NCBI GenBank assembly: GCA_018648685.1
Contig: JABGQT010000123.1
Location: 25,472-89,471, forward strand
Length of the DNA: 64,000 nucleotides
Source of the DNA: Anaerolineae bacterium
GTDB lineage: Bacteria; Chloroflexota; Anaerolineae; Anaerolineales; Villigracilaceae
Direction of reading: 5' to 3'
Shown here piece after piece: positions 1 through 64,000 of the stretch; position 1 is the stretch's first letter; each line of letters starts with the position of its first letter. Under the pieces are notes generated by a model that saw nothing but the letters and a program-made list of their open reading frames with translations, made no database searches and was not told the origin of the DNA. The position numbers and the translations under genes were made by a program.

Positions 1-2353
1 AGTCGTCGGGGTTTTCTTGCGCGGCGAGCAGGGTGGCGGTGTCGACGATATTGAACTGGATATGATGCCCGCCGAGGGTGAAATAGCTGCGGATGAGATG
101 CCCGAGCTTTTTGATGTCTTCATCGCGTTTGAGCAGGCTGGGCAGAAAACGCTGATTGAGCAAGGTGCCACCTGATTTTGTATGATCGATCTTGCTGAGC
201 GATTTAACGACAGCAGAGGGGCCATTTGTATCTGCGCCATGAGAGGGAGATGTGCCATCAGAAATGGATTTTCCTGCCAAACGACCATTTGGGGTTGCGC
301 CCATAACTTTGCCAAAATAAACGTGACAAGTCGTAGAAAGCATATTTAGATGATAGCTTTCACTCTTGATATTTGGCTGCCCGTCGATAAGATCGAAAAG
401 GTCTTCGTAAATGCGAAGGGCGATATCATCGGCATAATCATCATCGTTACCAAAAAACGGAGTGCGATTCATAATGGTTTGGCGCATTAACTCTTCGCCT
501 TCAAAGTTTTTTTCCACGGCATCTAGAACTTGCTCCATAGAGAAAGTATTATCTTCAATGACATGTTTTTTCAAGGCGGTCAAACTATCTGTTATTGTGC
601 CGAGACCGCAACACTGAATATAGCTGGTGTTGTAGCGTGGGCCGCCATCATAATAATCTTTGCCCGAAGCGATACAATCATCGATGACGACCGAAAGGAA
701 AGGCGCGGGCGCATATTTGGCGAACATGCGGTCAATATAATTGCTCACGCGGATCTTTTGGTCAATCACGAAAGAAAGTTGCTTACGAAAAGCGGCATAG
801 AGTTCTTCGAAGCTTTTGAAATCGCGCGGATCACCTGTTTGGGTTCCGGCAACTTTTCCGGTAACGGGATCAAGCCCATTATTAAGGGTGACTTCGAGAA
901 TTTTCGGGACGTTGAGATAGCCGGTCAGCAGGTAGGCTTCCTTACCGAAGGCACCCACTTCGATACATCCACTACATCCGCCTTCACGGGCATCTTCGAG
1001 CGTTTTCCCTTGGCGCAGCATCTCGAGAATATAAACATCGGGATTAAAAATGGATGGGTAGCCATGCCCCTGACGAATAACGTGCGCCGCCGCGTGGACA
1101 AATCTGTCTGGCGTTTTGGCGCTGACGTGTACCGAGTTGCCGGGCTGCAAAATATGCAATTCTTCGACCACGTCGAGCATGATATACGAAACTTCGCTTG
1201 TGCCATCCGAGCCATCGCGCTTCACGCCGCCCAAGTTGATATTCGTAAAATCGTTATACGTGCCGCTCTCACGCGCCGTAATGCCCACTTTTGGCGGCGC
1301 GGGGTGATTGTTGACCTTGATCCAGAAACAGGAAAGCAGCTCTTTGGCTTCGTCGCGCGTGAGCGTACCTGCGGCTATTTCCTTTTTGTAGAATGGAGCG
1401 AGATGTTGGTCAAAATGTCCGGGATTCATGGCGTCCCAGCCGTTTAATTCGGTGATGGTTCCCAAGTGGACGAACCAGTACATTTGAATTGCTTCCCATA
1501 GTGAACGGGGTGCGCTGCCCGGAACGTGTCGGCATACCTCGGCAATCTTAAGAAGCTCAACTCGGCGTTGGAGATCATCTTCCTGCGCTGCTAGTTCTTC
1601 CGCTAAATCTGCATGACGTTCGGCAAAGACGATCACGGCATCGCAAGAGATCGCCATCGCCTTCCACTCTTCGGCTTTGTCGGTCGCTTCGGGATCATTC
1701 AAATAATCGAGCGCGGCGATGTTCTCTTCGATCTCGCGCTTAAAATCGAGCATCCCTTTTTGATAAATTTTGCCATCGAGCGCGGTATGACCAGGCGCAC
1801 GCTGCTCCATAAATTCGGTAAAAAGCCCCGCCTGATAGGCCGCTTTCCATTCTTCAGGAACATGATTGAAAATCCGCTCACGCTGGGTTTTTCCTTCCCA
1901 ATATGGGATCACTTCTCGCGCGTATATATCAATATCTTCTTGCGTCGTGTAATAAGGCTGCATATCGCGCGTGTTGAGCACATGAAAATCTTCCACGCTG
2001 TGGCAGGTCAGTTCAGGGAAAGTCGGCACAGCTTTCGGCTTCGGACCACGTTCTCCAACGATAAGTTCGTCATCGCCGACGTAGAGCGTTTTCTTCTGGC
2101 AATGATCGAGAAAATTCATCGCCCGCAAAACGGGAATGGAGTATTTGCCATAATTCTCTTTATAAAAAGCGGTCTCGTGCAAAGCGCGCTCAATGGAGAT
2201 GGTCGGCTCCATCTCCACGCTCAATTTCCGCAATCGCTGAATGCGCGGATTCATCCCCGGGCCGATCTTATTTTCTAGTGGGGCGTAGAAATTCCCTTCT
2301 GCTAAAGCGGGTCTTTCGGGGACTGGATTTTTAACGTTGACTTTTTCAAACAT
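1..2353 (-). CDS. hypD: Glycyl radical enzyme, PFL/HypD-like (trans-4-hydroxy-L-proline dehydratase-like), 3' end truncated by window edge
   Basis: Minus-strand reading frame open from ATG at 2353 (upstream GGAG) to base 1; contains EDAREGGCSGCIEVGAFGKEAYLLTGYLNVPKILEVTLNNG (thiyl Cys loop), MYWFVHLGTITELNGWDAMNPGHFDQHL, TNGPSAVVKSLSKIDHTKSGGTLLNQRF and GGHHIQFNIVD; strong resemblance from memory to C. difficile HypD. Glycyl-radical motif lies outside the window. Confidence 0.85.
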   Translation of the reverse strand, partial: MFEKVNVKNPVPERPALAEGNFYAPLENKIGPGMNPRIQRLRKLSVEMEPTISIERALHETAFYKENYGKYSIPVLRAMNFLDHCQKKTLYVGDDELIVGERGPKPKAVPTFPELTCHSVEDFHVLNTRDMQPYYTTQEDIDIYAREVIPYWEGKTQRERIFNHVPEEWKAAYQAGLFTEFMEQRAPGHTALDGKIYQKGMLDFKREIEENIAALDYLNDPEATDKAEEWKAMAISCDAVIVFAERHADLAEELAAQEDDLQRRVELLKIAEVCRHVPGSAPRSLWEAIQMYWFVHLGTITELNGWDAMNPGHFDQHLAPFYKKEIAAGTLTRDEAKELLSCFWIKVNNHPAPPKVGITARESGTYNDFTNINLGGVKRDGSDGTSEVSYIMLDVVEELHILQPGNSVHVSAKTPDRFVHAAAHVIRQGHGYPSIFNPDVYILEMLRQGKTLEDAREGGCSGCIEVGAFGKEAYLLTGYLNVPKILEVTLNNGLDPVTGKVAGTQTGDPRDFKSFEELYAAFRKQLSFVIDQKIRVSNYIDRMFAKYAPAPFLSVVIDDCIASGKDYYDGGPRYNTSYIQCCGLGTITDSLTALKKHVIEDNTFSMEQVLDAVEKNFEGEELMRQTIMNRTPFFGNDDDYADDIALRIYEDLFDLIDGQPNIKSESYHLNMLSTTCHVYFGKVMGATPNGRLAGKSISDGTSPSHGADTNGPSAVVKSLSKIDHTKSGGTLLNQRFLPSLLKRDEDIKKLGHLIRSYFTLGGHHIQFNIVDTATLLAAQENPDD

Positions 2354-2656
2354 GCTATTCTCCTCTAAGAATAAACTTTGGGGAAATCAAAAGATGTCTT
2401 TGTTGAAAAACAACAAAGTTTTTATTATAAGTAGATTGTCGGTGTTAGGGGGAAGGCTACTTGTAGAGCATTAGGCAGCTAAAGAGACGGCGATAGGTTT
2501 TGCATAAACTTTTGGGAAGAATATTCTTTGCCATCTTTATCTCCTGAAGTATTTGAAATATACAGGAGAAGGGATTGAGAGTCAAGAAATTAAAGGTGTA
2601 GGGATTTGCCTCACGATTTCCACATTTTTGTTAGCGAAGGCGGTTAAATTGTGAGT

Positions 2657-3067
2657 TTAGATTATATTGCCATCTCCTCTGACACCAAACAAATATAAAC
2701 CAAGAGTAATAAAGAAGGTGGTAGCAACTGAGGCCCACAGGGCGAACTGAATGAGACTGTTCCATGATACCCATGTGCCAATCAGGCCGAAATAGCATAG
2801 GCAAAGACAGGCACTACCATTACTGACAATACCTACCAATATTGAACCCATCGCCCTTTTGCCCTTCAGCGATGCCTTTAAACCAAACCAATATTCGACA
2901 CATAAAGAAAGGTACGCAAACCCCAACAAGCGGATAAACATATATGTATCTTGCTGAGGAAAGCCTAAGGTTTTGAGCCAACAGGGAGGCAAAAGAATTA
3001 ATGACGTAGACCAAAAGAGTATCGTTGTTGCAATCTTGAAGACGAACACTTTGGCTAAGTTATTCAA
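2657..3067 (-). CDS. hypothetical membrane protein (about 4 TM)
   Basis: ORF 136 aa with hydrophobic segments. Confidence 0.6.
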   Translation of the reverse strand: MNNLAKVFVFKIATTILFWSTSLILLPPCWLKTLGFPQQDTYMFIRLLGFAYLSLCVEYWFGLKASLKGKRAMGSILVGIVSNGSACLCLCYFGLIGTWVSWNSLIQFALWASVATTFFITLGLYLFGVRGDGNII

Positions 3068-3090
3068 ATGGTTATCCTATTAGCTATAAC

Positions 3091-3121
3091 AAAACCCTCA
3101 TTTATCCTCATTGAGGGTTTT
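3091..3121. terminator. hairpin terminator candidate
   Basis: AAAACCCTCA / TGAGGGTTTT perfect 10-bp inverted repeat just downstream of the 3161-4012 minus gene. Confidence 0.6.
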
Positions 3122-3160
3122 GTTGATGAATTTTTCTTACAAGAGCAATTGGACAGGAAC

Positions 3161-4012
3161 TTATTCACTCGAAGTGCTACCAGCAGGACTTTTTTCGCTA
3201 GCATCACGCAAAAAGAGTGGTTTGCTGGCTGTGAACCAGGCAATGCCAAAAAGTTCCAGCATGATGGTTTCTGCCCAGTATGTTTGGTCTGGAATGATAC
3301 ATACATTGCCTTTGAGAAAAAGTCCCAAGGCAGCAAGCGCTATGATTAGTAAAAGAGAAGACCACCCTGAAAGGTTATAGATGAAGCGTCGCCACTTGAG
3401 CGCATCCGTATACCAGATGCGCGTTTCTCCGCGTGTTTCGATCTTTTCATTCAGCCTGCTTTTAAAAGCCACGAGACAAAAATAGACGGTGCTCAGGAAC
3501 AGGATTGCGGCAAAAACCAAGTGGATCGTAGTAATATGTTTAGAGAAGGCGCTGCTATCTGGTTGCATACCGAAAAGCAAAATCTGGATGCACTCATGTC
3601 CCGCTTCAGTGGGAAAGAGTGCCACGATCCAGGCGGCGCTGCCTGCGATCCAGCTTACGATGTCTTCTTCTCGTTCGCGCTCCCAAATGCGAAATTCGAC
3701 CGCTTTGGGCCCCAGCTTGTGAAAGAACTTTTCCACCTGCCCAGACGTTAGTTTATATCTGTGACCCTTGTAGCTCATCAGGAAAGCCCCAATGACGAAC
3801 AAGGAACCGACAAAAATATCGCGCGGACTTGGGAAATATGGCAAGAAAGGGAACTCTGTGGGGGTATGGTAAGATGCGCTGATGGAGTTTGGAAAGCCCC
3901 ATCCAGCAACGATGACGACTAGCGGGAGGAAGATGGCGATCAATCCAATAAAGCGACGGATAGTGTGGTGGTCGAAAACCATCTCAGACGAATCAACCTT
4001 TGTTTGGTTCAT
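3161..4012 (-). CDS. hypothetical multi-pass membrane protein
   Basis: 283 aa, several hydrophobic segments. Confidence 0.65.
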   Translation of the reverse strand: MNQTKVDSSEMVFDHHTIRRFIGLIAIFLPLVVIVAGWGFPNSISASYHTPTEFPFLPYFPSPRDIFVGSLFVIGAFLMSYKGHRYKLTSGQVEKFFHKLGPKAVEFRIWEREREEDIVSWIAGSAAWIVALFPTEAGHECIQILLFGMQPDSSAFSKHITTIHLVFAAILFLSTVYFCLVAFKSRLNEKIETRGETRIWYTDALKWRRFIYNLSGWSSLLLIIALAALGLFLKGNVCIIPDQTYWAETIMLELFGIAWFTASKPLFLRDASEKSPAGSTSSE

Positions 4013-4120
4013 TATTTTCTCCTTCCCGCAGCGGGTGTATTTACGACACTATTACTATACAGGGAATATTCTGTGATTTCAACAAATTCCCCTTATTTGC
4101 GGAATCCCTGATAAAGTATT

Positions 4121-4696
4121 TTACATAAAACTGCTAGTTGCTTCAGCTGACCCCGGTTGATTTTGGGGCCGAACACGGCAACACAACACGATAATTAAGA
4201 TAAGGGTCATAACAAAAAAGATCAATTTGATTGATGTTGCGGTACTCGCAACCTGTATCCAGGCATCTTGCATTGGGACAGATTCTGTAAAGCGCGATAA
4301 TTGGCCTAGCTGGATAAGGTTTTCTGTCCAGTCGGCGATCACTGTGATCGCAACTGGTGCCATGAGCCACCCATTTGCAAATGGCCGATTGGCCCATGTC
4401 CATGCGAGGAAGAGGCCCGTTAATAACCCCGCGCCATATGCGAAAGGGAAAGCGAGATCAGCCAAAAGAAAGCACCTTTCGGCATCTCGTCCGTCCACTT
4501 CAAGCCACTCCCAAAAATTCATCATATCTGCTTCGTTGTATCCCCAAACTCTGAAATTAAGTGGAATAGATGCCGAGTTGTCTATCTCTGGCAATTTATT
4601 CCGACCCGTCAGGACCATCATTAAGGCCCCAAGGATCAAGAACACTGCCAAAGGAATACCAATTGCAACAATTACTCTGGTAAACACCGGTTTCAT
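4121..4696 (-). CDS. hypothetical membrane protein
   Basis: 191 aa, 4 hydrophobic segments, RBS-like GGAGC upstream. Confidence 0.6.
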   Translation of the reverse strand: MKPVFTRVIVAIGIPLAVFLILGALMMVLTGRNKLPEIDNSASIPLNFRVWGYNEADMMNFWEWLEVDGRDAERCFLLADLAFPFAYGAGLLTGLFLAWTWANRPFANGWLMAPVAITVIADWTENLIQLGQLSRFTESVPMQDAWIQVASTATSIKLIFFVMTLILIIVLCCRVRPQNQPGSAEATSSFM

Positions 4697-4811
4697 TATT
4701 TGCTCCTTCCCTTAAACTGCCTGTCTCTTCGATCTTTATTCTAAACAAAATAGTGCTTATTGTGATTATACATAAAAAAAGCTTTTTTGATGAATAAAAA
4801 ATGTATCTTCC

Positions 4812-5021
4812 TAGGGCAATCGCATCTAATTCAAAATCTATAAGTTTTCTGTGTTTTCGTGCGGGCTAAAGCCACTTTCTCAGTACATAGAAGCCCTTCA
4901 GGCTGAAAGCTGAGTCGGATAAATCCGACTTTCATGCGATGAGGCAGGGATTTATCCCGCACCTATGCTTGAATTTGAGTTTTTTGTTTTTGATGCAGAA
5001 TAATTTAGATGCGATTGCCCT
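4812..5021. mobile_element. MITE-like element with terminal inverted repeats and target-site duplication
   Basis: TAGGGCAATCGCATCTAAT (4812-) and ATTTAGATGCGATTGCCCTA (-5022) inverted ends; flanking direct repeats ATGTATCTTCC (4801-4811) and ATGTATCTCCC (5022-5032); no transposase ORF inside. Confidence 0.75.
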
Positions 5022-5037
5022 ATGTATCTCCCCATTT

Positions 5038-6186
5038 CTACTCACAACTACTCGTCCCCGACTCAGGCTCTTCGGAAGAAGAAGGTGGCGAGATCGTGGG
5101 CCACGTCCCCGCTTCGAACATCTCTACATAAGTCTTCATCTCGTCAAAATCCGCTTGCCAAATAAAAGTAGTGTACTTTCCAACAGGATCATATATTTCT
5201 CCTGACCTAAAGGTATTACGTGGGAAAGAAGAAAAAACGATATTGCTGATCGGCATCTGCGTCCCCAAACAAGCCAATTGGCTGAGTTGCAAGGGTGTCA
5301 AATCGGTCTGTACATTTTCCTGAAAAGAATTGATCATCGCAGGGATTTGGGGAATAACATCCGGGCTTTTGAGCTTTTCTTGCAAGGTGCAGACAACTAG
5401 GTTTTGATAATCCATTCTGTTAAAGACGCTACCCTTCCGGTTGCGTGCCAGTGTTAGTGCTTGTTCGCCAGTAAGATGATTCTCTCCAGCCGGGAAGTAG
5501 AGTCGCTCGCTCTGGTCGTAGGAATAACGCCCATCGATCTCTTCTTCGAGCGTTATATCCAAGCCGCCAAGCGCATCGACTACATCTACAAAAACATCCA
5601 TGCTCACAGCAAGATAGTGATCTACATCCAAACCAAAATTCCTATCGAGTGTCCGAGCCAAAAGCCCCGGCCCCTCGCTGGGATGATCCCAATAATGCAA
5701 ACCAGGGTTTCCCCAATAATAGGCCGTATTCAATTTTTGCTGATTTGTGCCCAAATTATCTCTAACTTCGGGAATTTTCACCCACAGGTCACGCGGAAAA
5801 GCCAAAACCGTCACGCGCTGAGTCTGAAAATCCACACGAATAGCGCGGATAACATCGGAACGCCCATATTTATATTCATCTGAACGCGCATCGCTCCCAA
5901 TGCCCAAAAGCATCATCGTAGGCAGATCTGCGCAAGACAAAAAGGGAGGCACAGGCGTTTCCGTTTCATATCCGAAAGTAGGCAAGGGCGTTCTCGTTTG
6001 ATCAAGAGAATTTGGCACAACAGTCCATGTTGCAGGAAGCTCCCAAGGGGTCGAATTCAGCGCAGGTCCTAAAGGTTTTTGCGACCAATTACGATAAAGG
6101 CCAACGCCTTCGTAAAAAATTCCCAAAGACAAGGCACAAGCGAAAAGGGTCATGATAGCAAGGATGTTTTTTTGTGATTTAGTCAT
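5038..6186 (-). CDS. LytR-CpsA-Psr (LCP) family protein
   Basis: N-terminal TM; GSDARSDEYKYGRSDVIRAIRVDFQTQRVTVLAFPRDLWVKIPE and DALGGLDITLEEEIDG motifs. Confidence 0.85.
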   Translation of the reverse strand: MTKSQKNILAIMTLFACALSLGIFYEGVGLYRNWSQKPLGPALNSTPWELPATWTVVPNSLDQTRTPLPTFGYETETPVPPFLSCADLPTMMLLGIGSDARSDEYKYGRSDVIRAIRVDFQTQRVTVLAFPRDLWVKIPEVRDNLGTNQQKLNTAYYWGNPGLHYWDHPSEGPGLLARTLDRNFGLDVDHYLAVSMDVFVDVVDALGGLDITLEEEIDGRYSYDQSERLYFPAGENHLTGEQALTLARNRKGSVFNRMDYQNLVVCTLQEKLKSPDVIPQIPAMINSFQENVQTDLTPLQLSQLACLGTQMPISNIVFSSFPRNTFRSGEIYDPVGKYTTFIWQADFDEMKTYVEMFEAGTWPTISPPSSSEEPESGTSSCE

Positions 6187-6265
6187 CTGCGTTATTATAC
6201 AACTTTCGTGAGTGAATAAATACTGCTATGAGAGAAAAGTTGTCGTCGTATTTTTTAACACGAAT

Positions 6266-6460
6266 GTGCGCGAATAAGCGAATGCCGCGAATACTTCTTT
6301 GGATCATAAGGCAAAAGAGTTTAAAGGTGACGTAAATGTAGCGAAACACCTTCTAATGTGAGAGTTATCCCGCCCATTTTCGCACAAAATCTACACAAGA
6401 TATTTGTCTTTTTGCTTTTATTTGCGCTATTCGTCAATTCGCGAGCGTTCGCGTTGAGAT
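6266..6460. repeat. intergenic dispersed-type repeat (GCGAAT-rich)
   Basis: ACACGAATGTGCGCGAATAAGCGAATGCCGCGAATAC and, further right, GCGCTATTCGTCAATTCGCGAGCGTTCGCGTT; degenerate, mutually inverted GCGAAT/ATTCGC words. Confidence 0.4.
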
Positions 6461-6558
6461 TTCTAGGTTTCTTTTTAAATTTTCCAACAAGATCTGCGCG
6501 CTCACACAGCTTGCTGTTTTCTCAAAACTTCAAATCTTTTCCCTTATAATCCCTTCTT

Positions 6559-7605
6559 ATGAATACTCTCTTATCAATATTTATTTTCACTCTTGGGCTG
6601 GCACTCATTACCAGCACTTTGTTTTCCGCGCTCTCAACCTTTGTCTTGCCACGCAGCGCTCGCTCTTGGCTCAACCGCATCGTATTTGGTAATCTGCGTC
6701 GTGTTTTTGAAAAGATCATGCGCTTTACCAAACGCTATGAAAGAAAAGAAGCGATCTTCGCCTATTTCGCACCCATTGGCTTGCTGCTTCTTGTCCCTGC
6801 CTGGTATATATTATTGACCATCGGATACGCAGCGATCTACTGGTCATTGGGCGCAGGAGATATTTTTACATCTTTTCGATTAAGCGGATCATCACTCTTA
6901 ACCCTCGGATTTGCAACATCCGACAACATCTTCATCAATCTGCTGATATTTTCCGAAGCCACACTTGGATTGATCTTGGTTGCGCTTCTCATCGCCTACC
7001 TGCCCACAATCTATGCCGCTTTTTCGCGCCGCGAAGAATTTGTCAACTTGCTCGAAGTCCGTGCTGGTAATCCTCCATCCTCTGTTGAGATGCTCCTACG
7101 CTTCAATCGCATTCACGGGCTGAATAAGCTAGATGAATACTGGACTTCTTGGGAAGCCTGGTTCGCACAAGTTGAAGAAAGCCATTCCACCCTTCCAATG
7201 CTGGTCTTCTTTCGCTCCCCACGTGGAGATCAATCCTGGATAACGGCTGGCGGAACTGTTCTGGATGCCGCAGCCTTAACCCTCTCAGCATTAGATCTCC
7301 CCCCTTCTGCTGCTGCATCCTTATGCATTCGCGCAGGATTTCTATCATTTCGGCGCATTGCTGAAAATTTCGTCCTTTCCTTCCCACAAGACCCACATTT
7401 CCCTGAAACACCGATCAGCATTGACGAAAATGAATTTATGGCCGTGCTGGACCGATTGGAAGAAGCAGACATCCCATTAAAAGAAGATCGCGCCCAAGCC
7501 TGGCTAGATTTTGCCGGATGGCGCGTCAATTACGATCATACCCTGATCGCTTTGTCTCGTTTAATTATGGCTCCGCCAAGTTTCTGGTCAAGTGACCGTT
7601 ATTAG
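6559..7605 (+). CDS. membrane protein, ion-channel-like N-terminus plus cytoplasmic domain, function unknown
   Basis: 348 aa; hydrophobic N-terminal half, soluble C-terminal half. Confidence 0.65.
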   Translation: MNTLLSIFIFTLGLALITSTLFSALSTFVLPRSARSWLNRIVFGNLRRVFEKIMRFTKRYERKEAIFAYFAPIGLLLLVPAWYILLTIGYAAIYWSLGAGDIFTSFRLSGSSLLTLGFATSDNIFINLLIFSEATLGLILVALLIAYLPTIYAAFSRREEFVNLLEVRAGNPPSSVEMLLRFNRIHGLNKLDEYWTSWEAWFAQVEESHSTLPMLVFFRSPRGDQSWITAGGTVLDAAALTLSALDLPPSAAASLCIRAGFLSFRRIAENFVLSFPQDPHFPETPISIDENEFMAVLDRLEEADIPLKEDRAQAWLDFAGWRVNYDHTLIALSRLIMAPPSFWSSDRY

Positions 7606-7607
7606 CA

Positions 7608-8276
7608 TTAACGTATCACTTTATATTTAGCCAAGATTCCCCCGTCATCCAACTTTTCCAAATTCAACAGATTTAATTTCTCCCCATCCAAAACCCCTTT
7701 GCCATCAACAAGGGTTGGGGCATTCGCGCCGCCAAAAATAAGAGGTGCAATATAAACCAGAATCTCATTCACCAGCCCAGCCGTGAGAAAGGCAGCATTT
7801 ATTCCACCGCCGCCTTCAACCATCAGATTTTCAATTCCCCATTCTTCTAAAAAAGCCAGCGCGGCGTTCAAATCTACGCGCTTTTTGCCCAACACACAGA
7901 CCACAGCCCCGGCTTCGCGCAAAAGAGCGAGTTGCGTGGCAGAAGTCTGCTCGGTGGTGAAGATGATGACTTTTCCCCTCCCCGCTGTCAGAAAGCGGCT
8001 TTTAGCGGTTAATGTCGCTTTTGAGACGATGCCTACTTTAACGGGATCAGGTTCAAATCCACGCGCGACCCGTTCATCCCGCAGCGTAGCGGATTTTACA
8101 GTCAGGCGCGGATCTTCATCCAACAATGTTCGTCCGCCAACCAAGATCGCATCGCTTTCAGCGCGCAAGCGATCCACTCTTTCCCAATCTGAATCCGATG
8201 AGATTTTTGCACCCTGGCGAGCGACATTGTCAATTTTGCCATCGAGGGTCATCGCAACGTTGATGATGATTTTCAT
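7608..8276 (-). CDS. RibD C-terminal/RIB7-like pyrimidine reductase (dihydrofolate reductase-like fold)
   Basis: [71 protein letters not shown]. Confidence 0.85.
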
Positions 8277-9172
8277 GGAATTTTCCCAAAAAAATCGAGT
8301 TGATGGGCGATGTAAACCAGCGTGCCGCTCTCGATTTGGGCGTGGCGCACGCTCGCCCAGGCATCGAGGCGGCGAGATTCAATTTCTCCGTCCAGCCCCC
8401 CATGAACAGTATCTACGATGAAATGCAAAAAATACGCCTCATCGGCGGGATAGCCATTTTCATCGCCGAAGACGACCCAATCTGAGCTTCCTGCTTCGAC
8501 AATTTCACCGCCCGCTTCACGTAAATGACTGAAAAGATGCCGCCCCGCGTGGCTATCGCCAGAAAGCTTTCCATCAATGATGCGCTCATCCATCGTGCGG
8601 TGATAGGCAGCCATGATCTCTTCGTCGTGCGGGATGGCTGGCTCAAAGATGGTCTCACCATCAAAATTGATCGTGAAATAAAAGTGTCCCTGCGGCTTTA
8701 GAAGTTCAAAAAGCTTTGGCAAGGTGGCGGGAATATCTACCAGATCAAGAAAAGCGTGTGCGATAAGCAGATCGTATTTTTCGTCAGCAGCACGACACGC
8801 CAGAAAGTCAAAAAGGTCTTCGGCGAGAAAGGCCACTTTGGTGACTTGACCGTTCTTCCACAAGACAAGCTTTTCACCTTCCCAACTTACAACAAAACTA
8901 TTCTCTTCTGCCCATTTTGGCAGACGCTCGCGGGCTGCGGCGATATTTTCGGATTGTTCATCAAGGAGCGTATAGCGGACGTGCTGAAGAACATGGCGTT
9001 CAAGCAGGCGCTCGATCATCGTCCCGATGCCGCCGCCGATCTCAAGAATTTCGACATCTTCGTAAGTATCAAGGGAGACGGCGAGCGCGTCCCACGCGCG
9101 TTGATTGAGAGCACGGTCGTCAACACTTTTTTTGGAGGCGAGATAACGGGGGAAATTATTATAATTGGACAT
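8273..9172 (-). CDS. class I SAM-dependent methyltransferase
   Basis: [18 protein letters not shown] motif I; start ATG chosen at 9172 ([15 protein letters not shown]) inside the 9211 ORF; 4-bp overlap with downstream gene. Confidence 0.8.
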
Positions 9173-9228
9173 AGTTTTCTTCACAAAATAATAGCCAAAA
9201 CGATTAAACAAAGGATTTTCCTCGTAGT

Positions 9229-9244
9229 AAGGGCTTCAGCCCTT
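9229..9244. repeat. short palindromic repeat overlapping GT stop codon
   Basis: AAGGGCTTCAGCCCTT perfect palindrome; the TGA stop of the glycosyltransferase lies within it. Confidence 0.6.
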
Positions 9245-10381
9245 TAATGCTTTGCGTAAAAACGCTCTAATTTTCTTTGCACTTTCATCCCAAGTAGGAT
9301 GCACCAAATAGCGTTCGCGCGCGGCAAGGCTCATTTGAATGAGTTTTTCACGGTCATCCGCCAATTCGCGCAGATGCGCGGCGAGCGTATTTCTATCATT
9401 AGCGCCGCCAAGAAAACCGTCCACGCCATGCGTGATGATCTCGTGCGCTGCACCATCGCTGCCGCCAATGGCGGGAAGTCCAAAACTCATCCCTTCCAGA
9501 TAGGCGATACCAAAACCTTCATAAGAAGAAGGCAAAGCCAGAAGATGAGAGTGCCGCAAAATCGCTTTGAGCGGCTCATCATCAAGACTTCCCGCAAAGG
9601 CGACCTCGTTCCCGAAGCCAAGCCTGGCAACTTGTGCGCGTATGCGCTGTACATATTTTGGGTCTGTATCCAAGCTGCCGACAATGATCAGTTCCCAGGA
9701 TTTTCGTGTAAGTAATGCAAGTGCATCAAGCAAAGTGTGTAAATTTTTACGCGGAATAACACTCCCCAAAAAGGCGATTTTCAGCGCTCTTTTCTGGCGC
9801 GCACGCGCAGAAATTTCATCACGATCTATGCTCGGCGCAAGTCGATTTCCCGCAGGATAAGCAACAACATGCGGGCGAGATTCTCCAATCGTTTTTTCAA
9901 CAACCCCTCGCGTTGTTTTACTATTAAAGATAAACCCATCTATACTACGAAGATAAGTTCGCTCAGGAATACGATAAAGTCTATTTTGCCACGCGGCACG
10001 CATCTCGCTGCTGCGCAGATGATGAACAATTGAAATAATAGGAGTTGCCCTCACCCTCCGCCCTCTCCCTTTGTGAGAGGGGACTGTCCCTTCCCCCTGA
10101 GGGGGAAGGTTAGGATGGAGGCACAATCGCCGATTCAGCCAGAAAAGTGACGGATGATTTAATTCATCTTGCACCAAAACGTCGAAACGAGAGCCAGCCA
10201 AACGTCGTAGCAGCGAAGCAGAGAAGTTATCCGTCAGATGCGCGGCATAATTTCGCCAGGGCAACGAGACAATTTCCACCTCGTCGCCAGCATCTCGCAA
10301 ATGCGCCACCAACTTTCGGTCGTAAAGATAACCGCCGCTGAGCGTATCTAAACTCCCGTAAATCACCAGTCCAACACGCAT
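9236..10381 (-). CDS. glycosyltransferase family 4 (group 1) with internal repeat-derived insertion
   Basis: KIAFLGSVIPRKNLHTLLDAL, LALPSSYEGFGIAYLEGMSFGLPAIG; start at MRVGLVIYGSLDTLSGGYLYDRK (10381), 4-bp overlap with PTPS gene. Confidence 0.85.
   Translation of the reverse strand: MRVGLVIYGSLDTLSGGYLYDRKLVAHLRDAGDEVEIVSLPWRNYAAHLTDNFSASLLRRLAGSRFDVLVQDELNHPSLFWLNRRLCLHPNLPPQGEGTVPSHKGRGRRVRATPIISIVHHLRSSEMRAAWQNRLYRIPERTYLRSIDGFIFNSKTTRGVVEKTIGESRPHVVAYPAGNRLAPSIDRDEISARARQKRALKIAFLGSVIPRKNLHTLLDALALLTRKSWELIIVGSLDTDPKYVQRIRAQVARLGFGNEVAFAGSLDDEPLKAILRHSHLLALPSSYEGFGIAYLEGMSFGLPAIGGSDGAAHEIITHGVDGFLGGANDRNTLAAHLRELADDREKLIQMSLAARERYLVHPTWDESAKKIRAFLRKALKG
10047..10121. repeat. palindromic intergenic-type repeat inserted in frame in the GT4 gene
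   Basis: CCCTCACCCTCCGCCCTCTCCCTTTGTGAGAGGGGACTGTCCCTTCCCCCTGAGGGGGAAGGTTAGGATGGAG; two hairpins (CCCTCTC/GAGAGGG, CCTTCCCCC/GGGGGAAGG); encodes LHPNLPPQGEGTVPSHKGRGRRVRA. Confidence 0.75.
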
Positions 10382-10758
10382 CAACGCTCCAGTTTGTAAG
10401 CAGCCCAGGCGATCTCGTTTTCCCAGAGCTTGACGGTCAATACAGAGATATTTGGCGCAGCAATCCGCTCGCTCAAAGTCTCGCACAGGATGCGCGAAAA
10501 ATGCTCAATAGAGGGGTTCAGCCCCGCAAATGCGGGCAAGTCGTTTAGCGTCTTATCTCGATATTCTGCAACGAGAGCATCGAGATTGGCTTCGATATCA
10601 ACAATATCCACGAGATAGCCGTGCTGGTCGAGCGTGGCGCCCTCCAGTTGCAACTCGATCACATAATGGTGCGAGTGATGGTCATTTTCCGCGCCCCAAT
10701 CCCCACCGATCAAAAAGTGCTGCGCAACAAAATCCCGTTTTACGGCAACAGTGTACAT
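10381..10758 (-). CDS. 6-pyruvoyl-tetrahydropterin synthase/QueD superfamily protein, Glu in place of catalytic Cys
   Basis: QHFLIGGDWGAENDHHSHHYVIELQLEG (Zn His triad; ExxxHSH instead of CxxxHGH), HGYLVDIVDIEANLDALV, LNDLPAFAGLNPSIEHFSRIL. Confidence 0.85.
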   Translation of the reverse strand: MYTVAVKRDFVAQHFLIGGDWGAENDHHSHHYVIELQLEGATLDQHGYLVDIVDIEANLDALVAEYRDKTLNDLPAFAGLNPSIEHFSRILCETLSERIAAPNISVLTVKLWENEIAWAAYKLER

Positions 10759-10778
10759 GGTATTCCTCCTTGGAATGA

Positions 10779-10841
10779 GACCCGAAAGGTTTTATCGCAA
10801 AGTCTTGTCTAGCACAGTTTCTTAGTGAAACCTTTCGGGTC
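10779..10841. terminator. long-loop hairpin between MDR and PTPS genes
   Basis: GACCCGAAAGGTTT (10779-10792) / AAACCTTTCGGGTC (10828-10841), 14-bp perfect inverted repeat. Confidence 0.55.
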
Positions 10842-10845
10842 TTTA

Positions 10846-11835
10846 TTACGGATATTCAAATACGATTTGTAAAACGTCCTGCGGACGGGAGTCGAGCGTG
10901 ACATAGGCTTGCTCTGCCTCTCCAAGCGGGGTGCGCGACGAAATCCATTTTGCCGGTTTGACCCGCCCCAACATCTCCCAGACCAAATTAAATCTGCGTG
11001 ATTTATCCCAGCGCGCACTGAATTGCGACGCAATAGTACTGACCTGCGAACTGATTATCCGAATCCGCTCCCGATGAAAGCGTCCACCCAGATCAAGCGA
11101 GACAGGCTTCTGCCCATACCACGAACCGACAATAACTCGCCCGCCAAAGCCAACTTTTTCGATAGCAGTGTTCAACGCATCTGGCACGCCCGAAAGCTCG
11201 ATAGCGAAATCAAAATCATGCAGAGCAATTTCTTCAGGCGCAAAAGCCGCATCTACGCCAAGAACAAGGGCTGCTTCCCGCCGAATAGCAACGGGATCAA
11301 CCACGATCAATTTTTCCAGCGGAAATTCTCTCAGGAGCGCCGTTGTTAATAAACCAATAATACCCTGCCCAAAAAGAATGGCGCGCTCACCTAAAATTGG
11401 CTGCGCGTCCATCACAAGATTAACTGCCGTCTCCATATTTGGCAGGAAAACTGCATCTTCATCAGGGATTTTGTCGGGAATAGAAAAAAGCTCAGAAACA
11501 GGCGCAACAAAAGAACTCTGATGAGGTTGAAAAGAAAAAACTCGCTTTTCCAGCAATGCTTCATCCACCCCTTCACCAACTTTCTCGACCACACCAACAG
11601 CCGCGTACCCATATTTAAGCGGATATCCGCTTTGCTCTTCGAGTGAGGTAATACTCGCATCCACCGCCATCTCACGCGGAAATTGACCGCGATAAAAAAG
11701 CATCTCTGTCCCTGCACTGATGGCAGAGAGCGTCGTCCGCACAAGAGCTTGACCATCTTCAAGAGCAGGCAAAGTTTCTTCTCGTACAGAGAGTTCGTAA
11801 GGGGCATCAAAATAGAGGGCTTGTCGTTTTTTCAT
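10846..11835 (-). CDS. MDR-family (BchC-like) alcohol dehydrogenase/reductase
   Basis: SAISAGTEMLFYRGQFP, KYGYAAVGVVEKVGEGV, ERAILFGQGIIGLLTTALL nucleotide-binding motif. Confidence 0.8.
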   Translation of the reverse strand: MKKRQALYFDAPYELSVREETLPALEDGQALVRTTLSAISAGTEMLFYRGQFPREMAVDASITSLEEQSGYPLKYGYAAVGVVEKVGEGVDEALLEKRVFSFQPHQSSFVAPVSELFSIPDKIPDEDAVFLPNMETAVNLVMDAQPILGERAILFGQGIIGLLTTALLREFPLEKLIVVDPVAIRREAALVLGVDAAFAPEEIALHDFDFAIELSGVPDALNTAIEKVGFGGRVIVGSWYGQKPVSLDLGGRFHRERIRIISSQVSTIASQFSARWDKSRRFNLVWEMLGRVKPAKWISSRTPLGEAEQAYVTLDSRPQDVLQIVFEYP

Positions 11836-12806
11836 CTTTTATCTAAACTACCTAACCATAAACCTAGCAAAGCCAAAAGTGAGTCGCGCACACGAATAAA
11901 TAAACTCATGCTCACACCAAAAACGGGATCAAATCCCAGCGACTGCATCGCAAAAACCTGTCCTGCTTCGAGAGCACCCAATCCGCCGGGAAGCGGGGTT
12001 AGAAATGCCAACCGCGCAAAAACGATGATCGCCAAAGCGTTGACCAAATTCACTTCCAGTCCTAAAAAGCGTAAAGCGAGGGCGTATTCTCCGAATAAAG
12101 ATACCCATTTTAACGCAGAAAGAAGACCGGACAAGAGGAGGGTGCGCGGTTGTTGGCGGCAGAAGTTCCCGATCTGAGATTCTACGCCCAGCAGCGTTTC
12201 GCGAATCACGCTTGGGGACGCTTGCTTCCCTTTAAACGAGAGCCTGCCAAATATCCAGGCAAGAGGCGTTCGTCCCATCCACAAAAGAACCATATAACCC
12301 ACAAGTAGAGCGATCATCCCGCCAGTAAAACCGACGACCGTCCCCACCATCTCTTGAAAAAAAAGACCTTGCCAGACCACGACCAGCATGGCTATTGACA
12401 AAAAGGTGAAATTTGAGAGCATTTCAAGCAATTTGTCGAGGCTAACAGAGGTTAATGCGGTCTCTGTGGAAACACCGTGGTTTTTATGCAAGAAATAAAT
12501 TTGTAATGGTTCACCACCAAACTGCGGGCCCGGTGTAAAGTAGCCCAGCCCAAAGCTGGCGAGGCGATATTTGGCAAGCGTAAGGTAAGAGATTTTATGC
12601 CCAAGCGCACGCAAAATAATCCACCAACGGCTGCTAAAGATCAGGACAATTGCTCCATTGAGAAGGAGCAAAATCGCGAGCGAAAGGAGGCTGAGTTGGC
12701 TAATAGCATCCCAAACTTGAATGAGAGCAATATCGTGCCATGCCCACCAAAAGAGCAGGGCGACAAAGGCCCAAAGAGCGAGCTTGATAAGCCTCTTCCT
12801 AGACAT
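11832..12806 (-). CDS. lysylphosphatidylglycerol synthase TM-region/UPF0104 flippase-like membrane protein
   Basis: polytopic; FGLGYFTPGPQFGGEPLQIYFLHK, ALAIIVFARLAFLTPLPGGLGALEAGQV motifs. Confidence 0.8.
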   Translation of the reverse strand: MSRKRLIKLALWAFVALLFWWAWHDIALIQVWDAISQLSLLSLAILLLLNGAIVLIFSSRWWIILRALGHKISYLTLAKYRLASFGLGYFTPGPQFGGEPLQIYFLHKNHGVSTETALTSVSLDKLLEMLSNFTFLSIAMLVVVWQGLFFQEMVGTVVGFTGGMIALLVGYMVLLWMGRTPLAWIFGRLSFKGKQASPSVIRETLLGVESQIGNFCRQQPRTLLLSGLLSALKWVSLFGEYALALRFLGLEVNLVNALAIIVFARLAFLTPLPGGLGALEAGQVFAMQSLGFDPVFGVSMSLFIRVRDSLLALLGLWLGSLDKR

Positions 12807-13938
12807 CCGCTTTTTCTCCAGCCCGATTATAAATCAACCATTCTTCTGGTGACCAGAGTGAAAGTGCTCCGGTACCAGTAAAAAGCAAGATCGTGCTCAA
12901 AACCAGCAAAATTGCTGAAATTGGCAAAATGCTGAAAAAAGTTAGTCCTGCAAAAATAAGAGTCAGGATAGCGATCAGTCGCCCTAAAATACCAAAGATG
13001 AGCATGATAATCAACACAACTTGTGCGAGAGTCCAGAGCGCGCCCAAAGAATATGCAAAGGCGATATACGCCAAACTCGCAACGGTGCAAAGACGTAAAA
13101 GGAGAGGCAACCAACGCATCCACGCAGAAGTAAGGATTTTATCAAAAAATGCTGCGCCTTTTTCAGGGTCAATCCTACCCGTCACTAAAAACCAATCATA
13201 AAGGAATCCACCCAGAAAGGGAATCATGAAAAGCGTCGCGGCGATGGTCGTGGCTGGCGGCGAAAAAAGCGGCGCGAGCATGGAGACGATAAAGCCCATC
13301 TGTACGCCAGCGAAAATCCGTCGTCTATAGCTGAAAGGCATTTCGAAATTTTGCTTACCTTGTTTCTCACGCAACCAAAGCCCGAAAATAAAAAAGTATC
13401 GTGCCAAGCCAACAGGAAGATACCACAGGGGAACTTGACCATACCAAAATACGAGCAGCGTCACGATCAGCACGCCCCATGAGTCATTATTCATATCGAG
13501 AGCTGCGCCCAATTTAGTGACGTGATTATTTATCCGTGCTAAATATCCATCAAGAATATCACTCAGGGCTGCGAAAAGATAAAAAGTAAAAGGCAACCAC
13601 GCCAACCAGCCTTCTGCCCAAGGAGAAAAAAGAAATCCTAGCAGACCAGCAATGAATATCCCCCGCGCAAAAGAGATCGCATTTCCCCATCCTAAAGTTG
13701 GCAACAGATCCACTTCGCCTTCACGATGATTTTCTCCCAATGAACGCCACAAAACAAATAACTGCCATGCCCCAAAAACAGATGTTAATCCCAGCCAGCG
13801 TAGGGCATAACGCGTTTCCCAAAAGCGGTTAAATAAAAAATAGCCCCCACTGGCAAAAAGCATAAAAAATAGCCCCGCTCGCATCCATTCTTTCTTCAGA
13901 TGAGTCAGGGCTAGAGAATTAATATTTGAAAGACTCAT
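12799..13938 (-). CDS. CDP-alcohol phosphatidyltransferase family protein
   Basis: SDILDGYLARINNHVTKLGAALDMNND matches DGx2ARx8Gx3Dx3D. Confidence 0.85.
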   Translation of the reverse strand: MSLSNINSLALTHLKKEWMRAGLFFMLFASGGYFLFNRFWETRYALRWLGLTSVFGAWQLFVLWRSLGENHREGEVDLLPTLGWGNAISFARGIFIAGLLGFLFSPWAEGWLAWLPFTFYLFAALSDILDGYLARINNHVTKLGAALDMNNDSWGVLIVTLLVFWYGQVPLWYLPVGLARYFFIFGLWLREKQGKQNFEMPFSYRRRIFAGVQMGFIVSMLAPLFSPPATTIAATLFMIPFLGGFLYDWFLVTGRIDPEKGAAFFDKILTSAWMRWLPLLLRLCTVASLAYIAFAYSLGALWTLAQVVLIIMLIFGILGRLIAILTLIFAGLTFFSILPISAILLVLSTILLFTGTGALSLWSPEEWLIYNRAGEKADV

Positions 13939-14420
13939 TAATATGTCGGCGGATTAGGATTCCCAACAAACCAGGTGGAATAAACCCAAATGCCCAAAAT
14001 CGTCGTCAGCATATACAAGCCGTAGGCTACGCGCATAAAAGCCTTGTAATTTTTAAATTTCAACGCTTTTGGCACCAACCCATTCCCACGCAGGGTTACG
14101 AAAAGCCCGAAGGTGAGTGCAAAAAATCCCACAAAGGCATGCAGGGTCGTTATGGCATGAAATCGCTCCGCAAGTTGAGCAGGGATACCCGGCGCAACAA
14201 AATCTCTATAGGGCAAAACCATCATCCACAAGACCATGATCGCATTTAAAATCGCGGCCGCCGTCTGCACCCAACGGTGCGTATCATATTTCTTTTTCAC
14301 CGCCAAAACAACGCCCACTGTGAACAGGCTGGCGATCAAGATCATCATTACCAACGTGAAATCAGCTGCAAAATTTGCGCTTGTACCAAAAAAACCAGGC
14401 TGATGTAAGATTTCGTCCAT
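13938..14420 (-). CDS. DUF420-like small membrane protein
   Basis: four TM segments with spaced His residues; start chosen at MDEILHQPG (14420). Confidence 0.6.
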   Translation of the reverse strand: MDEILHQPGFFGTSANFAADFTLVMMILIASLFTVGVVLAVKKKYDTHRWVQTAAAILNAIMVLWMMVLPYRDFVAPGIPAQLAERFHAITTLHAFVGFFALTFGLFVTLRGNGLVPKALKFKNYKAFMRVAYGLYMLTTILGIWVYSTWFVGNPNPPTY

Positions 14421-14498
14421 AGAATCTCCTCTCTCTATAAGATAAATAAGGTCAAATTTTACCATGTTATCAAAAATCATCGGGTAAAATCATGCGAT

Positions 14499-15398
14499 AT
14501 GTCACCAAAAATAAAAGATATTGGATTTGGCTTATCCGTTGGGCTGGGAATCAGCTTTTTACTCTTTTTCGGGATAGTTTTGCTTGCTGAGTTCGTCTCG
14601 CTCGCGGATTTTCAGTCTGCCTCCGCGCAAGAGATATTATCTACACCCCAAAATATTGCATCCGCAACGCCTGCACCGAGCATTTTGCCGACACCACCAT
14701 CTCCTCCCTTCCCAGAAACAGGACCCCTCCCCCTACAGCCGCGTCCAAGCGCAGCACCGCCCACGCCAACCCTAAACACAGAACAGCTTGTTTTGGGGAA
14801 TCCGCTTGATGAGGAGGAGCAAGCCCGACTTCACGCTGCGTCACTGGCTTTTGTCGCCCCAGATTTTTACAGCAGCAAAGCGATCGGGGAGGCAATCAAC
14901 GGCGAGGGGTACGGACATCCCAGCAATATTTGTGGTCCTTTGGCAATTGCTATTTTGCAAGAAGGGGCGATCCTAAGCAATCAGACTGCTCCTTATGAAT
15001 TTTGGTTGCTAAACCCAGACGTTGCTGAAGACTTGATAAAACTGAAATCCGTTTTTGCTGAATCACGTTTTGAAAGCAAGCGTGATAATACAGCCCTTAA
15101 CAAAGTCGATTGGAAGAATTCTCCCCTCATGCCCGGCGATTTTCTTTATCTTTTTAGCGGCAGTCGCGGGAATTTTGAACATATGCTTGCAGTAACACGT
15201 GTGGATGAAGACGGGCGAGCATATACTGTAACCAATCATAATACCGAAGAGAATGGTTTTATCATCACAGAAGAGTTGCTCTACGACCCAAACAACCCTG
15301 GCGAGGGACTTTTCTACGAGTGGACAGAACGTCAAAAATCACTGCTCGGTTCTACAGGTTTCGATGGCTATCAGCTTTGGCGTTTGAGAGAAAAATAG
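14499..15398 (+). CDS. exported/membrane-anchored protein, possible cysteine-peptidase-like domain
   Basis: N-terminal TM, Pro-rich linker, SNICGPLAIAILQE ... PGDFLYLFSGSRGNFEHMLAVTRV. Confidence 0.55.
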   Translation: MSPKIKDIGFGLSVGLGISFLLFFGIVLLAEFVSLADFQSASAQEILSTPQNIASATPAPSILPTPPSPPFPETGPLPLQPRPSAAPPTPTLNTEQLVLGNPLDEEEQARLHAASLAFVAPDFYSSKAIGEAINGEGYGHPSNICGPLAIAILQEGAILSNQTAPYEFWLLNPDVAEDLIKLKSVFAESRFESKRDNTALNKVDWKNSPLMPGDFLYLFSGSRGNFEHMLAVTRVDEDGRAYTVTNHNTEENGFIITEELLYDPNNPGEGLFYEWTERQKSLLGSTGFDGYQLWRLREK

Positions 15399-15455
15399 CC
15401 ACAAAACCTCCTGGTTTTTGCCTTTTCCCGAGCTATCAATGTTAGAATTACCCTT

Positions 15456-16463
15456 ATGAAAAAATTGAGCCAAACTCTCCTGACCGCCATCGAAGAAGAA
15501 CTTCAGCATCAAGTTTCACGCCTGAATGAAGAGCACACTGCTACTTATCACGAAATGCTCACTTATCATATGGGCTGGACCGGGGAAGGCGCAGGCGAGA
15601 AGGCTCGCGGCAAAAGAATTCGCCCGCTTTTGCTTTTATTAGCCGCATCAGCATCTGGAGGCGATTGGGAAAAAGCTCTTCCCGCTGCTGCTGGGATTGA
15701 GTTAATTCATAATTTCTCGCTCTTTCACGATGATATTCAAGACAAATCAGAGACACGGCGTGGTCGTCCTACAGCGTGGAAAATTTGGGGAATAGCACAA
15801 GCGATCAACGCCGGTGATGGAATGTTCATCCTTGCCAACCTAGCAATAGGAGATTTAGCAAAAAACTATCCCGCCGATATTATTTTAGTAGGTGAAAGAA
15901 TTTTTCAGAAAACATGCCTGGACTTAACGCGCGGCCAACATCTAGACATTGATTATGAAAGTCGAAGCGACCTTTCTGTTGGCGACTACTGGACTATGAT
16001 CGCTGGAAAAACTGCTGCGCTCATCTCTACATCCATGCAACTGGGAGCATTATTTGGCGGTGCAAACGAAGAGACTCAAAATGCCTATCGCGATTTTGGG
16101 CATTATCTTGGGCTTGCTTTTCAGGTGCAGGATGATATTCTTGGCATTTGGGGCGATGAGGCACTAACTGGAAAGTCTGCCGCGAGCGATCTACTTGAAG
16201 GGAAAAAATCGCTGCCTGTTTTATATGGGTTTGAGAAAAACGAAGAATTTGCCCAGAGATGGAAAGAAGGTTCAATAGAAGAAGCAAACGTTCCTAAAAT
16301 GGCACAACTTCTCGAAGTGGAAGGAGCTCGCCTGAAGGCGCAACGCCAAGCCGACCAGATGACAGATTTGGCGCTGAAATCTCTACAGATGGCAAATCCG
16401 CAAGATGATGCTGGGGATGCGCTATTCTCACTCGCAGAACACCTGCTTGGGCGCGAGGCTTGA
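15456..16463 (+). CDS. polyprenyl (geranylgeranyl-type) diphosphate synthase
   Basis: HDDIQDKSETRRGRPT and QVQDDILGIWGD, GKKSLPVLYG. Confidence 0.9.
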   Translation: MKKLSQTLLTAIEEELQHQVSRLNEEHTATYHEMLTYHMGWTGEGAGEKARGKRIRPLLLLLAASASGGDWEKALPAAAGIELIHNFSLFHDDIQDKSETRRGRPTAWKIWGIAQAINAGDGMFILANLAIGDLAKNYPADIILVGERIFQKTCLDLTRGQHLDIDYESRSDLSVGDYWTMIAGKTAALISTSMQLGALFGGANEETQNAYRDFGHYLGLAFQVQDDILGIWGDEALTGKSAASDLLEGKKSLPVLYGFEKNEEFAQRWKEGSIEEANVPKMAQLLEVEGARLKAQRQADQMTDLALKSLQMANPQDDAGDALFSLAEHLLGREA

Positions 16464-16500
16464 CATTGATTCGGCAAGTGCTATAATTTATTTTTGCAAC

Positions 16501-16572
16501 GCGGGTGTCGCCAAGTGGTAAGGCACTAGCTTCCCAAGCTAGCATTCGACGGTTCGAATCCGTTCACCCGCT
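16501..16572 (+). tRNA. tRNA-Gly (anticodon CCC)
   Basis: GCGGGTG...CACCCGC acceptor stem, CTAGC-TTCCCAA-GCTAG anticodon arm, GACGG-TTCGAAT-CCGTT T arm (G-T pair), discriminator T. Confidence 0.93.
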
Positions 16573-16788
16573 CTAGCAGCAACTCCCGACAAGTAGCCTG
16601 CTCTCCTAACGGGGATAACCGTCATCGGTTCATCTCCACAAAAAACAGGAGACTATAAGCCTATGTTACTCAGGAAAGCCATACAGGGGTACAACTTCGA
16701 TATAACCACAATTTGTTCCCCCAAAACAAAAAACGCACTCAATATAATTTATCTTCTGTCTTTGAATAAGAATTTATAGGAAACGACT

Positions 16789-17379
16789 ATGTTTGGAGAC
16801 AACTTTCTTGAAACAGCAGGCTTCATTGCGATTATTGTTGCTGTTGGCTGGTTTCTAAACCTTTTCTGGAAACCTAAAACGCGATTAGAAAGGCGGCTTT
16901 TTGGCCTTGTTGGAATGATCGTTATCTTCATGGTAATCTCTCTAGGGGAAAGCTGTTCCCAAACATCCACATCGCCATATCCTACCAACACTCTCCAGCC
17001 AGCAACCACTTCCACTCCTCGCCCCAATCTCGCCACTGTGGAAGCCGAAGGATTCGCAAATCTCTCTACCCAAGCCGCCAAACGGAATCAACCCAAAGAC
17101 TGCATCATCTGGTCAAAAGTCACATCTGCGATGGCAGGACAAACCACCTGCGTCTACGGTGATATATACGAAATCTATAGTACCAATGCCAGTTTCACCC
17201 GCATCCGCTTCTCGCCAAAGAAAAACACCTTCTTCATGCACTCAACAAACTTCTACTACACAGACCCCGCTACAGGAAAAGAAATCGGGGCAGGTGATTG
17301 CATCAGCAACACAGCCACCATCGAACTATATAGTGGCGTGCCCAGCATGAAAATAATCAACCCCCAAAAGTGTAACTAA
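16789..17379 (+). CDS. hypothetical membrane-anchored protein
   Basis: 196 aa, two N-terminal TM segments, Ser/Thr/Pro linker. Confidence 0.6.
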   Translation: MFGDNFLETAGFIAIIVAVGWFLNLFWKPKTRLERRLFGLVGMIVIFMVISLGESCSQTSTSPYPTNTLQPATTSTPRPNLATVEAEGFANLSTQAAKRNQPKDCIIWSKVTSAMAGQTTCVYGDIYEIYSTNASFTRIRFSPKKNTFFMHSTNFYYTDPATGKEIGAGDCISNTATIELYSGVPSMKIINPQKCN

Positions 17380-17462
17380 TTACACCAAGCAAACTACCAC
17401 TCACTAGATAAAAATCGTAGAAGCAGAAAATTCGTTTTTGCATTTTTTATAAAGGAACACCC

Positions 17463-19025
17463 ATGCAAAAAAAGAATGTTCTCTTAAATCGCCTTGATAT
17501 TTTATTTGCCGTTTTAGTAGGGCTTTGGAGCTTTGCGCTATATATTCGCACCCTAGCCCTTTCTGTGCTCTCAACCGATTATGCTGAGTTTCAGACCCTT
17601 TTTTATACACTAGGGATGACGCACCCTACAGGCTATCCTGTTCACGTTTTGATCGGGCGAATCTTCACCTTAATTCCTATTCGCACAATTGCCTATAGAG
17701 CAAACCTATCTTCTGCTTTTTTTGCAGCCATAGTTATTGCAGAGGTTTACCTCATCGTCTACTTGCTTGGAAGACACAGAATTGCAGCGCTTAGCAGCGC
17801 ACTATTGCTAGCGCATCTTCCACTCTTTTGGCAATTTGCCATTATCGCAGAATCATATTCAATTGCATCAGCATTCTCATTGACAATCTTTTTGCTTATT
17901 CTCCTTTGGCGAGAAAAAGGGAATTGGTACTTCTTATTTTTTGCTGGGCTTTTAGGTGGCGCTAGCATAGGCGTTCATGGCGGTATTGCCATGGCAGCTC
18001 CAGCTATAGCTCTATATTTACTTCTTACAGCACGAAAACGAGATGCTTGGATAGGAGGTATAACAGGCGCCCTTGTTGGGGTAGTTATTCTCGCAGCATC
18101 CTTCCTCTACATTGATCAAAACGACCCTCCGTCCAGCATTTACAATTCTGTTTATCGGCCATCTCTAAGCCGTTGGAATATAACAGAAGAAGAGTTTGAC
18201 ACTCCGCTAGAACGCCTTTCCATTATCTTTCCTCTAGGCAGCAGCGGAAGTTTTTTCTTTAATGTACCTCAAGAAACGGTAATTGAACGTCTTGATATTT
18301 ATAAGAAAAGCTACCCAATTTTGATTTGGGCAACCTTCTTCATAGGCTTGTTTGCTCTTTTCTTCCTAAAAGACAGGCAAAACCGATCAAGATGGCGTGA
18401 GGCTATCCTTCTCTTTGGCACATTTCTCCCTATATGGCTTTTTGCACTCACCGTTAATGTAACCCTCTATGACCAGTTTTTCACTCTTTCTGACCCTTTC
18501 ATCTATATTTGGGTAGGGCTTGCAACAAGCCTAATCCTTACTCTTTTATCTTCTATGAAAACAAAAAAAAATCAACAGAAAATCATAATAACCACGTTCA
18601 GTGTGCTTATCCTCGCAATGCCTTTTTGGCAAGCTCGTGAGGCACTGCATTCTGCATGGACATTAGGTTATACAAGAGATATAGAAAAAAGAGGGCTTTA
18701 TCCAGTCCATGCTCCTGAACAAAAAGCACGGCTAGCAAAACGAGTTGTCAATAAACTAGAAGAAAACGCTATTGTTTTCACAGAATGGGATACGCTCTAC
18801 GCATACTACTATATTGCCCATGTAGAAAGAGGGCTAACAGGGATAGCCTTCCATCAAGCCTATATAGACGATGGTACAACAGAAGTTGCCAAATCCTTAG
18901 CTGCTTACATAGCCCAAAATATAGATAAGCGTCCTATATATACAACCATTCCCCTCCGTGATCTAGAGCATCTCTATACCTTTGAACAAGTTGGAGACAA
19001 TCTAATGAGATTACACAAAAAGTAA
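17463..19025 (+). CDS. DUF2723-family (GT-C/PMT-like) membrane protein
   Basis: multi-TM; DYAEFQTLFYTLGMTHPTGYPVHVLIGRIFTLIPI. Confidence 0.8.
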   Translation: MQKKNVLLNRLDILFAVLVGLWSFALYIRTLALSVLSTDYAEFQTLFYTLGMTHPTGYPVHVLIGRIFTLIPIRTIAYRANLSSAFFAAIVIAEVYLIVYLLGRHRIAALSSALLLAHLPLFWQFAIIAESYSIASAFSLTIFLLILLWREKGNWYFLFFAGLLGGASIGVHGGIAMAAPAIALYLLLTARKRDAWIGGITGALVGVVILAASFLYIDQNDPPSSIYNSVYRPSLSRWNITEEEFDTPLERLSIIFPLGSSGSFFFNVPQETVIERLDIYKKSYPILIWATFFIGLFALFFLKDRQNRSRWREAILLFGTFLPIWLFALTVNVTLYDQFFTLSDPFIYIWVGLATSLILTLLSSMKTKKNQQKIIITTFSVLILAMPFWQAREALHSAWTLGYTRDIEKRGLYPVHAPEQKARLAKRVVNKLEENAIVFTEWDTLYAYYYIAHVERGLTGIAFHQAYIDDGTTEVAKSLAAYIAQNIDKRPIYTTIPLRDLEHLYTFEQVGDNLMRLHKK

Positions 19026-19030
19026 GAACC

Positions 19031-19065
19031 AAAAAGCCTAGTTCAAAGAAACTGGGCTTTTTTTT
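19031..19065 (+). terminator. rho-independent terminator
   Basis: AAAAAGCCTAGTT CAAAGA AACTGGGCTTTTTTTT. Confidence 0.75.
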
Positions 19066-19167
19066 ATTACATCAAATCTTCTGAATTTGTGACACTTTTC
19101 CTTGTGAAGTCTCCTTCAATCTTCTATACTGTAATCACCTTATTCAATTGTTCTGGAGGACCATTTA

Positions 19168-20430
19168 ATGAACCAAGATTTACGCGAACTGCTCAAGATC
19201 CCTAATAAACATCTCGATGAAATTAATGCCGTTTTGCTCAACCCAGACGAGCGCGTGATTAACGATTTCTTAGCTGTCGTTGCCAAATACGGCACACCCG
19301 AAGAGATCAACGCCAAAGCTGTCGAAGCACGCAAACTGGAAAATCTGCTTGCAAAAGTCAAAGAAGTCAAACCTGAATATCTCGACGATCTCAAATGGCT
19401 AGCAGAACAACGCGATGCGGGAGCTTTCATCACCGTAGATGCCTATAAAGAGAAAGTTTTGGGTGAAAAAGCAGTCTCCACAGAATTCCTCGACGATTTC
19501 GCTGTAACGCTTGAAATCAGTGCTTGCCAGTATTTCCCGTGGTTGATAACAGCGGCAAAACGCTCAATAGAAGAGGGCAAGTTGATGCCCGGGCGTTTCA
19601 TCCGCGTCCGAAAAATGAAAGAACAGGAAGATGACGGTGACCTGGTCGCCTTCGCTGCCGGAATGCAGATCATTGGCGCAACCTATGTCGAAACACTCGA
19701 TACGAAAGGTACGGACGGCTCAAATATCCACCTGGGTGGACCGGACACCATCACCGGCTATTTTGGCGGCATCGGGCAGCCCAACAGCCATGCGCTCAAA
19801 TGGATAGATGAATTTCTTTACTATTACACACGCTACGGTGTAAAGCAGGTTCTCAATATCAACCCTGGCACCATTCTCTTGGCCTATATGCTCCACAAAA
19901 TAGGTGTGGATAATGAATTTAAGATTTCAGTTTTTATGGGCAACGACAATCCCTATGCTGCCCTGTGGACTTTGCTCGGCGCAAAACTTTTTGCCAGAGA
20001 AGACGGAACAACGCCTCTGATCGGTTTCAACTGGGGCAATTCGGTCAACAACGAATCCATGGAAATTACCGCCCAGTTCCGTAAAGAGCTTGGCTTTGAA
20101 GAGATCGTCCGTTTTGAGCATCACATCACGGAGACTTTCAAACATATCATTATCCAGCCTTATAATCGCCGCGATGAGCTACTCGAACTTGCCGACCACG
20201 TTCCCAACATTTCGGCCAAACACGAAGGCGGAGATCCGGAAATTGATGGTAAGCGAGAACATCCATCTGATATTCTCGAATATTTCCGCGATAAAGAAGA
20301 GATCATCGCTGCCGGTGACATGGATTTCCTCGAGATCAATTTCATGGACAAATTTGAAGCGCTCAATAAAACAGCCTGGCAGCTCACCGAACGCGGCTAT
20401 GCCTTTATTGCTGCAGAAGTGCACAAATAG
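19168..20430 (+). CDS. conserved-looking soluble protein of unknown function (420 aa)
   Basis: good RBS (GGAGGA), terminator downstream; no family recognised. Confidence 0.75.
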   Translation: MNQDLRELLKIPNKHLDEINAVLLNPDERVINDFLAVVAKYGTPEEINAKAVEARKLENLLAKVKEVKPEYLDDLKWLAEQRDAGAFITVDAYKEKVLGEKAVSTEFLDDFAVTLEISACQYFPWLITAAKRSIEEGKLMPGRFIRVRKMKEQEDDGDLVAFAAGMQIIGATYVETLDTKGTDGSNIHLGGPDTITGYFGGIGQPNSHALKWIDEFLYYYTRYGVKQVLNINPGTILLAYMLHKIGVDNEFKISVFMGNDNPYAALWTLLGAKLFAREDGTTPLIGFNWGNSVNNESMEITAQFRKELGFEEIVRFEHHITETFKHIIIQPYNRRDELLELADHVPNISAKHEGGDPEIDGKREHPSDILEYFRDKEEIIAAGDMDFLEINFMDKFEALNKTAWQLTERGYAFIAAEVHK

Positions 20431-20457
20431 GATTTACAAATTCTTGCAAAGAAACAC

Positions 20458-20487
20458 TAAAAGCCCTTGAAAAATCAAGGGCTTTTT
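20458..20487 (+). terminator. rho-independent terminator
   Basis: AAAAGCCCTTGA AAAA TCAAGGGCTTTTT. Confidence 0.85.
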
Positions 20488-20550
20488 CTAACATATCTCA
20501 AAGACTGCCCTTTTATAATCAGATAAATATACTCTTATTAAAAAGGAATC

Positions 20551-21468
20551 ATGGAAGTACTTAAAAGTCTCTTCACCATACTCATCATCGTTGCGCTAGG
20601 CATCAGTAGTCGAAAAACAAAACTCTTCTCAAAAGAACATGTTAAAACCCTCTCATCGTTTGTTTATTACTACGGCTTGCCAGCGCTTTTCTTCACGCAA
20701 ATCTCCGCCCTGGATTTAGCATCCCTAGACCTGCATCTGATCACCATATCGGTCTTGCCCGTACTTGCAACAATCCTGCTGCTCTACACCACAAAATCCA
20801 TTGGCTTGCTCTCCAAAGAAACCTTTACCCTCTACAGTCTTTCTGTCGCATTTGGCAGCCATGCTTTTTTTGGAATCGCCTTCTTTGAAACCCTTTATGA
20901 TGGCAAGTGGTTGTCTCAAGCCGTCGTTACTGCTTCCGCGTTGGGGCTGATCGGTATTCCGCTCAGCATTGGACTATTTGAATATGCAACTCAAGAAGAA
21001 AAAGGTGGTAATTTCTTAGTTAAAATCATCAAAAATCCCCTTATTATCGCCATTTTCCTGGGCTTGCTCAGTGCAAAAACAGGCATCCACTTTGAAGCCA
21101 TTAACAACGCACTTGCCACTATTGGCAAAAGCGCAGGTGGCATCGCCATCTTCTCGCTCGGTATCTTTCTCTATGACAATTTCTTCCTCGATGCCGCCAA
21201 GAGCGCCATTAAGCAAAGCCTCTTTCGTATGTTCAGCTTACCTCTGCTTACATGGCTGCTACTTGCACTCGGTATTGGCAGCCAAAGCCAAGAGATAAAT
21301 CAATTTCTCTTTTTGCAGAGCGGCATTCCTGCGGCTGTTTCTCTGGTCGTTTTCGCAGAGCGCTATCAATACAAACTTCCCCAAATCACGGGCATGGTAT
21401 TACTTACATCCATTCTGAGCTTTATCGAATTATTTAGCCTGGCATTTCTCGCAGACTTGATCTTATAA
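20551..21468 (+). CDS. AEC (auxin efflux carrier) family transporter
   Basis: 305 aa, about 10 TM, FVYYYGLPALFFTQIS ... LQSGIPAAVSLVVFAERY. Confidence 0.8.
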   Translation: MEVLKSLFTILIIVALGISSRKTKLFSKEHVKTLSSFVYYYGLPALFFTQISALDLASLDLHLITISVLPVLATILLLYTTKSIGLLSKETFTLYSLSVAFGSHAFFGIAFFETLYDGKWLSQAVVTASALGLIGIPLSIGLFEYATQEEKGGNFLVKIIKNPLIIAIFLGLLSAKTGIHFEAINNALATIGKSAGGIAIFSLGIFLYDNFFLDAAKSAIKQSLFRMFSLPLLTWLLLALGIGSQSQEINQFLFLQSGIPAAVSLVVFAERYQYKLPQITGMVLLTSILSFIELFSLAFLADLIL

Positions 21469-21469
21469 C

Positions 21470-22492
21470 TTAATCATGCTTGCGCCCACTTAACCAAGTT
21501 ACTAGCCCCGCCACAGAAAGTGCTGCCAAAATAATAATAAGAACTGTCCGCCGACTACTATTATCCATAGCCGTTTTTTCGGATGGCTGGTCTGTAGGCA
21601 TCGTCTCTACGATAGCCGTCGGCTCGCTCATGGGGAAACTTGTTTCCGTTAAAACAGCTATGGTCGGCGGCAATGTGCTTGTTCCCGCCAAAGTCGGCGT
21701 GGATGGAGCTTGCGTCGCCACCGTACGAATAAGCAATAATTCTCCAGGGTAAACTAATTCGTCCACGCTCATATTATTCAGCGCCCGTATTTCCTGCACC
21801 GTTGTCCCATACACATCTGCAATACCCCATAAACTTTGCCCGACCTGCACTTCATGGACAACTTGCCCATCTTCTTTTGGCGTGCTGGTAATGACGGGCA
21901 TGATCCAATCTAAAGTGGGAAGTGCGCCTGTTTCTGTACCATCGGGTGTTTGATTGGGATTTGGTGTATAGACTGGCACTGTCCCTCCAGATGGAGTAGA
22001 TGCATCTAGAGTGTAATAAATATAGCCATTTACATTCGTTACACCCGCCCCTACCTCGGTCAGATAGGGGGAAAGCATTGTATTAAGATGGGGCGCATCT
22101 CCTTGCCATGCTTGTACCGCAGCAGCGGGAGAAAGATTTGTGCCCGCCTGGATATTCTCAGAAAAATAGCCTCCTGCTGATAAATCTCCCCCAACAGGGT
22201 ATCCCGCCGCAAGGGCACGCTGATAGGGGCGAGATCCATCTGCACTATAATGCGTGACAGTACCCACAGAAGCTTGGTAATCACTATGGGCTTGAGCAAC
22301 AGCCATAAGAGTGGCGTTAACAGCGTAGGGGGAGAGTCCGTTTGCCGCGCGGAGAGCGTTCACTTCGGCAATCAATGTATATGCGTCGGTAGCAGGCCGA
22401 GGGTCACGCGCGAAAACGTTCTTCGGGAAAAATATCCCGCTCAAAAGAAATAAAAAACTCAGGGAGAAGAAAATTCGTCTATTTATTATCAT
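21470..22492 (-). CDS. secreted CAP (SCP/PR-1) domain protein with LysM domain and C-terminal TM
   Basis: EVNALRAANGLSPYAVNATLMAVAQAHSDYQ; VQVGQSLWGIADVYGTTVQEIRALNNMSVDELVYPGELLLI; signal peptide and C-terminal TM. Confidence 0.9.
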   Translation of the reverse strand: MIINRRIFFSLSFLFLLSGIFFPKNVFARDPRPATDAYTLIAEVNALRAANGLSPYAVNATLMAVAQAHSDYQASVGTVTHYSADGSRPYQRALAAGYPVGGDLSAGGYFSENIQAGTNLSPAAAVQAWQGDAPHLNTMLSPYLTEVGAGVTNVNGYIYYTLDASTPSGGTVPVYTPNPNQTPDGTETGALPTLDWIMPVITSTPKEDGQVVHEVQVGQSLWGIADVYGTTVQEIRALNNMSVDELVYPGELLLIRTVATQAPSTPTLAGTSTLPPTIAVLTETSFPMSEPTAIVETMPTDQPSEKTAMDNSSRRTVLIIILAALSVAGLVTWLSGRKHD

Positions 22493-22506
22493 TATCCTGA
22501 TTATAT

Positions 22507-24036
22507 ATGACTTTCATTTTTGTTAATTATGTAATATACATAAGTATGTATAATTCCAAAATGCAGAAAAACGAGTTTGTGTGGGGCGCAATCGCTTCTT
22601 TTAGTTTTGGCTCTATCCTTTTAAGTGCATTTTCTCTTGTTCAAAAAAATCTCCTTGGACTCCCTTTCTCTTGGAGTCCAAAAGCTTTTATCGTTCCAAT
22701 ATTCTTTGGGGGAGTTAGCGGTATTGCTATCTATTTGAGCAATATCCGTTTACGCGCTAGCCGCGCACAGATGAGAGATTTTATCAATAATGTCGAAGAT
22801 CTTATCCAAATAGTTGATAAGAATGGAAGCTTTCATTTTGTGAATAATGCCTGGCTACGAACACTAGGGTATTCTAAACAAGAGACTAAAAAACTTAACG
22901 TTTTTGAAGTAATACATCCCGACTACCTTGAACACTGCACCGATCTTTTTCAATCCCTTTTTAGAAAAGAAAGAGATAAAATCAAAATGGAGGTTGCTTT
23001 TCTAACCAAAGATGGAAAAACTATTTACCTAAAAGGGAATGCAAACCTTCAGCTGAAAGGCAAAGAGCCGATCTCAACACGAAGTATCTTCAGAAATATA
23101 ACAGAAGAAAAAGAAGCAGAGTATTTAAGAAAACTTTCAGAAAATATTTTTTCAAACACAAAAGAAGGTGTCATCGCAACAGATATGAAGGGGCAAATAA
23201 AATTTGCAAATACCGCCTTTGTAGAAATAACAGAATACTCTAAAGAAGAATTGCTAAGGAGAAATATAAATAGCATTTTTCCTGTAATAACACCTGACAG
23301 CGATATAACAACACAAATGATCTCTTCCCTACAAGAATCTGACACTTGGCAAGGAGAATTATGGACGCACAAAAAAAATGGTGAGCCTTACCTGCTTCGC
23401 ATGAGCGTTAGTGCGATCCACAACGAAAAAGGGGAAACAATTAACTACGCAGGAATTATTACGGATATTACACGAGATAAAGAAAGGGAAAGAGATCTAT
23501 ACGACCGTGCCATGCATGACAATCTCACAAAATTACCCAATAGAGAGATGTTTTATGAATTTGCCAGCACTGCACAGAAAGAAGCAGAAGAGAAAAACAA
23601 AATCTTTGCTCTTCTTTTTTTAGATCTTGATAATTTCAAAGAAATTAACGATCAATATGGACATCTTGTTGGAGATAGACTTTTAAGGGCACTTTCACAA
23701 CGTTTGCGCAACACCATTCGCGAAAGCGATATAGCTTCTCGCTTTGGCGGTGATGAATTTGTAATCTTGCTAAAAGATATAAAAACAGTAGAAAACACAA
23801 AAAAGGTAACTCAACACATTGTAGATTCAATTTCAAAACCCTTTACGATAAACGATGAAAAAATTTATATCTCAGCAAGTATTGGAATTAGCTTCTATTC
23901 GTATAAAGCAACTATAGATCGTTTATTAAAAAATGCCGACGAAGCTATGTACAAAGCAAAAAAGGATGGGAAAAACCGTATCCAGATCAGTCTCCAAGCA
24001 GAGACGCGACCAATACCAAAGGATGCTCCGCTTTAA
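22507..24036 (+). CDS. PAS-PAS-GGDEF diguanylate cyclase
   Basis: two N-terminal TM, two PAS repeats, DNLTKLPNREMF ... RFGGDEFVILL; start could be 22546 or 22561. Confidence 0.9.
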   Translation: MTFIFVNYVIYISMYNSKMQKNEFVWGAIASFSFGSILLSAFSLVQKNLLGLPFSWSPKAFIVPIFFGGVSGIAIYLSNIRLRASRAQMRDFINNVEDLIQIVDKNGSFHFVNNAWLRTLGYSKQETKKLNVFEVIHPDYLEHCTDLFQSLFRKERDKIKMEVAFLTKDGKTIYLKGNANLQLKGKEPISTRSIFRNITEEKEAEYLRKLSENIFSNTKEGVIATDMKGQIKFANTAFVEITEYSKEELLRRNINSIFPVITPDSDITTQMISSLQESDTWQGELWTHKKNGEPYLLRMSVSAIHNEKGETINYAGIITDITRDKERERDLYDRAMHDNLTKLPNREMFYEFASTAQKEAEEKNKIFALLFLDLDNFKEINDQYGHLVGDRLLRALSQRLRNTIRESDIASRFGGDEFVILLKDIKTVENTKKVTQHIVDSISKPFTINDEKIYISASIGISFYSYKATIDRLLKNADEAMYKAKKDGKNRIQISLQAETRPIPKDAPL

Positions 24037-27000
24037 TATTTGTGCCATCTGCTATTTGCTCCCGACAAGATGTGCCCGGGGCGGCGACAGACACGGTCCC
24101 GTTTAATGATTGCTCTTGGCGGATTGCCGGAAACAAGACCAACTCCCCCACATCCATCGACAACGCGTAATGCTCTTCTTCGTAACCGAATGATCCTGCC
24201 ATGCCACAGCAACCGGAGGGGATGATCTCTACTTCGTAACCAACGGCGCGGAGCATCTCGGCCGTTGCCTCCTGCCCGACGGGGAAACCATCATCGGCGG
24301 GCGGGCGGGCTTTTTGGTAGCAATGCCCGTGGAGTGAGATTTTATTATCCTCAGATTTGGCAGATGCCGCTATGCTAACAGCAGATTTGGATTGGGCTGG
24401 TAGAGTTGTGTTCTCAGCAAGGAGATTTTGCTCTTTCATTTGCTTTATCAATCTGGCTATGCGCAAAACATTACTCTCCCCATTGGCATCTTTGCGCAGC
24501 ATCAACTCATCCACAAGCCAGCTTCGTTTTGCGAGAGATTTCATCTCATTATCGTCGGGGAAGAAGCTGAGATATTCATCTTTGAGCGTATAAATTTCTG
24601 AAGGCTCTACCCCAACAACAGGATATTTCCCTTCGGGGTCAACTTTTTCGATTTCATCTCGCACCTTTTGGGCGTGCTTTTTAGCGGCATCAAGAAAACC
24701 TTTTGAAATCAATGTGCGCCCTGCGCCCAGGATGGGCAAGGTGATGACGTGCATCCCCGCCGCGCGGAGGACGGTGAGGGCAGCTTGTTCAATTTCCGGT
24801 TCGAAGTAGCGAGTGAAGGGGTCGGGGAGATAAATTACAGTGTTCAGTGATGAGTGTTCAGTGACGAGCGATGAATTGTGTGTATTACGTATTGCGTGTT
24901 GCGCAAACTTGGGCAAATTTCGTTCTTGTGCTACGCCCAAAACTCTCTTCGCCCAATCCCCTATTACCCGAAACCCTAATATCTGATTCACCAACCACCC
25001 AAAAGGCGCGCCTAATTTCGCAAAAATGCCAATATAGCCAAAGAGATAATCTCGCAATTTGCGCGGATGCCTTTTGTAATAATCGTTAAAAAACTCATAT
25101 TTGAGCTTCGCCATATCCACGCCGGAGGGACATTCTGATTGGCAACCTTTGCAGGCAAGGCAAAGATCGAGAGAGTTGGCGACGGCTTCTTCGGTTGAAC
25201 CGCCAAGGCGCAAAGATCGCAGAGATTTTAAAAAGTTTTTACTTGGCGTTCTTCGCGCCTTGGCGGTTAAATTTCGCCCCGAAATAAATGCACGCAACAT
25301 ATTGCCACGTCCACGGGTAGAGTGGCTTTCTTCGCGCGTTGCCTGGAAGGATGGACACATCGTGCCATCAAATTTGCGGCAGACGCCCGCGCCATTGCAA
25401 TTCTCGATGGCGTTCACCAAGCCGCCTTCCGCATCGAAATTGAGGACGGGCTTAACGGTAAATGGCTGGGCGGCGTATTCCGCTCCATAACGCAGATTTT
25501 CGTCCATCGGCGGGGGGGAGACGATCTTGCCTGGGTTGAGCAGATTTTCGGGGTCAGCAGCCAACTTCAAAACACGGAAGGCATCGTTGATCTCATTCCC
25601 GTAAGTTTGCGCCAAAAATTCCGAGCGAGAAAGCCCATCGCCATGCTCACCCGTCATCGCTCCGTCCAAACTCAGCACCAATGCTAACGCGGCATCAGCT
25701 ATTTCACGCAACTCGCGCCGTCCGCGCTCCGATTGTAAATTTAACACGGGGCGCATGTGTAGACAGCCCGCCGAGGCGTGGGCGTAGAAAACGCCGGTCG
25801 TGTTATAAGTCTTGAAAATCTTCTCCATCCCGCGCACATAATCGCCCAACTTTTCGACGGGGACAGCGCAATCTTCGATGAAGGTCACGCCGCGCGTAGA
25901 GCTGGTAGATGTAGACAGGATGCCCAACCCGACCTTACGAACTTTCCAAATACTGGATTGTTGCCGCGGATCAATGATAGTGCGCCCGTTTCGCCCCAGG
26001 CTTTGGGCTTGCTTCCGTACCCAAGCGTTATCCTGCCCTGCATATTCAACCACTAAAATCTCGCTCGAATCATTATCTACAAAATCGATCATCGGCGCGT
26101 ACGCGGGAACTTCGCGCGCAAGATCAATCAGAATACGCGGTAAAAGCTCCACCGCTGAAGGCTGAGATTCGAGAATTTCTGGGACAGCGTCCATCGCGGC
26201 GGCGACGCTCTCAAAGGGCAACACAACGAGCACCTTCTCACGCTGCAAGGGGACGAGATTGACTGTCATTTGCTGCATAACCGCGAGGGTGCCTTCAGAG
26301 CCAGCGAGGAGGGTCGCGAGGTTTAGCGTTGAAGAGTTAAGGTTGGGGTAGCGTTCATGCTCCCATTGCGGCGGACGGGATGGCGACCAGGGCAGAAGGT
26401 AGTTGAGCCTGTATCCCGATGTGTTCCGCCAAACTTTTGCCCAGTTTTTGCGAATGGTATCGGCATGTTGGGCGCGGATGTGGAGGGCGGCGGCGTAGAG
26501 GGTCGCTTCGAGATTGGCAGAGGCCTTGAAAGAGGAAAGAGAGAAAGATAGTGTATCTTGCACATCTTTGGCAATTTGTGAAGCTCTCTCGAGCGAAACT
26601 TCACCGAGTGTGGCGGCGCTGCCATCCGCAAGAAGAATATCGGCAGCGAGAAGATGGTCGGCTGCCATCCCATAGCGGATGGAGTGTGCACCCGTCGCAT
26701 TGTTGGCGATCACCCCGCCCATAGTAGCGCGGTCAGCGGAAGCGGGATCGGGACCAAATCCCAGGCCATATTTGGCGGCAGCACGATTCAAGTCAGAAAG
26801 GATCACGCCCGGTTCCATCGTCGCCGTACGCGCTTCGGGATCAATATCCACTATTTTATCGAGATAGCGTGAAAGGTCAAGAATCAGAGCATCCCCCACA
26901 GCCTGCCCGGCTAACGATGAGCCAGAGCCACGCGGCAAGATCGGGATTTTATATTTCGCGCCAAGTTCTACTGCGGAGAGCAAATCTTCTTGATTTTGCG

Positions 27001-27154
27001 GAATAAATACACCGCGCGGCGTGATCGAATAAATGGATGCGTCGGTGCTGTATAGCGTACGCGCAACATCATCAGTGCGCAGATCGCCAGATGTGGCGCG
27101 CTGGAGTTCGTGGGTGAAGTCGGGGTGTAGGGACATGCGGCAATTATGGCACAA
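23987..27154 (-). CDS. FAD-binding and Fe-S-binding oxidoreductase (GlcD/Dld plus GlpC-like fusion)
   Basis: PILPRGSGSSLAGQAVG, GVIANNATGAHSIRYG, GEHGDG, LNPGKIV, CLACKGCQSECPSGVDM, HGHCYQKA, SGCCGMAGSFGYE. Confidence 0.92.
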   Translation of the reverse strand: MCHNCRMSLHPDFTHELQRATSGDLRTDDVARTLYSTDASIYSITPRGVFIPQNQEDLLSAVELGAKYKIPILPRGSGSSLAGQAVGDALILDLSRYLDKIVDIDPEARTATMEPGVILSDLNRAAAKYGLGFGPDPASADRATMGGVIANNATGAHSIRYGMAADHLLAADILLADGSAATLGEVSLERASQIAKDVQDTLSFSLSSFKASANLEATLYAAALHIRAQHADTIRKNWAKVWRNTSGYRLNYLLPWSPSRPPQWEHERYPNLNSSTLNLATLLAGSEGTLAVMQQMTVNLVPLQREKVLVVLPFESVAAAMDAVPEILESQPSAVELLPRILIDLAREVPAYAPMIDFVDNDSSEILVVEYAGQDNAWVRKQAQSLGRNGRTIIDPRQQSSIWKVRKVGLGILSTSTSSTRGVTFIEDCAVPVEKLGDYVRGMEKIFKTYNTTGVFYAHASAGCLHMRPVLNLQSERGRRELREIADAALALVLSLDGAMTGEHGDGLSRSEFLAQTYGNEINDAFRVLKLAADPENLLNPGKIVSPPPMDENLRYGAEYAAQPFTVKPVLNFDAEGGLVNAIENCNGAGVCRKFDGTMCPSFQATREESHSTRGRGNMLRAFISGRNLTAKARRTPSKNFLKSLRSLRLGGSTEEAVANSLDLCLACKGCQSECPSGVDMAKLKYEFFNDYYKRHPRKLRDYLFGYIGIFAKLGAPFGWLVNQILGFRVIGDWAKRVLGVAQERNLPKFAQHAIRNTHNSSLVTEHSSLNTVIYLPDPFTRYFEPEIEQAALTVLRAAGMHVITLPILGAGRTLISKGFLDAAKKHAQKVRDEIEKVDPEGKYPVVGVEPSEIYTLKDEYLSFFPDDNEMKSLAKRSWLVDELMLRKDANGESNVLRIARLIKQMKEQNLLAENTTLPAQSKSAVSIAASAKSEDNKISLHGHCYQKARPPADDGFPVGQEATAEMLRAVGYEVEIIPSGCCGMAGSFGYEEEHYALSMDVGELVLFPAIRQEQSLNGTVSVAAPGTSCREQIADGTNIKAEHPLVLVASLLGD
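24841..24905. repeat. intergenic-type repeat inside FAD/Fe-S oxidoreductase gene
   Basis: TGTTCAGTGATGAGTGTTCAGTGACGAGCGATGAATTGTGTGTATTACGTATTGCGTGTTGCGC; 21-nt TATTACGTATTGCGTGTTGCG is repeated exactly (inverted) at 56613-56633. Confidence 0.75.
25198..25268. repeat. second intergenic-type repeat inside FAD/Fe-S oxidoreductase gene
   Basis: 14-bp perfect terminal inverted repeats AACCGCCAAGGCGC (25198-25211) / GCGCCTTGGCGGTT (25255-25268); encodes LTAKARRTPSKNFLKSLRSLRLGGS in frame. Confidence 0.75.
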
Positions 27155-27244
27155 GTTGCGAGTTAGATTAAGGGTAAAACAAAGATTTTTATGGTATCAT
27201 CTTCAAACCATACTATAAGGTATGTTTTATAAAAAGGAGCATTG

Positions 27245-27673
27245 ATGAGCAAGTCTGGCAAAACCCTGGTTTTCGGAGGCATATTGAGTATGCTCGTAGT
27301 CCTTTTGCATATCGCTATCATCATTGGCGGAGCAGATTGGTATCGCTTCTTTGGCGCAGGAGAAGAAATGGCGAGAATGGCAGAGGCAGGGTCATGGCTG
27401 CCGGGAATAGTCACTTTTGGTATCGCAATTGTCTTTTTTATATGGGGTTTATATGCCTTTTCAGGCGCGGAGCAAATAAAGCCGCTCCCCTTCTTAAGAT
27501 TGGGACTTGCGCTCATCTCTGGCATATATCTTTTAAGAGGGCTGGCGATTATCCCCGCACTTATTTTTGCCCCAAAACTCGTGGATACTTTTGTCTTTTG
27601 GAGTTCTTTGGTAAGTCTGATTATTGGGTTAGCCTACGCAATCGGCGCAAAAGAAAGATGGGCACAAATATAA
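27245..27673 (+). CDS. hypothetical membrane protein
   Basis: 142 aa from ATG 27245, RBS AAAAGGAG. Confidence 0.6.
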   Translation: MSKSGKTLVFGGILSMLVVLLHIAIIIGGADWYRFFGAGEEMARMAEAGSWLPGIVTFGIAIVFFIWGLYAFSGAEQIKPLPFLRLGLALISGIYLLRGLAIIPALIFAPKLVDTFVFWSSLVSLIIGLAYAIGAKERWAQI

Positions 27674-27684
27674 AGGAGTATACG

Positions 27685-28056
27685 ATGAAGAAACGCTGGA
27701 TAGGACGCTGGATGATTGGCACAGCAACAATTCATACAGTTTTTGCTTTTGTTGTTTACGCTGAAGTTTGGATAAAGATAATATCGGCTGGCATATTTGA
27801 TACCGTCGGTGTTGATCCAAAAATTGGCGCGCCCGCTCTCTTTTTGTTGTGGGGGCTTCTGTATTACGTTTTGGGATTCACCATTGACGCTCTTGAGAAA
27901 AAAGAATTTACACCGCTACCCAAATCACTAGGATGGGGACTGTTGTTTAACGGGATAATAGCCGTTGTCCTAATGCCTGAATCTGGTTTTTGGTTATTAT
28001 TCCCACCGGCAATTGCAGTAATAAGGAGTAATAGGAGAAAAATTGATGCTACTTGA
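27685..28056 (+). CDS. small membrane protein, DUF6463-like
   Basis: MKKRWIGRWMIGTATIHTVFAFVVY..., RBS AAAGGAG; start within the longer 27337 ORF. Confidence 0.6.
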   Translation: MKKRWIGRWMIGTATIHTVFAFVVYAEVWIKIISAGIFDTVGVDPKIGAPALFLLWGLLYYVLGFTIDALEKKEFTPLPKSLGWGLLFNGIIAVVLMPESGFWLLFPPAIAVIRSNRRKIDAT

Positions 28057-28549
28057 TAAATACATGGAAGATTTTGATTTCAATGAAATTCACCAAATTG
28101 AAATCGGCGCTCATCCGGCTGAGATATACTCCCTTCTCAAGAAAATAGATTTTACACGATCCCGAATTATCAAAACCCTCTTCAACCTGAGAAGATTACC
28201 TAAGGAAATGAGCAACCTTGAAGGCTTTATCAAAGTCGGTTTTATGCTTCTTGAAGAGAAAGAGACTGAAGAGATCGTCATCGCCTTTCTGGGCAATAAA
28301 GACGGGCTTCACCAAATCACCCACACTGAATTTCAGAATTTCACAAAAGAAGGACATGTTTTAGGCGCTTGGAACCTCTTTCTTACAGAATTAGACGAAA
28401 AGAAAACATTACTCTCTACAGAAACAAGAGTTTTTTGCACGGACAATAAAGCGAAATTTCTTTTCTCACTCTATTGGTTTTTCATTGCCCCTTTCAGCGC
28501 CTGGATAAGAAGAATTATGCTGAGATCAATAAAAGAAGAAGTGGAATAA
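28043..28549 (+). CDS. SRPBCC-like protein (putative)
   Basis: 168 aa; QIEIGAHPAEIYSLLKKIDF ... LSTETRVF pattern. Confidence 0.45.
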   Translation: MMLLDKYMEDFDFNEIHQIEIGAHPAEIYSLLKKIDFTRSRIIKTLFNLRRLPKEMSNLEGFIKVGFMLLEEKETEEIVIAFLGNKDGLHQITHTEFQNFTKEGHVLGAWNLFLTELDEKKTLLSTETRVFCTDNKAKFLFSLYWFFIAPFSAWIRRIMLRSIKEEVE

Positions 28550-28552
28550 GAA

Positions 28553-29098
28553 ATGGCACGCAAAAAGAAAAGAGATTGGTTCATAGCCAGCACTCATATT
28601 CTGGACAAAACAGGACATAACGGACTAACTATTGACGCACTCACCACAGAATTAAGCGTTACCAAAGGTTCTTTCTATCATCACTTCAAAAATTATCAAG
28701 AATTCAAAGTGGCTTTGCTGTACTTCTTTGAAGAGGAGGGAACCCTCGATATTATTATCCAAACGGAAGAAGAGGAAAACCCTAGAAAAAAATTACGCCG
28801 CCTAATGAATATTGTAGTAAAAGAAGTAGAACGTTACCCACCTAAAGTTGAAGTCGCTATGCGCATCTGGGCATTAGAAGATAAAGATGCCCACAACTTA
28901 ATGGCACGCGTAGATAAACGTCGCATAGACTATGTAGAAAGTTTATGTCAGGAAATCGTCACCGACCAAACCCAAGCCCATCTCATGGCAGAAATGATGT
29001 ATACCATCCTCGTAGGAAGCGAACACACAACCCCTCCCTTGTCACAGACCCGATTACGAGTATTATTTGATGAGTTTACAAGACTTTATCAGATATAA
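28553..29098 (+). CDS. TetR/AcrR family transcriptional regulator
   Basis: N-terminal HTH: AGLTIDALTTELSVTKGSFYHHFKN-like (NGLTIDALTTELSVTKGSFYHHFKNYQEFK). Confidence 0.85.
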   Translation: MARKKKRDWFIASTHILDKTGHNGLTIDALTTELSVTKGSFYHHFKNYQEFKVALLYFFEEEGTLDIIIQTEEEENPRKKLRRLMNIVVKEVERYPPKVEVAMRIWALEDKDAHNLMARVDKRRIDYVESLCQEIVTDQTQAHLMAEMMYTILVGSEHTTPPLSQTRLRVLFDEFTRLYQI

Positions 29099-29111
29099 AC
29101 AAGGAGAAAAC

Positions 29112-30281
29112 ATGAGCAACACAGCAGATGTCATCATCATCGGTGGGGGTATTCACGGCGCGAGCTTAGCCTTCCATTTGGGGCAGCGCGGGCTAAAAAC
29201 CCTTGTACTCGAAAAGAACGTTCTTGCATCTGGCGCAACAGGTCGCTCAAGTGGAATGGTACGCATGCACTATGATCTTGAACCTGAATCTCGTTTGGCG
29301 TGGAAATCCTTTCGCTATTTCCGAAACTGGAAAGAGGTCGTTGGCGGCGACTGCGGCTTTACCCGCACGGGCTTTATCCAACTCGTCCCCGAAAAAGACG
29401 AAGCTGCCATGTGCGATAACGTGCTAATGCACCAAAAGATCGGCATTCCAGCACTATTGATAAAGCCAGATGATGTTAAACGCCTTGCGCCCCACTTTCA
29501 AACGGATGACTTTACCCTCGCCGCCTATGAACCCGAATCTGGATACGCCGACCCTAACGCGGCTGCTACATCCCTAATGGATGCCGCAAAAAGGCTCGGT
29601 GCCCGCCTGATACAGGATTGTGTCGTAACTGAAATTCAACTTGCTTCCGGTAAAGTGACCGGAGTCTCGACGAGTCAAGGCGATTTTTCCGCGCCCGTCG
29701 TTGTCAACGCAGCAGGTTCCTGGGCGCAACCAGTGGCGGCAATGGCCGGAGTGAAACTTCCCATCACCACCTGGCGCCACGACGTGATGTACGTCCGCAA
29801 CCCGCAATCCGTCCCTGAGCATTCGCTCGCTGTCATAGACAATGTCCGCTCAATGTATTTCCGTCCCGAAACCGGTGGGCTGACCCTGGTCGGGTTGGAA
29901 GACGATAATCCCCTCGGCGAATCTCCCGATGGCTACACCGACCGCGCCCAACCGGGATTTGTAGAACGCGCCATCGACCGCATCTGCGAACGCATCCCCG
30001 TCATGGAAGAAGGTGATCTGCACTCCGACAACGGCGGCTACGACGGCATCTCGGAAGATCAGCGCGCCGTACTCGGTCAGATCGGGCCGGAAGGTTTCTA
30101 CGCCCAATGCGGATTTAGCGGAACAGGTTTCAAAATCGCACCCGCCGTCGGGCTTTGCATGGCAGAGCTGATCGTAGATGGAGAAGCCAAAACTGTTGAC
30201 ATTAGTCCCTTCGACCCAAATCGCTTCGCACGCGGGGAGTTGCTAGAGGGTGAGAATGCATATGATGATATTTGGCATTAA
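29112..30281 (+). CDS. FAD-dependent oxidoreductase (DAO/sarcosine-oxidase-beta-like)
   Basis: TADVIIIGGGIHGASLAFHLGQRGLKTLVLEKN; RBS AAGGAG, ATG at 29112. Confidence 0.85.
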   Translation: MSNTADVIIIGGGIHGASLAFHLGQRGLKTLVLEKNVLASGATGRSSGMVRMHYDLEPESRLAWKSFRYFRNWKEVVGGDCGFTRTGFIQLVPEKDEAAMCDNVLMHQKIGIPALLIKPDDVKRLAPHFQTDDFTLAAYEPESGYADPNAAATSLMDAAKRLGARLIQDCVVTEIQLASGKVTGVSTSQGDFSAPVVVNAAGSWAQPVAAMAGVKLPITTWRHDVMYVRNPQSVPEHSLAVIDNVRSMYFRPETGGLTLVGLEDDNPLGESPDGYTDRAQPGFVERAIDRICERIPVMEEGDLHSDNGGYDGISEDQRAVLGQIGPEGFYAQCGFSGTGFKIAPAVGLCMAELIVDGEAKTVDISPFDPNRFARGELLEGENAYDDIWH

Positions 30282-30519
30282 AGAGCGCAAAAAACGCTTT
30301 CAATCTAGCTCGTAATCTTTTACCTAGTTAGCAAAAAATTATTGAAACGGCGACTTTTTTACTGTATAGTGGAAATACGAATTTCACCCTGTAGTTGCCA
30401 CAACGCCAATCCATAATGCTCTTCTATACCCTAAGCTATAGATATCCTGGCTCCCTTCATTTTTAAAATGGCAGGCTTTTACTTTAGGGTTTCAGTTTTC
30501 TGGTAAAGGAGAGCATACT

Positions 30520-31437
30520 ATGAATAAACGCTCGCAAAAAAAACCCTTTTTTACAACTCTTCCTGGCCTTCTAACTGGTTGCGCAGCCATAATTACAGCA
30601 ATTGGAGGGTTAGGAGGGCTTATATTAGCTCTCTATTCCACTGGTATATTGCCTCTTGAAACACCTGCTCCTGGAGGTGAGCTACTGATCGTAGGAACTA
30701 TTGCTCCACCTGAGGAAGAAGAAATACTCCCTATTGAAGAAACTGAAGGTGAGGAAGTTCCTAGCACAGATGCTATTCCAACGGAGGAAGAAGCACCCTT
30801 GAACGAAGAGCCTCCGCCATCCGAAGAAGAACCTCCTTTACCTCCAGCACAGCCAGCCAGTGATCCATTCAAGATTGTTGGTATGGCCATTGCAGCTTCA
30901 GATGATCATATCTATATTTGGTATGCAAACGGAACAGTTAGATCTGGAGCCAGTGCAAATTTAATCGAATATAGGGAACCTTATAGCTACACCCTACCAC
31001 CCGGAAAATCACCAACTGACATTGTTGGAGCAGGAATTTCTTCAAGCGATATCGTTTTCATCTGGTATAACGATGGAACCGTAAGCCAAGGATCTTCTTT
31101 TGACTTAGACAGTTACAGTTCGCCATATAATTACGCCACACCGCCCGGAAAATCACCAACGGACATAGTCGGAATGAGCATTGCCCCTGACGATGTCGTT
31201 TTTGTCTGGTATAGCGATGGAACAGTAAGTGCTGGGTCAAGCGCAGATTTGGATTCAAGGCGAGATACCTACGTTTACTCAACCGCAATAGGCTTGTCCC
31301 CTAATAGCATAGAAGGTATGGCAATAGCAAAATCAAGCAGCATAGTATTCGCTTGGTACGATAATTACACAGTAAGCCAAGGGACCAGTACTGATTTAGA
31401 AAACTACGTAAAACCATATTCATATATTTCACCGTAG
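30520..31437 (+). CDS. membrane-anchored protein with four tandem beta-repeat units
   Basis: N-terminal TM, Pro/Glu-rich linker, four about 50-aa repeats with [IV]xxWYxxxTVSxGxSxDL. Confidence 0.8.
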   Translation: MNKRSQKKPFFTTLPGLLTGCAAIITAIGGLGGLILALYSTGILPLETPAPGGELLIVGTIAPPEEEEILPIEETEGEEVPSTDAIPTEEEAPLNEEPPPSEEEPPLPPAQPASDPFKIVGMAIAASDDHIYIWYANGTVRSGASANLIEYREPYSYTLPPGKSPTDIVGAGISSSDIVFIWYNDGTVSQGSSFDLDSYSSPYNYATPPGKSPTDIVGMSIAPDDVVFVWYSDGTVSAGSSADLDSRRDTYVYSTAIGLSPNSIEGMAIAKSSSIVFAWYDNYTVSQGTSTDLENYVKPYSYISP

Positions 31438-31617
31438 AAAAAGTCAATAACTATATAGACACAAACACATCCTGTTTCCATTCAACAAGATGTGTTTTTA
31501 AGTATCTGAGCATAAGATTTGACCTCACAGAAAATTGAATTGAATATCACTTTTTCGTATAATTGATTGCATAAGACTTTTTGGTCTTGGAAACTCAATT
31601 CATATTAGGAGACAAAG

Positions 31618-32529
31618 ATGAAGAAGAAATTTGCTTTCACCACTGTCCTTTTATTCGCTTTCTTTCTCGCATCCTGTGGGGGCAGTCCACCACCTACCGA
31701 AGCCCCGCCACCAGACGCACCTCCGCCCCCTGCAGAGGAAGCGCCTACCGTACCACCTGAAGAACCCACAGCAGAACCAGAACCAACTGCTCTTCCCGAG
31801 CCTGACTTTGACCCGCAGCCACCCGATGGTCAGCGCGTAGAATTTGAAGCTTCGGATGGAACAGCTTTAGTTGGTTATTATTACCCAGCTTCTATTCCCA
31901 ATGCCCCAGTCGTTGTTCTCATGCACTGGGCTGGTGGTGACCAGAACGACTGGATCAAAAACGGGATGATCGACTGGCTCCAGAATCGCGGAACAACGCA
32001 TGGCGTCAATTCGCCATCTCGACAAAGTGTCATTTATCCGCCAATGCCAGAAGGGGCATCTTTTGCAGTTTTCACTTTCGATTTTCGTGAATTTGGTGAA
32101 AGCGGTGGCTCCTTCAATCAAGCAGGCGGATTGTTAGATGCTCAAGCCGCGTATGAGAAAGCAAAAATGCTCGAAGGCATAGACCCAACCCGCATGGCGG
32201 GAGTTGGTTCTAGCATCGGCGCGGACGGCGTTGTAGATGGTTGTGCTGAAGGATGCCTCGGCGCGCTTTCTCTCTCCCCGGGTAGTTATTTAACAGTTCC
32301 CTATACAGATGCAGTCAAAACACTAGATGACGCGGGCAAACCAGTCAACTGCGTTGCTTCTGAAGGGGATACGACTTCTGCAAACACCTGCAAAGAGGCC
32401 GCAGGAGAAAATTACCAGAGTTTCGTTTACCCTGGCAACGAGCATGGCGACGAATATTATCAAAATCCACCTGAAGGTTTTGGTCAGATGATCTTCGATT
32501 GGCTGGCATTGGTCTTTGAGATGCTCTAA
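31618..32529 (+). CDS. lipoprotein alpha/beta hydrolase
   Basis: lipobox LASCGG, Pro-rich linker, VVLMHWAGGDQNDW, GVGSSIGADG nucleophile elbow. Confidence 0.8.
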   Translation: MKKKFAFTTVLLFAFFLASCGGSPPPTEAPPPDAPPPPAEEAPTVPPEEPTAEPEPTALPEPDFDPQPPDGQRVEFEASDGTALVGYYYPASIPNAPVVVLMHWAGGDQNDWIKNGMIDWLQNRGTTHGVNSPSRQSVIYPPMPEGASFAVFTFDFREFGESGGSFNQAGGLLDAQAAYEKAKMLEGIDPTRMAGVGSSIGADGVVDGCAEGCLGALSLSPGSYLTVPYTDAVKTLDDAGKPVNCVASEGDTTSANTCKEAAGENYQSFVYPGNEHGDEYYQNPPEGFGQMIFDWLALVFEML

Positions 32530-32540
32530 AAGGCAAAACC

Positions 32541-32575
32541 CCGATCTTCAAGGCGCAATGCGCCTTGAAGATCGG
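32541..32575. repeat. perfect 35-bp palindrome
   Basis: CCGATCTTCAAGGCGCA A TGCGCCTTGAAGATCGG immediately after lipoprotein stop. Confidence 0.7.
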
Positions 32576-32734
32576 CTTGTTGAAGAAATGTGTTTTTTCA
32601 GTAGATGTTCACAAAGGGGAGCAAGCCAAAAACAGGTGCGTTCCGCATATCATCCAAAGGTCATAGTGTTTACAAATGGCAAAATCCAAATGCTATAATC
32701 GGGAAAAATATCCACCCGCAGACGAGGAGCAAAT

Positions 32735-33901
32735 ATGACCACTCGCCGAGCACCTACCAGAATTATTCCGCGTGCTTTTCCTGGCATCACAGCAAGTGAA
32801 ACGACCGAACTGATCACCAACAGTCAGGTTCATGCCTACGCGCCAGGCACCGCACTCTGCAAAGAAAATGTTATTGAAGACACTTTTTATATCATTCTCG
32901 AAGGCGAAGCAGAAGTCACAAAAGTTATCAATCGCAAAGAAGTTCGTTTGTTAAAAACACTGCTTTCTGGTGATTTCTTTGGCGAAATGGCACTCATCCA
33001 TAACGCGCCGCGTGCTGCCACTGTCACGGCAAAAACACACCTTGTTGCCCTTGAACTAAACAAAGACGCTTTTGACCGCGTCTTAAAAAACAGCAGCACA
33101 ATGGCAATGACAATGGTGCGAGAGATCAGCAATCGCCTGCGCACAAATGACGAAATGGCGGTTGAAGACCTGCGTCTGCGCGCCAGCGAACTGGCAGAGG
33201 CATATCAACAATTAGCAGAGCAAGAACTTACGCGGCGCGAATTTTTGACCAATATCGCGCACGAATTACGCACGCCACTCATGGCTGCGGGCGGTTTCTT
33301 GCAAGCGCTCCAAAAAGGGATGATCCCCAAAAAAGAAACAGAAAAAACAATAGATACGGTTGCTCGCAATGTTCACCGCATCACAACTTTGGTTAACGAC
33401 ATTCTCTTTTTACAAGAGATGGATCTCGTTTTGCCTGATTTTCAACCTATTAATCTTGAAAAACTGGCAGGCAAAGTCATTAAAGAACATCGAAAAAGAG
33501 CAAAAGCTCGCGGCGTTAAACTGCATCTGGATGCCGAGCGTCGTCTTCCAACTATTTCTGGGGATGCAGTATCTCTTGAACGCGCACTTTCAGGGCTGGT
33601 AGATAATGCGATCAAATTTTCTCCGCGTGGTGGGGATGTGGACATTCGGATTCGCTCTCAACTTGGGCTTGTTTCCCTTTCCGTACAGGATCACGGCATC
33701 GGCATCTCAGCGATAGACCAACCCCGCATCTTTGACAGATTCCACCATCTCGAAGAAAAGGATGGCGCTCTCTTCGAAGGGATCGGTCTTGGTCTCTCCA
33801 TAACGCAGCAAGTTATCAAACAGCATGACGGAGAGTTAGAAGTTGAAAGCCAGGAAGGGGTTGGGAGTGTATTTACGATGAAGTTGAAGGTTGCAAGTTG
33901 A
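32735..33901 (+). CDS. cyclic-nucleotide-binding domain histidine kinase
   Basis: CNB domain (LLSGDFFGEMALIHNAPRAATVTA), H-box NIAHELRTPL, HATPase N/G boxes (DNAIKFSPRGG, IGLGLSI). Confidence 0.9.
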   Translation: MTTRRAPTRIIPRAFPGITASETTELITNSQVHAYAPGTALCKENVIEDTFYIILEGEAEVTKVINRKEVRLLKTLLSGDFFGEMALIHNAPRAATVTAKTHLVALELNKDAFDRVLKNSSTMAMTMVREISNRLRTNDEMAVEDLRLRASELAEAYQQLAEQELTRREFLTNIAHELRTPLMAAGGFLQALQKGMIPKKETEKTIDTVARNVHRITTLVNDILFLQEMDLVLPDFQPINLEKLAGKVIKEHRKRAKARGVKLHLDAERRLPTISGDAVSLERALSGLVDNAIKFSPRGGDVDIRIRSQLGLVSLSVQDHGIGISAIDQPRIFDRFHHLEEKDGALFEGIGLGLSITQQVIKQHDGELEVESQEGVGSVFTMKLKVAS

Positions 33902-33984
33902 AGGCTTGAAAATTGAAAGCTATACATTAGCAAAACCCGATGTGCAACGCACATCTTTTTTGGTGGTCGGCCTAAGTACGTGAT

Positions 33985-34060
33985 GCGCTCTCGCTGGATT
34001 TGCAATCCAGCGATTTCCTAAAGTAAACGGGGATTGCAAATCCCCTTATAGCGCTTCTTA
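33985..34060. repeat. intergenic double-hairpin repeat
   Basis: CGCTGGATTTGCAATCCAGCG and GGGGATTGCAAATCCCC palindromes flanked by GCGCTC/AGCGC. Confidence 0.5.
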
Positions 34061-34086
34061 TCATTTTCAGAGAACCACTCCCTTAT

Positions 34087-34587
34087 TTATTCTCCAAAAC
34101 AAACTGTGAGCTTATCGTTTTCGTCATAAAATGAACGTGCAGAAAAGGGAGGGCTGCTCATATCCATATTGCAGATTCTTTCCAGCAAAATCGCAACATC
34201 TTCTACAAGGGGATATTGATCTAGCTCATCAAAAGGAATCCATTCAAGGCTTCCTTCTGCTGATGGGCGAGGCTTTCCATTTTCACATTTCCCCGTAAAA
34301 ACATAGACACAGATTCCCATAGTTGGCTCAACATCTACTTGCAACGTGCCAACTAAACGCAAATCCGCAGACAGTCCTGTTTCTTCATCCAATTCACGTT
34401 TTGCAGAAGAGAGCACATCTTCACCGCGCTCAACATGTCCACCAACGCCATTATATTTATTTGCCCAAATTCGCTTGGTGGATGCACCTTTGAGCAACAA
34501 AACGGAATCGCCACGCGTGAGAAAAATCAACGTACGCGGGATACATGTATAACGTTCTTTGGATACTCCTTGTTCACTAGCAGGCAT
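34087..34587 (-). CDS. NUDIX hydrolase
   Basis: GHVERGEDVLSSAKRELDEETGL Nudix box. Confidence 0.9.
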   Translation of the reverse strand: MPASEQGVSKERYTCIPRTLIFLTRGDSVLLLKGASTKRIWANKYNGVGGHVERGEDVLSSAKRELDEETGLSADLRLVGTLQVDVEPTMGICVYVFTGKCENGKPRPSAEGSLEWIPFDELDQYPLVEDVAILLERICNMDMSSPPFSARSFYDENDKLTVCFGE

Positions 34588-34589
34588 AT

Positions 34590-35213
34590 CTACTCCACTG
34601 CTCCGAGAAAGGCATCTGCCAAAATTTTATGCCCTGCATCGTTCATGTGAACGCGGTCATTTGAAAGTCTTTGCCAATCCACCTTTTGCAGAGCTTTATC
34701 AAAAGCCGCTTGCGCATCAACAAAAACAGCACCATATTTTTGAGCAATATCACGCACGACATTCCCGTAACGATCCATTTTTATACGCATCTCATCAGTT
34801 TTATCGAGTTGAAGAACATAGGGCGTCATCAAAACCAAGCCTTTCAAAGAGGCAGCGACCGAATCGATCAATCCACTCAGCGTTTGCTCATACTCGTCAA
34901 TCGTGATCCAATAATCTCGTGGCGTCCAATTATCCATTTGCTGCCAAACATCGTTTATCCCAATCATGATCGAGAGCCAATCCGGGTTCAAATCAAGAAC
35001 GTCGCGTTTCCAGCGTCCCTTCAAATCTCGAACGGTGTTTCCGCTAATTCCTTTGTTGATAATCTCAATCTCTGTTTCTGGATATTTGTCCTTCAAAGAA
35101 TCGCGAACAAAGCGCACATAACCATTTCCTAAAGGAGGATTTTCGTAAATGCGGCCACAATCCGTGATGGAATCGCCAATCATGAGAAGTTTGCTCCGGC
35201 TTTGAATTTTCAT
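34590..35213 (-). CDS. SGNH/GDSL hydrolase
   Basis: MIGDSITDCGR, GISGNTVRDL, IMIGINDVW, DRVHMND. Confidence 0.9.
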   Translation of the reverse strand: MKIQSRSKLLMIGDSITDCGRIYENPPLGNGYVRFVRDSLKDKYPETEIEIINKGISGNTVRDLKGRWKRDVLDLNPDWLSIMIGINDVWQQMDNWTPRDYWITIDEYEQTLSGLIDSVAASLKGLVLMTPYVLQLDKTDEMRIKMDRYGNVVRDIAQKYGAVFVDAQAAFDKALQKVDWQRLSNDRVHMNDAGHKILADAFLGAVE

Positions 35214-35235
35214 TTTTCAGCTCATTCATGAAAAA

Positions 35236-35271
35236 GTCCCCTGCAAAGACTTTTCTCTGCAGGGGACTTAT
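35236..35271. terminator. terminator of aldolase gene
   Basis: AAGTCCCCTGCA ... TGCAGGGGACTT perfect inverted repeat directly after stop. Confidence 0.8.
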
Positions 35272-35272
35272 C

Positions 35273-36223
35273 TTATTTTCCAACCAACTTGCGAACTTCT
35301 TCCAATTGTCCAGCGCTACCAAGTTTCACATTCTTCGCAGCAATGAATTTGGCGTACTCTGCCATGAAGATCTTTCCTGGGGGACGCAAGTCAAATTGCT
35401 CTGGCGTATCACGGAAGAACTCGCGATGAACACGTGTCCAGACGAGGCGACCATCGGTGTCGATGTTAATTTTGGTCACACCAAGCTCAGCAGCATGTTT
35501 GAATTGATCTGCATCCACACCCTTGGCGCCGAGCAGTTTGCCGCCAGCATCGTTGATGCGTTTAACTTCTTCTTGCGGCACAGAGCTGGAGCCGTGCATC
35601 ACAAGCGGAAATCCTGGTAAATTTTTCTGAATATCTGCTAAAACATTGAAATGCAAGCCTTGTGATCCAGCAAATTTGAAAGCACCATGGCTGGTACCGA
35701 TCGCACAGGCTAATGAGTCACAGCCAGTGCGTTCAACAAACTCTTTGGCTTCATCGGGATCGGTTAATTTAGCATCTGCTTCGTCAACGCTGATATCTTC
35801 TTCTACGCCACCAAGCTGACCCAACTCGGCTTCTACAACAATACCTTTGGCGTGAGCTGCATCCACAACACGTTTGGTGATAGCGATATTTTCGTCAAAG
35901 GGAGCATGACTGGCATCGATCATCACAGAGCTATAGAAACCGCTGTTTATACAATCCATTGCAGTTTCTTCGTCACCATGATCAAGATGCACAGCAAAGA
36001 TCGCTTCAGGGAAAACATCATTCGCAGAGCGGATCATGCCTTCGAGCATCAGTTTGTCAGTGTAAGCACGCGCACCTTTGCTAATTTGGATGATAAAAGG
36101 GGCTTGGCTATCAAGATTACCTCGGAAAAGCCCCATAGCCTGCTCCAAGTTATTAATATTATATGCCCCGATGGCATATTTTCCATAAGCGGCTTCAAAA
36201 AGTTTTTTAGTCGTTACGATCAT
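35273..36223 (-). CDS. fba: class II fructose-bisphosphate aldolase
   Basis: YAIGAYNINNLEQAMGLF, AVHLDHGDE, SVMIDASHAPFDENI, VEAELGQLGGVEED. Confidence 0.92.
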   Translation of the reverse strand: MIVTTKKLFEAAYGKYAIGAYNINNLEQAMGLFRGNLDSQAPFIIQISKGARAYTDKLMLEGMIRSANDVFPEAIFAVHLDHGDEETAMDCINSGFYSSVMIDASHAPFDENIAITKRVVDAAHAKGIVVEAELGQLGGVEEDISVDEADAKLTDPDEAKEFVERTGCDSLACAIGTSHGAFKFAGSQGLHFNVLADIQKNLPGFPLVMHGSSSVPQEEVKRINDAGGKLLGAKGVDADQFKHAAELGVTKINIDTDGRLVWTRVHREFFRDTPEQFDLRPPGKIFMAEYAKFIAAKNVKLGSAGQLEEVRKLVGK

Positions 36224-36421
36224 TAATTCTCCATTTCCTATATAAAAGGATATAGTTTTTCTCTACGTAAAACAGCAGAGTCATATTAAGTGTCTAGCCA
36301 AATAAATTATAACACTCTCCTCATAGAAGCCAATTGCACTTGCTTCTAAGAAAGGCTATAATTGACAAAGTGTGCAACACAATTTCATCTCCATCGTATA
36401 TTATTCAGGAGGTACTTCCCC

Positions 36422-36946
36422 ATGACTGATTTATTTCAAAAAGTGACAGATTCGCAAGATGCGTTCAAGAAGCTCGGCAGCCATATTCCCGGCTTTAAAG
36501 GCTATATAGAACGTCAAAATCGCCGCGCAGCGGATAAACTGATGCGCGAAACCATTGCCGACCGTTTTCAGGAACAGTGGAAAAGAGCATCAGAACTTCA
36601 GGTCAATTTGATCAACGAAGGCATGATCGCCTATGTTGACGATATAGAGCGTGCTGCCATCCAGATGCGAACTTTTATCGACAAGATCCGCACCGCTTCT
36701 TATGGTTACTCCGGTTTATTTGATGCCGTCAAGATCAACGAAGAAGAACTTGCGCAGCTTTATGCTTTTGACCAAGGTTTTTTCCTCGCCGCCGAAGAGA
36801 TTGCCCGTGCACTTGATAACGTAGAAGCTAGCCTACACGACGAAGCCGGTCTGCCTGCTGCGATCCGCAACGTGACCACTTTGGCACGCCAATCGACCGA
36901 AGCTTTTGGGCGCCGCTCTGAAGTTTTTACCGGTAGCGAAGCATAA
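36422..36946 (+). CDS. conserved hypothetical protein
   Basis: ATG 36422 (MTDLFQKVTDSQD) with GGAGG RBS. Confidence 0.6.
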   Translation: MTDLFQKVTDSQDAFKKLGSHIPGFKGYIERQNRRAADKLMRETIADRFQEQWKRASELQVNLINEGMIAYVDDIERAAIQMRTFIDKIRTASYGYSGLFDAVKINEEELAQLYAFDQGFFLAAEEIARALDNVEASLHDEAGLPAAIRNVTTLARQSTEAFGRRSEVFTGSEA

Positions 36947-36962
36947 AAAAAAACAGTCTTGC

Positions 36963-37033
36963 AGGTTTTGTGGGAGAAAATATGACGAGCAAGAAAACTT
37001 CTTTTGTTCTTTTTTACTCGTCACACAAAACCT
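36963..37033. terminator. nested hairpin structure between 36422 gene and molybdenum hydroxylase genes
   Basis: AGGTTTTGTG / CACAAAACCT outer and GACGAG / CTCGTC inner inverted repeats. Confidence 0.5.
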
Positions 37034-37073
37034 AAAAAACTAAAAAGACACTTTATTTTCAAACACAGAAAAA

Positions 37074-38492
37074 ATGGCTCAAACTATGTGGCAAAAATAT
37101 ATCACCCCGACATCCCCTAAAGAAGTGGCTGAAATTCTGGCAAAAGACAAAAACGCTCGTATCGTAGCAGGGGGCACAGACTTAGTCCTCGAAATTGAGC
37201 GCGGAATCACTAAAGATGTAGAGACTCTCATTGACGTGACCCGTATCCCCCACCTTGACCGAATCACTCTCGACGAAGATGGCATAGTCCATCTCGGCCC
37301 AATGGTCACGCATAATCACGTGGCTGGCTCCAAACTTTTACGCGAACGTGCCTACCCCCTTGTGCGAGCGTGTTGGGAAGTTGGCGCAAATCAGATTCGC
37401 AACCGCGCAACAGTGGCTGGAAATTTAATCACTGCTTCGCCCGCAAACGACACTATCACGCCGCTAATGGCACTTGGCGCAAGCGTCACGCTACTCTCCA
37501 CGCAGGGTGAACGCATAGTCTCTTTAGATGATTTTTATCTCGGCGTGCGAAAAACCGTGATGAGAGAAGATGAAATACTCATTGATATTTCCTTTCCGGC
37601 TTTGACAGAAAGTCAACGCGGCACATTTATCAAAGTAGGATTAAGGCGCGCGCAGGCAATCGCCGTTATCAACGTCGCCATCGTTCTCGATTTTAACGTG
37701 AGTGGCATTGAATCAGCATCTATAACCATGGGCGCGGTTTCTCCAATTATTATCCATGCCAATGCCGCAGAAGAATATCTCATTGGAAAAGAATTGACCG
37801 AAGAGACTATTGCAGAAGCCGCGAATCTGGCAATGGCGGCATCTAAACCGATTGGTGATATTCGTGGTTCAGCAGAATACCGCCGCGAGATGATTCGCGT
37901 ACAAACAGCGCGTGGGCTGAGATCCCTGCTCAATGGCACCGAGCAAGATAACTTCCCGAGCGAGCCGGTTCTTTTATCCAATGGAGAGATTTCAGATTTT
38001 GGACATCAGAGTTCAGTTCACACGGAAAGCAATCCAATTCTCACAACCATTAATGGCGAAGAATATGCGATCGAAGGCGGGCAGGATAAAACCTTGCTGG
38101 CCGTTTTGCGCGATGAAGTTGGCTTAATGGGCACAAAAGAAGGTTGTGGCGAGGGCGAATGTGGTGCCTGTACCATCCACCTTGATGGAAAAGCCGTTAT
38201 GTCCTGTCTTGTACCAGCCCCTCGTGCACATGAAGCAGAAATCGTGACCATTGAAGGTCTTGCTGATGCTACTCAAGAGAAATTACACCCTGTGCAAGAG
38301 GCCTTCATTCACGAAGGCGCGGTGCAATGTGGTTACTGCACGCCAGGATTTATCATGTCGGCTGCGAAGTTGCTCGAAGAGAAGCCAGTACCGAGCAAAG
38401 ATGATATTGAGCAGGCCATTGCCGGTAATCTATGCCGCTGCACAGGCTATTATAAAATTATAAGTGCCATCGAAGAAGCAAGCAAAGCCTAG
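37074..38492 (+). CDS. xanthine dehydrogenase-family FAD-binding subunit fused to 2Fe-2S subunit (CoxM-CoxS fusion)
   Basis: VAGGTDLVLEIERG, TVAGNLITASPANDTI; GCGEGECGACTIHLDGKAVMSCL, QCGYCTPGFIMSA, NLCRCTGYYKI. Confidence 0.92.
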   Translation: MAQTMWQKYITPTSPKEVAEILAKDKNARIVAGGTDLVLEIERGITKDVETLIDVTRIPHLDRITLDEDGIVHLGPMVTHNHVAGSKLLRERAYPLVRACWEVGANQIRNRATVAGNLITASPANDTITPLMALGASVTLLSTQGERIVSLDDFYLGVRKTVMREDEILIDISFPALTESQRGTFIKVGLRRAQAIAVINVAIVLDFNVSGIESASITMGAVSPIIIHANAAEEYLIGKELTEETIAEAANLAMAASKPIGDIRGSAEYRREMIRVQTARGLRSLLNGTEQDNFPSEPVLLSNGEISDFGHQSSVHTESNPILTTINGEEYAIEGGQDKTLLAVLRDEVGLMGTKEGCGEGECGACTIHLDGKAVMSCLVPAPRAHEAEIVTIEGLADATQEKLHPVQEAFIHEGAVQCGYCTPGFIMSAAKLLEEKPVPSKDDIEQAIAGNLCRCTGYYKIISAIEEASKA

Positions 38493-38503
38493 AGGAGAAG
38501 AAA

Positions 38504-38923
38504 ATGGGAAATTATCGCTTTACTGATGATATTCATAAAAAAAAGCAACTCCCTGCTGGCTGGCGTGGTATCGGCTGTATTATGTTCTTTTTACTGCCTA
38601 CGATCTCCTATGTTGCAGCCATAGAGTTACTCAAAATTACAGAAATCAGAAATTTTTTCTACAGAGTTAGCCCTAAACTTTTTGGACCACCCAATATTCA
38701 TAAATTGCTCTGGAAAGTTAAATCTATTGATCCTTTTTTGCGTGAAGTGTATTCATGGACAAATTTGGAAGTGAATATTTTGTTTGGGTTATTGATCTTA
38801 TTGGTTCTCTCAGGCTTCGTTGCTGTTTTTTACTCGATCATGTACAGAACAGTAAACCCCTCTCGCTATGGCCCCACAGATGCACCGCCATCAAGACATA
38901 AACCTACAAAAAAATCCCGATAA
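38504..38923 (+). CDS. small membrane protein inside molybdenum hydroxylase operon
   Basis: 139 aa, two TM, tight spacing to both neighbours. Confidence 0.6.
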   Translation: MGNYRFTDDIHKKKQLPAGWRGIGCIMFFLLPTISYVAAIELLKITEIRNFFYRVSPKLFGPPNIHKLLWKVKSIDPFLREVYSWTNLEVNILFGLLILLVLSGFVAVFYSIMYRTVNPSRYGPTDAPPSRHKPTKKSR

Positions 38924-38927
38924 CACT

Positions 38928-41126
38928 ATGACAAAAACAATAGGAAAATCAATTCGGCGTGTTGATGCACGCGGAAAAGTAATTGGCGAAACGCTATACT
39001 CTGGCGATATTACCATGCCCAACATGGCATATATGAAAATCCTTTTTGCGCGCCGCCCTCATGCATTGATCAAACATATTGACACCAGCGCAGCTGAAGC
39101 GACAGAAGGCGTTATTGCCGTTTTCACAGCAGAAGATGTGCCCATGAACGAATATGGTTTGCAAATCCCAGATCAGCCTGTTTTATGCGACAAAGTCGTT
39201 CGCTTTGTGGGCGATCAGGTTGCGCTGGTTGTTGCAGAAAGCGAAAAAATTGCGGCGCAAGCCAGAGCAAAAATTATTGTTGACTACGAAGACCTGCCTG
39301 TCGTCACCGACCCACGCGAATCCGCAAAAGCTGATGCGTTGCTTTTACACGCCGACAAAGAGAGCAATATCGTGCAGGCTCACCAAATCCGTAAAGGAGA
39401 TGTAGAAACTGGTTTCGCCGAAGCAGATGTGATCGTCAAAGCTGAGATGCAGACTCCTTTTCAGGAACATGCTTATCTCCAACCGGAAGCCGGTGTCGCT
39501 TATATAGATGAAGATGATGGCCGCGTCGTTGTGATGGCAGGTGGACAATGGCTTAAAGACGAACAGCATCAAGTCGCTCATGCTTTGGGCCTGTCCGTCG
39601 AAAAAGTACGGATTCTACACCCCGCCATTGGCGGCGCATTTGGCGGGCGAGAAGATATATCTGTGCAAATTGTGCTGGGCCTGGCCGCAATGCGCCTGCA
39701 CGAGCGAGGCATTAATCGTCCTGTAAAAATCATCTGGTCTCGTGAAGAATCCATTATCGGGCACTCTAAACGGCATCCCTTCTATTTCAAAGCGCGTTGG
39801 GGCGCAACAAAAGATGGAAATATCGTCGCCGCCGAGATTGACGCAACATCCGATGCTGGCGCGTATATGTATACGTCCAACAAAGTTTTAGGCAATGCGA
39901 CCTTGATGGTGGCAGGTCCTTACGAAATCCCCAACGTCAAAGTGGATACACGCTCAGCCTACACAAATAATATTCCCACCGGCGCACTGCGCGGATTTGG
40001 CGCACCACAAGGCGCATTTCTCGCCGAAATGATGATCGGTAAATTGGCAGAAGCCTTGGATATGGACCCCGTTGAATTGCGGATGAAAAACATCTTGCAC
40101 GAAGGCTCTCTAATGTCTGTCCAAACACCGCTGACCGGAAATGCAACCATCGACAAAGTAGCAGAACGCTGCGCAGAAGAAGCGGGTTGGGAAAACACCA
40201 AAAATGGCTGGATGTTGACCCAAGAGCCGAAAGCAGATGAAGAAAACCCACATCTTAAACGTGGCATCGGCTTTGCTTGCGGATTCAAAAATACGGGTTT
40301 CTCTTTTGGCTATCAGGAAAACTCCTGGGCAAAAGTTGAAATGCATGGCGACACCGAAGTTGAGCGCGTTGTTGTGCATCATGGTGCCGCAGAAGTTGGG
40401 CAGGGAACACATACTGTTATCATGCAAGCCGCCGCAGAAGCAACCGGGGTGAGTTTTGATAAAGTTGAATTTATAGGCGAAGATAGCGATCTTGGCGGTG
40501 ATTCTGGTAGTTCATCTGCTTCTCGGATGACATTTATGGCCCTGAACTCTGTCAAAGGCGCAGGAGAACGTGCTCTTGCAAAATGGCAGGATGAAGAACA
40601 CCCCGCCATTGCCGAATATAAATATCTCGCGCCAAAAACAACTCCTTATGAGCCAGAAACAGGAAAATCTACACCAAATGTGGCTTATGGGCATTGTGCC
40701 CAAGTTGCCGACCTGGAAGTGGATACAGAAACCGGTCATATTCATATTCATAATATGATCTCGACTTCCGATCTCGGCAAAGCGATCAACCCTCAGCAGG
40801 TCGTTGGGCAAATTGAAGGTGGAACGCTACAAATGATCGGGCACACGCTGATGGAAGATTTCATCCACAATGACGGTTATGTCCAGACCGCAGAACTCTC
40901 TACTTATCTCATCCCCACTGTTTTAGATATTCCTACCAATTTTAAAACCGTCATCGTTGAATACGGCGACCCGAATGGTCCTTGGGGAGCACGCGGCGTT
41001 GGCGAAATGATGACTGTCCCCACATCTGCCGCAATCGTTGCCGCCGTTCACGATGCAACTGGCGTTTGGTTCCACGAATTCCCTCTCACCCCGGAACGCG
41101 TTTTACGCGGACTAGGGAAAATATAA
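38928..41126 (+). CDS. xanthine dehydrogenase-family molybdopterin-binding subunit
   Basis: IGKSIRRVDARGKVIGETLYSGDI, AIGGAFGGRED, TGALRGFGAPQG, GAAEVGQGTHTV, GPWGARGVGE; ATG at 38928. Confidence 0.92.
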   Translation: MTKTIGKSIRRVDARGKVIGETLYSGDITMPNMAYMKILFARRPHALIKHIDTSAAEATEGVIAVFTAEDVPMNEYGLQIPDQPVLCDKVVRFVGDQVALVVAESEKIAAQARAKIIVDYEDLPVVTDPRESAKADALLLHADKESNIVQAHQIRKGDVETGFAEADVIVKAEMQTPFQEHAYLQPEAGVAYIDEDDGRVVVMAGGQWLKDEQHQVAHALGLSVEKVRILHPAIGGAFGGREDISVQIVLGLAAMRLHERGINRPVKIIWSREESIIGHSKRHPFYFKARWGATKDGNIVAAEIDATSDAGAYMYTSNKVLGNATLMVAGPYEIPNVKVDTRSAYTNNIPTGALRGFGAPQGAFLAEMMIGKLAEALDMDPVELRMKNILHEGSLMSVQTPLTGNATIDKVAERCAEEAGWENTKNGWMLTQEPKADEENPHLKRGIGFACGFKNTGFSFGYQENSWAKVEMHGDTEVERVVVHHGAAEVGQGTHTVIMQAAAEATGVSFDKVEFIGEDSDLGGDSGSSSASRMTFMALNSVKGAGERALAKWQDEEHPAIAEYKYLAPKTTPYEPETGKSTPNVAYGHCAQVADLEVDTETGHIHIHNMISTSDLGKAINPQQVVGQIEGGTLQMIGHTLMEDFIHNDGYVQTAELSTYLIPTVLDIPTNFKTVIVEYGDPNGPWGARGVGEMMTVPTSAAIVAAVHDATGVWFHEFPLTPERVLRGLGKI

Positions 41127-41129
41127 CTT

Positions 41130-41228
41130 ACAGTTTCTGAGCGGAGACGAAGCAAGTCGAAGAACGGGCCGATCAAATCCGCCCTTCGACTGCGCGTTTT
41201 GCTTCGCAAAACGCTCCGCTCAGGGACT
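41130..41228. repeat. intergenic repeat/hairpin region
   Basis: TGAGCGGAGACGAAGCAAGTCGAAGAACGGG ... CCCTTCGACTGCGCGTTTTGCTTCGCAAAACGCTCCGCTCA, self-complementary. Confidence 0.5.
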
Positions 41229-41237
41229 ATCACTCTC

Positions 41238-42116
41238 ATGCCATTCCCCTATATCCACGAAACCGAAGAAATAACAGACTCCCTCCGCAAAAGTGTTGGA
41301 GGAAGTTTTATCGCGCTCCCTGATGGATATACGCATTACCAACTAGAGGAAGACAAAGATGCGGAGACCGTCGTCCTCGTGCATGGATTTTCTGTCCCCA
41401 ATTTTATTTGGGAGCCGACTTTCCGATTCTTGACCGAAGCTGGCTACCGCGTCCTACGCTATGACCTCTTTGGACGCGGCTATTCGGATCGGCCAAAAAC
41501 CACCTACAACCTCGATCTTTTTGCTCGCCAACTTCACGAACTGCTGGATGCGCTGAAAATTACCGAGCCAATTAATCTCTTTGGGCTTTCGATGGGCGGC
41601 CCCATTACCGCGACATTTGCCGCTCGTCATTCTGAACGCGTCAAAAGACTTGCGCTTTTCGCTCCCGCTGGTGGCGCGGCAATCCCACAAACACGCATAT
41701 ACAAACTGTTACTGACACCCATTCTTGGTGAATTATTGATGGGTCTTTTCGGCAAGCAAAAGCTCATAGATGGGGTTGCGGAAGATTTTTATGAACCTGA
41801 AATGATCGCGCATTTTCAAAAGCAATATACCCCCCAATTATCCATACGCGGATTTGGGCGAGCAATTCTCTCCACGATGCGGAATGATGCGCTCGGCGAC
41901 TCTTCCGCCATTTATCGGCGCATCGGCGAGTTGAATAACCCCACCCTGCTGATTTGGGGACGAGAGGATAAAACTGTCCCCTACGACCAAGCTGAAATAG
42001 TGGTAGCAAGCCTGAAACAGGTGCGTTTCCACACGATTGAAAATAGCGGACATATTCCTCATTATGAAAATGCGGATGAGATCAATCCCATCATCCTTGA
42101 TTTTCTAAAAAACTAA
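41238..42116 (+). CDS. alpha/beta hydrolase
   Basis: VVLVHGFSVPNFIW, LFGLSMGGPIT, SGHIPHYE; ATG 41238 after repeat. Confidence 0.88.
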   Translation: MPFPYIHETEEITDSLRKSVGGSFIALPDGYTHYQLEEDKDAETVVLVHGFSVPNFIWEPTFRFLTEAGYRVLRYDLFGRGYSDRPKTTYNLDLFARQLHELLDALKITEPINLFGLSMGGPITATFAARHSERVKRLALFAPAGGAAIPQTRIYKLLLTPILGELLMGLFGKQKLIDGVAEDFYEPEMIAHFQKQYTPQLSIRGFGRAILSTMRNDALGDSSAIYRRIGELNNPTLLIWGREDKTVPYDQAEIVVASLKQVRFHTIENSGHIPHYENADEINPIILDFLKN

Positions 42117-42155
42117 AGGGACAGGGGCTCCTTGCCCAGATTATCGAAATAATAT

Positions 42156-42180
42156 TAGGGGCGGGAAAACCCCGCCCCTA
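42156..42180. repeat. GC palindrome, copy A
   Basis: TAGGGGCGGGAAAACCCCGCCCCTA. Confidence 0.7.
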
Positions 42181-42191
42181 CACCAAATCTT

Positions 42192-42887
42192 ATGCTAAAA
42201 AAACTCTATCAAACCCTCCTGCGTCACCGCTACAAGCTGGCGGTTTTTGTCATCCTGACTGCTTCATCCGTCACCTGCGTGATGCTCGTTGGCGCACGGG
42301 TTGCTTACAGCGACAGCGGGCGATATACACAAATGATCTGGAATCTCTTCCTGGCATGGATCCCCTTTGTCTTGGCATACCTTGCCTATGCGCTGTCTTG
42401 GAAACGTCCCTTGCTCTATTTCATCATCCCTATTTTCGCCTTTCTGTGGCTCATTTTCTTTCCCAACGCCCCATATCTGATCACGGATCTGGAGAATCTT
42501 GGAGATGGTTTCGGCGAGGTGCCGGTTTGGTACGATATCATGCTGGTGATCTGGTTTTCGTGGACAGGGTTACTGCTCGGCGTCGTTTCGCTCTATCTGA
42601 TGCAGGAAATTGTCAAGAATGTTTTTGGCAAGCTATTTGGCTGGGTCTTTGTTTTCACAGTTTCGGTACTCAGCAGCGTGGGCGTATATTTAGGGCGTTT
42701 TTTACGCTTCAATAGCTGGGATATTTGGCAAAGCCCTGTCGAAGTACTCAGAGATTCTTATCGGTTACTGCGTGCCATGCGCCCAAGCACCATTGGCTTT
42801 ATCGGTCTATTTACCGTCTTTTTCCTATTTGTCTATCTAACACTCTACGCCTTCGGGCATCTTTTACAGGAAGATAACCATGACTAG
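42192..42887 (+). CDS. DUF1361-like membrane protein
   Basis: polytopic; FLWLIFFPNAPYLITDLENL, GVYLGRFLRFNSWD. Confidence 0.75.
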   Translation: MLKKLYQTLLRHRYKLAVFVILTASSVTCVMLVGARVAYSDSGRYTQMIWNLFLAWIPFVLAYLAYALSWKRPLLYFIIPIFAFLWLIFFPNAPYLITDLENLGDGFGEVPVWYDIMLVIWFSWTGLLLGVVSLYLMQEIVKNVFGKLFGWVFVFTVSVLSSVGVYLGRFLRFNSWDIWQSPVEVLRDSYRLLRAMRPSTIGFIGLFTVFFLFVYLTLYAFGHLLQEDNHD

Positions 42888-43689
42888 CATCATTCTCATT
42901 CGCGGTGGCGGCGACCTCGCCAGCGGCATCGCCTATCGTTTACATAAAGCCGGTCTAAAAGTTCTCATCACCGAAATCGCGCGGCCCCTTTCCGTGCGCC
43001 GCAAAGTCTCCTTTTGCGAAGCCGTTTACGATGACGAAATTACCATAGAGGGAATAACCGGACGTCTTGCCACTCCCGAAACCATTCTTTCAATTTTAGA
43101 TGATGGAGAGATTCCCGTTCTCGTTGACCCCGATTTGACCATTCTTAATTCCCAACTCCCAATTTCTGTTCTTGTGGATGCAACCCTCCGGAAACGTCCC
43201 CCAGAAACAGGGCTGGATACCGTTAAATTAAGCATCGGGATCGGCCCCGGATTTACCGCCGCCAAAGATGTACACGCCGTCATCGAAAGCAATCGCGGGC
43301 ACACCCTCGGACGTGTTTATTGGCAAGGCTCTGCCCTCGCCGACACCGGCATCCCTGAACAAGTCCTCGGAATCCGTGCCGAGCGCGTTCTCCGCGCCCC
43401 CGCCGATGGCAAACTCATCGCTCACGGCGATATCGGCGACCATTTTGACAAAGGCGATACCATCGCAGAAGTAAATGACTCTCCACTCAAAGCGCCCTTC
43501 AACGGTTCCTTGCGTGGGCTCATCCGCCCAGGCTTGATCGTCAAAAAAGGACTCAAGATCGGCGACCTCGACCCGCGCGACGATCCGCGCTACTGCACCA
43601 TGATCTCCGATAAAGCACTTACCCTTGGCGGGAGTGTATTAGAGGCGATTTTAAGTCGGGAAGAAATACGCAAAGAGTTGTGGAGCTAA
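42880..43689 (+). CDS. yqeB: selenium-dependent molybdenum hydroxylase maturation protein, YqeB/EF2563 family
   Basis: ILIRGGGDLASGIAYRLHKAGLKVLITEIARPLSVRRKVSFCEAVYD, GIGPGFTAAKDVHAVIESNRGHTLGRVYW. Confidence 0.85.
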   Translation: MTSIILIRGGGDLASGIAYRLHKAGLKVLITEIARPLSVRRKVSFCEAVYDDEITIEGITGRLATPETILSILDDGEIPVLVDPDLTILNSQLPISVLVDATLRKRPPETGLDTVKLSIGIGPGFTAAKDVHAVIESNRGHTLGRVYWQGSALADTGIPEQVLGIRAERVLRAPADGKLIAHGDIGDHFDKGDTIAEVNDSPLKAPFNGSLRGLIRPGLIVKKGLKIGDLDPRDDPRYCTMISDKALTLGGSVLEAILSREEIRKELWS

Positions 43690-43727
43690 CGACATAGCCA
43701 CCCATATACTGCGACCGCGATGGAGAA

Positions 43728-44288
43728 ATGATGAAAACAAGTACCTTTATCTGCATTGTCTTAGTGATTTTCTCAGTGTCAGCTTGTACCATTGAGCCTT
43801 TAGCTCCATCGGATTTCCCCTATGACTTAATGCTCCAAGCATCAGATTTACCACAGGGATATGTCAGAATGGGAGGCTCATTCCCACAAATAGAAAGCGC
43901 CTTCTCACATATCGTAGGTTACGATACCAATCCTGAAATCGCAGGTGGTGGAATCAGCCATCAAATAACAATCTATCCTTCACAAAATTTAGCCATTGAA
44001 AACTTCCCCAGCTGGGAAAATGAATGGATTACAAATGCTTGGGTTGAGCCAGCGAATACGCATAAGCCCGCAAACACTAATGATCTTAGCGTATTAAAGT
44101 GCTTGGATATACAAATCGAAAACAATCCAACACAGAGTTGTACATATCTACAACAGCATAAAAATCTTGTAATTTTGGTTTTAGCAAATATCGACTCTAA
44201 AAACATGAATTTTCAACAATTCCTTGATATGTTAGAAAACTTAGATACACGTCTGCCGTCGAGTACCGTCTCAATACCAACTGAATAA
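43728..44288 (+). CDS. putative lipoprotein, unknown function
   Basis: signal peptide with VSAC lipobox. Confidence 0.6.
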   Translation: MMKTSTFICIVLVIFSVSACTIEPLAPSDFPYDLMLQASDLPQGYVRMGGSFPQIESAFSHIVGYDTNPEIAGGGISHQITIYPSQNLAIENFPSWENEWITNAWVEPANTHKPANTNDLSVLKCLDIQIENNPTQSCTYLQQHKNLVILVLANIDSKNMNFQQFLDMLENLDTRLPSSTVSIPTE

Positions 44289-44309
44289 CCATAAAAAACT
44301 GGAGAAAAA

Positions 44310-44396
44310 ATGACCGACAAAACCAAATCCGAAGAAAAGAAAAAGAAAGAGGGCAAAGAACCGAAAGACAATCTCGTCACCAGTTTAGGTCAATAA
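44310..44396 (+). CDS. small ORF, 28 aa, Lys/Glu-rich
   Basis: GGAGAAAAAATG then MTDKTKSEEKKKKEGKEPKDNLVTSLGQ*. Confidence 0.3.
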   Translation: MTDKTKSEEKKKKEGKEPKDNLVTSLGQ

Positions 44397-44523
44397 AAGA
44401 AGCTAATAAATACATCATTGCATAGTTTTTAGAACATACTATCGTGATTTCTTGTACAAATATTTGATTTTATGGTAGATTTGTTTACCGTAAAACTCCA
44501 CTTTATATCAAATAGAGGTTTTC

Positions 44524-45141
44524 ATGACGACAAAAAAAATACCAGATATTATTATTGGCAGGCTCCCTCTCTACCTTCGCGCCTTAGAGCGCATGGCAAA
44601 TAGTGGTGAAATCGTAACATCATCAAAAGAGTTGGGAGAATGGGTTGGCATTTCTGCTGCTCAAATTCGCAAAGATATTTCGCAATTTGGCGAATTTGGC
44701 AAACAAGGTACTGGCTATAATATCAAGTTTCTGAGTGAAAAACTACGAGAGATCCTGAATATAGATCGTGTTTGGGATGTCGCCATTATCGGCGCAGGTG
44801 ATATCGGACACGGTCTCGCCCGCTATCAAGGCTTTTTAGAGCGCGGATTCCGCGTGACCTTGGCCTTTGACAATGACCCTGCAAAAATCGGATCAAAGAT
44901 TGGCGATATACAAGTACAAGATATAGACAAAATGGTGGATGCCATCAACAAATCTGATGTCAAAGTGGCAATGATCGCAGTCCCGGCTGAATATGCACAG
45001 GATGTTGCGGATGAGCTGGCAAAAACGCAGGTCAAAGCTATTCTCAATTATGCCCCTATTTGCATCACTGTCCCTGAAGGTGTTCGCGTTCAGTATATTG
45101 ACCCCGCTACCCATTTACAGTGGATGACCTACTATCTATAA
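44524..45141 (+). CDS. rex: redox-sensing transcriptional repressor Rex
   Basis: GRLPLYLRALERM, WVGISAAQIRKDISQFGEFGKQGTGYNI, VAIIGAGDIGHGLARY. Confidence 0.95.
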   Translation: MTTKKIPDIIIGRLPLYLRALERMANSGEIVTSSKELGEWVGISAAQIRKDISQFGEFGKQGTGYNIKFLSEKLREILNIDRVWDVAIIGAGDIGHGLARYQGFLERGFRVTLAFDNDPAKIGSKIGDIQVQDIDKMVDAINKSDVKVAMIAVPAEYAQDVADELAKTQVKAILNYAPICITVPEGVRVQYIDPATHLQWMTYYL

Positions 45142-45168
45142 AATAATTCACTAGACAAAAAAGTATAT

Positions 45169-45213
45169 AAAACGAGTATTCTTGCTTGCGAGTCAAAATA
45201 CTCGTTTTTTTGT
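45169..45213 (+). terminator. rho-independent terminator of rex
   Basis: AAAACGAGTATT ... AATACTCGTTTTTTTG. Confidence 0.85.
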
Positions 45214-45329
45214 TAAAGCTTTTGTAAAATATTAGCCCTTACACCCCTTCTAAGGACAACTATCATATTTTACAAAAACCTTTTCTGTTGTACACTTTTG
45301 GCACTATTACCTTTCAAGGAGAGAATATC

Positions 45330-46490
45330 GTGAGTTATCGCTATCTGATCATCGGAGCGGGAAAACAAGGAACCGCAGCCGCCTATGACCTCGCCAAATT
45401 TGGGGATGCCGACCACATCCTTTTTGCAGATTACGATCTGGATGCGGCGCAAAATGCGGCATCACGCATAAATGCGCTAATTGGCCGAGAAGTTGCAGCA
45501 AGTACACAGGCGGACGCATCGGACATATTTCAACTTGCTTCCATTGTGGAGGGTTTCGATGTCGTCCTAAGCGCGGTGCCCTACTATTTCAATCTAAATA
45601 TCACCAAAACTTGTATTGAAAATGGCGTTAGCCTCTGTGATATGGGTGGCAATACCGATGTAGTCTGGTCTCAACTCAAATTGGACGAAGAGGCCAAGGC
45701 CGCGGGCGTGAGCCTCGTCCCCGATTGTGGGATGGGACCCGGACTGATCAACACGATGGGCGTTTATGTGATGGATCTGCTAGATAAGCCGCGCGAAGTT
45801 TATCTTTATGATGCCGGTTTACCCCAAGACCCAACCCCTCCGTGGAATTACGCGATGACCTACCATATCAACGGTTTGACGAATGAATATAGCGGAGACG
45901 CAACCTTTATCCGTGACGGGAAGATCACCTATGTACCAACATTTACAGAACCAGAATCGATCGTTTTTGAACCTTTGGGCGAACTGGAAGCCTTTGTAAT
46001 TTCGGGGAGCATGTCTACTACACCAGAAACGCATCTTGGTAAATTGGAGCGCTATGAAAATAAGGTTTTGCGCTACCCCGGGCACATGCACACCTTTGAA
46101 GCCTATAAACGCCTGGGCCTCTTTTCAGAAGAAACCATTGAGGTAGATGGGCAAAATGTTGTGCCACGCGAGCTTTATCACACTCTTTTAGCCCCACATA
46201 TCAATGCCGATAATATAAAAGATATTGGCATCATGCGCGCGATAGGCATTGGTGAAAAAGACAGCAAAGAAGCAACTGTAACCGTAGATATCGCGGACCT
46301 CTTCGACGAAGAAACTGGCTTCACAGCGATGGAGAGGTTAACCGGTTTTCATTGCGCTGCGATGATGGCTTTTCAGGCGCGCAAGAGGGTAAATACTGGC
46401 GCACATCGCATGGAACTAGCTCTTTCCTCTACAGAGATGATGGAGGCAGTCCGCAAACGCGGGATTAATTTTGAGACTTACTGGGCATAA
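45330..46490 (+). CDS. saccharopine dehydrogenase family protein (lysine 6-dehydrogenase-like)
   Basis: GTG start at 45330 with AAGGAGAG; YRYLIIGAGKQGTAAAYDLAKFGDADHILFADYD, VPDCGMGPGLINTMGVYVMD. Confidence 0.82.
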   Translation: MSYRYLIIGAGKQGTAAAYDLAKFGDADHILFADYDLDAAQNAASRINALIGREVAASTQADASDIFQLASIVEGFDVVLSAVPYYFNLNITKTCIENGVSLCDMGGNTDVVWSQLKLDEEAKAAGVSLVPDCGMGPGLINTMGVYVMDLLDKPREVYLYDAGLPQDPTPPWNYAMTYHINGLTNEYSGDATFIRDGKITYVPTFTEPESIVFEPLGELEAFVISGSMSTTPETHLGKLERYENKVLRYPGHMHTFEAYKRLGLFSEETIEVDGQNVVPRELYHTLLAPHINADNIKDIGIMRAIGIGEKDSKEATVTVDIADLFDEETGFTAMERLTGFHCAAMMAFQARKRVNTGAHRMELALSSTEMMEAVRKRGINFETYWA

Positions 46491-46567
46491 AGCCATAATT
46501 TCAGTAATGCTCGCTATCGCGCTATAATGGTGAAAATTTATTGCTCTAACGGAAACAAGGACACTCT

Positions 46568-47398
46568 ATGACACCTGCTAGTATTGGTCGCTATCAAATC
46601 TTATCGGAATTGGCTCAAGGGGGAATGGGTGTTATTTTTCTAGCGCATGATCCCTTTGTTCAGCGATCAGTAATTGTCAAAGTGTTGACCTATCAATTTG
46701 CGATGGAAGAATATCATCGGGAATTTTTTCAACAAGAGGCAAAAATCATTGCTTCGTTGGAGCATCCCTATATCGTTCCTGTTTACGACTTTGGATGGCA
46801 AGGCTCACAGCCCTATATTGTAATGCGCTATATGGTTGGCGGCACTCTTGCCGATGTGATGAAGGTAAAAAAGCTAAAACTTGCTGAGTTTTCGAAAATT
46901 ATTCAGCGACTATGTGAAGCCTTGGATGCGGCTCATGCGCGCAATATCATTCATCGAGATATTAAGCCCGGGAATATCTTGTTCGATATTGAAAAAGAGG
47001 CTTTTCTGGCAGATTTTGGAATCGCAAAAATCAAGAGCGATGCAAGTGATGATGAAGAGTGGATCGCTGGAACGCCCAACTATATGAGCCCCGAGCAATG
47101 TCTATCTCAAAAAGTGGATAAGCGTTCCGATATATATTCAATGGGTGTACTTTTATTCAATATCCTGACAGGGCAAGCACCATTTCACGGAACAAGCAAT
47201 GAAGATTTGATGGATAAACATGTCAATCACCCTGTCCCTAATATATTGGACTTAGAACCAGATCTACCCGCTGCCTGGCAAGAGATTCTTAATAAAGCGA
47301 TGGCGAAATCGCCGGAAGAACGATATGCGAGTGCCGGTGAATTAGCACAAGACATAGAAGGTTTGCTCTCTGGTCGCTGGTATTGGCGAAACCTGTAA
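46568..47398 (+). CDS. Ser/Thr protein kinase (kinase domain only)
   Basis: GGMGVIFLAHD, IIHRDIKPGNILFD, LADFGIAKI, GTPNYMSPEQ. Confidence 0.95.
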   Translation: MTPASIGRYQILSELAQGGMGVIFLAHDPFVQRSVIVKVLTYQFAMEEYHREFFQQEAKIIASLEHPYIVPVYDFGWQGSQPYIVMRYMVGGTLADVMKVKKLKLAEFSKIIQRLCEALDAAHARNIIHRDIKPGNILFDIEKEAFLADFGIAKIKSDASDDEEWIAGTPNYMSPEQCLSQKVDKRSDIYSMGVLLFNILTGQAPFHGTSNEDLMDKHVNHPVPNILDLEPDLPAAWQEILNKAMAKSPEERYASAGELAQDIEGLLSGRWYWRNL

Positions 47399-47413
47399 AA
47401 ATATTTTTCATAA

Positions 47414-47460
47414 ATAAAAATTCCTTGCGAAGCTTTAAAGCTCTGCAAGGAATTTTTATT
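47414..47460. terminator. bidirectional terminator between convergent genes
   Basis: AATAAAAATTCCTTGC / GCAAGGAATTTTTATT 16-bp perfect inverted repeat. Confidence 0.85.
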
Positions 47461-47479
47461 TATCAGGAGCTAGTCAATT

Positions 47480-48793
47480 TTACGCCGGTAACGCCTCTTC
47501 TGCTTCGAGCTGTGCTTTCGAGGCAGACATATCCAGTCGCGTTGAGAGCCAGAAGGCAATGGTAAGCATGATGACTTCCATCCCGAAGACGGTGGAGTAG
47601 GCAGCGAAAGCACTGCCCCCCATCCAAAATCGGACAATATCCACGATGCTGCCACCGATCAAACTGCCAAGGGCGTGACCGATCATATTTGCCATGCCCC
47701 AAACGCCCATCAACATCCCTGCGCGGATTGGGGTGGTGAAAGAAATGATGCCGGTTAGCATCCCTGCGCCAGCCAAGCCAGTGCCAAAGCCCATCACGAA
47801 GACGATGCTTTTGAATGCACCAGCGTTTCCGCTAATGCCGAGAAGGATTAGCGCAACGAAGACCAATGCGCTAGAGACGATGCCTATCCGCATCACTTTC
47901 ATATAGCCAAGCCATTTGATAAAAACTGTGCCCGAAAGAATCATGGCAAGCATCACGCCGATGCCCCAATACATGGTTAGGCGGGTAGTGTCGCCGACTG
48001 GCATATCGAGGACGAGTGCGCCATAGGGTTCGAGGAGCACATCCTGGGCGAGGGTGCCCAGAAAGGTGAAGAGAACAAGAATAAAGAAGGAGCGGATCTG
48101 TTTATCAGGCAACACGACTTCTTGCAAAACCTGTTTGAAGGGCATTTTGCTCGCTGATTCGACCGCTGCATCTACATCTTTGCCGCGCGGCTCTTGTTTT
48201 ATGGCGGCGAAAGTTGCTAAAACGAGAACGATGACTGCCACGCCGATTGCAACTTGCGTCAGGCTGGCGGGATCGTAATGCTCAAGGGCTTTTCCTAATC
48301 CGCCTGCACCCATGATGAGGCCTAGCAGCGTAGCAACTTCATACATCGTGACCGCGCGTCCGCGCCCGGCTTCGCCTTCAAAGCGATCTGCAACAAGAGC
48401 CTGAAAGGTGTTGTGTCCCAGGTTTCGCCCAACGCCGTAAATCAGAAAAGCAACGAATACGCCAACCGCGAGCATTGCGCTTCCGGCGAGATTAATCGAG
48501 AGTGTAGCGATAGAAATAATGCCTAATCCAATCAGCAATGCACCCAAAACGATATAGGGTTCACGGCGTTTGCCGAAAAGCATAAATCCATCTGAGCGGT
48601 AGCCGAACCAAATCCGCGCGGGGGAAACCAGTAGCGGGACGGCGAAGAAAAGCCCAACCAGCGAGGCGGGCATTTCCATCTCAGCGATCATGATTCGGTT
48701 CAGTGTTCCACCGATCAGCGCGCCGCTCAGCCCGTAGGCAATCGGGAAAAATGCGAGACGGATGTTGTTGAGAATACGAGCAACTTTTTTCAT
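47480..48793 (-). CDS. MFS transporter, PucC/LhaA (BCD) family
   Basis: LIGGTLNRIMIAEMEMPASLVGLFFAVPLLVSPARIWFGYRSDG...GKRREPYIVLGALL. Confidence 0.82.
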   Translation of the reverse strand: MKKVARILNNIRLAFFPIAYGLSGALIGGTLNRIMIAEMEMPASLVGLFFAVPLLVSPARIWFGYRSDGFMLFGKRREPYIVLGALLIGLGIISIATLSINLAGSAMLAVGVFVAFLIYGVGRNLGHNTFQALVADRFEGEAGRGRAVTMYEVATLLGLIMGAGGLGKALEHYDPASLTQVAIGVAVIVLVLATFAAIKQEPRGKDVDAAVESASKMPFKQVLQEVVLPDKQIRSFFILVLFTFLGTLAQDVLLEPYGALVLDMPVGDTTRLTMYWGIGVMLAMILSGTVFIKWLGYMKVMRIGIVSSALVFVALILLGISGNAGAFKSIVFVMGFGTGLAGAGMLTGIISFTTPIRAGMLMGVWGMANMIGHALGSLIGGSIVDIVRFWMGGSAFAAYSTVFGMEVIMLTIAFWLSTRLDMSASKAQLEAEEALPA

Positions 48794-48817
48794 TTTTCAA
48801 TTCCTTTTTTTGATCAT

Positions 48818-48899
48818 TGCGAGGCAGTTTTATCGCCAACGCAATCTCCATCAAATGCGGGAGACTGCCACGTCAGGCTAAGGCCTTCCTCGCAGTAAC
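48818..48899. repeat. dispersed repeat, copy 1 (overlaps hemY 3' end)
   Basis: TGCGAGGCAGTTTTATCGCCAACGCAATCTCCATCAAATGCGGGAGACTGCCACGTCAGGCTAAGGCCTTCCTCGCAGTAAC; second copy at 62997. Confidence 0.8.
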
Positions 48900-50249
48900 A
48901 TATTTTTTCACAGCCTGCCGACCTTGCTGAATACAATCGGGCACGCCAATGCCGCGATACGAACTCCCTGCCAAATAAATGCCTTCGGGAAGCGTTCTTT
49001 CGATTTCATCGAAAAAATCAAGATGCCCTACATTCGCTTGCGGGAAAGATTTTAGCCATCTAAAGGGGACGATTTGGAGAGGCTCCGCCGTGATTCCGAT
49101 GGTGGACTTTAACTCAGCCCGAACTATATCCAGCAAACCAGCATCCGACACCTCCGCAACTTCGGGTTTGCCACCGCCAAAGAAAACGCGGATCATCCCG
49201 TAGCCTTTTGGCGAGCGGCTAGGCATCTTGAGTGATGTAAATGTCACAGCATCAATCGCCCGTTTTTCTCGGCGCGGAATCATCAAGCCATGAACGCGAA
49301 AATTCGTTTGCACATCTTCTTCACGATAAATGAGTGTGACGGTGCCGATATTCTGATGAGCGATCGTTGACAGCTTTGCCGAGGCTTCATCGGCCACGCC
49401 AACCAACAACTTCGCCGTGACATTGGCGGGCGTAGCGAAAATCAGCGATTTTGCTGAGAGCGTTTCGCCATCTGATAACGTGACTTGATAGACAGCATCA
49501 TTTTTCTCGATTTTCGTGATTTCTACACTTAAGCGCAAATCGCCTTTGAGCTGACGTACCATCTCATCCGTCAATTCCTGCAAGCCCTGCGCAAATGCGC
49601 CGAAACGCGGTTTCTTTTCTTCATCCACAGGTTTATTTTTTCGCGCTTTACGCATCCGCCCAAAGACAGCTTTCACTAAACCGCCATATTCTGCTTCCAT
49701 CTCACGCATAATGGGAGAAGAAACGAGAATGCTTTGCGTATCAGGGTCGGTATTGTAAATTCCGCCCAAAATGGGACCGATAAATTGGTCGAGAGCTTCT
49801 CGCCCTAGTCGGCGGCTGACGAAATCAGCGAGAGATTCGTCAGCTGAGTCGCTTTTGGCTGGTTGGAAAGGCTCTGCCAAAAGGCGCAGTTTGCCGAATC
49901 CGCTCATTATCGGGGAGGTGATAAATTTAACGGGAGCAAGCGGCACTTCCACGGGTGTTCCGCCATCGAGAATATACATATGGCGGGTTTCGGCTCCCGG
50001 GTTGATGACGCTGTCTCGAATCCCCAACTCTCCCGCTAAATCCCATGCTTCTGGCTTGCGAGTAATGAAAGATTCGGGTCCACCATCAATGATCGCCTGC
50101 CCTTCGGGTAAATCAATAATTTCTGTGTGAACCTTGCCGCCCCAACGATCTTCTTTTTCGAGTAGCGCAAAAGAAATCCCGCTTTGCTGCGCTTCCCATG
50201 CGGCACTCAAACCGGTAATTCCGCCGCCGATGATGATGATTTCAGGCAT
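48873..50249 (-). CDS. hemY: protoporphyrinogen oxidase
   Basis: EIIIIGGGITGLSAAWEAQQSG, ALLEKEDRWGGKVHTE, GGPESFITRKPEAWDLAGELG, YLAGSSYRGIGVPDCIQQG. Confidence 0.92.
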   Translation of the reverse strand: MPEIIIIGGGITGLSAAWEAQQSGISFALLEKEDRWGGKVHTEIIDLPEGQAIIDGGPESFITRKPEAWDLAGELGIRDSVINPGAETRHMYILDGGTPVEVPLAPVKFITSPIMSGFGKLRLLAEPFQPAKSDSADESLADFVSRRLGREALDQFIGPILGGIYNTDPDTQSILVSSPIMREMEAEYGGLVKAVFGRMRKARKNKPVDEEKKPRFGAFAQGLQELTDEMVRQLKGDLRLSVEITKIEKNDAVYQVTLSDGETLSAKSLIFATPANVTAKLLVGVADEASAKLSTIAHQNIGTVTLIYREEDVQTNFRVHGLMIPRREKRAIDAVTFTSLKMPSRSPKGYGMIRVFFGGGKPEVAEVSDAGLLDIVRAELKSTIGITAEPLQIVPFRWLKSFPQANVGHLDFFDEIERTLPEGIYLAGSSYRGIGVPDCIQQGRQAVKKYVTARKALA

Positions 50250-50267
50250 TTTTGCTCCGTTTTTTAG

Positions 50268-50300
50268 AAAGTGACAGTCACCTAAGGTGACTGTCACTTT
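50268..50300. repeat. perfect 33-bp palindrome supplying hemH stop codon
   Basis: AAAGTGACAGTCACCT A AGGTGACTGTCACTTT. Confidence 0.8.
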
Positions 50301-51277
50301 TGTATTCTTTCCAAAATAATTTCGCTCAACGCTTCAACATGCAAATCGCTGGCGTTCAACGCGGGGAAATAGCGATATTCTCCGCCGCCAGCATTTTGAA
50401 AACTCTCGCGCCCTTCATCGCCAAGCTCGCCGACCGTTTCGAGACAATCGACCGCAAAGCCAGGGGCAACAACACCCAAATTATCTAAGTTTTCCGCACC
50501 CAGCTTCTCAAGAGTTTGGCTGGTATACGGTTGCAACCATTCTTGCCGCCCAAAACGCGATTGAAAAGCCGCCAACCATTCATCTTCACCAAGCGTAAGT
50601 TCAGCCGCAAGCAGCTCCGCCGTGCGCAGACATTGTGCATCGTAGGGATCACCTTTTTCTGCGTATGCTGCCGGAATTCCGTGAAAAGAGAGCATCAATT
50701 TCTCTGGCTTTTGCGACTGTGCCCAAAACGCGCGCAGGCTTTCTGCCACTGCCGAAATATAGGCAGGATGGTCGTGATAATTATTAATAATTTCTGTTGG
50801 GGGAATGGCGCGCCAACGCTTCAATTCGTCAAAAACAGCTGCAATAATCGTGCCGCTGGTGGTATTTGAATATTGCGGAAAAAGTGGCAGGATGACGAGA
50901 TGCGTTGCGCCCTTTTCTCTTAATTCCCCTATAGCGTCTTTAATAGACGGATTGCCGTAGCGCATCCCGACCGCGACATTTAGGCTTGCCTCCGGTAAAC
51001 GAGCACGAAGCGCGGCTTCGAGATTTTCCGCTAAATCCCGCGTATGATACAAAAGAGGCGACCCCCGCTCATCCCAAACACGCTGATAGAGCTTCGCCGA
51101 ACGGCGCGGACGGGTATTCAAGATAATCCCATGCAAAAGCGGCAACCAAGCCCAGCACGACATTTCTATCACACGCGGGTCTGCTAAAAATTGCGCTAAA
51201 AAACGCCGAACAGCTTTTAGGGTCGGCGCATCGGGGGTGCCAGTGTTGGCAAGAAGTATTCCGAGAGATTTACACAT
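50294..51277 (-). CDS. hemH: ferrochelatase
   Basis: MCKSLGILLANTGTPDAPTLKAVRRFLAQFLADPRVIE, LMLSFHGIPAAYAEKGDPYDAQC, GFAVDCLETVGELGDEGRE; start at 51277. Confidence 0.92.
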   Translation of the reverse strand: MCKSLGILLANTGTPDAPTLKAVRRFLAQFLADPRVIEMSCWAWLPLLHGIILNTRPRRSAKLYQRVWDERGSPLLYHTRDLAENLEAALRARLPEASLNVAVGMRYGNPSIKDAIGELREKGATHLVILPLFPQYSNTTSGTIIAAVFDELKRWRAIPPTEIINNYHDHPAYISAVAESLRAFWAQSQKPEKLMLSFHGIPAAYAEKGDPYDAQCLRTAELLAAELTLGEDEWLAAFQSRFGRQEWLQPYTSQTLEKLGAENLDNLGVVAPGFAVDCLETVGELGDEGRESFQNAGGGEYRYFPALNASDLHVEALSEIILERIQK

Positions 51278-51367
51278 AACGCTCAGTATTTTAGACGAAA
51301 GACCCAGAAAGTTTATGTAGTTTTTAGTAGATTTGGGTGAGGGTTTATTAAGAACCTTCGCAAGCCC

Positions 51368-51395
51368 TTGCAATAACTCTCTTATCTGTTATCTT
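51368..51395 (+). promoter_or_regulatory. sigma70-like promoter candidate
   Basis: TTGCAA-N16-TATCTT upstream of 51448 methyltransferase; same architecture at 52196. Confidence 0.4.
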
Positions 51396-51447
51396 TGCGC
51401 TATCGTTTTTTGTGCGCACAATTAGTTTTTTTTACAGGAAAGGTTAT

Positions 51448-52176
51448 ATGAAAATACTTTTGAACAGAAAATCATCTATTCATGAAATAAAGCAACGCTT
51501 CGACAAAGACGTTGACCGTTTCTCTAATCTCGAAAGCGGACAAACAGCGACCATTGACGCCCCGCTCGCGATGGAACTGATCACACAAGCCGCGTATCAC
51601 AGCACGCCAGATGTCAAAAAGGTTCTGGATATAGGTTGCGGCGCAGGAAATAACACCCTGAAATTTCTGGAATACGCTCCATCCTTTGATAGCGACTTAA
51701 TTGATTTAAGCCTCCCCATGCTGAAAAAAGCAAAAGAGCGGATCTCGGCGATAAACACTGGCGAAGTCAAAATTATTCAGGGCGATTTTCGAGAAATAGA
51801 ACTACTTGATAACGAATACGATGTCATTTTTGCAGCAGCCGTTTTACATCACCTACGAGATGACCAAGATTGGGAAAGAACTTTTGAGAAAATCTACAGA
51901 ATTACAGCCCCCGGCGGGAGCATCTGGATCACAGACCTGATCTCTCACGAAACAGAAGCTGTCCAATCATTAATGTGGGAACGTTATGGGGAATATCTCA
52001 CATCATTTGGCGGCGAAGAATATAAAGAGAAGATCTTTGGCTATATCGAACTGGAAGATTCTCCCCGCTCCGTTACGTATCAATTAGGTTTACTGCGTAA
52101 AGTCGGTTTTAGTCATGTTGAGCTTTTGCATAAAAATTCCTGTTTTGCGGCTTTTGGGGCGATTAAGGGGATATAA
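51448..52176 (+). CDS. class I SAM-dependent methyltransferase
   Basis: VKKVLDIGCGAGNNTLKFLE; ATG 51448. Confidence 0.88.
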   Translation: MKILLNRKSSIHEIKQRFDKDVDRFSNLESGQTATIDAPLAMELITQAAYHSTPDVKKVLDIGCGAGNNTLKFLEYAPSFDSDLIDLSLPMLKKAKERISAINTGEVKIIQGDFREIELLDNEYDVIFAAAVLHHLRDDQDWERTFEKIYRITAPGGSIWITDLISHETEAVQSLMWERYGEYLTSFGGEEYKEKIFGYIELEDSPRSVTYQLGLLRKVGFSHVELLHKNSCFAAFGAIKGI

Positions 52177-52195
52177 GAAAACTCTCTTCTTATAC

Positions 52196-52223
52196 TTGCA
52201 AAATTCCCCTAATCTGTTATCGT
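52196..52223 (+). promoter_or_regulatory. sigma70-like promoter candidate
   Basis: TTGCAA-N16-TATCGT upstream of 52266 gene. Confidence 0.4.
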
Positions 52224-52265
52224 TGCACAACACTTTCAAGCAACCTATCACTAGAAAAAAACAAT

Positions 52266-52829
52266 ATGGAACATCCAATCTCAGCAAATACAGCCCTTTT
52301 AATTATCGATGTCCAACAAGGTTTTGATAATCCCGTTTGGGGGCAAAGAAACAATTCAAACGCCGAAGAAAATATCGCTCGATTGATCAGCACATGGAGA
52401 AAGAAAAATAGACCCGTAATTCATGTGCAACATTGCTCAGTAGAGCCAAATTCCCCACTGCACCCTGATTCACCCGGCGTTGAATTCAAGCCGGAAGCAA
52501 TACCTATTGGAGTCGAACCAATTTTCCAAAAGACGGTCAACAGCGCTTTTATCGGGACCAACCTTGAAAAATATCTTCGAAAACAAGGCATCGAAAATCT
52601 CGTCATTGTTGGGCTGACCACTGACCACTGCGTCTCCACAAGTGCACGCATGGCTGGGAATTTGGGCTTCAACGTCTGGCTCGTCTCTGATGCTACAGCA
52701 ACTTTCGGAAAAACAGGGCCGGATGGGAAAGAGTATTCAGCAGATGAAGTTCACGCTGTCAATCTCGCTAGTCTGCATGATGAGTTCTGTCAGGTTGTCA
52801 CGACAAAAAATCTAATTGATAATGCTTGA
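52266..52829 (+). CDS. isochorismatase-family cysteine hydrolase
   Basis: TALLIIDVQQGFDNPVWG, VNSAFIGTNLEKYLRKQGIENLVIVGLTTDHCVSTSARMA. Confidence 0.92.
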   Translation: MEHPISANTALLIIDVQQGFDNPVWGQRNNSNAEENIARLISTWRKKNRPVIHVQHCSVEPNSPLHPDSPGVEFKPEAIPIGVEPIFQKTVNSAFIGTNLEKYLRKQGIENLVIVGLTTDHCVSTSARMAGNLGFNVWLVSDATATFGKTGPDGKEYSADEVHAVNLASLHDEFCQVVTTKNLIDNA

Positions 52830-53325
52830 GGAAAGAGCTTTGCTAATAATAGAACTAGAAAAGCATTTAGAAAAAAAATTACATCAACTCAAAGGTTCTT
52901 GGGTAAAGAAAAACAGTCACTACGATGGTAGTATTTGTCAGGTCTTAGATATGCAAGAAGATACAAACCGCTATTGGGATGCCAGTTGGAAAAATATGCA
53001 CATTGAGTTCAAAAAAGGAAATTCTATTTGGTTAGACTTAATTCGGTATGGTGAAATTTTATTAGGAGTAAACGAACAGGCAACCAAAGAGACATTTTCT
53101 TTATTTTTTATTCCAAACAAAGACAAAACTCTAATAGTAGAGATAATGGGTGTTGAGACAAAAAAAATCATAACCAAACTAGGAATTACCAAAGAAATAT
53201 CAAAGAGTTTGATTGCTCTCAAAAACAATCTTCCCCGCTCTCTCAATGCCCAAGCAAGTTTGACAAAAAAAGATATAAGAGAGATCGCTGACTTTGTGTT
53301 AATTAGTCAAAACTTACTCAAATAA
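52822..53325 (+). CDS. hypothetical protein
   Basis: 167 aa overlapping the end of upstream gene. Confidence 0.55.
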   Translation: MLEERALLIIELEKHLEKKLHQLKGSWVKKNSHYDGSICQVLDMQEDTNRYWDASWKNMHIEFKKGNSIWLDLIRYGEILLGVNEQATKETFSLFFIPNKDKTLIVEIMGVETKKIITKLGITKEISKSLIALKNNLPRSLNAQASLTKKDIREIADFVLISQNLLK

Positions 53326-53357
53326 TATAATAATCACACACACATATTTATTCAACT

Positions 53358-54914
53358 ATGCGCAAATACATCTACTTCACTGTCTTCATCTCTGGCATGA
53401 CCACCCTCGCTGCCGAATTATCCGCATCGCGCCTGATCGGCAACGTCTTTGGGACAAGCAATCTTGTTTGGGCTGCTATTATTGGATTAATGCTGCTCTA
53501 TCTCACCCTCGGATATACACTCGGCGGCAAACAAGCCGATAAATCGCCACACGCTAAAAGTATGTATAAAATTTTGGCATGGGGAGCGTTTACATTGGGC
53601 ATCGTTCCCTTTATCGCCAATCCCGTTTTGCGCGCCGCCGCAACCGCCTTTGACGGACTCCAGGTCGGCGTAATGATGGGGGCATTCGTTGCCGTTTTGG
53701 TGCTTTTCAGCATCCCGATCACGCTTTTGGGCATGATCTCACCTTATGCCATCCGCCTGAGCATGGATGATACTGAGAAAGCCGGCAAAATTTCAGGCAA
53801 TATCTATGCCATTTCCACGCTTGGTTCATTTTTAGGCACTTATCTGCCCGTCCTCGTGCTGATCCCGACTGTCGGCACAACGAAAACTTTTCTCATCTTC
53901 AGCCTTTTCCTGCTTTTTGTCGCGCTTGCAGGCCTCGCCAAAAGCGCTGGCACGCGCAAAATGCTGCCCTATTTGCTAATGGTCGTTTTTATCGCCATTC
54001 TTGCCATCTTCGACAGTGGACGCGGTATCAAACAAACCGAAGGGCAAGTTTACGAAACAGAATCCGCTTATAACTATATCGAAGTTTTGCAGCGCGGCAG
54101 CGAAACGCATCTGCGCCTGAACGATGGGCAGGGTGTCCATTCTGTTTATGACCCTGATAATCTCGATTACGATGGCCCCTGGTCACAATTTCTGGTTGGT
54201 CCCTTTTTCAATACCCCGCCCCGCGCCACGAAAGATGTGAAACGCATCGCCATTGTCGGCTTGGCTGCGGGCACATTTGCACAGCAAGCAACCGCTGTTT
54301 ATGGCGATATTCCCATTGATGGCTTCGAAATCGACCCCAAGATCATCGAAGTTGGCAATAATTATTTCGGGATGGATCAATTGAATAATCTCAACGCCAA
54401 CGCCGAAGATGGACGCTGGGGTCTCGCCCACAGCCCGCATCAATATGACATCATCGCCGTAGATGCTTATAGACCTCCCTACATTCCCTGGCACATGACC
54501 ACATTGGAATTTTTTGAGATAGCGCACACGCGCTTGTCCCCAACAGGCGTATTAACCATCAACGTAGGGCGGCTCCCCGGCGACCGCCGTTTAATCAACG
54601 CCATGGCAACCACCATTGCCCAAACATTCCCCTCCGTCTATATTATGGACATCCCCTACACCCTCAACTCCATCATTTACGCTACAAAACAGCCCACCAA
54701 TGAAGATTTTCTCTCTACAAATCTCATTGCCCTGACCAATAGCGGAGATACACATCCCCTACTTTTGGATGCAACGCAAACGGCATGGACATATCGGCAA
54801 GAGGGCTACGAAAACTCCACCATCTTTACCGATGATAAAGCCCCCATCGAATGGATTACCAACGATATGATATTAGGATTCATGTTGGGTGGGGATGTGG
54901 AGAGTTTGCAATAA
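53358..54914 (+). CDS. fused MFS/spermidine synthase-like protein
   Basis: N-terminal TM region, C-terminal Rossmann: RIAIVGLAAGTFAQQATAVYGDIPIDGFEIDPKIIEVG. Confidence 0.88.
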   Translation: MRKYIYFTVFISGMTTLAAELSASRLIGNVFGTSNLVWAAIIGLMLLYLTLGYTLGGKQADKSPHAKSMYKILAWGAFTLGIVPFIANPVLRAAATAFDGLQVGVMMGAFVAVLVLFSIPITLLGMISPYAIRLSMDDTEKAGKISGNIYAISTLGSFLGTYLPVLVLIPTVGTTKTFLIFSLFLLFVALAGLAKSAGTRKMLPYLLMVVFIAILAIFDSGRGIKQTEGQVYETESAYNYIEVLQRGSETHLRLNDGQGVHSVYDPDNLDYDGPWSQFLVGPFFNTPPRATKDVKRIAIVGLAAGTFAQQATAVYGDIPIDGFEIDPKIIEVGNNYFGMDQLNNLNANAEDGRWGLAHSPHQYDIIAVDAYRPPYIPWHMTTLEFFEIAHTRLSPTGVLTINVGRLPGDRRLINAMATTIAQTFPSVYIMDIPYTLNSIIYATKQPTNEDFLSTNLIALTNSGDTHPLLLDATQTAWTYRQEGYENSTIFTDDKAPIEWITNDMILGFMLGGDVESLQ

Positions 54915-54919
54915 CAATC

Positions 54920-54945
54920 GTAGGGGCGGGGCTTAACCCGCCCCT
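54920..54945. repeat. GC palindrome, copy B
   Basis: TAGGGGCGGGGCTTAACCCGCCCCTA; same arms as 42156-42180. Confidence 0.7.
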
Positions 54946-54961
54946 ACAACAACATAAAACT

Positions 54962-55663
54962 ATGAATAAAACCCTTTCCAATATCCTCTCTTTCCTCACC
55001 ACCCTCCTTACCCCTATCGTACTGGTTCTTTTCGGCATCCGTATATTACTCACGCCGATTTTTCCTGAGATCGAGTACCGTATGCCCGGCTTCCCGCCTG
55101 ATAGCTATGGCTTCTCTCAAGAAGAACGTTTGAAATGGGCAAAAAACGCGATCGAATATCTCAACAACGATGCAGGGCCTGAATTTCTTGGCGATTTGAC
55201 TTTTGACGATGGCTCTCCGCTCTACAAAGAAAGCGAGGTCAGTCACATGCTAGATGTGAAGATTCTAATCCAGATCGCTTTAAAAGTTTGGGGGGCGGCG
55301 TTTGGGATCTTGATCGCGCTTGGGGCTTGGGCGATGTTGAAAAATGGCAAGCAAGCCTATTTCTTGGGTTTGAAGCGGGGCGGCTGGTTAACGCTCATCC
55401 TGACGGGAAGTCTCGCCCTGATCGCTTCAATCAATTTCTGGGCATTCTTCGCCCAATTCCATCATGTTTTCTTTGAGGGGGAAAGCTGGATTTTCCTCTA
55501 CTCCGATACATTGATCCGCCTTTTCCCGATGCGCCTATGGCAAGATGCTTTCATAATGGAGGCGATCATTGTGGTTGGCGGCGGACTGGCTCTGGCGTTT
55601 GGCTTGAAACCCGCCCTCCTCAGCCCCCCCATTTCAAAGAACAAAAATGGAGAGGAGGCTTAG
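54962..55663 (+). CDS. hypothetical membrane protein (DUF1461-like)
   Basis: FPPDSYGFSQEERLKWAKNAIEYLNND; about 5 TM; ATG 54962. Confidence 0.6.
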   Translation: MNKTLSNILSFLTTLLTPIVLVLFGIRILLTPIFPEIEYRMPGFPPDSYGFSQEERLKWAKNAIEYLNNDAGPEFLGDLTFDDGSPLYKESEVSHMLDVKILIQIALKVWGAAFGILIALGAWAMLKNGKQAYFLGLKRGGWLTLILTGSLALIASINFWAFFAQFHHVFFEGESWIFLYSDTLIRLFPMRLWQDAFIMEAIIVVGGGLALAFGLKPALLSPPISKNKNGEEA

Positions 55664-55714
55664 CCCCTCCCCTAAATTGAAAACCAAATTTAGGGGAGGC
55701 TGGGAGGGGGCCTA
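55660..55714. repeat. intergenic palindrome
   Basis: CCCCTCCCCTAAATT...AAATTTAGGGGAGGCTGGGAGGGG. Confidence 0.6.
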
Positions 55715-55760
55715 AGTGTTAAGGGTGGTGTATAATTCTTTCAGCTAAAAGGAGCTAAAA

Positions 55761-56516
55761 ATGAGGCAGTTTTTATCGTTAGAAGGACGCACCGCTATCG
55801 TGACAGGTGCAGCACGCGGAATTGGAAAAGCAATTGCCGAAACTTTGGCCGCACGCGGTGCAAAGGTTGCTGTTGTAGATTTACGCATGGACTTGGCAGA
55901 AGAAACTGCAAGTGAGATCACTGCAGCTTCAGGTATCGAAGCTATCGCTCTCGAAGCAGATGTTTCTAACCGAGAGAGCGTAAACGCAATGATCAAGAGC
56001 GCTGTTGAGAAACTTGGAAAAATCGATATTTTGGTCAACAATGCCGGCATCACACGTGATGGACTGATCATGCGTATGAAAGAAGCAGATTGGGATATGG
56101 TTTTAGACATCAACCTGAAAGGTGCTTTCAACTGCTCGCAGGCTCTTGCCCGCCCGATGATGAAACAGCGCTACGGACGAATCATTAACATCTCTTCGGT
56201 TTCTGGTGTAACCGGGCAAGCCGGACAGACGAATTATTCATCATCCAAAGCCGGTTTAATCGGTTTTACAAAAGCACTTGCCAAAGAAGTTGGCTCACGA
56301 GGCATTACCGTGAACGCGGTTGCACCTGGTTTTATTGAAACTGTACTAACCCATGACCTACCTGAAGAGATCAGAGAAATGTCCATGAAGCTCACTCCCA
56401 TGGGCAGATTCGGCACGCCGCAAGATATTGCCAACGCGGTTGCTTTCCTCGCCGCAGAAGAATCTTCTTTCATCACCGGTGTCACCTTGCAGGTTGACGG
56501 CGGAATGGTGATGTAA
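55761..56516 (+). CDS. fabG: 3-oxoacyl-ACP reductase
   Basis: TGAARGIGKAIAETLAARGAKV, LVNNAGITRDGLIMRM, YSSSKAGLIGFTKALAKE. Confidence 0.93.
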   Translation: MRQFLSLEGRTAIVTGAARGIGKAIAETLAARGAKVAVVDLRMDLAEETASEITAASGIEAIALEADVSNRESVNAMIKSAVEKLGKIDILVNNAGITRDGLIMRMKEADWDMVLDINLKGAFNCSQALARPMMKQRYGRIINISSVSGVTGQAGQTNYSSSKAGLIGFTKALAKEVGSRGITVNAVAPGFIETVLTHDLPEEIREMSMKLTPMGRFGTPQDIANAVAFLAAEESSFITGVTLQVDGGMVM

Positions 56517-56583
56517 GGAAGTTGCAAGAGGCAAGTTCGCAAGAGCAAATTTAAAGTTAAATTGGTGCATCCTTTGATAAAAA

Positions 56584-56637
56584 ACGTATTGCGTATTTCG
56601 TAATGTTTTTTACGCAACACGCAATACGTAATACGAG
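56584..56637. repeat. inverted intergenic repeat ACGTATTGCGTATTTCG...ACGCAATACGTAATACG
   Basis: palindromic; right arm identical over 21 nt to 24883-24903 (inverted). Confidence 0.75.
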
Positions 56638-56690
56638 GCAAAAAATATACATCATTTTGGCATAGAACAACAAAAGCAAGGAGATAAAAA

Positions 56691-57041
56691 ATGGAACAAG
56701 ATACTCGCCCTCCCGGAAAAACGACTGTTGCGCCCGACGTATTGGTTGAAATCGCAAGGATGGCTGCATTAAAAGTAGAGGGCGTCAGCGCAATGGCTCC
56801 CGTCTCAGGCGGTGTTAACCGTCTTTTCCGTCGCGGCATCGTAGATGGCGCACGCATCATCGTCGAAAATGATGTTGTCTCCGCAGACCTGTATATCATC
56901 CTTGAAAACGGTGTTAATATTCGCAACACCAGCCGCACTGTACAGAAAAAAGTAACCCGAGCCATCACCGAGATGGTCGGCATGGACGTTGCCGAAGTGA
57001 ATATCCACATCGAAAATATCGCCTACGAAGAAGAGGCATAA
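56691..57041 (+). CDS. Asp23/Gls24 family envelope stress protein
   Basis: TTVAPDVLVEIARMAALKVEGVSAM, VSADLYIILENGVNIRNTSRTVQKKVTRAITEMVGMDVAEVNIHI. Confidence 0.9.
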   Translation: MEQDTRPPGKTTVAPDVLVEIARMAALKVEGVSAMAPVSGGVNRLFRRGIVDGARIIVENDVVSADLYIILENGVNIRNTSRTVQKKVTRAITEMVGMDVAEVNIHIENIAYEEEA

Positions 57042-57046
57042 ACTGC

Positions 57047-57496
57047 ATGAAAGAACGCACCAGAGCGCGCAGTCTTGCTCTGCAAGTACTTTACGAAATT
57101 GATTTAAGCGACCACCTTCCCGGCACGGTTTTTTCCCAGCGCCTGAAGGAATTTTCTCTATCAGCAAAAGAGAAAAAATCTGAAGAACTGGAAGATTTTG
57201 CACGTAGGATCGTCTTCGGCATCATTCCGCTTACCGAAAAACTCGACAAAGCCATCGCCGAATACGCTCCCGATTGGCCCCTCGACCAGATTGCCCCCAT
57301 AGATCGCAACATCTTAAGAATCGCCTTTTGGGAATTTGGTATTAGCCAGGAAACCCCCACCAAAGTCGCCATTAACGAAGCCGTAGAATTAGCTAAAGTC
57401 TATGGCTCTGATGCTGCGCCCAGCTTTATCAACGGCGTATTGGGCAGCCTAGCCAAATTCAAGAACGAAATCTTTATGTCACTTAAGGGGCTGTAA
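57047..57496 (+). CDS. nusB: transcription antitermination factor NusB
   Basis: RARSLALQVLYEIDL, IDRNILRIAFWEF, VAINEAVELAKVYGSDAAPSFINGVLGSL. Confidence 0.93.
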   Translation: MKERTRARSLALQVLYEIDLSDHLPGTVFSQRLKEFSLSAKEKKSEELEDFARRIVFGIIPLTEKLDKAIAEYAPDWPLDQIAPIDRNILRIAFWEFGISQETPTKVAINEAVELAKVYGSDAAPSFINGVLGSLAKFKNEIFMSLKGL

Positions 57497-57957
57497 TGGA
57501 CATATTTGGAATCGGCGTCCCCGAACTCTTTTTTGTCATTCTCATCGCCATCATTGTCCTAGGCCCCAAAGATATGCAAAAAGCCGGAAAAACCATCGGC
57601 AAATGGATGCGCAAAGTCGTCATGTCTCCTGAGTGGCGAGAAATCAAAGATGCATCAAATAGAATTAAAACGCTCCCCAACCAGTTAATGCGCGAAGCAA
57701 GCCTCGAAGACTTTGAAGAATATAAACGAGATCTAGGTATTACCATGCCCACAGAAGAGAAAACAGAAAAAGCGGGATATGGTGCATGGGATGGGACATC
57801 TCACCCTCAAGAAGTTGAGGAGACGAATAGCATCGCCCCGCCCATCAACGCGCAAAACGAAGCGCAGAGCGCAGATGAAAAGACTGCTCCCGTTAAAAAA
57901 GCAGATTCGAACAAAGAAGCATCTCCCGTTAATCCCGTAGATACCAATAATGCGTAA
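57496..57957 (+). CDS. tatB: Sec-independent translocase TatB/TatA-like
   Basis: MDIFGIGVPELFFVILIAIIVLGPKDMQKAGKTIGKWMRK. Confidence 0.88.
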   Translation: MDIFGIGVPELFFVILIAIIVLGPKDMQKAGKTIGKWMRKVVMSPEWREIKDASNRIKTLPNQLMREASLEDFEEYKRDLGITMPTEEKTEKAGYGAWDGTSHPQEVEETNSIAPPINAQNEAQSADEKTAPVKKADSNKEASPVNPVDTNNA

Positions 57958-58834
57958 ATTTCTCAACAAACTCTGGTCTATCATCACTGCCCCCTTCCGC
58001 CTGATCTCGAAAATCATCGCAGCCCCTTTCAAGGGAATAAAAAATATCCAGGACTTCCTCAACGAAGTTCCTGAAGAGCACTCTCTTATTGATACAACTG
58101 CCAGCGCAATTCAATCGGCAGATGCACGCGCATCGCTCATGGATCATGTCGAGGCTTTGCGAAAGCATATTTTTCGTGCCCTGCTCGCGTTAATGGTCAC
58201 GGTCTCCATCTCATTCATTTTTACACAACAACTTATCCAATATCTCACCGAGCCTGTTGGCGGACTAGACACTCTCCGCGCCATTGAAGTAACTGAATCC
58301 ATTGGCGTTTTTATGCGCGTCGCCCTCATGAGCGGAACCATCATCGCCTTGCCTTATATTGCTTTTGAATTTTGGCTCTTTTTTGCGCCCGGATTAAAAC
58401 CAAGCTCTAAAAAATTCGGTTTGGTCGGCATCCCTCTCGCCAGCCTACTCTTCATTGCAGGAGCGGCTTTTTCCTACTTCATCATGCTCCCCGCCGCATT
58501 GCCATTTTTGCTCAACTTCATGGGCATCCAGGCTGAATTACGCCCCGCATCTTATTTCACCTTCATTCTCGGTGTCATGTTCTGGATCGGCATCGCCTTT
58601 GAATTCCCTCTTATTATCTATGTTCTCAGCGCAATTGGTCTGGTTAAACCAGATGTCTTAAAACAACAATGGCGTTTAGCCATAGTCATTATCTCAATTT
58701 TTGCAGCTGCTATTACGCCAACTATTGATCCCATCAACATGGCATTGGTTATGCTGCCCATGTCTGTCTTATACTTCATTAGCATCGGGCTAAGCTATAT
58801 TGCCTATAACGGAAGGAAGAAGAAAATTGAATGA
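57950..58834 (+). CDS. tatC: Sec-independent translocase TatC
   Basis: SLMDHVEALRKHIFRALLAL, EFWLFFAPGLKPSSKKF, FEFPLIIYVLSAIGLV. Confidence 0.95.
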   Translation: MRKFLNKLWSIITAPFRLISKIIAAPFKGIKNIQDFLNEVPEEHSLIDTTASAIQSADARASLMDHVEALRKHIFRALLALMVTVSISFIFTQQLIQYLTEPVGGLDTLRAIEVTESIGVFMRVALMSGTIIALPYIAFEFWLFFAPGLKPSSKKFGLVGIPLASLLFIAGAAFSYFIMLPAALPFLLNFMGIQAELRPASYFTFILGVMFWIGIAFEFPLIIYVLSAIGLVKPDVLKQQWRLAIVIISIFAAAITPTIDPINMALVMLPMSVLYFISIGLSYIAYNGRKKKIE

Positions 58835-58861
58835 TTTGCACCAAAGCAGGAGGAGAGAAAG

Positions 58862-59800
58862 ATGAGTAATTTACAAAGAGCTATAAATGCCATAAAAGAG
58901 GGTAAAAAAACAGAAGGAAAAACTCTTCTTGCTGAAATACTCCACACTGACCCCAATAACGAGAGAGCTTGGTTATGGATGTCTGCCGCTGTAAAGAATC
59001 CAGACAATAAAGAAGAATGTCTGGAGAGAGTGCTAAAACTCAACCCTGATAACCAACCCGCCCAACGCAGTCTGGCTTCACTCAGAAAGAAACGAGGGAA
59101 AACACCAGCAAAACCTTCGTCCAAATCTACATCTTCTTCCACCTCAACAGCTACAAGTTCAGAAAAGAACAGAGCGCCAACACAAGAAGAGATAGAGCAT
59201 CAACAGAAGCTAGATGAAGAACGCCAGAAAAAAGAAGAAGAGTTGCTCAAATTAAGCAAATTAATCTCCTATGAACTCGGCGAAGGAGCCTCCAGCCGAG
59301 TGCTTACCGCAAAATATATTAAAAAAGGCTTCCCAAAAGAATCTGTTGAAAATCTCATCTACGAATTAGACGGCAAATTAAAACCTGTTAAGAATGATAT
59401 GTCTTTGTCCAATTTGTTGTTCTCAACAAAAGGAAGGATCACCAGAACAACTTATTGGCTCTTTAACCTTGCCTACTTCATACTCTCCCTTATCGCCGTC
59501 TCTGTAGACTTCATGCTGCTTGGCGGCCTTGAAGGCTTAGCACAACAAACACAGCCTTTCTTCTTCGGCATATTTTCGGGCATCTTGGGATTAGCAGCAT
59601 TTTTCCCATCACTAGCCATCCAGATAAAAAGACTTCACGACAGAGATCGCTCAGGCTGGTTTCTTTTGCTCTACTTCGTTCCGCTTCTGAATTTCTGGGT
59701 AGGGATCGAAATAGGTTTCCTTCCTGGAACAATAGGACAAAATCAATACGGTCCAGACCCGAGACAGCATAACCGCCAGAAAGAAGAGATAGAATACTAA
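58862..59800 (+). CDS. TPR plus DUF805 membrane protein
   Basis: TPR-like N-terminus; GRITRTTYWLFNLAYFIL, IQIKRLHDRDRSGWFLLLYFVPLLNFW. Confidence 0.85.
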   Translation: MSNLQRAINAIKEGKKTEGKTLLAEILHTDPNNERAWLWMSAAVKNPDNKEECLERVLKLNPDNQPAQRSLASLRKKRGKTPAKPSSKSTSSSTSTATSSEKNRAPTQEEIEHQQKLDEERQKKEEELLKLSKLISYELGEGASSRVLTAKYIKKGFPKESVENLIYELDGKLKPVKNDMSLSNLLFSTKGRITRTTYWLFNLAYFILSLIAVSVDFMLLGGLEGLAQQTQPFFFGIFSGILGLAAFFPSLAIQIKRLHDRDRSGWFLLLYFVPLLNFWVGIEIGFLPGTIGQNQYGPDPRQHNRQKEEIEY

Positions 59801-59838
59801 AATCACGAGTACATTTTTATCTAATCAACTTTTTAAAA

Positions 59839-62373
59839 GTGAATGCTATGCAAAAAAAACACCCCTTACTCTCTAAAACAGCTATCCTGATTCTGGTAGC
59901 CGCAGTCCTTCTCAGTGGCCCCGCCTGCACACTCTCTCTGCTGGACATAGAAATCCCTATTGGTGGTGGAGGAGATACGCCTTCTACACCACTGCCTGAA
60001 GATGCTCTCCCTGAAGCAACACCGATCCCCTCTGCAGAAACGAGATTCACAGTCCATATCCCCACACCACTTAATGCTGGAGATGTTCTCGTTCTTAGCA
60101 TCCTCGACGAGGTTTCAGGACTCCCTTTCAACGCGATCAATTATCCGCTTGAAGCAGTAGATGCACAAACTTATACTGCTGCCCTGCCACTCCCCATTAA
60201 TGCAGTTGTCAAATATCGTTATATTATTACCGGAAATAATCGCCTACAAGAAACAACAAGTGAAAATCTCCCTGTGCGCTATCGTTTATATAAAGTAGAA
60301 GGTGTTGGCGCTATAGAAGATGCTGTTACCAGTTGGGCAGGCCAAAGTTTTGATGGCGCAACCGGACATATTCAAGGATTAGCACTCGACTCTCTAAGCG
60401 GCCACCCCATCCCTAATCTGTTAGTAAATATAAGCGGTATTCAAACGTTAAGCGATGCGTCTGGCAATTTCTATCTCGAAGGTATTTTGCCAGGGCTACA
60501 CCGCATGACCGCATACGCCTTGGATGGAGCTTATCAACCTTTCCAGCAAGGTGCACAAGTAGAAGCGGGGCTTGTAACGCCTGTTCAAATTCATGTCGCG
60601 CCAGCACAGATCGTGCGGGTTACATTTATCGCAGATCTTCCTGAAAACACGATCTCTGGCGCACCTGTTCGTTTAGCGGGAAATCTCTCTCAGCTTGGTA
60701 ATACATTTGGTGATCTAGGCGGCGGTTTTAGCACAGTTGCAGATAAAATGCCTGTTCTCACGCCTTTGGAAGATGGACGATATAGCGTTACGATCCCTTT
60801 GCCCATTGGCGCAGACATACGCTATAAATATACGCTTGGCGACGGATTCTGGAATGCAGAACAAGATAAAAGCAGCGAGCAAGTTCTTCGTCGGCTTATT
60901 GTTCCGCAGACCGATATTGTTGTCGAAGACAAAGTTATTTCGTGGCAATCAGGCCCCTCATCCCCCATCCTCTTCGATCTTAGTGCTCCAGACAATACAC
61001 CAGCCGGGGATATGGTCTACATCCAATTTTCTCCCTATGCTTGGACAGAACCCATCCCAATGTGGCCCTTGGGTAATAATCGCTGGGCTTATAAACTTTA
61101 CGGCCCTCTTGATACTGTTAAGAGTTTTGGCTACAGGTTCTGCCGCAATGCTCAATGTGGCAGCGCAGACGATCTTGCCACAATGGGCAATGCAACGGCT
61201 GGACGACAAATTACCGTCAGCCTTGCCCCGCAAGATATCCGCGACCGCATTACCGGCTGGACATGGCTTGAAGAAGAAATGCCCTACACCATTGTTGCCG
61301 CCCCCATTCAGGCGCGCAATAATGACTTTGTTGCAGGCATTGAATTTCAATCGAATTTTGTACCAAGCTGGACACGCTATACATCACAAGCGATGCAAAA
61401 TATTAGCGCGCTGCATACAAACTGGACAATACTCACCCCAAGTTGGACATTTTCTAATACAAGCCCACTTGTTTTCGGTCCCCAACCCGCAGAAGACCCT
61501 CTTTGGGATGACACAAAACTGATGCTTGAACAAGCCGCTGCGCTCAATTTGAATACGGCTCTTTTCCCACAACCCCATTTCCCTGAATCTGTAGATAATT
61601 GGTGGATCAACGCCCCAAGAGATTTTGGATGGTGGAACGATTGGTTTGATCACTACCGCCAATTTGCATTGCACCACGCCGACATAGCTGCGCGCAACAA
61701 TGTGCCGACGTTAATTCTCGGCGGAGATTGGCTTGCTCCCGCTATGCAAAACGGATTACTCGCCGATGGGCAATCTTCTGCTGTTCCTGCTGACGCAGAA
61801 CTGCGCTGGAATGCGATCATCACTGAAGTACGCACACATTTTGCAGGCGAGATCTGGTGGGCAATGCCCTACACTTCTGGCAGTCTTAATAGTGCACCAC
61901 CTTTTATTAAAAGTGTTGATGGTGTTTATCTGCTTTGGGATGCCCCTCTTAGCCAGGGAAGTCCTATTGATAAAACAGCCATGACAAATGAAGCAATTCG
62001 TCTTCTGGACGAGGAAATTTCCCCTTATCAGGTCAGCGTTGAGAAAGATATCATCATCGGCTTGGCCGTTCCTTCTGCCAGCGGCGCAGAATCTGCTTGT
62101 GTGCCCAACGTAACCGGCGGCTGCTACAACTGGAAAGAACTCAACCGCCCGAACGCAGATATTCCCTCTGTGGGCTTAAATTTACAAGCCCAAACGGATG
62201 TTTATGAAGCGATGCTAAACGCCATCAATGGACGCGCCTGGGTAAACGGAATCGTCAGTCGCGGCTACTATCCGCCCGTGATATTACGTGACAAATCAGC
62301 ATCTATCTACGGAAAAACTTCAGGCGATCTGCTTTGGTATTGGTATCCGAGATTGCTGGGCTTGGCACAGTAA
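59839..62373 (+). CDS. secreted multidomain protein, carbohydrate-binding-like modules plus GH113-like TIM-barrel
   Basis: signal/lipobox GPACTLS, carboxypeptidase-regulatory-like and CBM20-like repeats, C-terminal WTRYTSQAMQNISALHTNWTILTPSWTF ... PTLILGGDW. Confidence 0.7.
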   Translation: MNAMQKKHPLLSKTAILILVAAVLLSGPACTLSLLDIEIPIGGGGDTPSTPLPEDALPEATPIPSAETRFTVHIPTPLNAGDVLVLSILDEVSGLPFNAINYPLEAVDAQTYTAALPLPINAVVKYRYIITGNNRLQETTSENLPVRYRLYKVEGVGAIEDAVTSWAGQSFDGATGHIQGLALDSLSGHPIPNLLVNISGIQTLSDASGNFYLEGILPGLHRMTAYALDGAYQPFQQGAQVEAGLVTPVQIHVAPAQIVRVTFIADLPENTISGAPVRLAGNLSQLGNTFGDLGGGFSTVADKMPVLTPLEDGRYSVTIPLPIGADIRYKYTLGDGFWNAEQDKSSEQVLRRLIVPQTDIVVEDKVISWQSGPSSPILFDLSAPDNTPAGDMVYIQFSPYAWTEPIPMWPLGNNRWAYKLYGPLDTVKSFGYRFCRNAQCGSADDLATMGNATAGRQITVSLAPQDIRDRITGWTWLEEEMPYTIVAAPIQARNNDFVAGIEFQSNFVPSWTRYTSQAMQNISALHTNWTILTPSWTFSNTSPLVFGPQPAEDPLWDDTKLMLEQAAALNLNTALFPQPHFPESVDNWWINAPRDFGWWNDWFDHYRQFALHHADIAARNNVPTLILGGDWLAPAMQNGLLADGQSSAVPADAELRWNAIITEVRTHFAGEIWWAMPYTSGSLNSAPPFIKSVDGVYLLWDAPLSQGSPIDKTAMTNEAIRLLDEEISPYQVSVEKDIIIGLAVPSASGAESACVPNVTGGCYNWKELNRPNADIPSVGLNLQAQTDVYEAMLNAINGRAWVNGIVSRGYYPPVILRDKSASIYGKTSGDLLWYWYPRLLGLAQ

Positions 62374-62384
62374 AGACAATTTCA

Positions 62385-62430
62385 CATCAAAAAAACGCCA
62401 TCTTGTTGATAAGATGGCGTTTTTTTGATG
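62385..62430. terminator. bidirectional terminator
   Basis: CATCAAAAAAACGCCATCTT GTTGAT AAGATGGCGTTTTTTTGATG 20-bp perfect inverted repeat. Confidence 0.92.
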
Positions 62431-62432
62431 CT

Positions 62433-62960
62433 TTATTTCTTTTTCCGCAACCAACCAATGAGCGCAAATCCCAGACCGAGAGCAAGCAAAAAGAATTTGA
62501 TCGTCGCCGAGATCGCAGCCACACGGGGACAAAAGGCTGTTGCACTTCCGCTCAGTAATCGCCAAAGGGCAAAATTCTCCACAGCATCAAAAAGGGCTGC
62601 GAGCAAAACACCCCACCCCACATAGCTACCCATTTCCGCAAACTTCCCACCATGCTTGGATGCCACCATCAGCACACCGAGAGAGATCGTCAACCCATAA
62701 ACGAGAAGAAAGAGATAGTCAAAGCCCAAGCCAAAAGCGGCGAAGAGTTGAGCACGGGAATCCCAGCTTTCCATGATAGTATTTGCCTTTTCAACGGTGC
62801 CTGCGAGTTCAAAGGAGACAATGCCCGAAGGCGAGGCAGGATTCCGCAAGGGAGCATCGAGAATTCCAAAAATGCCGACCAAGATAAATGTCAGCGCGAG
62901 AAGCAAAATAAATATCTTTTTACGGGAAGATGTGGGGATAAAATCCAATGGATGAGACAT
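62433..62960 (-). CDS. hypothetical membrane protein
   Basis: start at MSHPLDFIPTSSRKK (62960) with GGAGAT RBS; 4 TM. Confidence 0.65.
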   Translation of the reverse strand: MSHPLDFIPTSSRKKIFILLLALTFILVGIFGILDAPLRNPASPSGIVSFELAGTVEKANTIMESWDSRAQLFAAFGLGFDYLFLLVYGLTISLGVLMVASKHGGKFAEMGSYVGWGVLLAALFDAVENFALWRLLSGSATAFCPRVAAISATIKFFLLALGLGFALIGWLRKKK

Positions 62961-62996
62961 ACTGATCTCCTTACTAGTCCAAAACAAGAATGAATT

Positions 62997-63075
62997 TGCG
63001 AGGAGAGTTTTATCCGACGAAGCAATCTCTAGCAAATGAGACTGCCACGTCGCACGAGCATGCTCCTCGCAGAGG
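62997..63075. repeat. dispersed repeat, copy 2
   Basis: TGCGAGGAGAGTTTTATCCGACGAAGCAATCTCTAGCAAATGAGACTGCCACGTCGCACGAGCATGCTCCTCGCAGAGGC aligns to 48818-48899. Confidence 0.8.
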
Positions 63076-63130
63076 CATTCTCTTAACAAATTGCTACTTG
63101 ACTCTCAATCTTAATTATTATATTATAGAA

Positions 63131-63154
63131 ATAACTGACTGACTGGTCAGTTAT
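63131..63154. promoter_or_regulatory. palindromic operator candidate for TetR regulator
   Basis: ATAACTGAC TGACTG GTCAGTTAT directly upstream of the TetR start. Confidence 0.65.
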
Positions 63155-63164
63155 AAGGAATTCT

Positions 63165-63761
63165 ATGTCACCAAAACCCAACGTAAGCGAAGAAAGAAAA
63201 GAACAGATCACCGAAGCCGCAACAAAAGTTTTTGCAGAACAAGGTTTTGATAAAGCGCGCATGGACGATATTGCAGCAGAAGCAAAATTAAGCAAGGGCA
63301 CTCTTTATCTTTATTTCAAAAGCAAAGATGCCATTATAAAACATCTACTTGAAAGTCTTTTTGAACGTGAGTTTGCTGACCTAAGCTCCTTGATCGATGA
63401 TCCTCGCCCTGCCTCAGAAAAATTAATGCTTTTTGCAGAAAAATTCATTGGCGACATGCACAAGTGGTCACGCCTAATACCAATTATGTATGAATTTCTA
63501 GGCCGACTTTTTCGACAAAGCATTGTGCAAGAAGCTTTTAAAAAATATTTACGTGTTTATCTTGATATGGTTACTCCGATCATTCAGCAAGGCATTGACA
63601 AAGGAGAGTTTAAAGAAGCAGATGCAAGCGAAATCGCAATCACTTTTGGGGCGCTATTGGAAGGAACGATCTTAATTTGGGTTTACGATTCGGATTTGGT
63701 TGACTTAGAAAAAAACCTCCGTGCTAGCATCAAATTACTAATGGAAGGCATTATTAAATGA
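63165..63761 (+). CDS. TetR/AcrR family transcriptional regulator
   Basis: [50 protein letters not shown]. Confidence 0.93.
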
Positions 63762-64000
63762 CTCAAGAAAATCTTCGACAACCCCCACGCGGCTTTCAAG
63801 CCTGGTTCTCGCGTATGCCTATTTATTTCTACAAAATTGGTTTGGGCGGGCTATTCCAGGAGCGCTTTTTGCTGCTCACCCATATTGGACGCAAAAGCGG
63901 ATTACCGCGCAAAGCTGTGCTTGAAGTCGTAGATAAAAACGTAGAAAATTACTATATTGTCTCTGGTTTTGGCGAAAAGTCGCAATGGTTCAAGAATCTA
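63758..64000 (+). CDS. deazaflavin (F420)-dependent nitroreductase family (DUF385-like), truncated by window edge
   Basis: ATG 63758 overlapping TetR stop; [81 protein letters not shown]; open to window end so not in ORF track. Confidence 0.75.

Follow-up and report, generated by a model that had tools for sequence, protein, structure and literature searches.

An Anaerolineae operon that probably belongs to an uncharacterised pathway from the product of GTP cyclohydrolase II to a glycosylated, methylated pyrimidine or pteridine

Introduction

The closest known relative of the operon described here is the SCO6650/SCO6655-type gene cluster of Streptomyces coelicolor, which is itself uncharacterised. 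SCO6655 is a GTP cyclohydrolase II (GCH II) whose reaction ends with the pyrimidine still formylated, and SCO6650 is not known to bind zinc or to have PTPS activity. A second point of comparison is provided by the pterin glycosides, the cyanobacterial example of which involves the action of a PTPS and a glycosyltransferase. Known biopterin glycosides derive from GCH I and a canonical PTPS, whereas the cluster considered here combines GCH II or GCH III with a RIB7-type reductase, a non-canonical PTPS and a medium-chain dehydrogenase/reductase (MDR). Cyanopterin, limipterin, tepidopterin and solfapterin are described as pterins glycosylated on the side chain (PMC3546692, PMC13259868). Finally, the early steps of archaeal and fungal riboflavin synthesis (ArfA/ArfB/ArfC; RIB1/RIB7) have their first two reactions and enzyme families in common with this cluster, but here MDR, PTPS, GT4 glycosyltransferase and methyltransferase genes take the place of the later steps.

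The open-licence papers searched contain no description of such a pathway. Judging from gene content and sequence comparison, we consider it probable that the operon forms part of an uncharacterised route leading from the GCH II product to a pyrimidine or pteridine, glycosylated and methylated, that differs from flavins, folates, queuosine and F420.

Architecture of the operon

The window, by which we mean the whole 64,000-nt stretch of contig JABGQT010000123.1 that was analysed, was described in a preliminary account as holding seven consecutive minus-strand genes with four junctions overlapping by 1–8 nt. All seven are present between positions 13938 and 7608, each matches its named family in profile searches (Table 1), and exactly four overlaps were found (−8, −4, −1 and −4 nt), the junctions reading −8, −4, +87, −1, +24 and −4 nt in transcription order from the CDP-alcohol phosphotransferase gene to the RIB7 gene. 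An eighth gene, encoding a DUF420-like protein, overlaps the CDP-alcohol phosphotransferase gene by 1 nt and has an equivalent position in operons of the same genus (loci L058, L059 and L099–L102); it is probably co-transcribed with the operon as a peripheral member.

Table 1. Features of the operon, in order of transcription
Feature	Position	Strand	Profile match
DUF420-like small membrane protein (eighth gene)	13938..14480	-	below Pfam cut-off
CDP-alcohol phosphotransferase, extra membrane segments	12799..13938	-	PF01066 / CDP-OH_P_transf 2.2e-18
Flippase-like membrane protein (LPG_synthase_TM / TIGR00374)	11832..12806	-	PF03706 3.2e-37
MDR, BchC-like; core enzyme	10846..11835	-	ADH_zinc_N 1.5e-8; BchC TIGR01202 8.9e-25, below cut-off
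Perfect 14-bp inverted repeat, within the 87-nt MDR–PTPS gap	10779..10841	-	
PTPS/QueD-fold protein, distinct subfamily (ExxxHSH); core enzyme	10381..10758	-	PF01242 2e-25
GT4 glycosyltransferase	9236..10381	-	PF00534 1.4e-32
Class I SAM-dependent methyltransferase	8273..9211	-	PF08242 1.5e-10
Diaminopyrimidine reductase of the RIB7/archaeal type (RibD C-terminal domain alone)	7608..8276	-	RibD_C 4.7e-46

For the GT4 gene the start in the open reading frame list (10486) lies too far upstream of the conserved one, which is that given in the table, and the conserved start of the methyltransferase is probably 9172. The inverted repeat may represent an attenuator or an mRNA hairpin, and scans for promoters and terminators returned matches at chance level only.

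The RIB7-type reductase (222 aa, no deaminase domain) is the only RibD_C gene in the source genome and scores narrowly above the cut-off of TIGR01508 (186.7 against 186.45 bits), which places it in the RIB7/ArfC type; its best PDB match is 5xux (9.5e-42), followed by the archaeal reductase 2azn (1.6e-34). The MDR is without the usual catalytic zinc ligands, and His105, His254, Glu44, Glu135 and Asp143 are kept in 93 orthologues. Assignment of this protein as BchC was rejected, as it reaches 87 bits against a TIGR01202 cut-off of 291. An unannotated Rhizobium protein was also seen to match the MDR. The methyltransferase model (pLDDT 88.7) has the SAM-methyltransferase fold, with only generic SAM methyltransferases returned by a fold search and no match by a PDB sequence search, and neither search points to the position that is methylated.

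The PTPS homologue

In the PTPS homologue the catalytic triad of QueD/PTPS is gone, while the zinc ligands, the pterin-anchoring Glu113 and an ExxxHSH motif are kept. Across a survey of 122 sequences, H14, E24, H30 and E85 are invariant, with H28 conserved in 115 and E113 in 121. The structure model (pLDDT 94) is closest in the PDB to 3d7j, which is SCO6650 (TM 0.92) and also the best match by sequence (5.5e-10), although identity between the two is 28%, and in SCO6650 the HSH is replaced by HGA and the Glu is missing.

Three described subfamilies were considered and rejected. PTPS-II (biopterin; CxxxxxHGH) does not fit, since any Cys at residues 10–35 occurs in only 2/122 sequences. PTPS-III (folate bypass; ExxHGH) and PTPS-I (QueD; CxxxHGH) share with the present protein the T-fold, the zinc histidines and the substrate-anchoring Glu, and PTPS-III in addition a Glu close to the lost catalytic Cys position, but here that Glu sits one residue further upstream than in PTPS-III, the Asp–His pair is lost and the neighbouring genes are different. 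A role in queuosine or 7-deazapurine synthesis, with the PTPS as QueD, would agree with the fold and with the automatic annotation in haloarchaea and Streptomyces, yet is highly improbable: Glu occupies the catalytic Cys position in every sequence, Asp70-His71 are replaced by R/K and D/E in nearly all of them, the TIGR03367 score (43 bits) stays below the cut-off of 89, annotated loci have no queC or queE neighbours, and seven PTPS-positive genomes lack GCH I.

Folate supply independent of GCH I, in which a dihydropterin from the cluster would feed HPPK and dihydropteroate synthase, has a precedent in the ability of PTPS-III enzymes to substitute for FolB (PMC5041015), and three PTPS-positive genomes (G007, G241 and G271) have HPPK with neither FolE nor FolE2. 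We nevertheless regard it as distinctly unlikely, as the PTPS-III motif is absent, most PTPS-positive genomes have both FolE and HPPK, and the hypothesis has no place for the GT4, the methyltransferase or the CDP-alcohol phosphotransferase. No folate genes were found in the PTPS neighbourhood, and HPPK too is lacking in four of the seven PTPS-positive genomes without FolE and FolE2, the two GCH I types.

Conservation and gene content in Chloroflexota

Dozens of genomes from the class show the same arrangement, as do members of other phyla and archaea, and it is therefore not due to chance. The core genes (MDR, PTPS-like, GT4, methyltransferase and RIB7-type reductase) keep their order class-wide, which, together with the related archaeal clusters, speaks against a neighbourhood restricted to close relatives. 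In 44 orthologous Chloroflexota loci flanked by 4 kb or more in either direction, neighbours counted within about 6.5 kb of the PTPS gene included GT4 (38), MDR (34), RIB7 (33), methyltransferase (33), RibA (30) and the flippase-like gene (17); the last was seen in only part of the Chloroflexota and was not found in the archaeal clusters examined. The GCH II gene, for which the preliminary description had suggested looking elsewhere in the genome, is thus part of the orthologous operon in most relatives, and several loci contain RibA–RIB7 fusions. Against this, ribA of the source genome is on another contig, and PTPS orthologues occasionally occur on their own (L083, L091).

Family searches covered 43 genomes, 27 PTPS-positive and 16 PTPS-negative. 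RibA and a RIB7-type gene were found in all 27 positives and RibA in 6/16 negatives. Lumazine synthase (RibH) was not found in 26 of the positives or in 41 of all 43 genomes, single-contig ones included, nor in the window genome (88.5% complete); the control for this search was positive in 14/14. RibA and RIB7 therefore cannot make riboflavin in those 26 genomes by the known route. It might be argued that RibA and RIB7 still serve a remnant or alternative route to riboflavin, through a lumazine synthase that escaped recognition, and that the rest of the cluster are bystanders. Both families do catalyse riboflavin steps, and one genome (G037) has, apart from the cluster, an ordinary riboflavin operon (ribBA-ribD-ribH). 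That same separation, seen also in Cohnella, argues the other way, as do the missing RibD deaminase domain and the GCH III gene in plasmid-borne haloarchaeal clusters, and we judge this explanation very unlikely. Five genomes hold RIB7–RibA with no detected PTPS or RibH, which indicates that these two enzymes also have some PTPS-independent role.

Synthesis of the F420 precursor Fo would start from the same GCH II branch, through 5-amino-6-ribitylaminouracil, and an unpublished remark links PTPS-IV to archaeal F420 (PMC5041015). CofH (TIGR03551) was above cut-off in 0/43 genomes, however, and CofG, CofH, CofD and CofE were not seen among annotated neighbours, making this the most improbable of the alternatives.

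Related clusters and the first enzyme

Related clusters occur on plasmids of haloarchaea, Streptomyces and Thiodictyon, and also in Cohnella, which keeps RIB7–MDR–PTPS–RibA and has an ordinary RibBA elsewhere. The MDR is 38–48% identical to PTPS-adjacent MDRs of archaea, Cohnella, Thiodictyon and Streptomyces, the GT4 and methyltransferase are 40–43% and 33–41% identical to their haloarchaeal counterparts, and homologues of the CDP-alcohol phosphotransferase (27–34%) adjoin the clusters of haloarchaea, Streptomyces and Thiodictyon. The Streptomyces and Thiodictyon members are divergent (PTPS 27–33%), which counts against the interpretation proposed here. In Streptomyces fungicidicus, genes for CDP-alcohol phosphotransferase, MDR, PTPS (91% to SCO6650), GT4, methyltransferase, creatininase and GCH II lie close together, so that all but the methyltransferase, which had no match to the Chloroflexota profile, and the creatininase are shared in kind with the Chloroflexota. 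The Streptomyces cluster has a Met-type GCH II with creatininase, whereas Chloroflexota have a Tyr-type RibA (69/69 readable sequences) without creatininase, plus RIB7.

The first enzyme is thus replaceable, in some clusters by the unrelated GCH III and in others by the pair of a Met-type GCH II and a creatininase-type deformylase. GCH II, GCH III and the GCH II–deformylase pair converge on one compound (PMC9478397), and since all are expected to yield the same diaminopyrimidine, the likely substrate of the pathway is fixed. This bears on a further reading, that RIB7, PTPS and MDR were recruited to sugar chemistry in cell-envelope lipid glycosylation with no pyrimidine involved. The GT4, flippase-like, CDP-alcohol phosphotransferase and acyltransferase neighbours would suit it, but the association with RibA, GCH III and creatininase points to a GTP-derived pyrimidine as input and the pterin-anchoring Glu113 is nearly invariant; we find it unlikely.

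Proposed pathway

The uncharacterised pathway that we favour would begin with RibA, which would convert GTP to 2,5-diamino-6-ribosylamino-4-pyrimidinone 5'-phosphate, followed by reduction to the ribityl form by the RIB7-type enzyme; both steps are proposed because of family function and co-occurrence. Thereafter the MDR may oxidise a ribityl hydroxyl, and the PTPS-like protein may hold the 2-amino-4-oxopyrimidine through Glu113 while the metal and Glu24 steer ring closure or a side-chain rearrangement; a dihydropterin might in this way arise independently of GCH I. The exact chemistry of these two steps is a guess that we hold with considerable doubt. The GT4 would then glycosylate and the methyltransferase methylate, and the CDP-alcohol phosphotransferase may attach a lipid, either to the product or to one of its precursors.

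It had been suggested beforehand that these genes make and modify a pterin, lumazine or pyrimidine. Comparative genomics gives strong support to a non-flavin, non-folate, non-queuosine route from a GTP cyclohydrolase-derived heterocycle with a GT4 and a methyltransferase; the idea that the PTPS is a GCH I/QueD-type enzyme is not supported, its catalytic triad being gone.

Significance

If correct, the names given to these PTPS proteins in databases are wrong, the haloarchaeal and Streptomyces members being automatically labelled 6-carboxytetrahydropterin synthase and given a queuosine GO term, and the structure of SCO6650, for which no activity was known when it was deposited in 2008, gains a hypothesis of function. 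Cultured hosts of the cluster include Haloarcula (among them Haloarcula sinaiiensis), Halomicrococcus (Halomicrococcus gelatinilyticus), Cohnella silvisoli, Streptomyces fungicidicus and, within the Anaerolineae, Thermoflexus hugenholtzii. More tentatively, bacteria and archaea might have in common a class of cofactor or pigment, a pterin-like molecule that carries sugar and methyl groups, is possibly anchored to a lipid and is made by a GCH I-independent route (GCH II/III, RIB7, MDR and non-canonical PTPS), and kept by Chloroflexota that gave up their own riboflavin synthesis. On the main interpretation, GCH II and RIB7, the entry enzymes of riboflavin synthesis, would have a second dedicated role across an entire class of bacteria that are abundant in the environment and look like riboflavin auxotrophs.

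Organisation of the operon

The seven minus-strand genes that the preliminary description had proposed as a pathway were confirmed at the positions claimed, and family matches bore out the name given to each. They are transcribed in the order CDP-alcohol phosphotransferase, flippase-like protein, BchC-like medium-chain dehydrogenase/reductase (MDR), PTPS homologue, GT4 glycosyltransferase, SAM-dependent methyltransferase (MT) and RIB7-type reductase, with junctions of -8, -4, +87, -1, +24 and -4 nt. The 87-nt MDR–PTPS gap contains an inverted repeat whose 14-bp arms match perfectly and lie 35 nt apart; no second copy occurs in the window. Elsewhere in the window, a 420-aa ORF matches no Pfam family at E<=0.001, and a polyprenyl synthetase has as its top NCBIfam match a family 2 encapsulin cargo model, whose 306 bits fall short of the 450-bit cut-off.

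Coordinates of features in the window and in compared loci
Feature	Sequence	Position	Strand
Seven-gene operon	window	7608-13938	minus
RIB7-type reductase	window	7608-8276	minus
PTPS homologue	window	10381-10758	minus
Inverted repeat, arms	window	10779-10792 and 10828-10841	
Polyprenyl synthetase	window	15456-16463	
420-aa ORF	window	19168-20430	plus
Small membrane protein	L086	7104-7439	
Condensation-domain gene, Cohnella silvisoli	L167	6838-8181	
Gfo/Idh/MocA protein, Haloarcula	L206	4643-6382	
Gfo/Idh/MocA protein, Haloarcula	L215	2919-4889	
Split-cluster RIB7-RibA locus (example)	L226	7427-8101	minus

Conservation within the phylum

At E<=0.001, relatives of the PTPS homologue were found in 26/40 close relatives and in 84/249 genomes sampled across the class (about 50 of these 84 at E<=1e-35), and a phylum-wide draw gave 30 matches at about 1e-50 or better with the next at 4e-24, a clear gap that bounds the subfamily. 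Among 80 named orthologous loci, the 44 in which PTPS is flanked by 4 kb or more on each side were used for neighbour counts; within about 6.5 kb these carry GT4 (38), MDR (34), RIB7 (33), methyltransferase (33), GTP cyclohydrolase II (RibA, 30), the flippase-like gene (17) and the CDP-alcohol gene (13). The commonest order is RibA, RIB7, MDR, PTPS, GT4, MT, from which the terminal RIB7 of the window's genus is a departure, and RibA–RIB7 fusions are found in several lineages. In two relatives (G007, G008) ribA adjoins the cluster, sharing a contig with PTPS at a distance of 1.3-1.5 kb; the window's own genome carries ribA on a separate contig (C150). A small membrane protein with a weak DUF7475 match adjoins the operon in 19/44 loci. 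A RIB7-MDR-PTPS-GT4-MT cluster in a MAG named Desulfomonile tiedjei, its PTPS 73% identical to the window's, reflects either horizontal transfer or misbinning.

Riboflavin, folate and F420 genes

We surveyed 43 genomes, 27 PTPS-positive and 16 PTPS-negative; several of them are incomplete, and relatedness among the 43 makes the counts non-independent. RibA occurs in 27/27 positive vs 6/16 negative genomes, and a high-scoring RIB7-type gene in all 27 positives. Lumazine synthase was found in only two of the 43 (control positive in 14/14), one of them PTPS-positive, a pattern repeated in three single-contig genomes. Both genomes with lumazine synthase have an ordinary ribBA-ribD-ribH operon, and the PTPS-positive one (G037) retains a separate RIB7 in its cluster. 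Riboflavin synthesis by the known route is thereby ruled out as the role of RibA and RIB7 in nearly all cluster-bearing genomes. Absence of lumazine synthase from 41/43 class genomes, with GTP cyclohydrolase II yet kept in 33/43, suggests riboflavin auxotrophy across the class.

Eight of the 27 positives lack FolE, and just one of the eight carries FolE2. Seven positives thus have no GTP cyclohydrolase I, so the PTPS homologue need not use its product. A folate bypass is a live alternative where HPPK is kept, as in three of the seven, but HPPK is missing from the other four. No CofH match exceeded the cut-off in the 43 genomes. Separately, Anaerolineaceae with a split cluster (L226-L242) pair RIB7 with RibA away from PTPS, a short-chain dehydrogenase (SDR) being next in 12/20 loci examined; this trio is kept in three genomes without PTPS (G018, G148, G200) and may have a second, unexplained role.

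The PTPS homologue

The predicted model is a PTPS T-fold (pLDDT 94.3) whose top structural match is SCO6650 of Streptomyces coelicolor (3d7j, TM 0.92), with QueD ranking behind. In a set of 122 sequences, four residues (E24, H14, H30 and E85) never vary, 115 keep His at H28 and 121 keep Glu at E113; Glu occupies the Cys position and the Asp-His pair is substituted. The resulting ExxxHSH motif fits none of the published signatures CxxxHGH, CxxxxxHGH and ExxHGH (PMC5041015). In the tree, one group (support 94/97) unites the proteins of the window, Cohnella and haloarchaea, and the SCO6650-type proteins make up another (100/99), the union of the two against QueD-like proteins being weakly supported (76/87).

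Related clusters and the likely substrate

A plasmid search located PTPS homologues of 45-52% identity adjoining MDR homologues on haloarchaeal megaplasmids, with GT4, MT and CDP-alcohol genes in varying combinations (pairwise identities: MDR 43-48%, GT4 40-43%, MT 33-41%). In the Haloarcula clusters a long Gfo/Idh/MocA protein is encoded beside the CDP-alcohol gene and in H. sinaiiensis is fused to an aldo/keto reductase; sugar or polyol supply is a possible role. Cohnella silvisoli (Bacillota, isolate) has a RIB7-MDR-PTPS-RibA cluster and an ordinary RibBA elsewhere; a divergent stand-alone NRPS condensation-domain gene hints at an acylated or amide-linked product variant.

The first step differs among these systems. 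Chloroflexota RibA has Tyr at the E. coli Tyr105 position in 69/69 readable sequences, whereas the Streptomyces fungicidicus cluster combines a creatininase with a GTP cyclohydrolase II that has Met there; in S. coelicolor the Tyr-to-Met enzyme reportedly halts at the formylated compound. Haloarcula instead uses GTP cyclohydrolase III, a separate family (PF05165, 272.6 bits); a creatininase-family gene lies near it in H. sinaiiensis and H. marismortui. The diaminopyrimidine that RibA makes unaided is also the product of GTP cyclohydrolase III acting with a creatininase-family formamidase (PMC9478397). That three different first-step solutions serve one downstream set is the best evidence for 2,5-diamino-6-ribosylamino-4-pyrimidinone 5'-phosphate as the substrate.

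Proposed pathway

RibA and RIB7 would produce a ribitylaminopyrimidine phosphate; every step past RIB7 is one that we infer. The MDR lacks the usual catalytic zinc ligands and keeps two invariant histidines, and oxidation of an alcohol to a ketone would be the simplest reading of its step. A 2'-ketone could close onto the 5-amino group to give a dihydropterin, a ligand type that would suit the PTPS fold and its Glu, and that GT4 and the methyltransferase may then decorate. The CDP-alcohol transferase, whose conservation reaches archaea and Streptomyces, could form a phospholipid conjugate.

The core of the preliminary description, a pathway that makes and decorates a GTP-derived heterocycle, holds against limited conservation and against an ordinary folate, queuosine or riboflavin role, which it had named as counting against it. 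A glycosylated or methylated pterin, lumazine or pyrimidine is the putative product, the chemistry proposed for MDR and PTPS is likewise putative, and a lipid link is possible. The enzyme families involved and a related unexplained Streptomyces cluster were already known; the pathway to which this operon genuinely belongs is widely distributed and uncharacterised.
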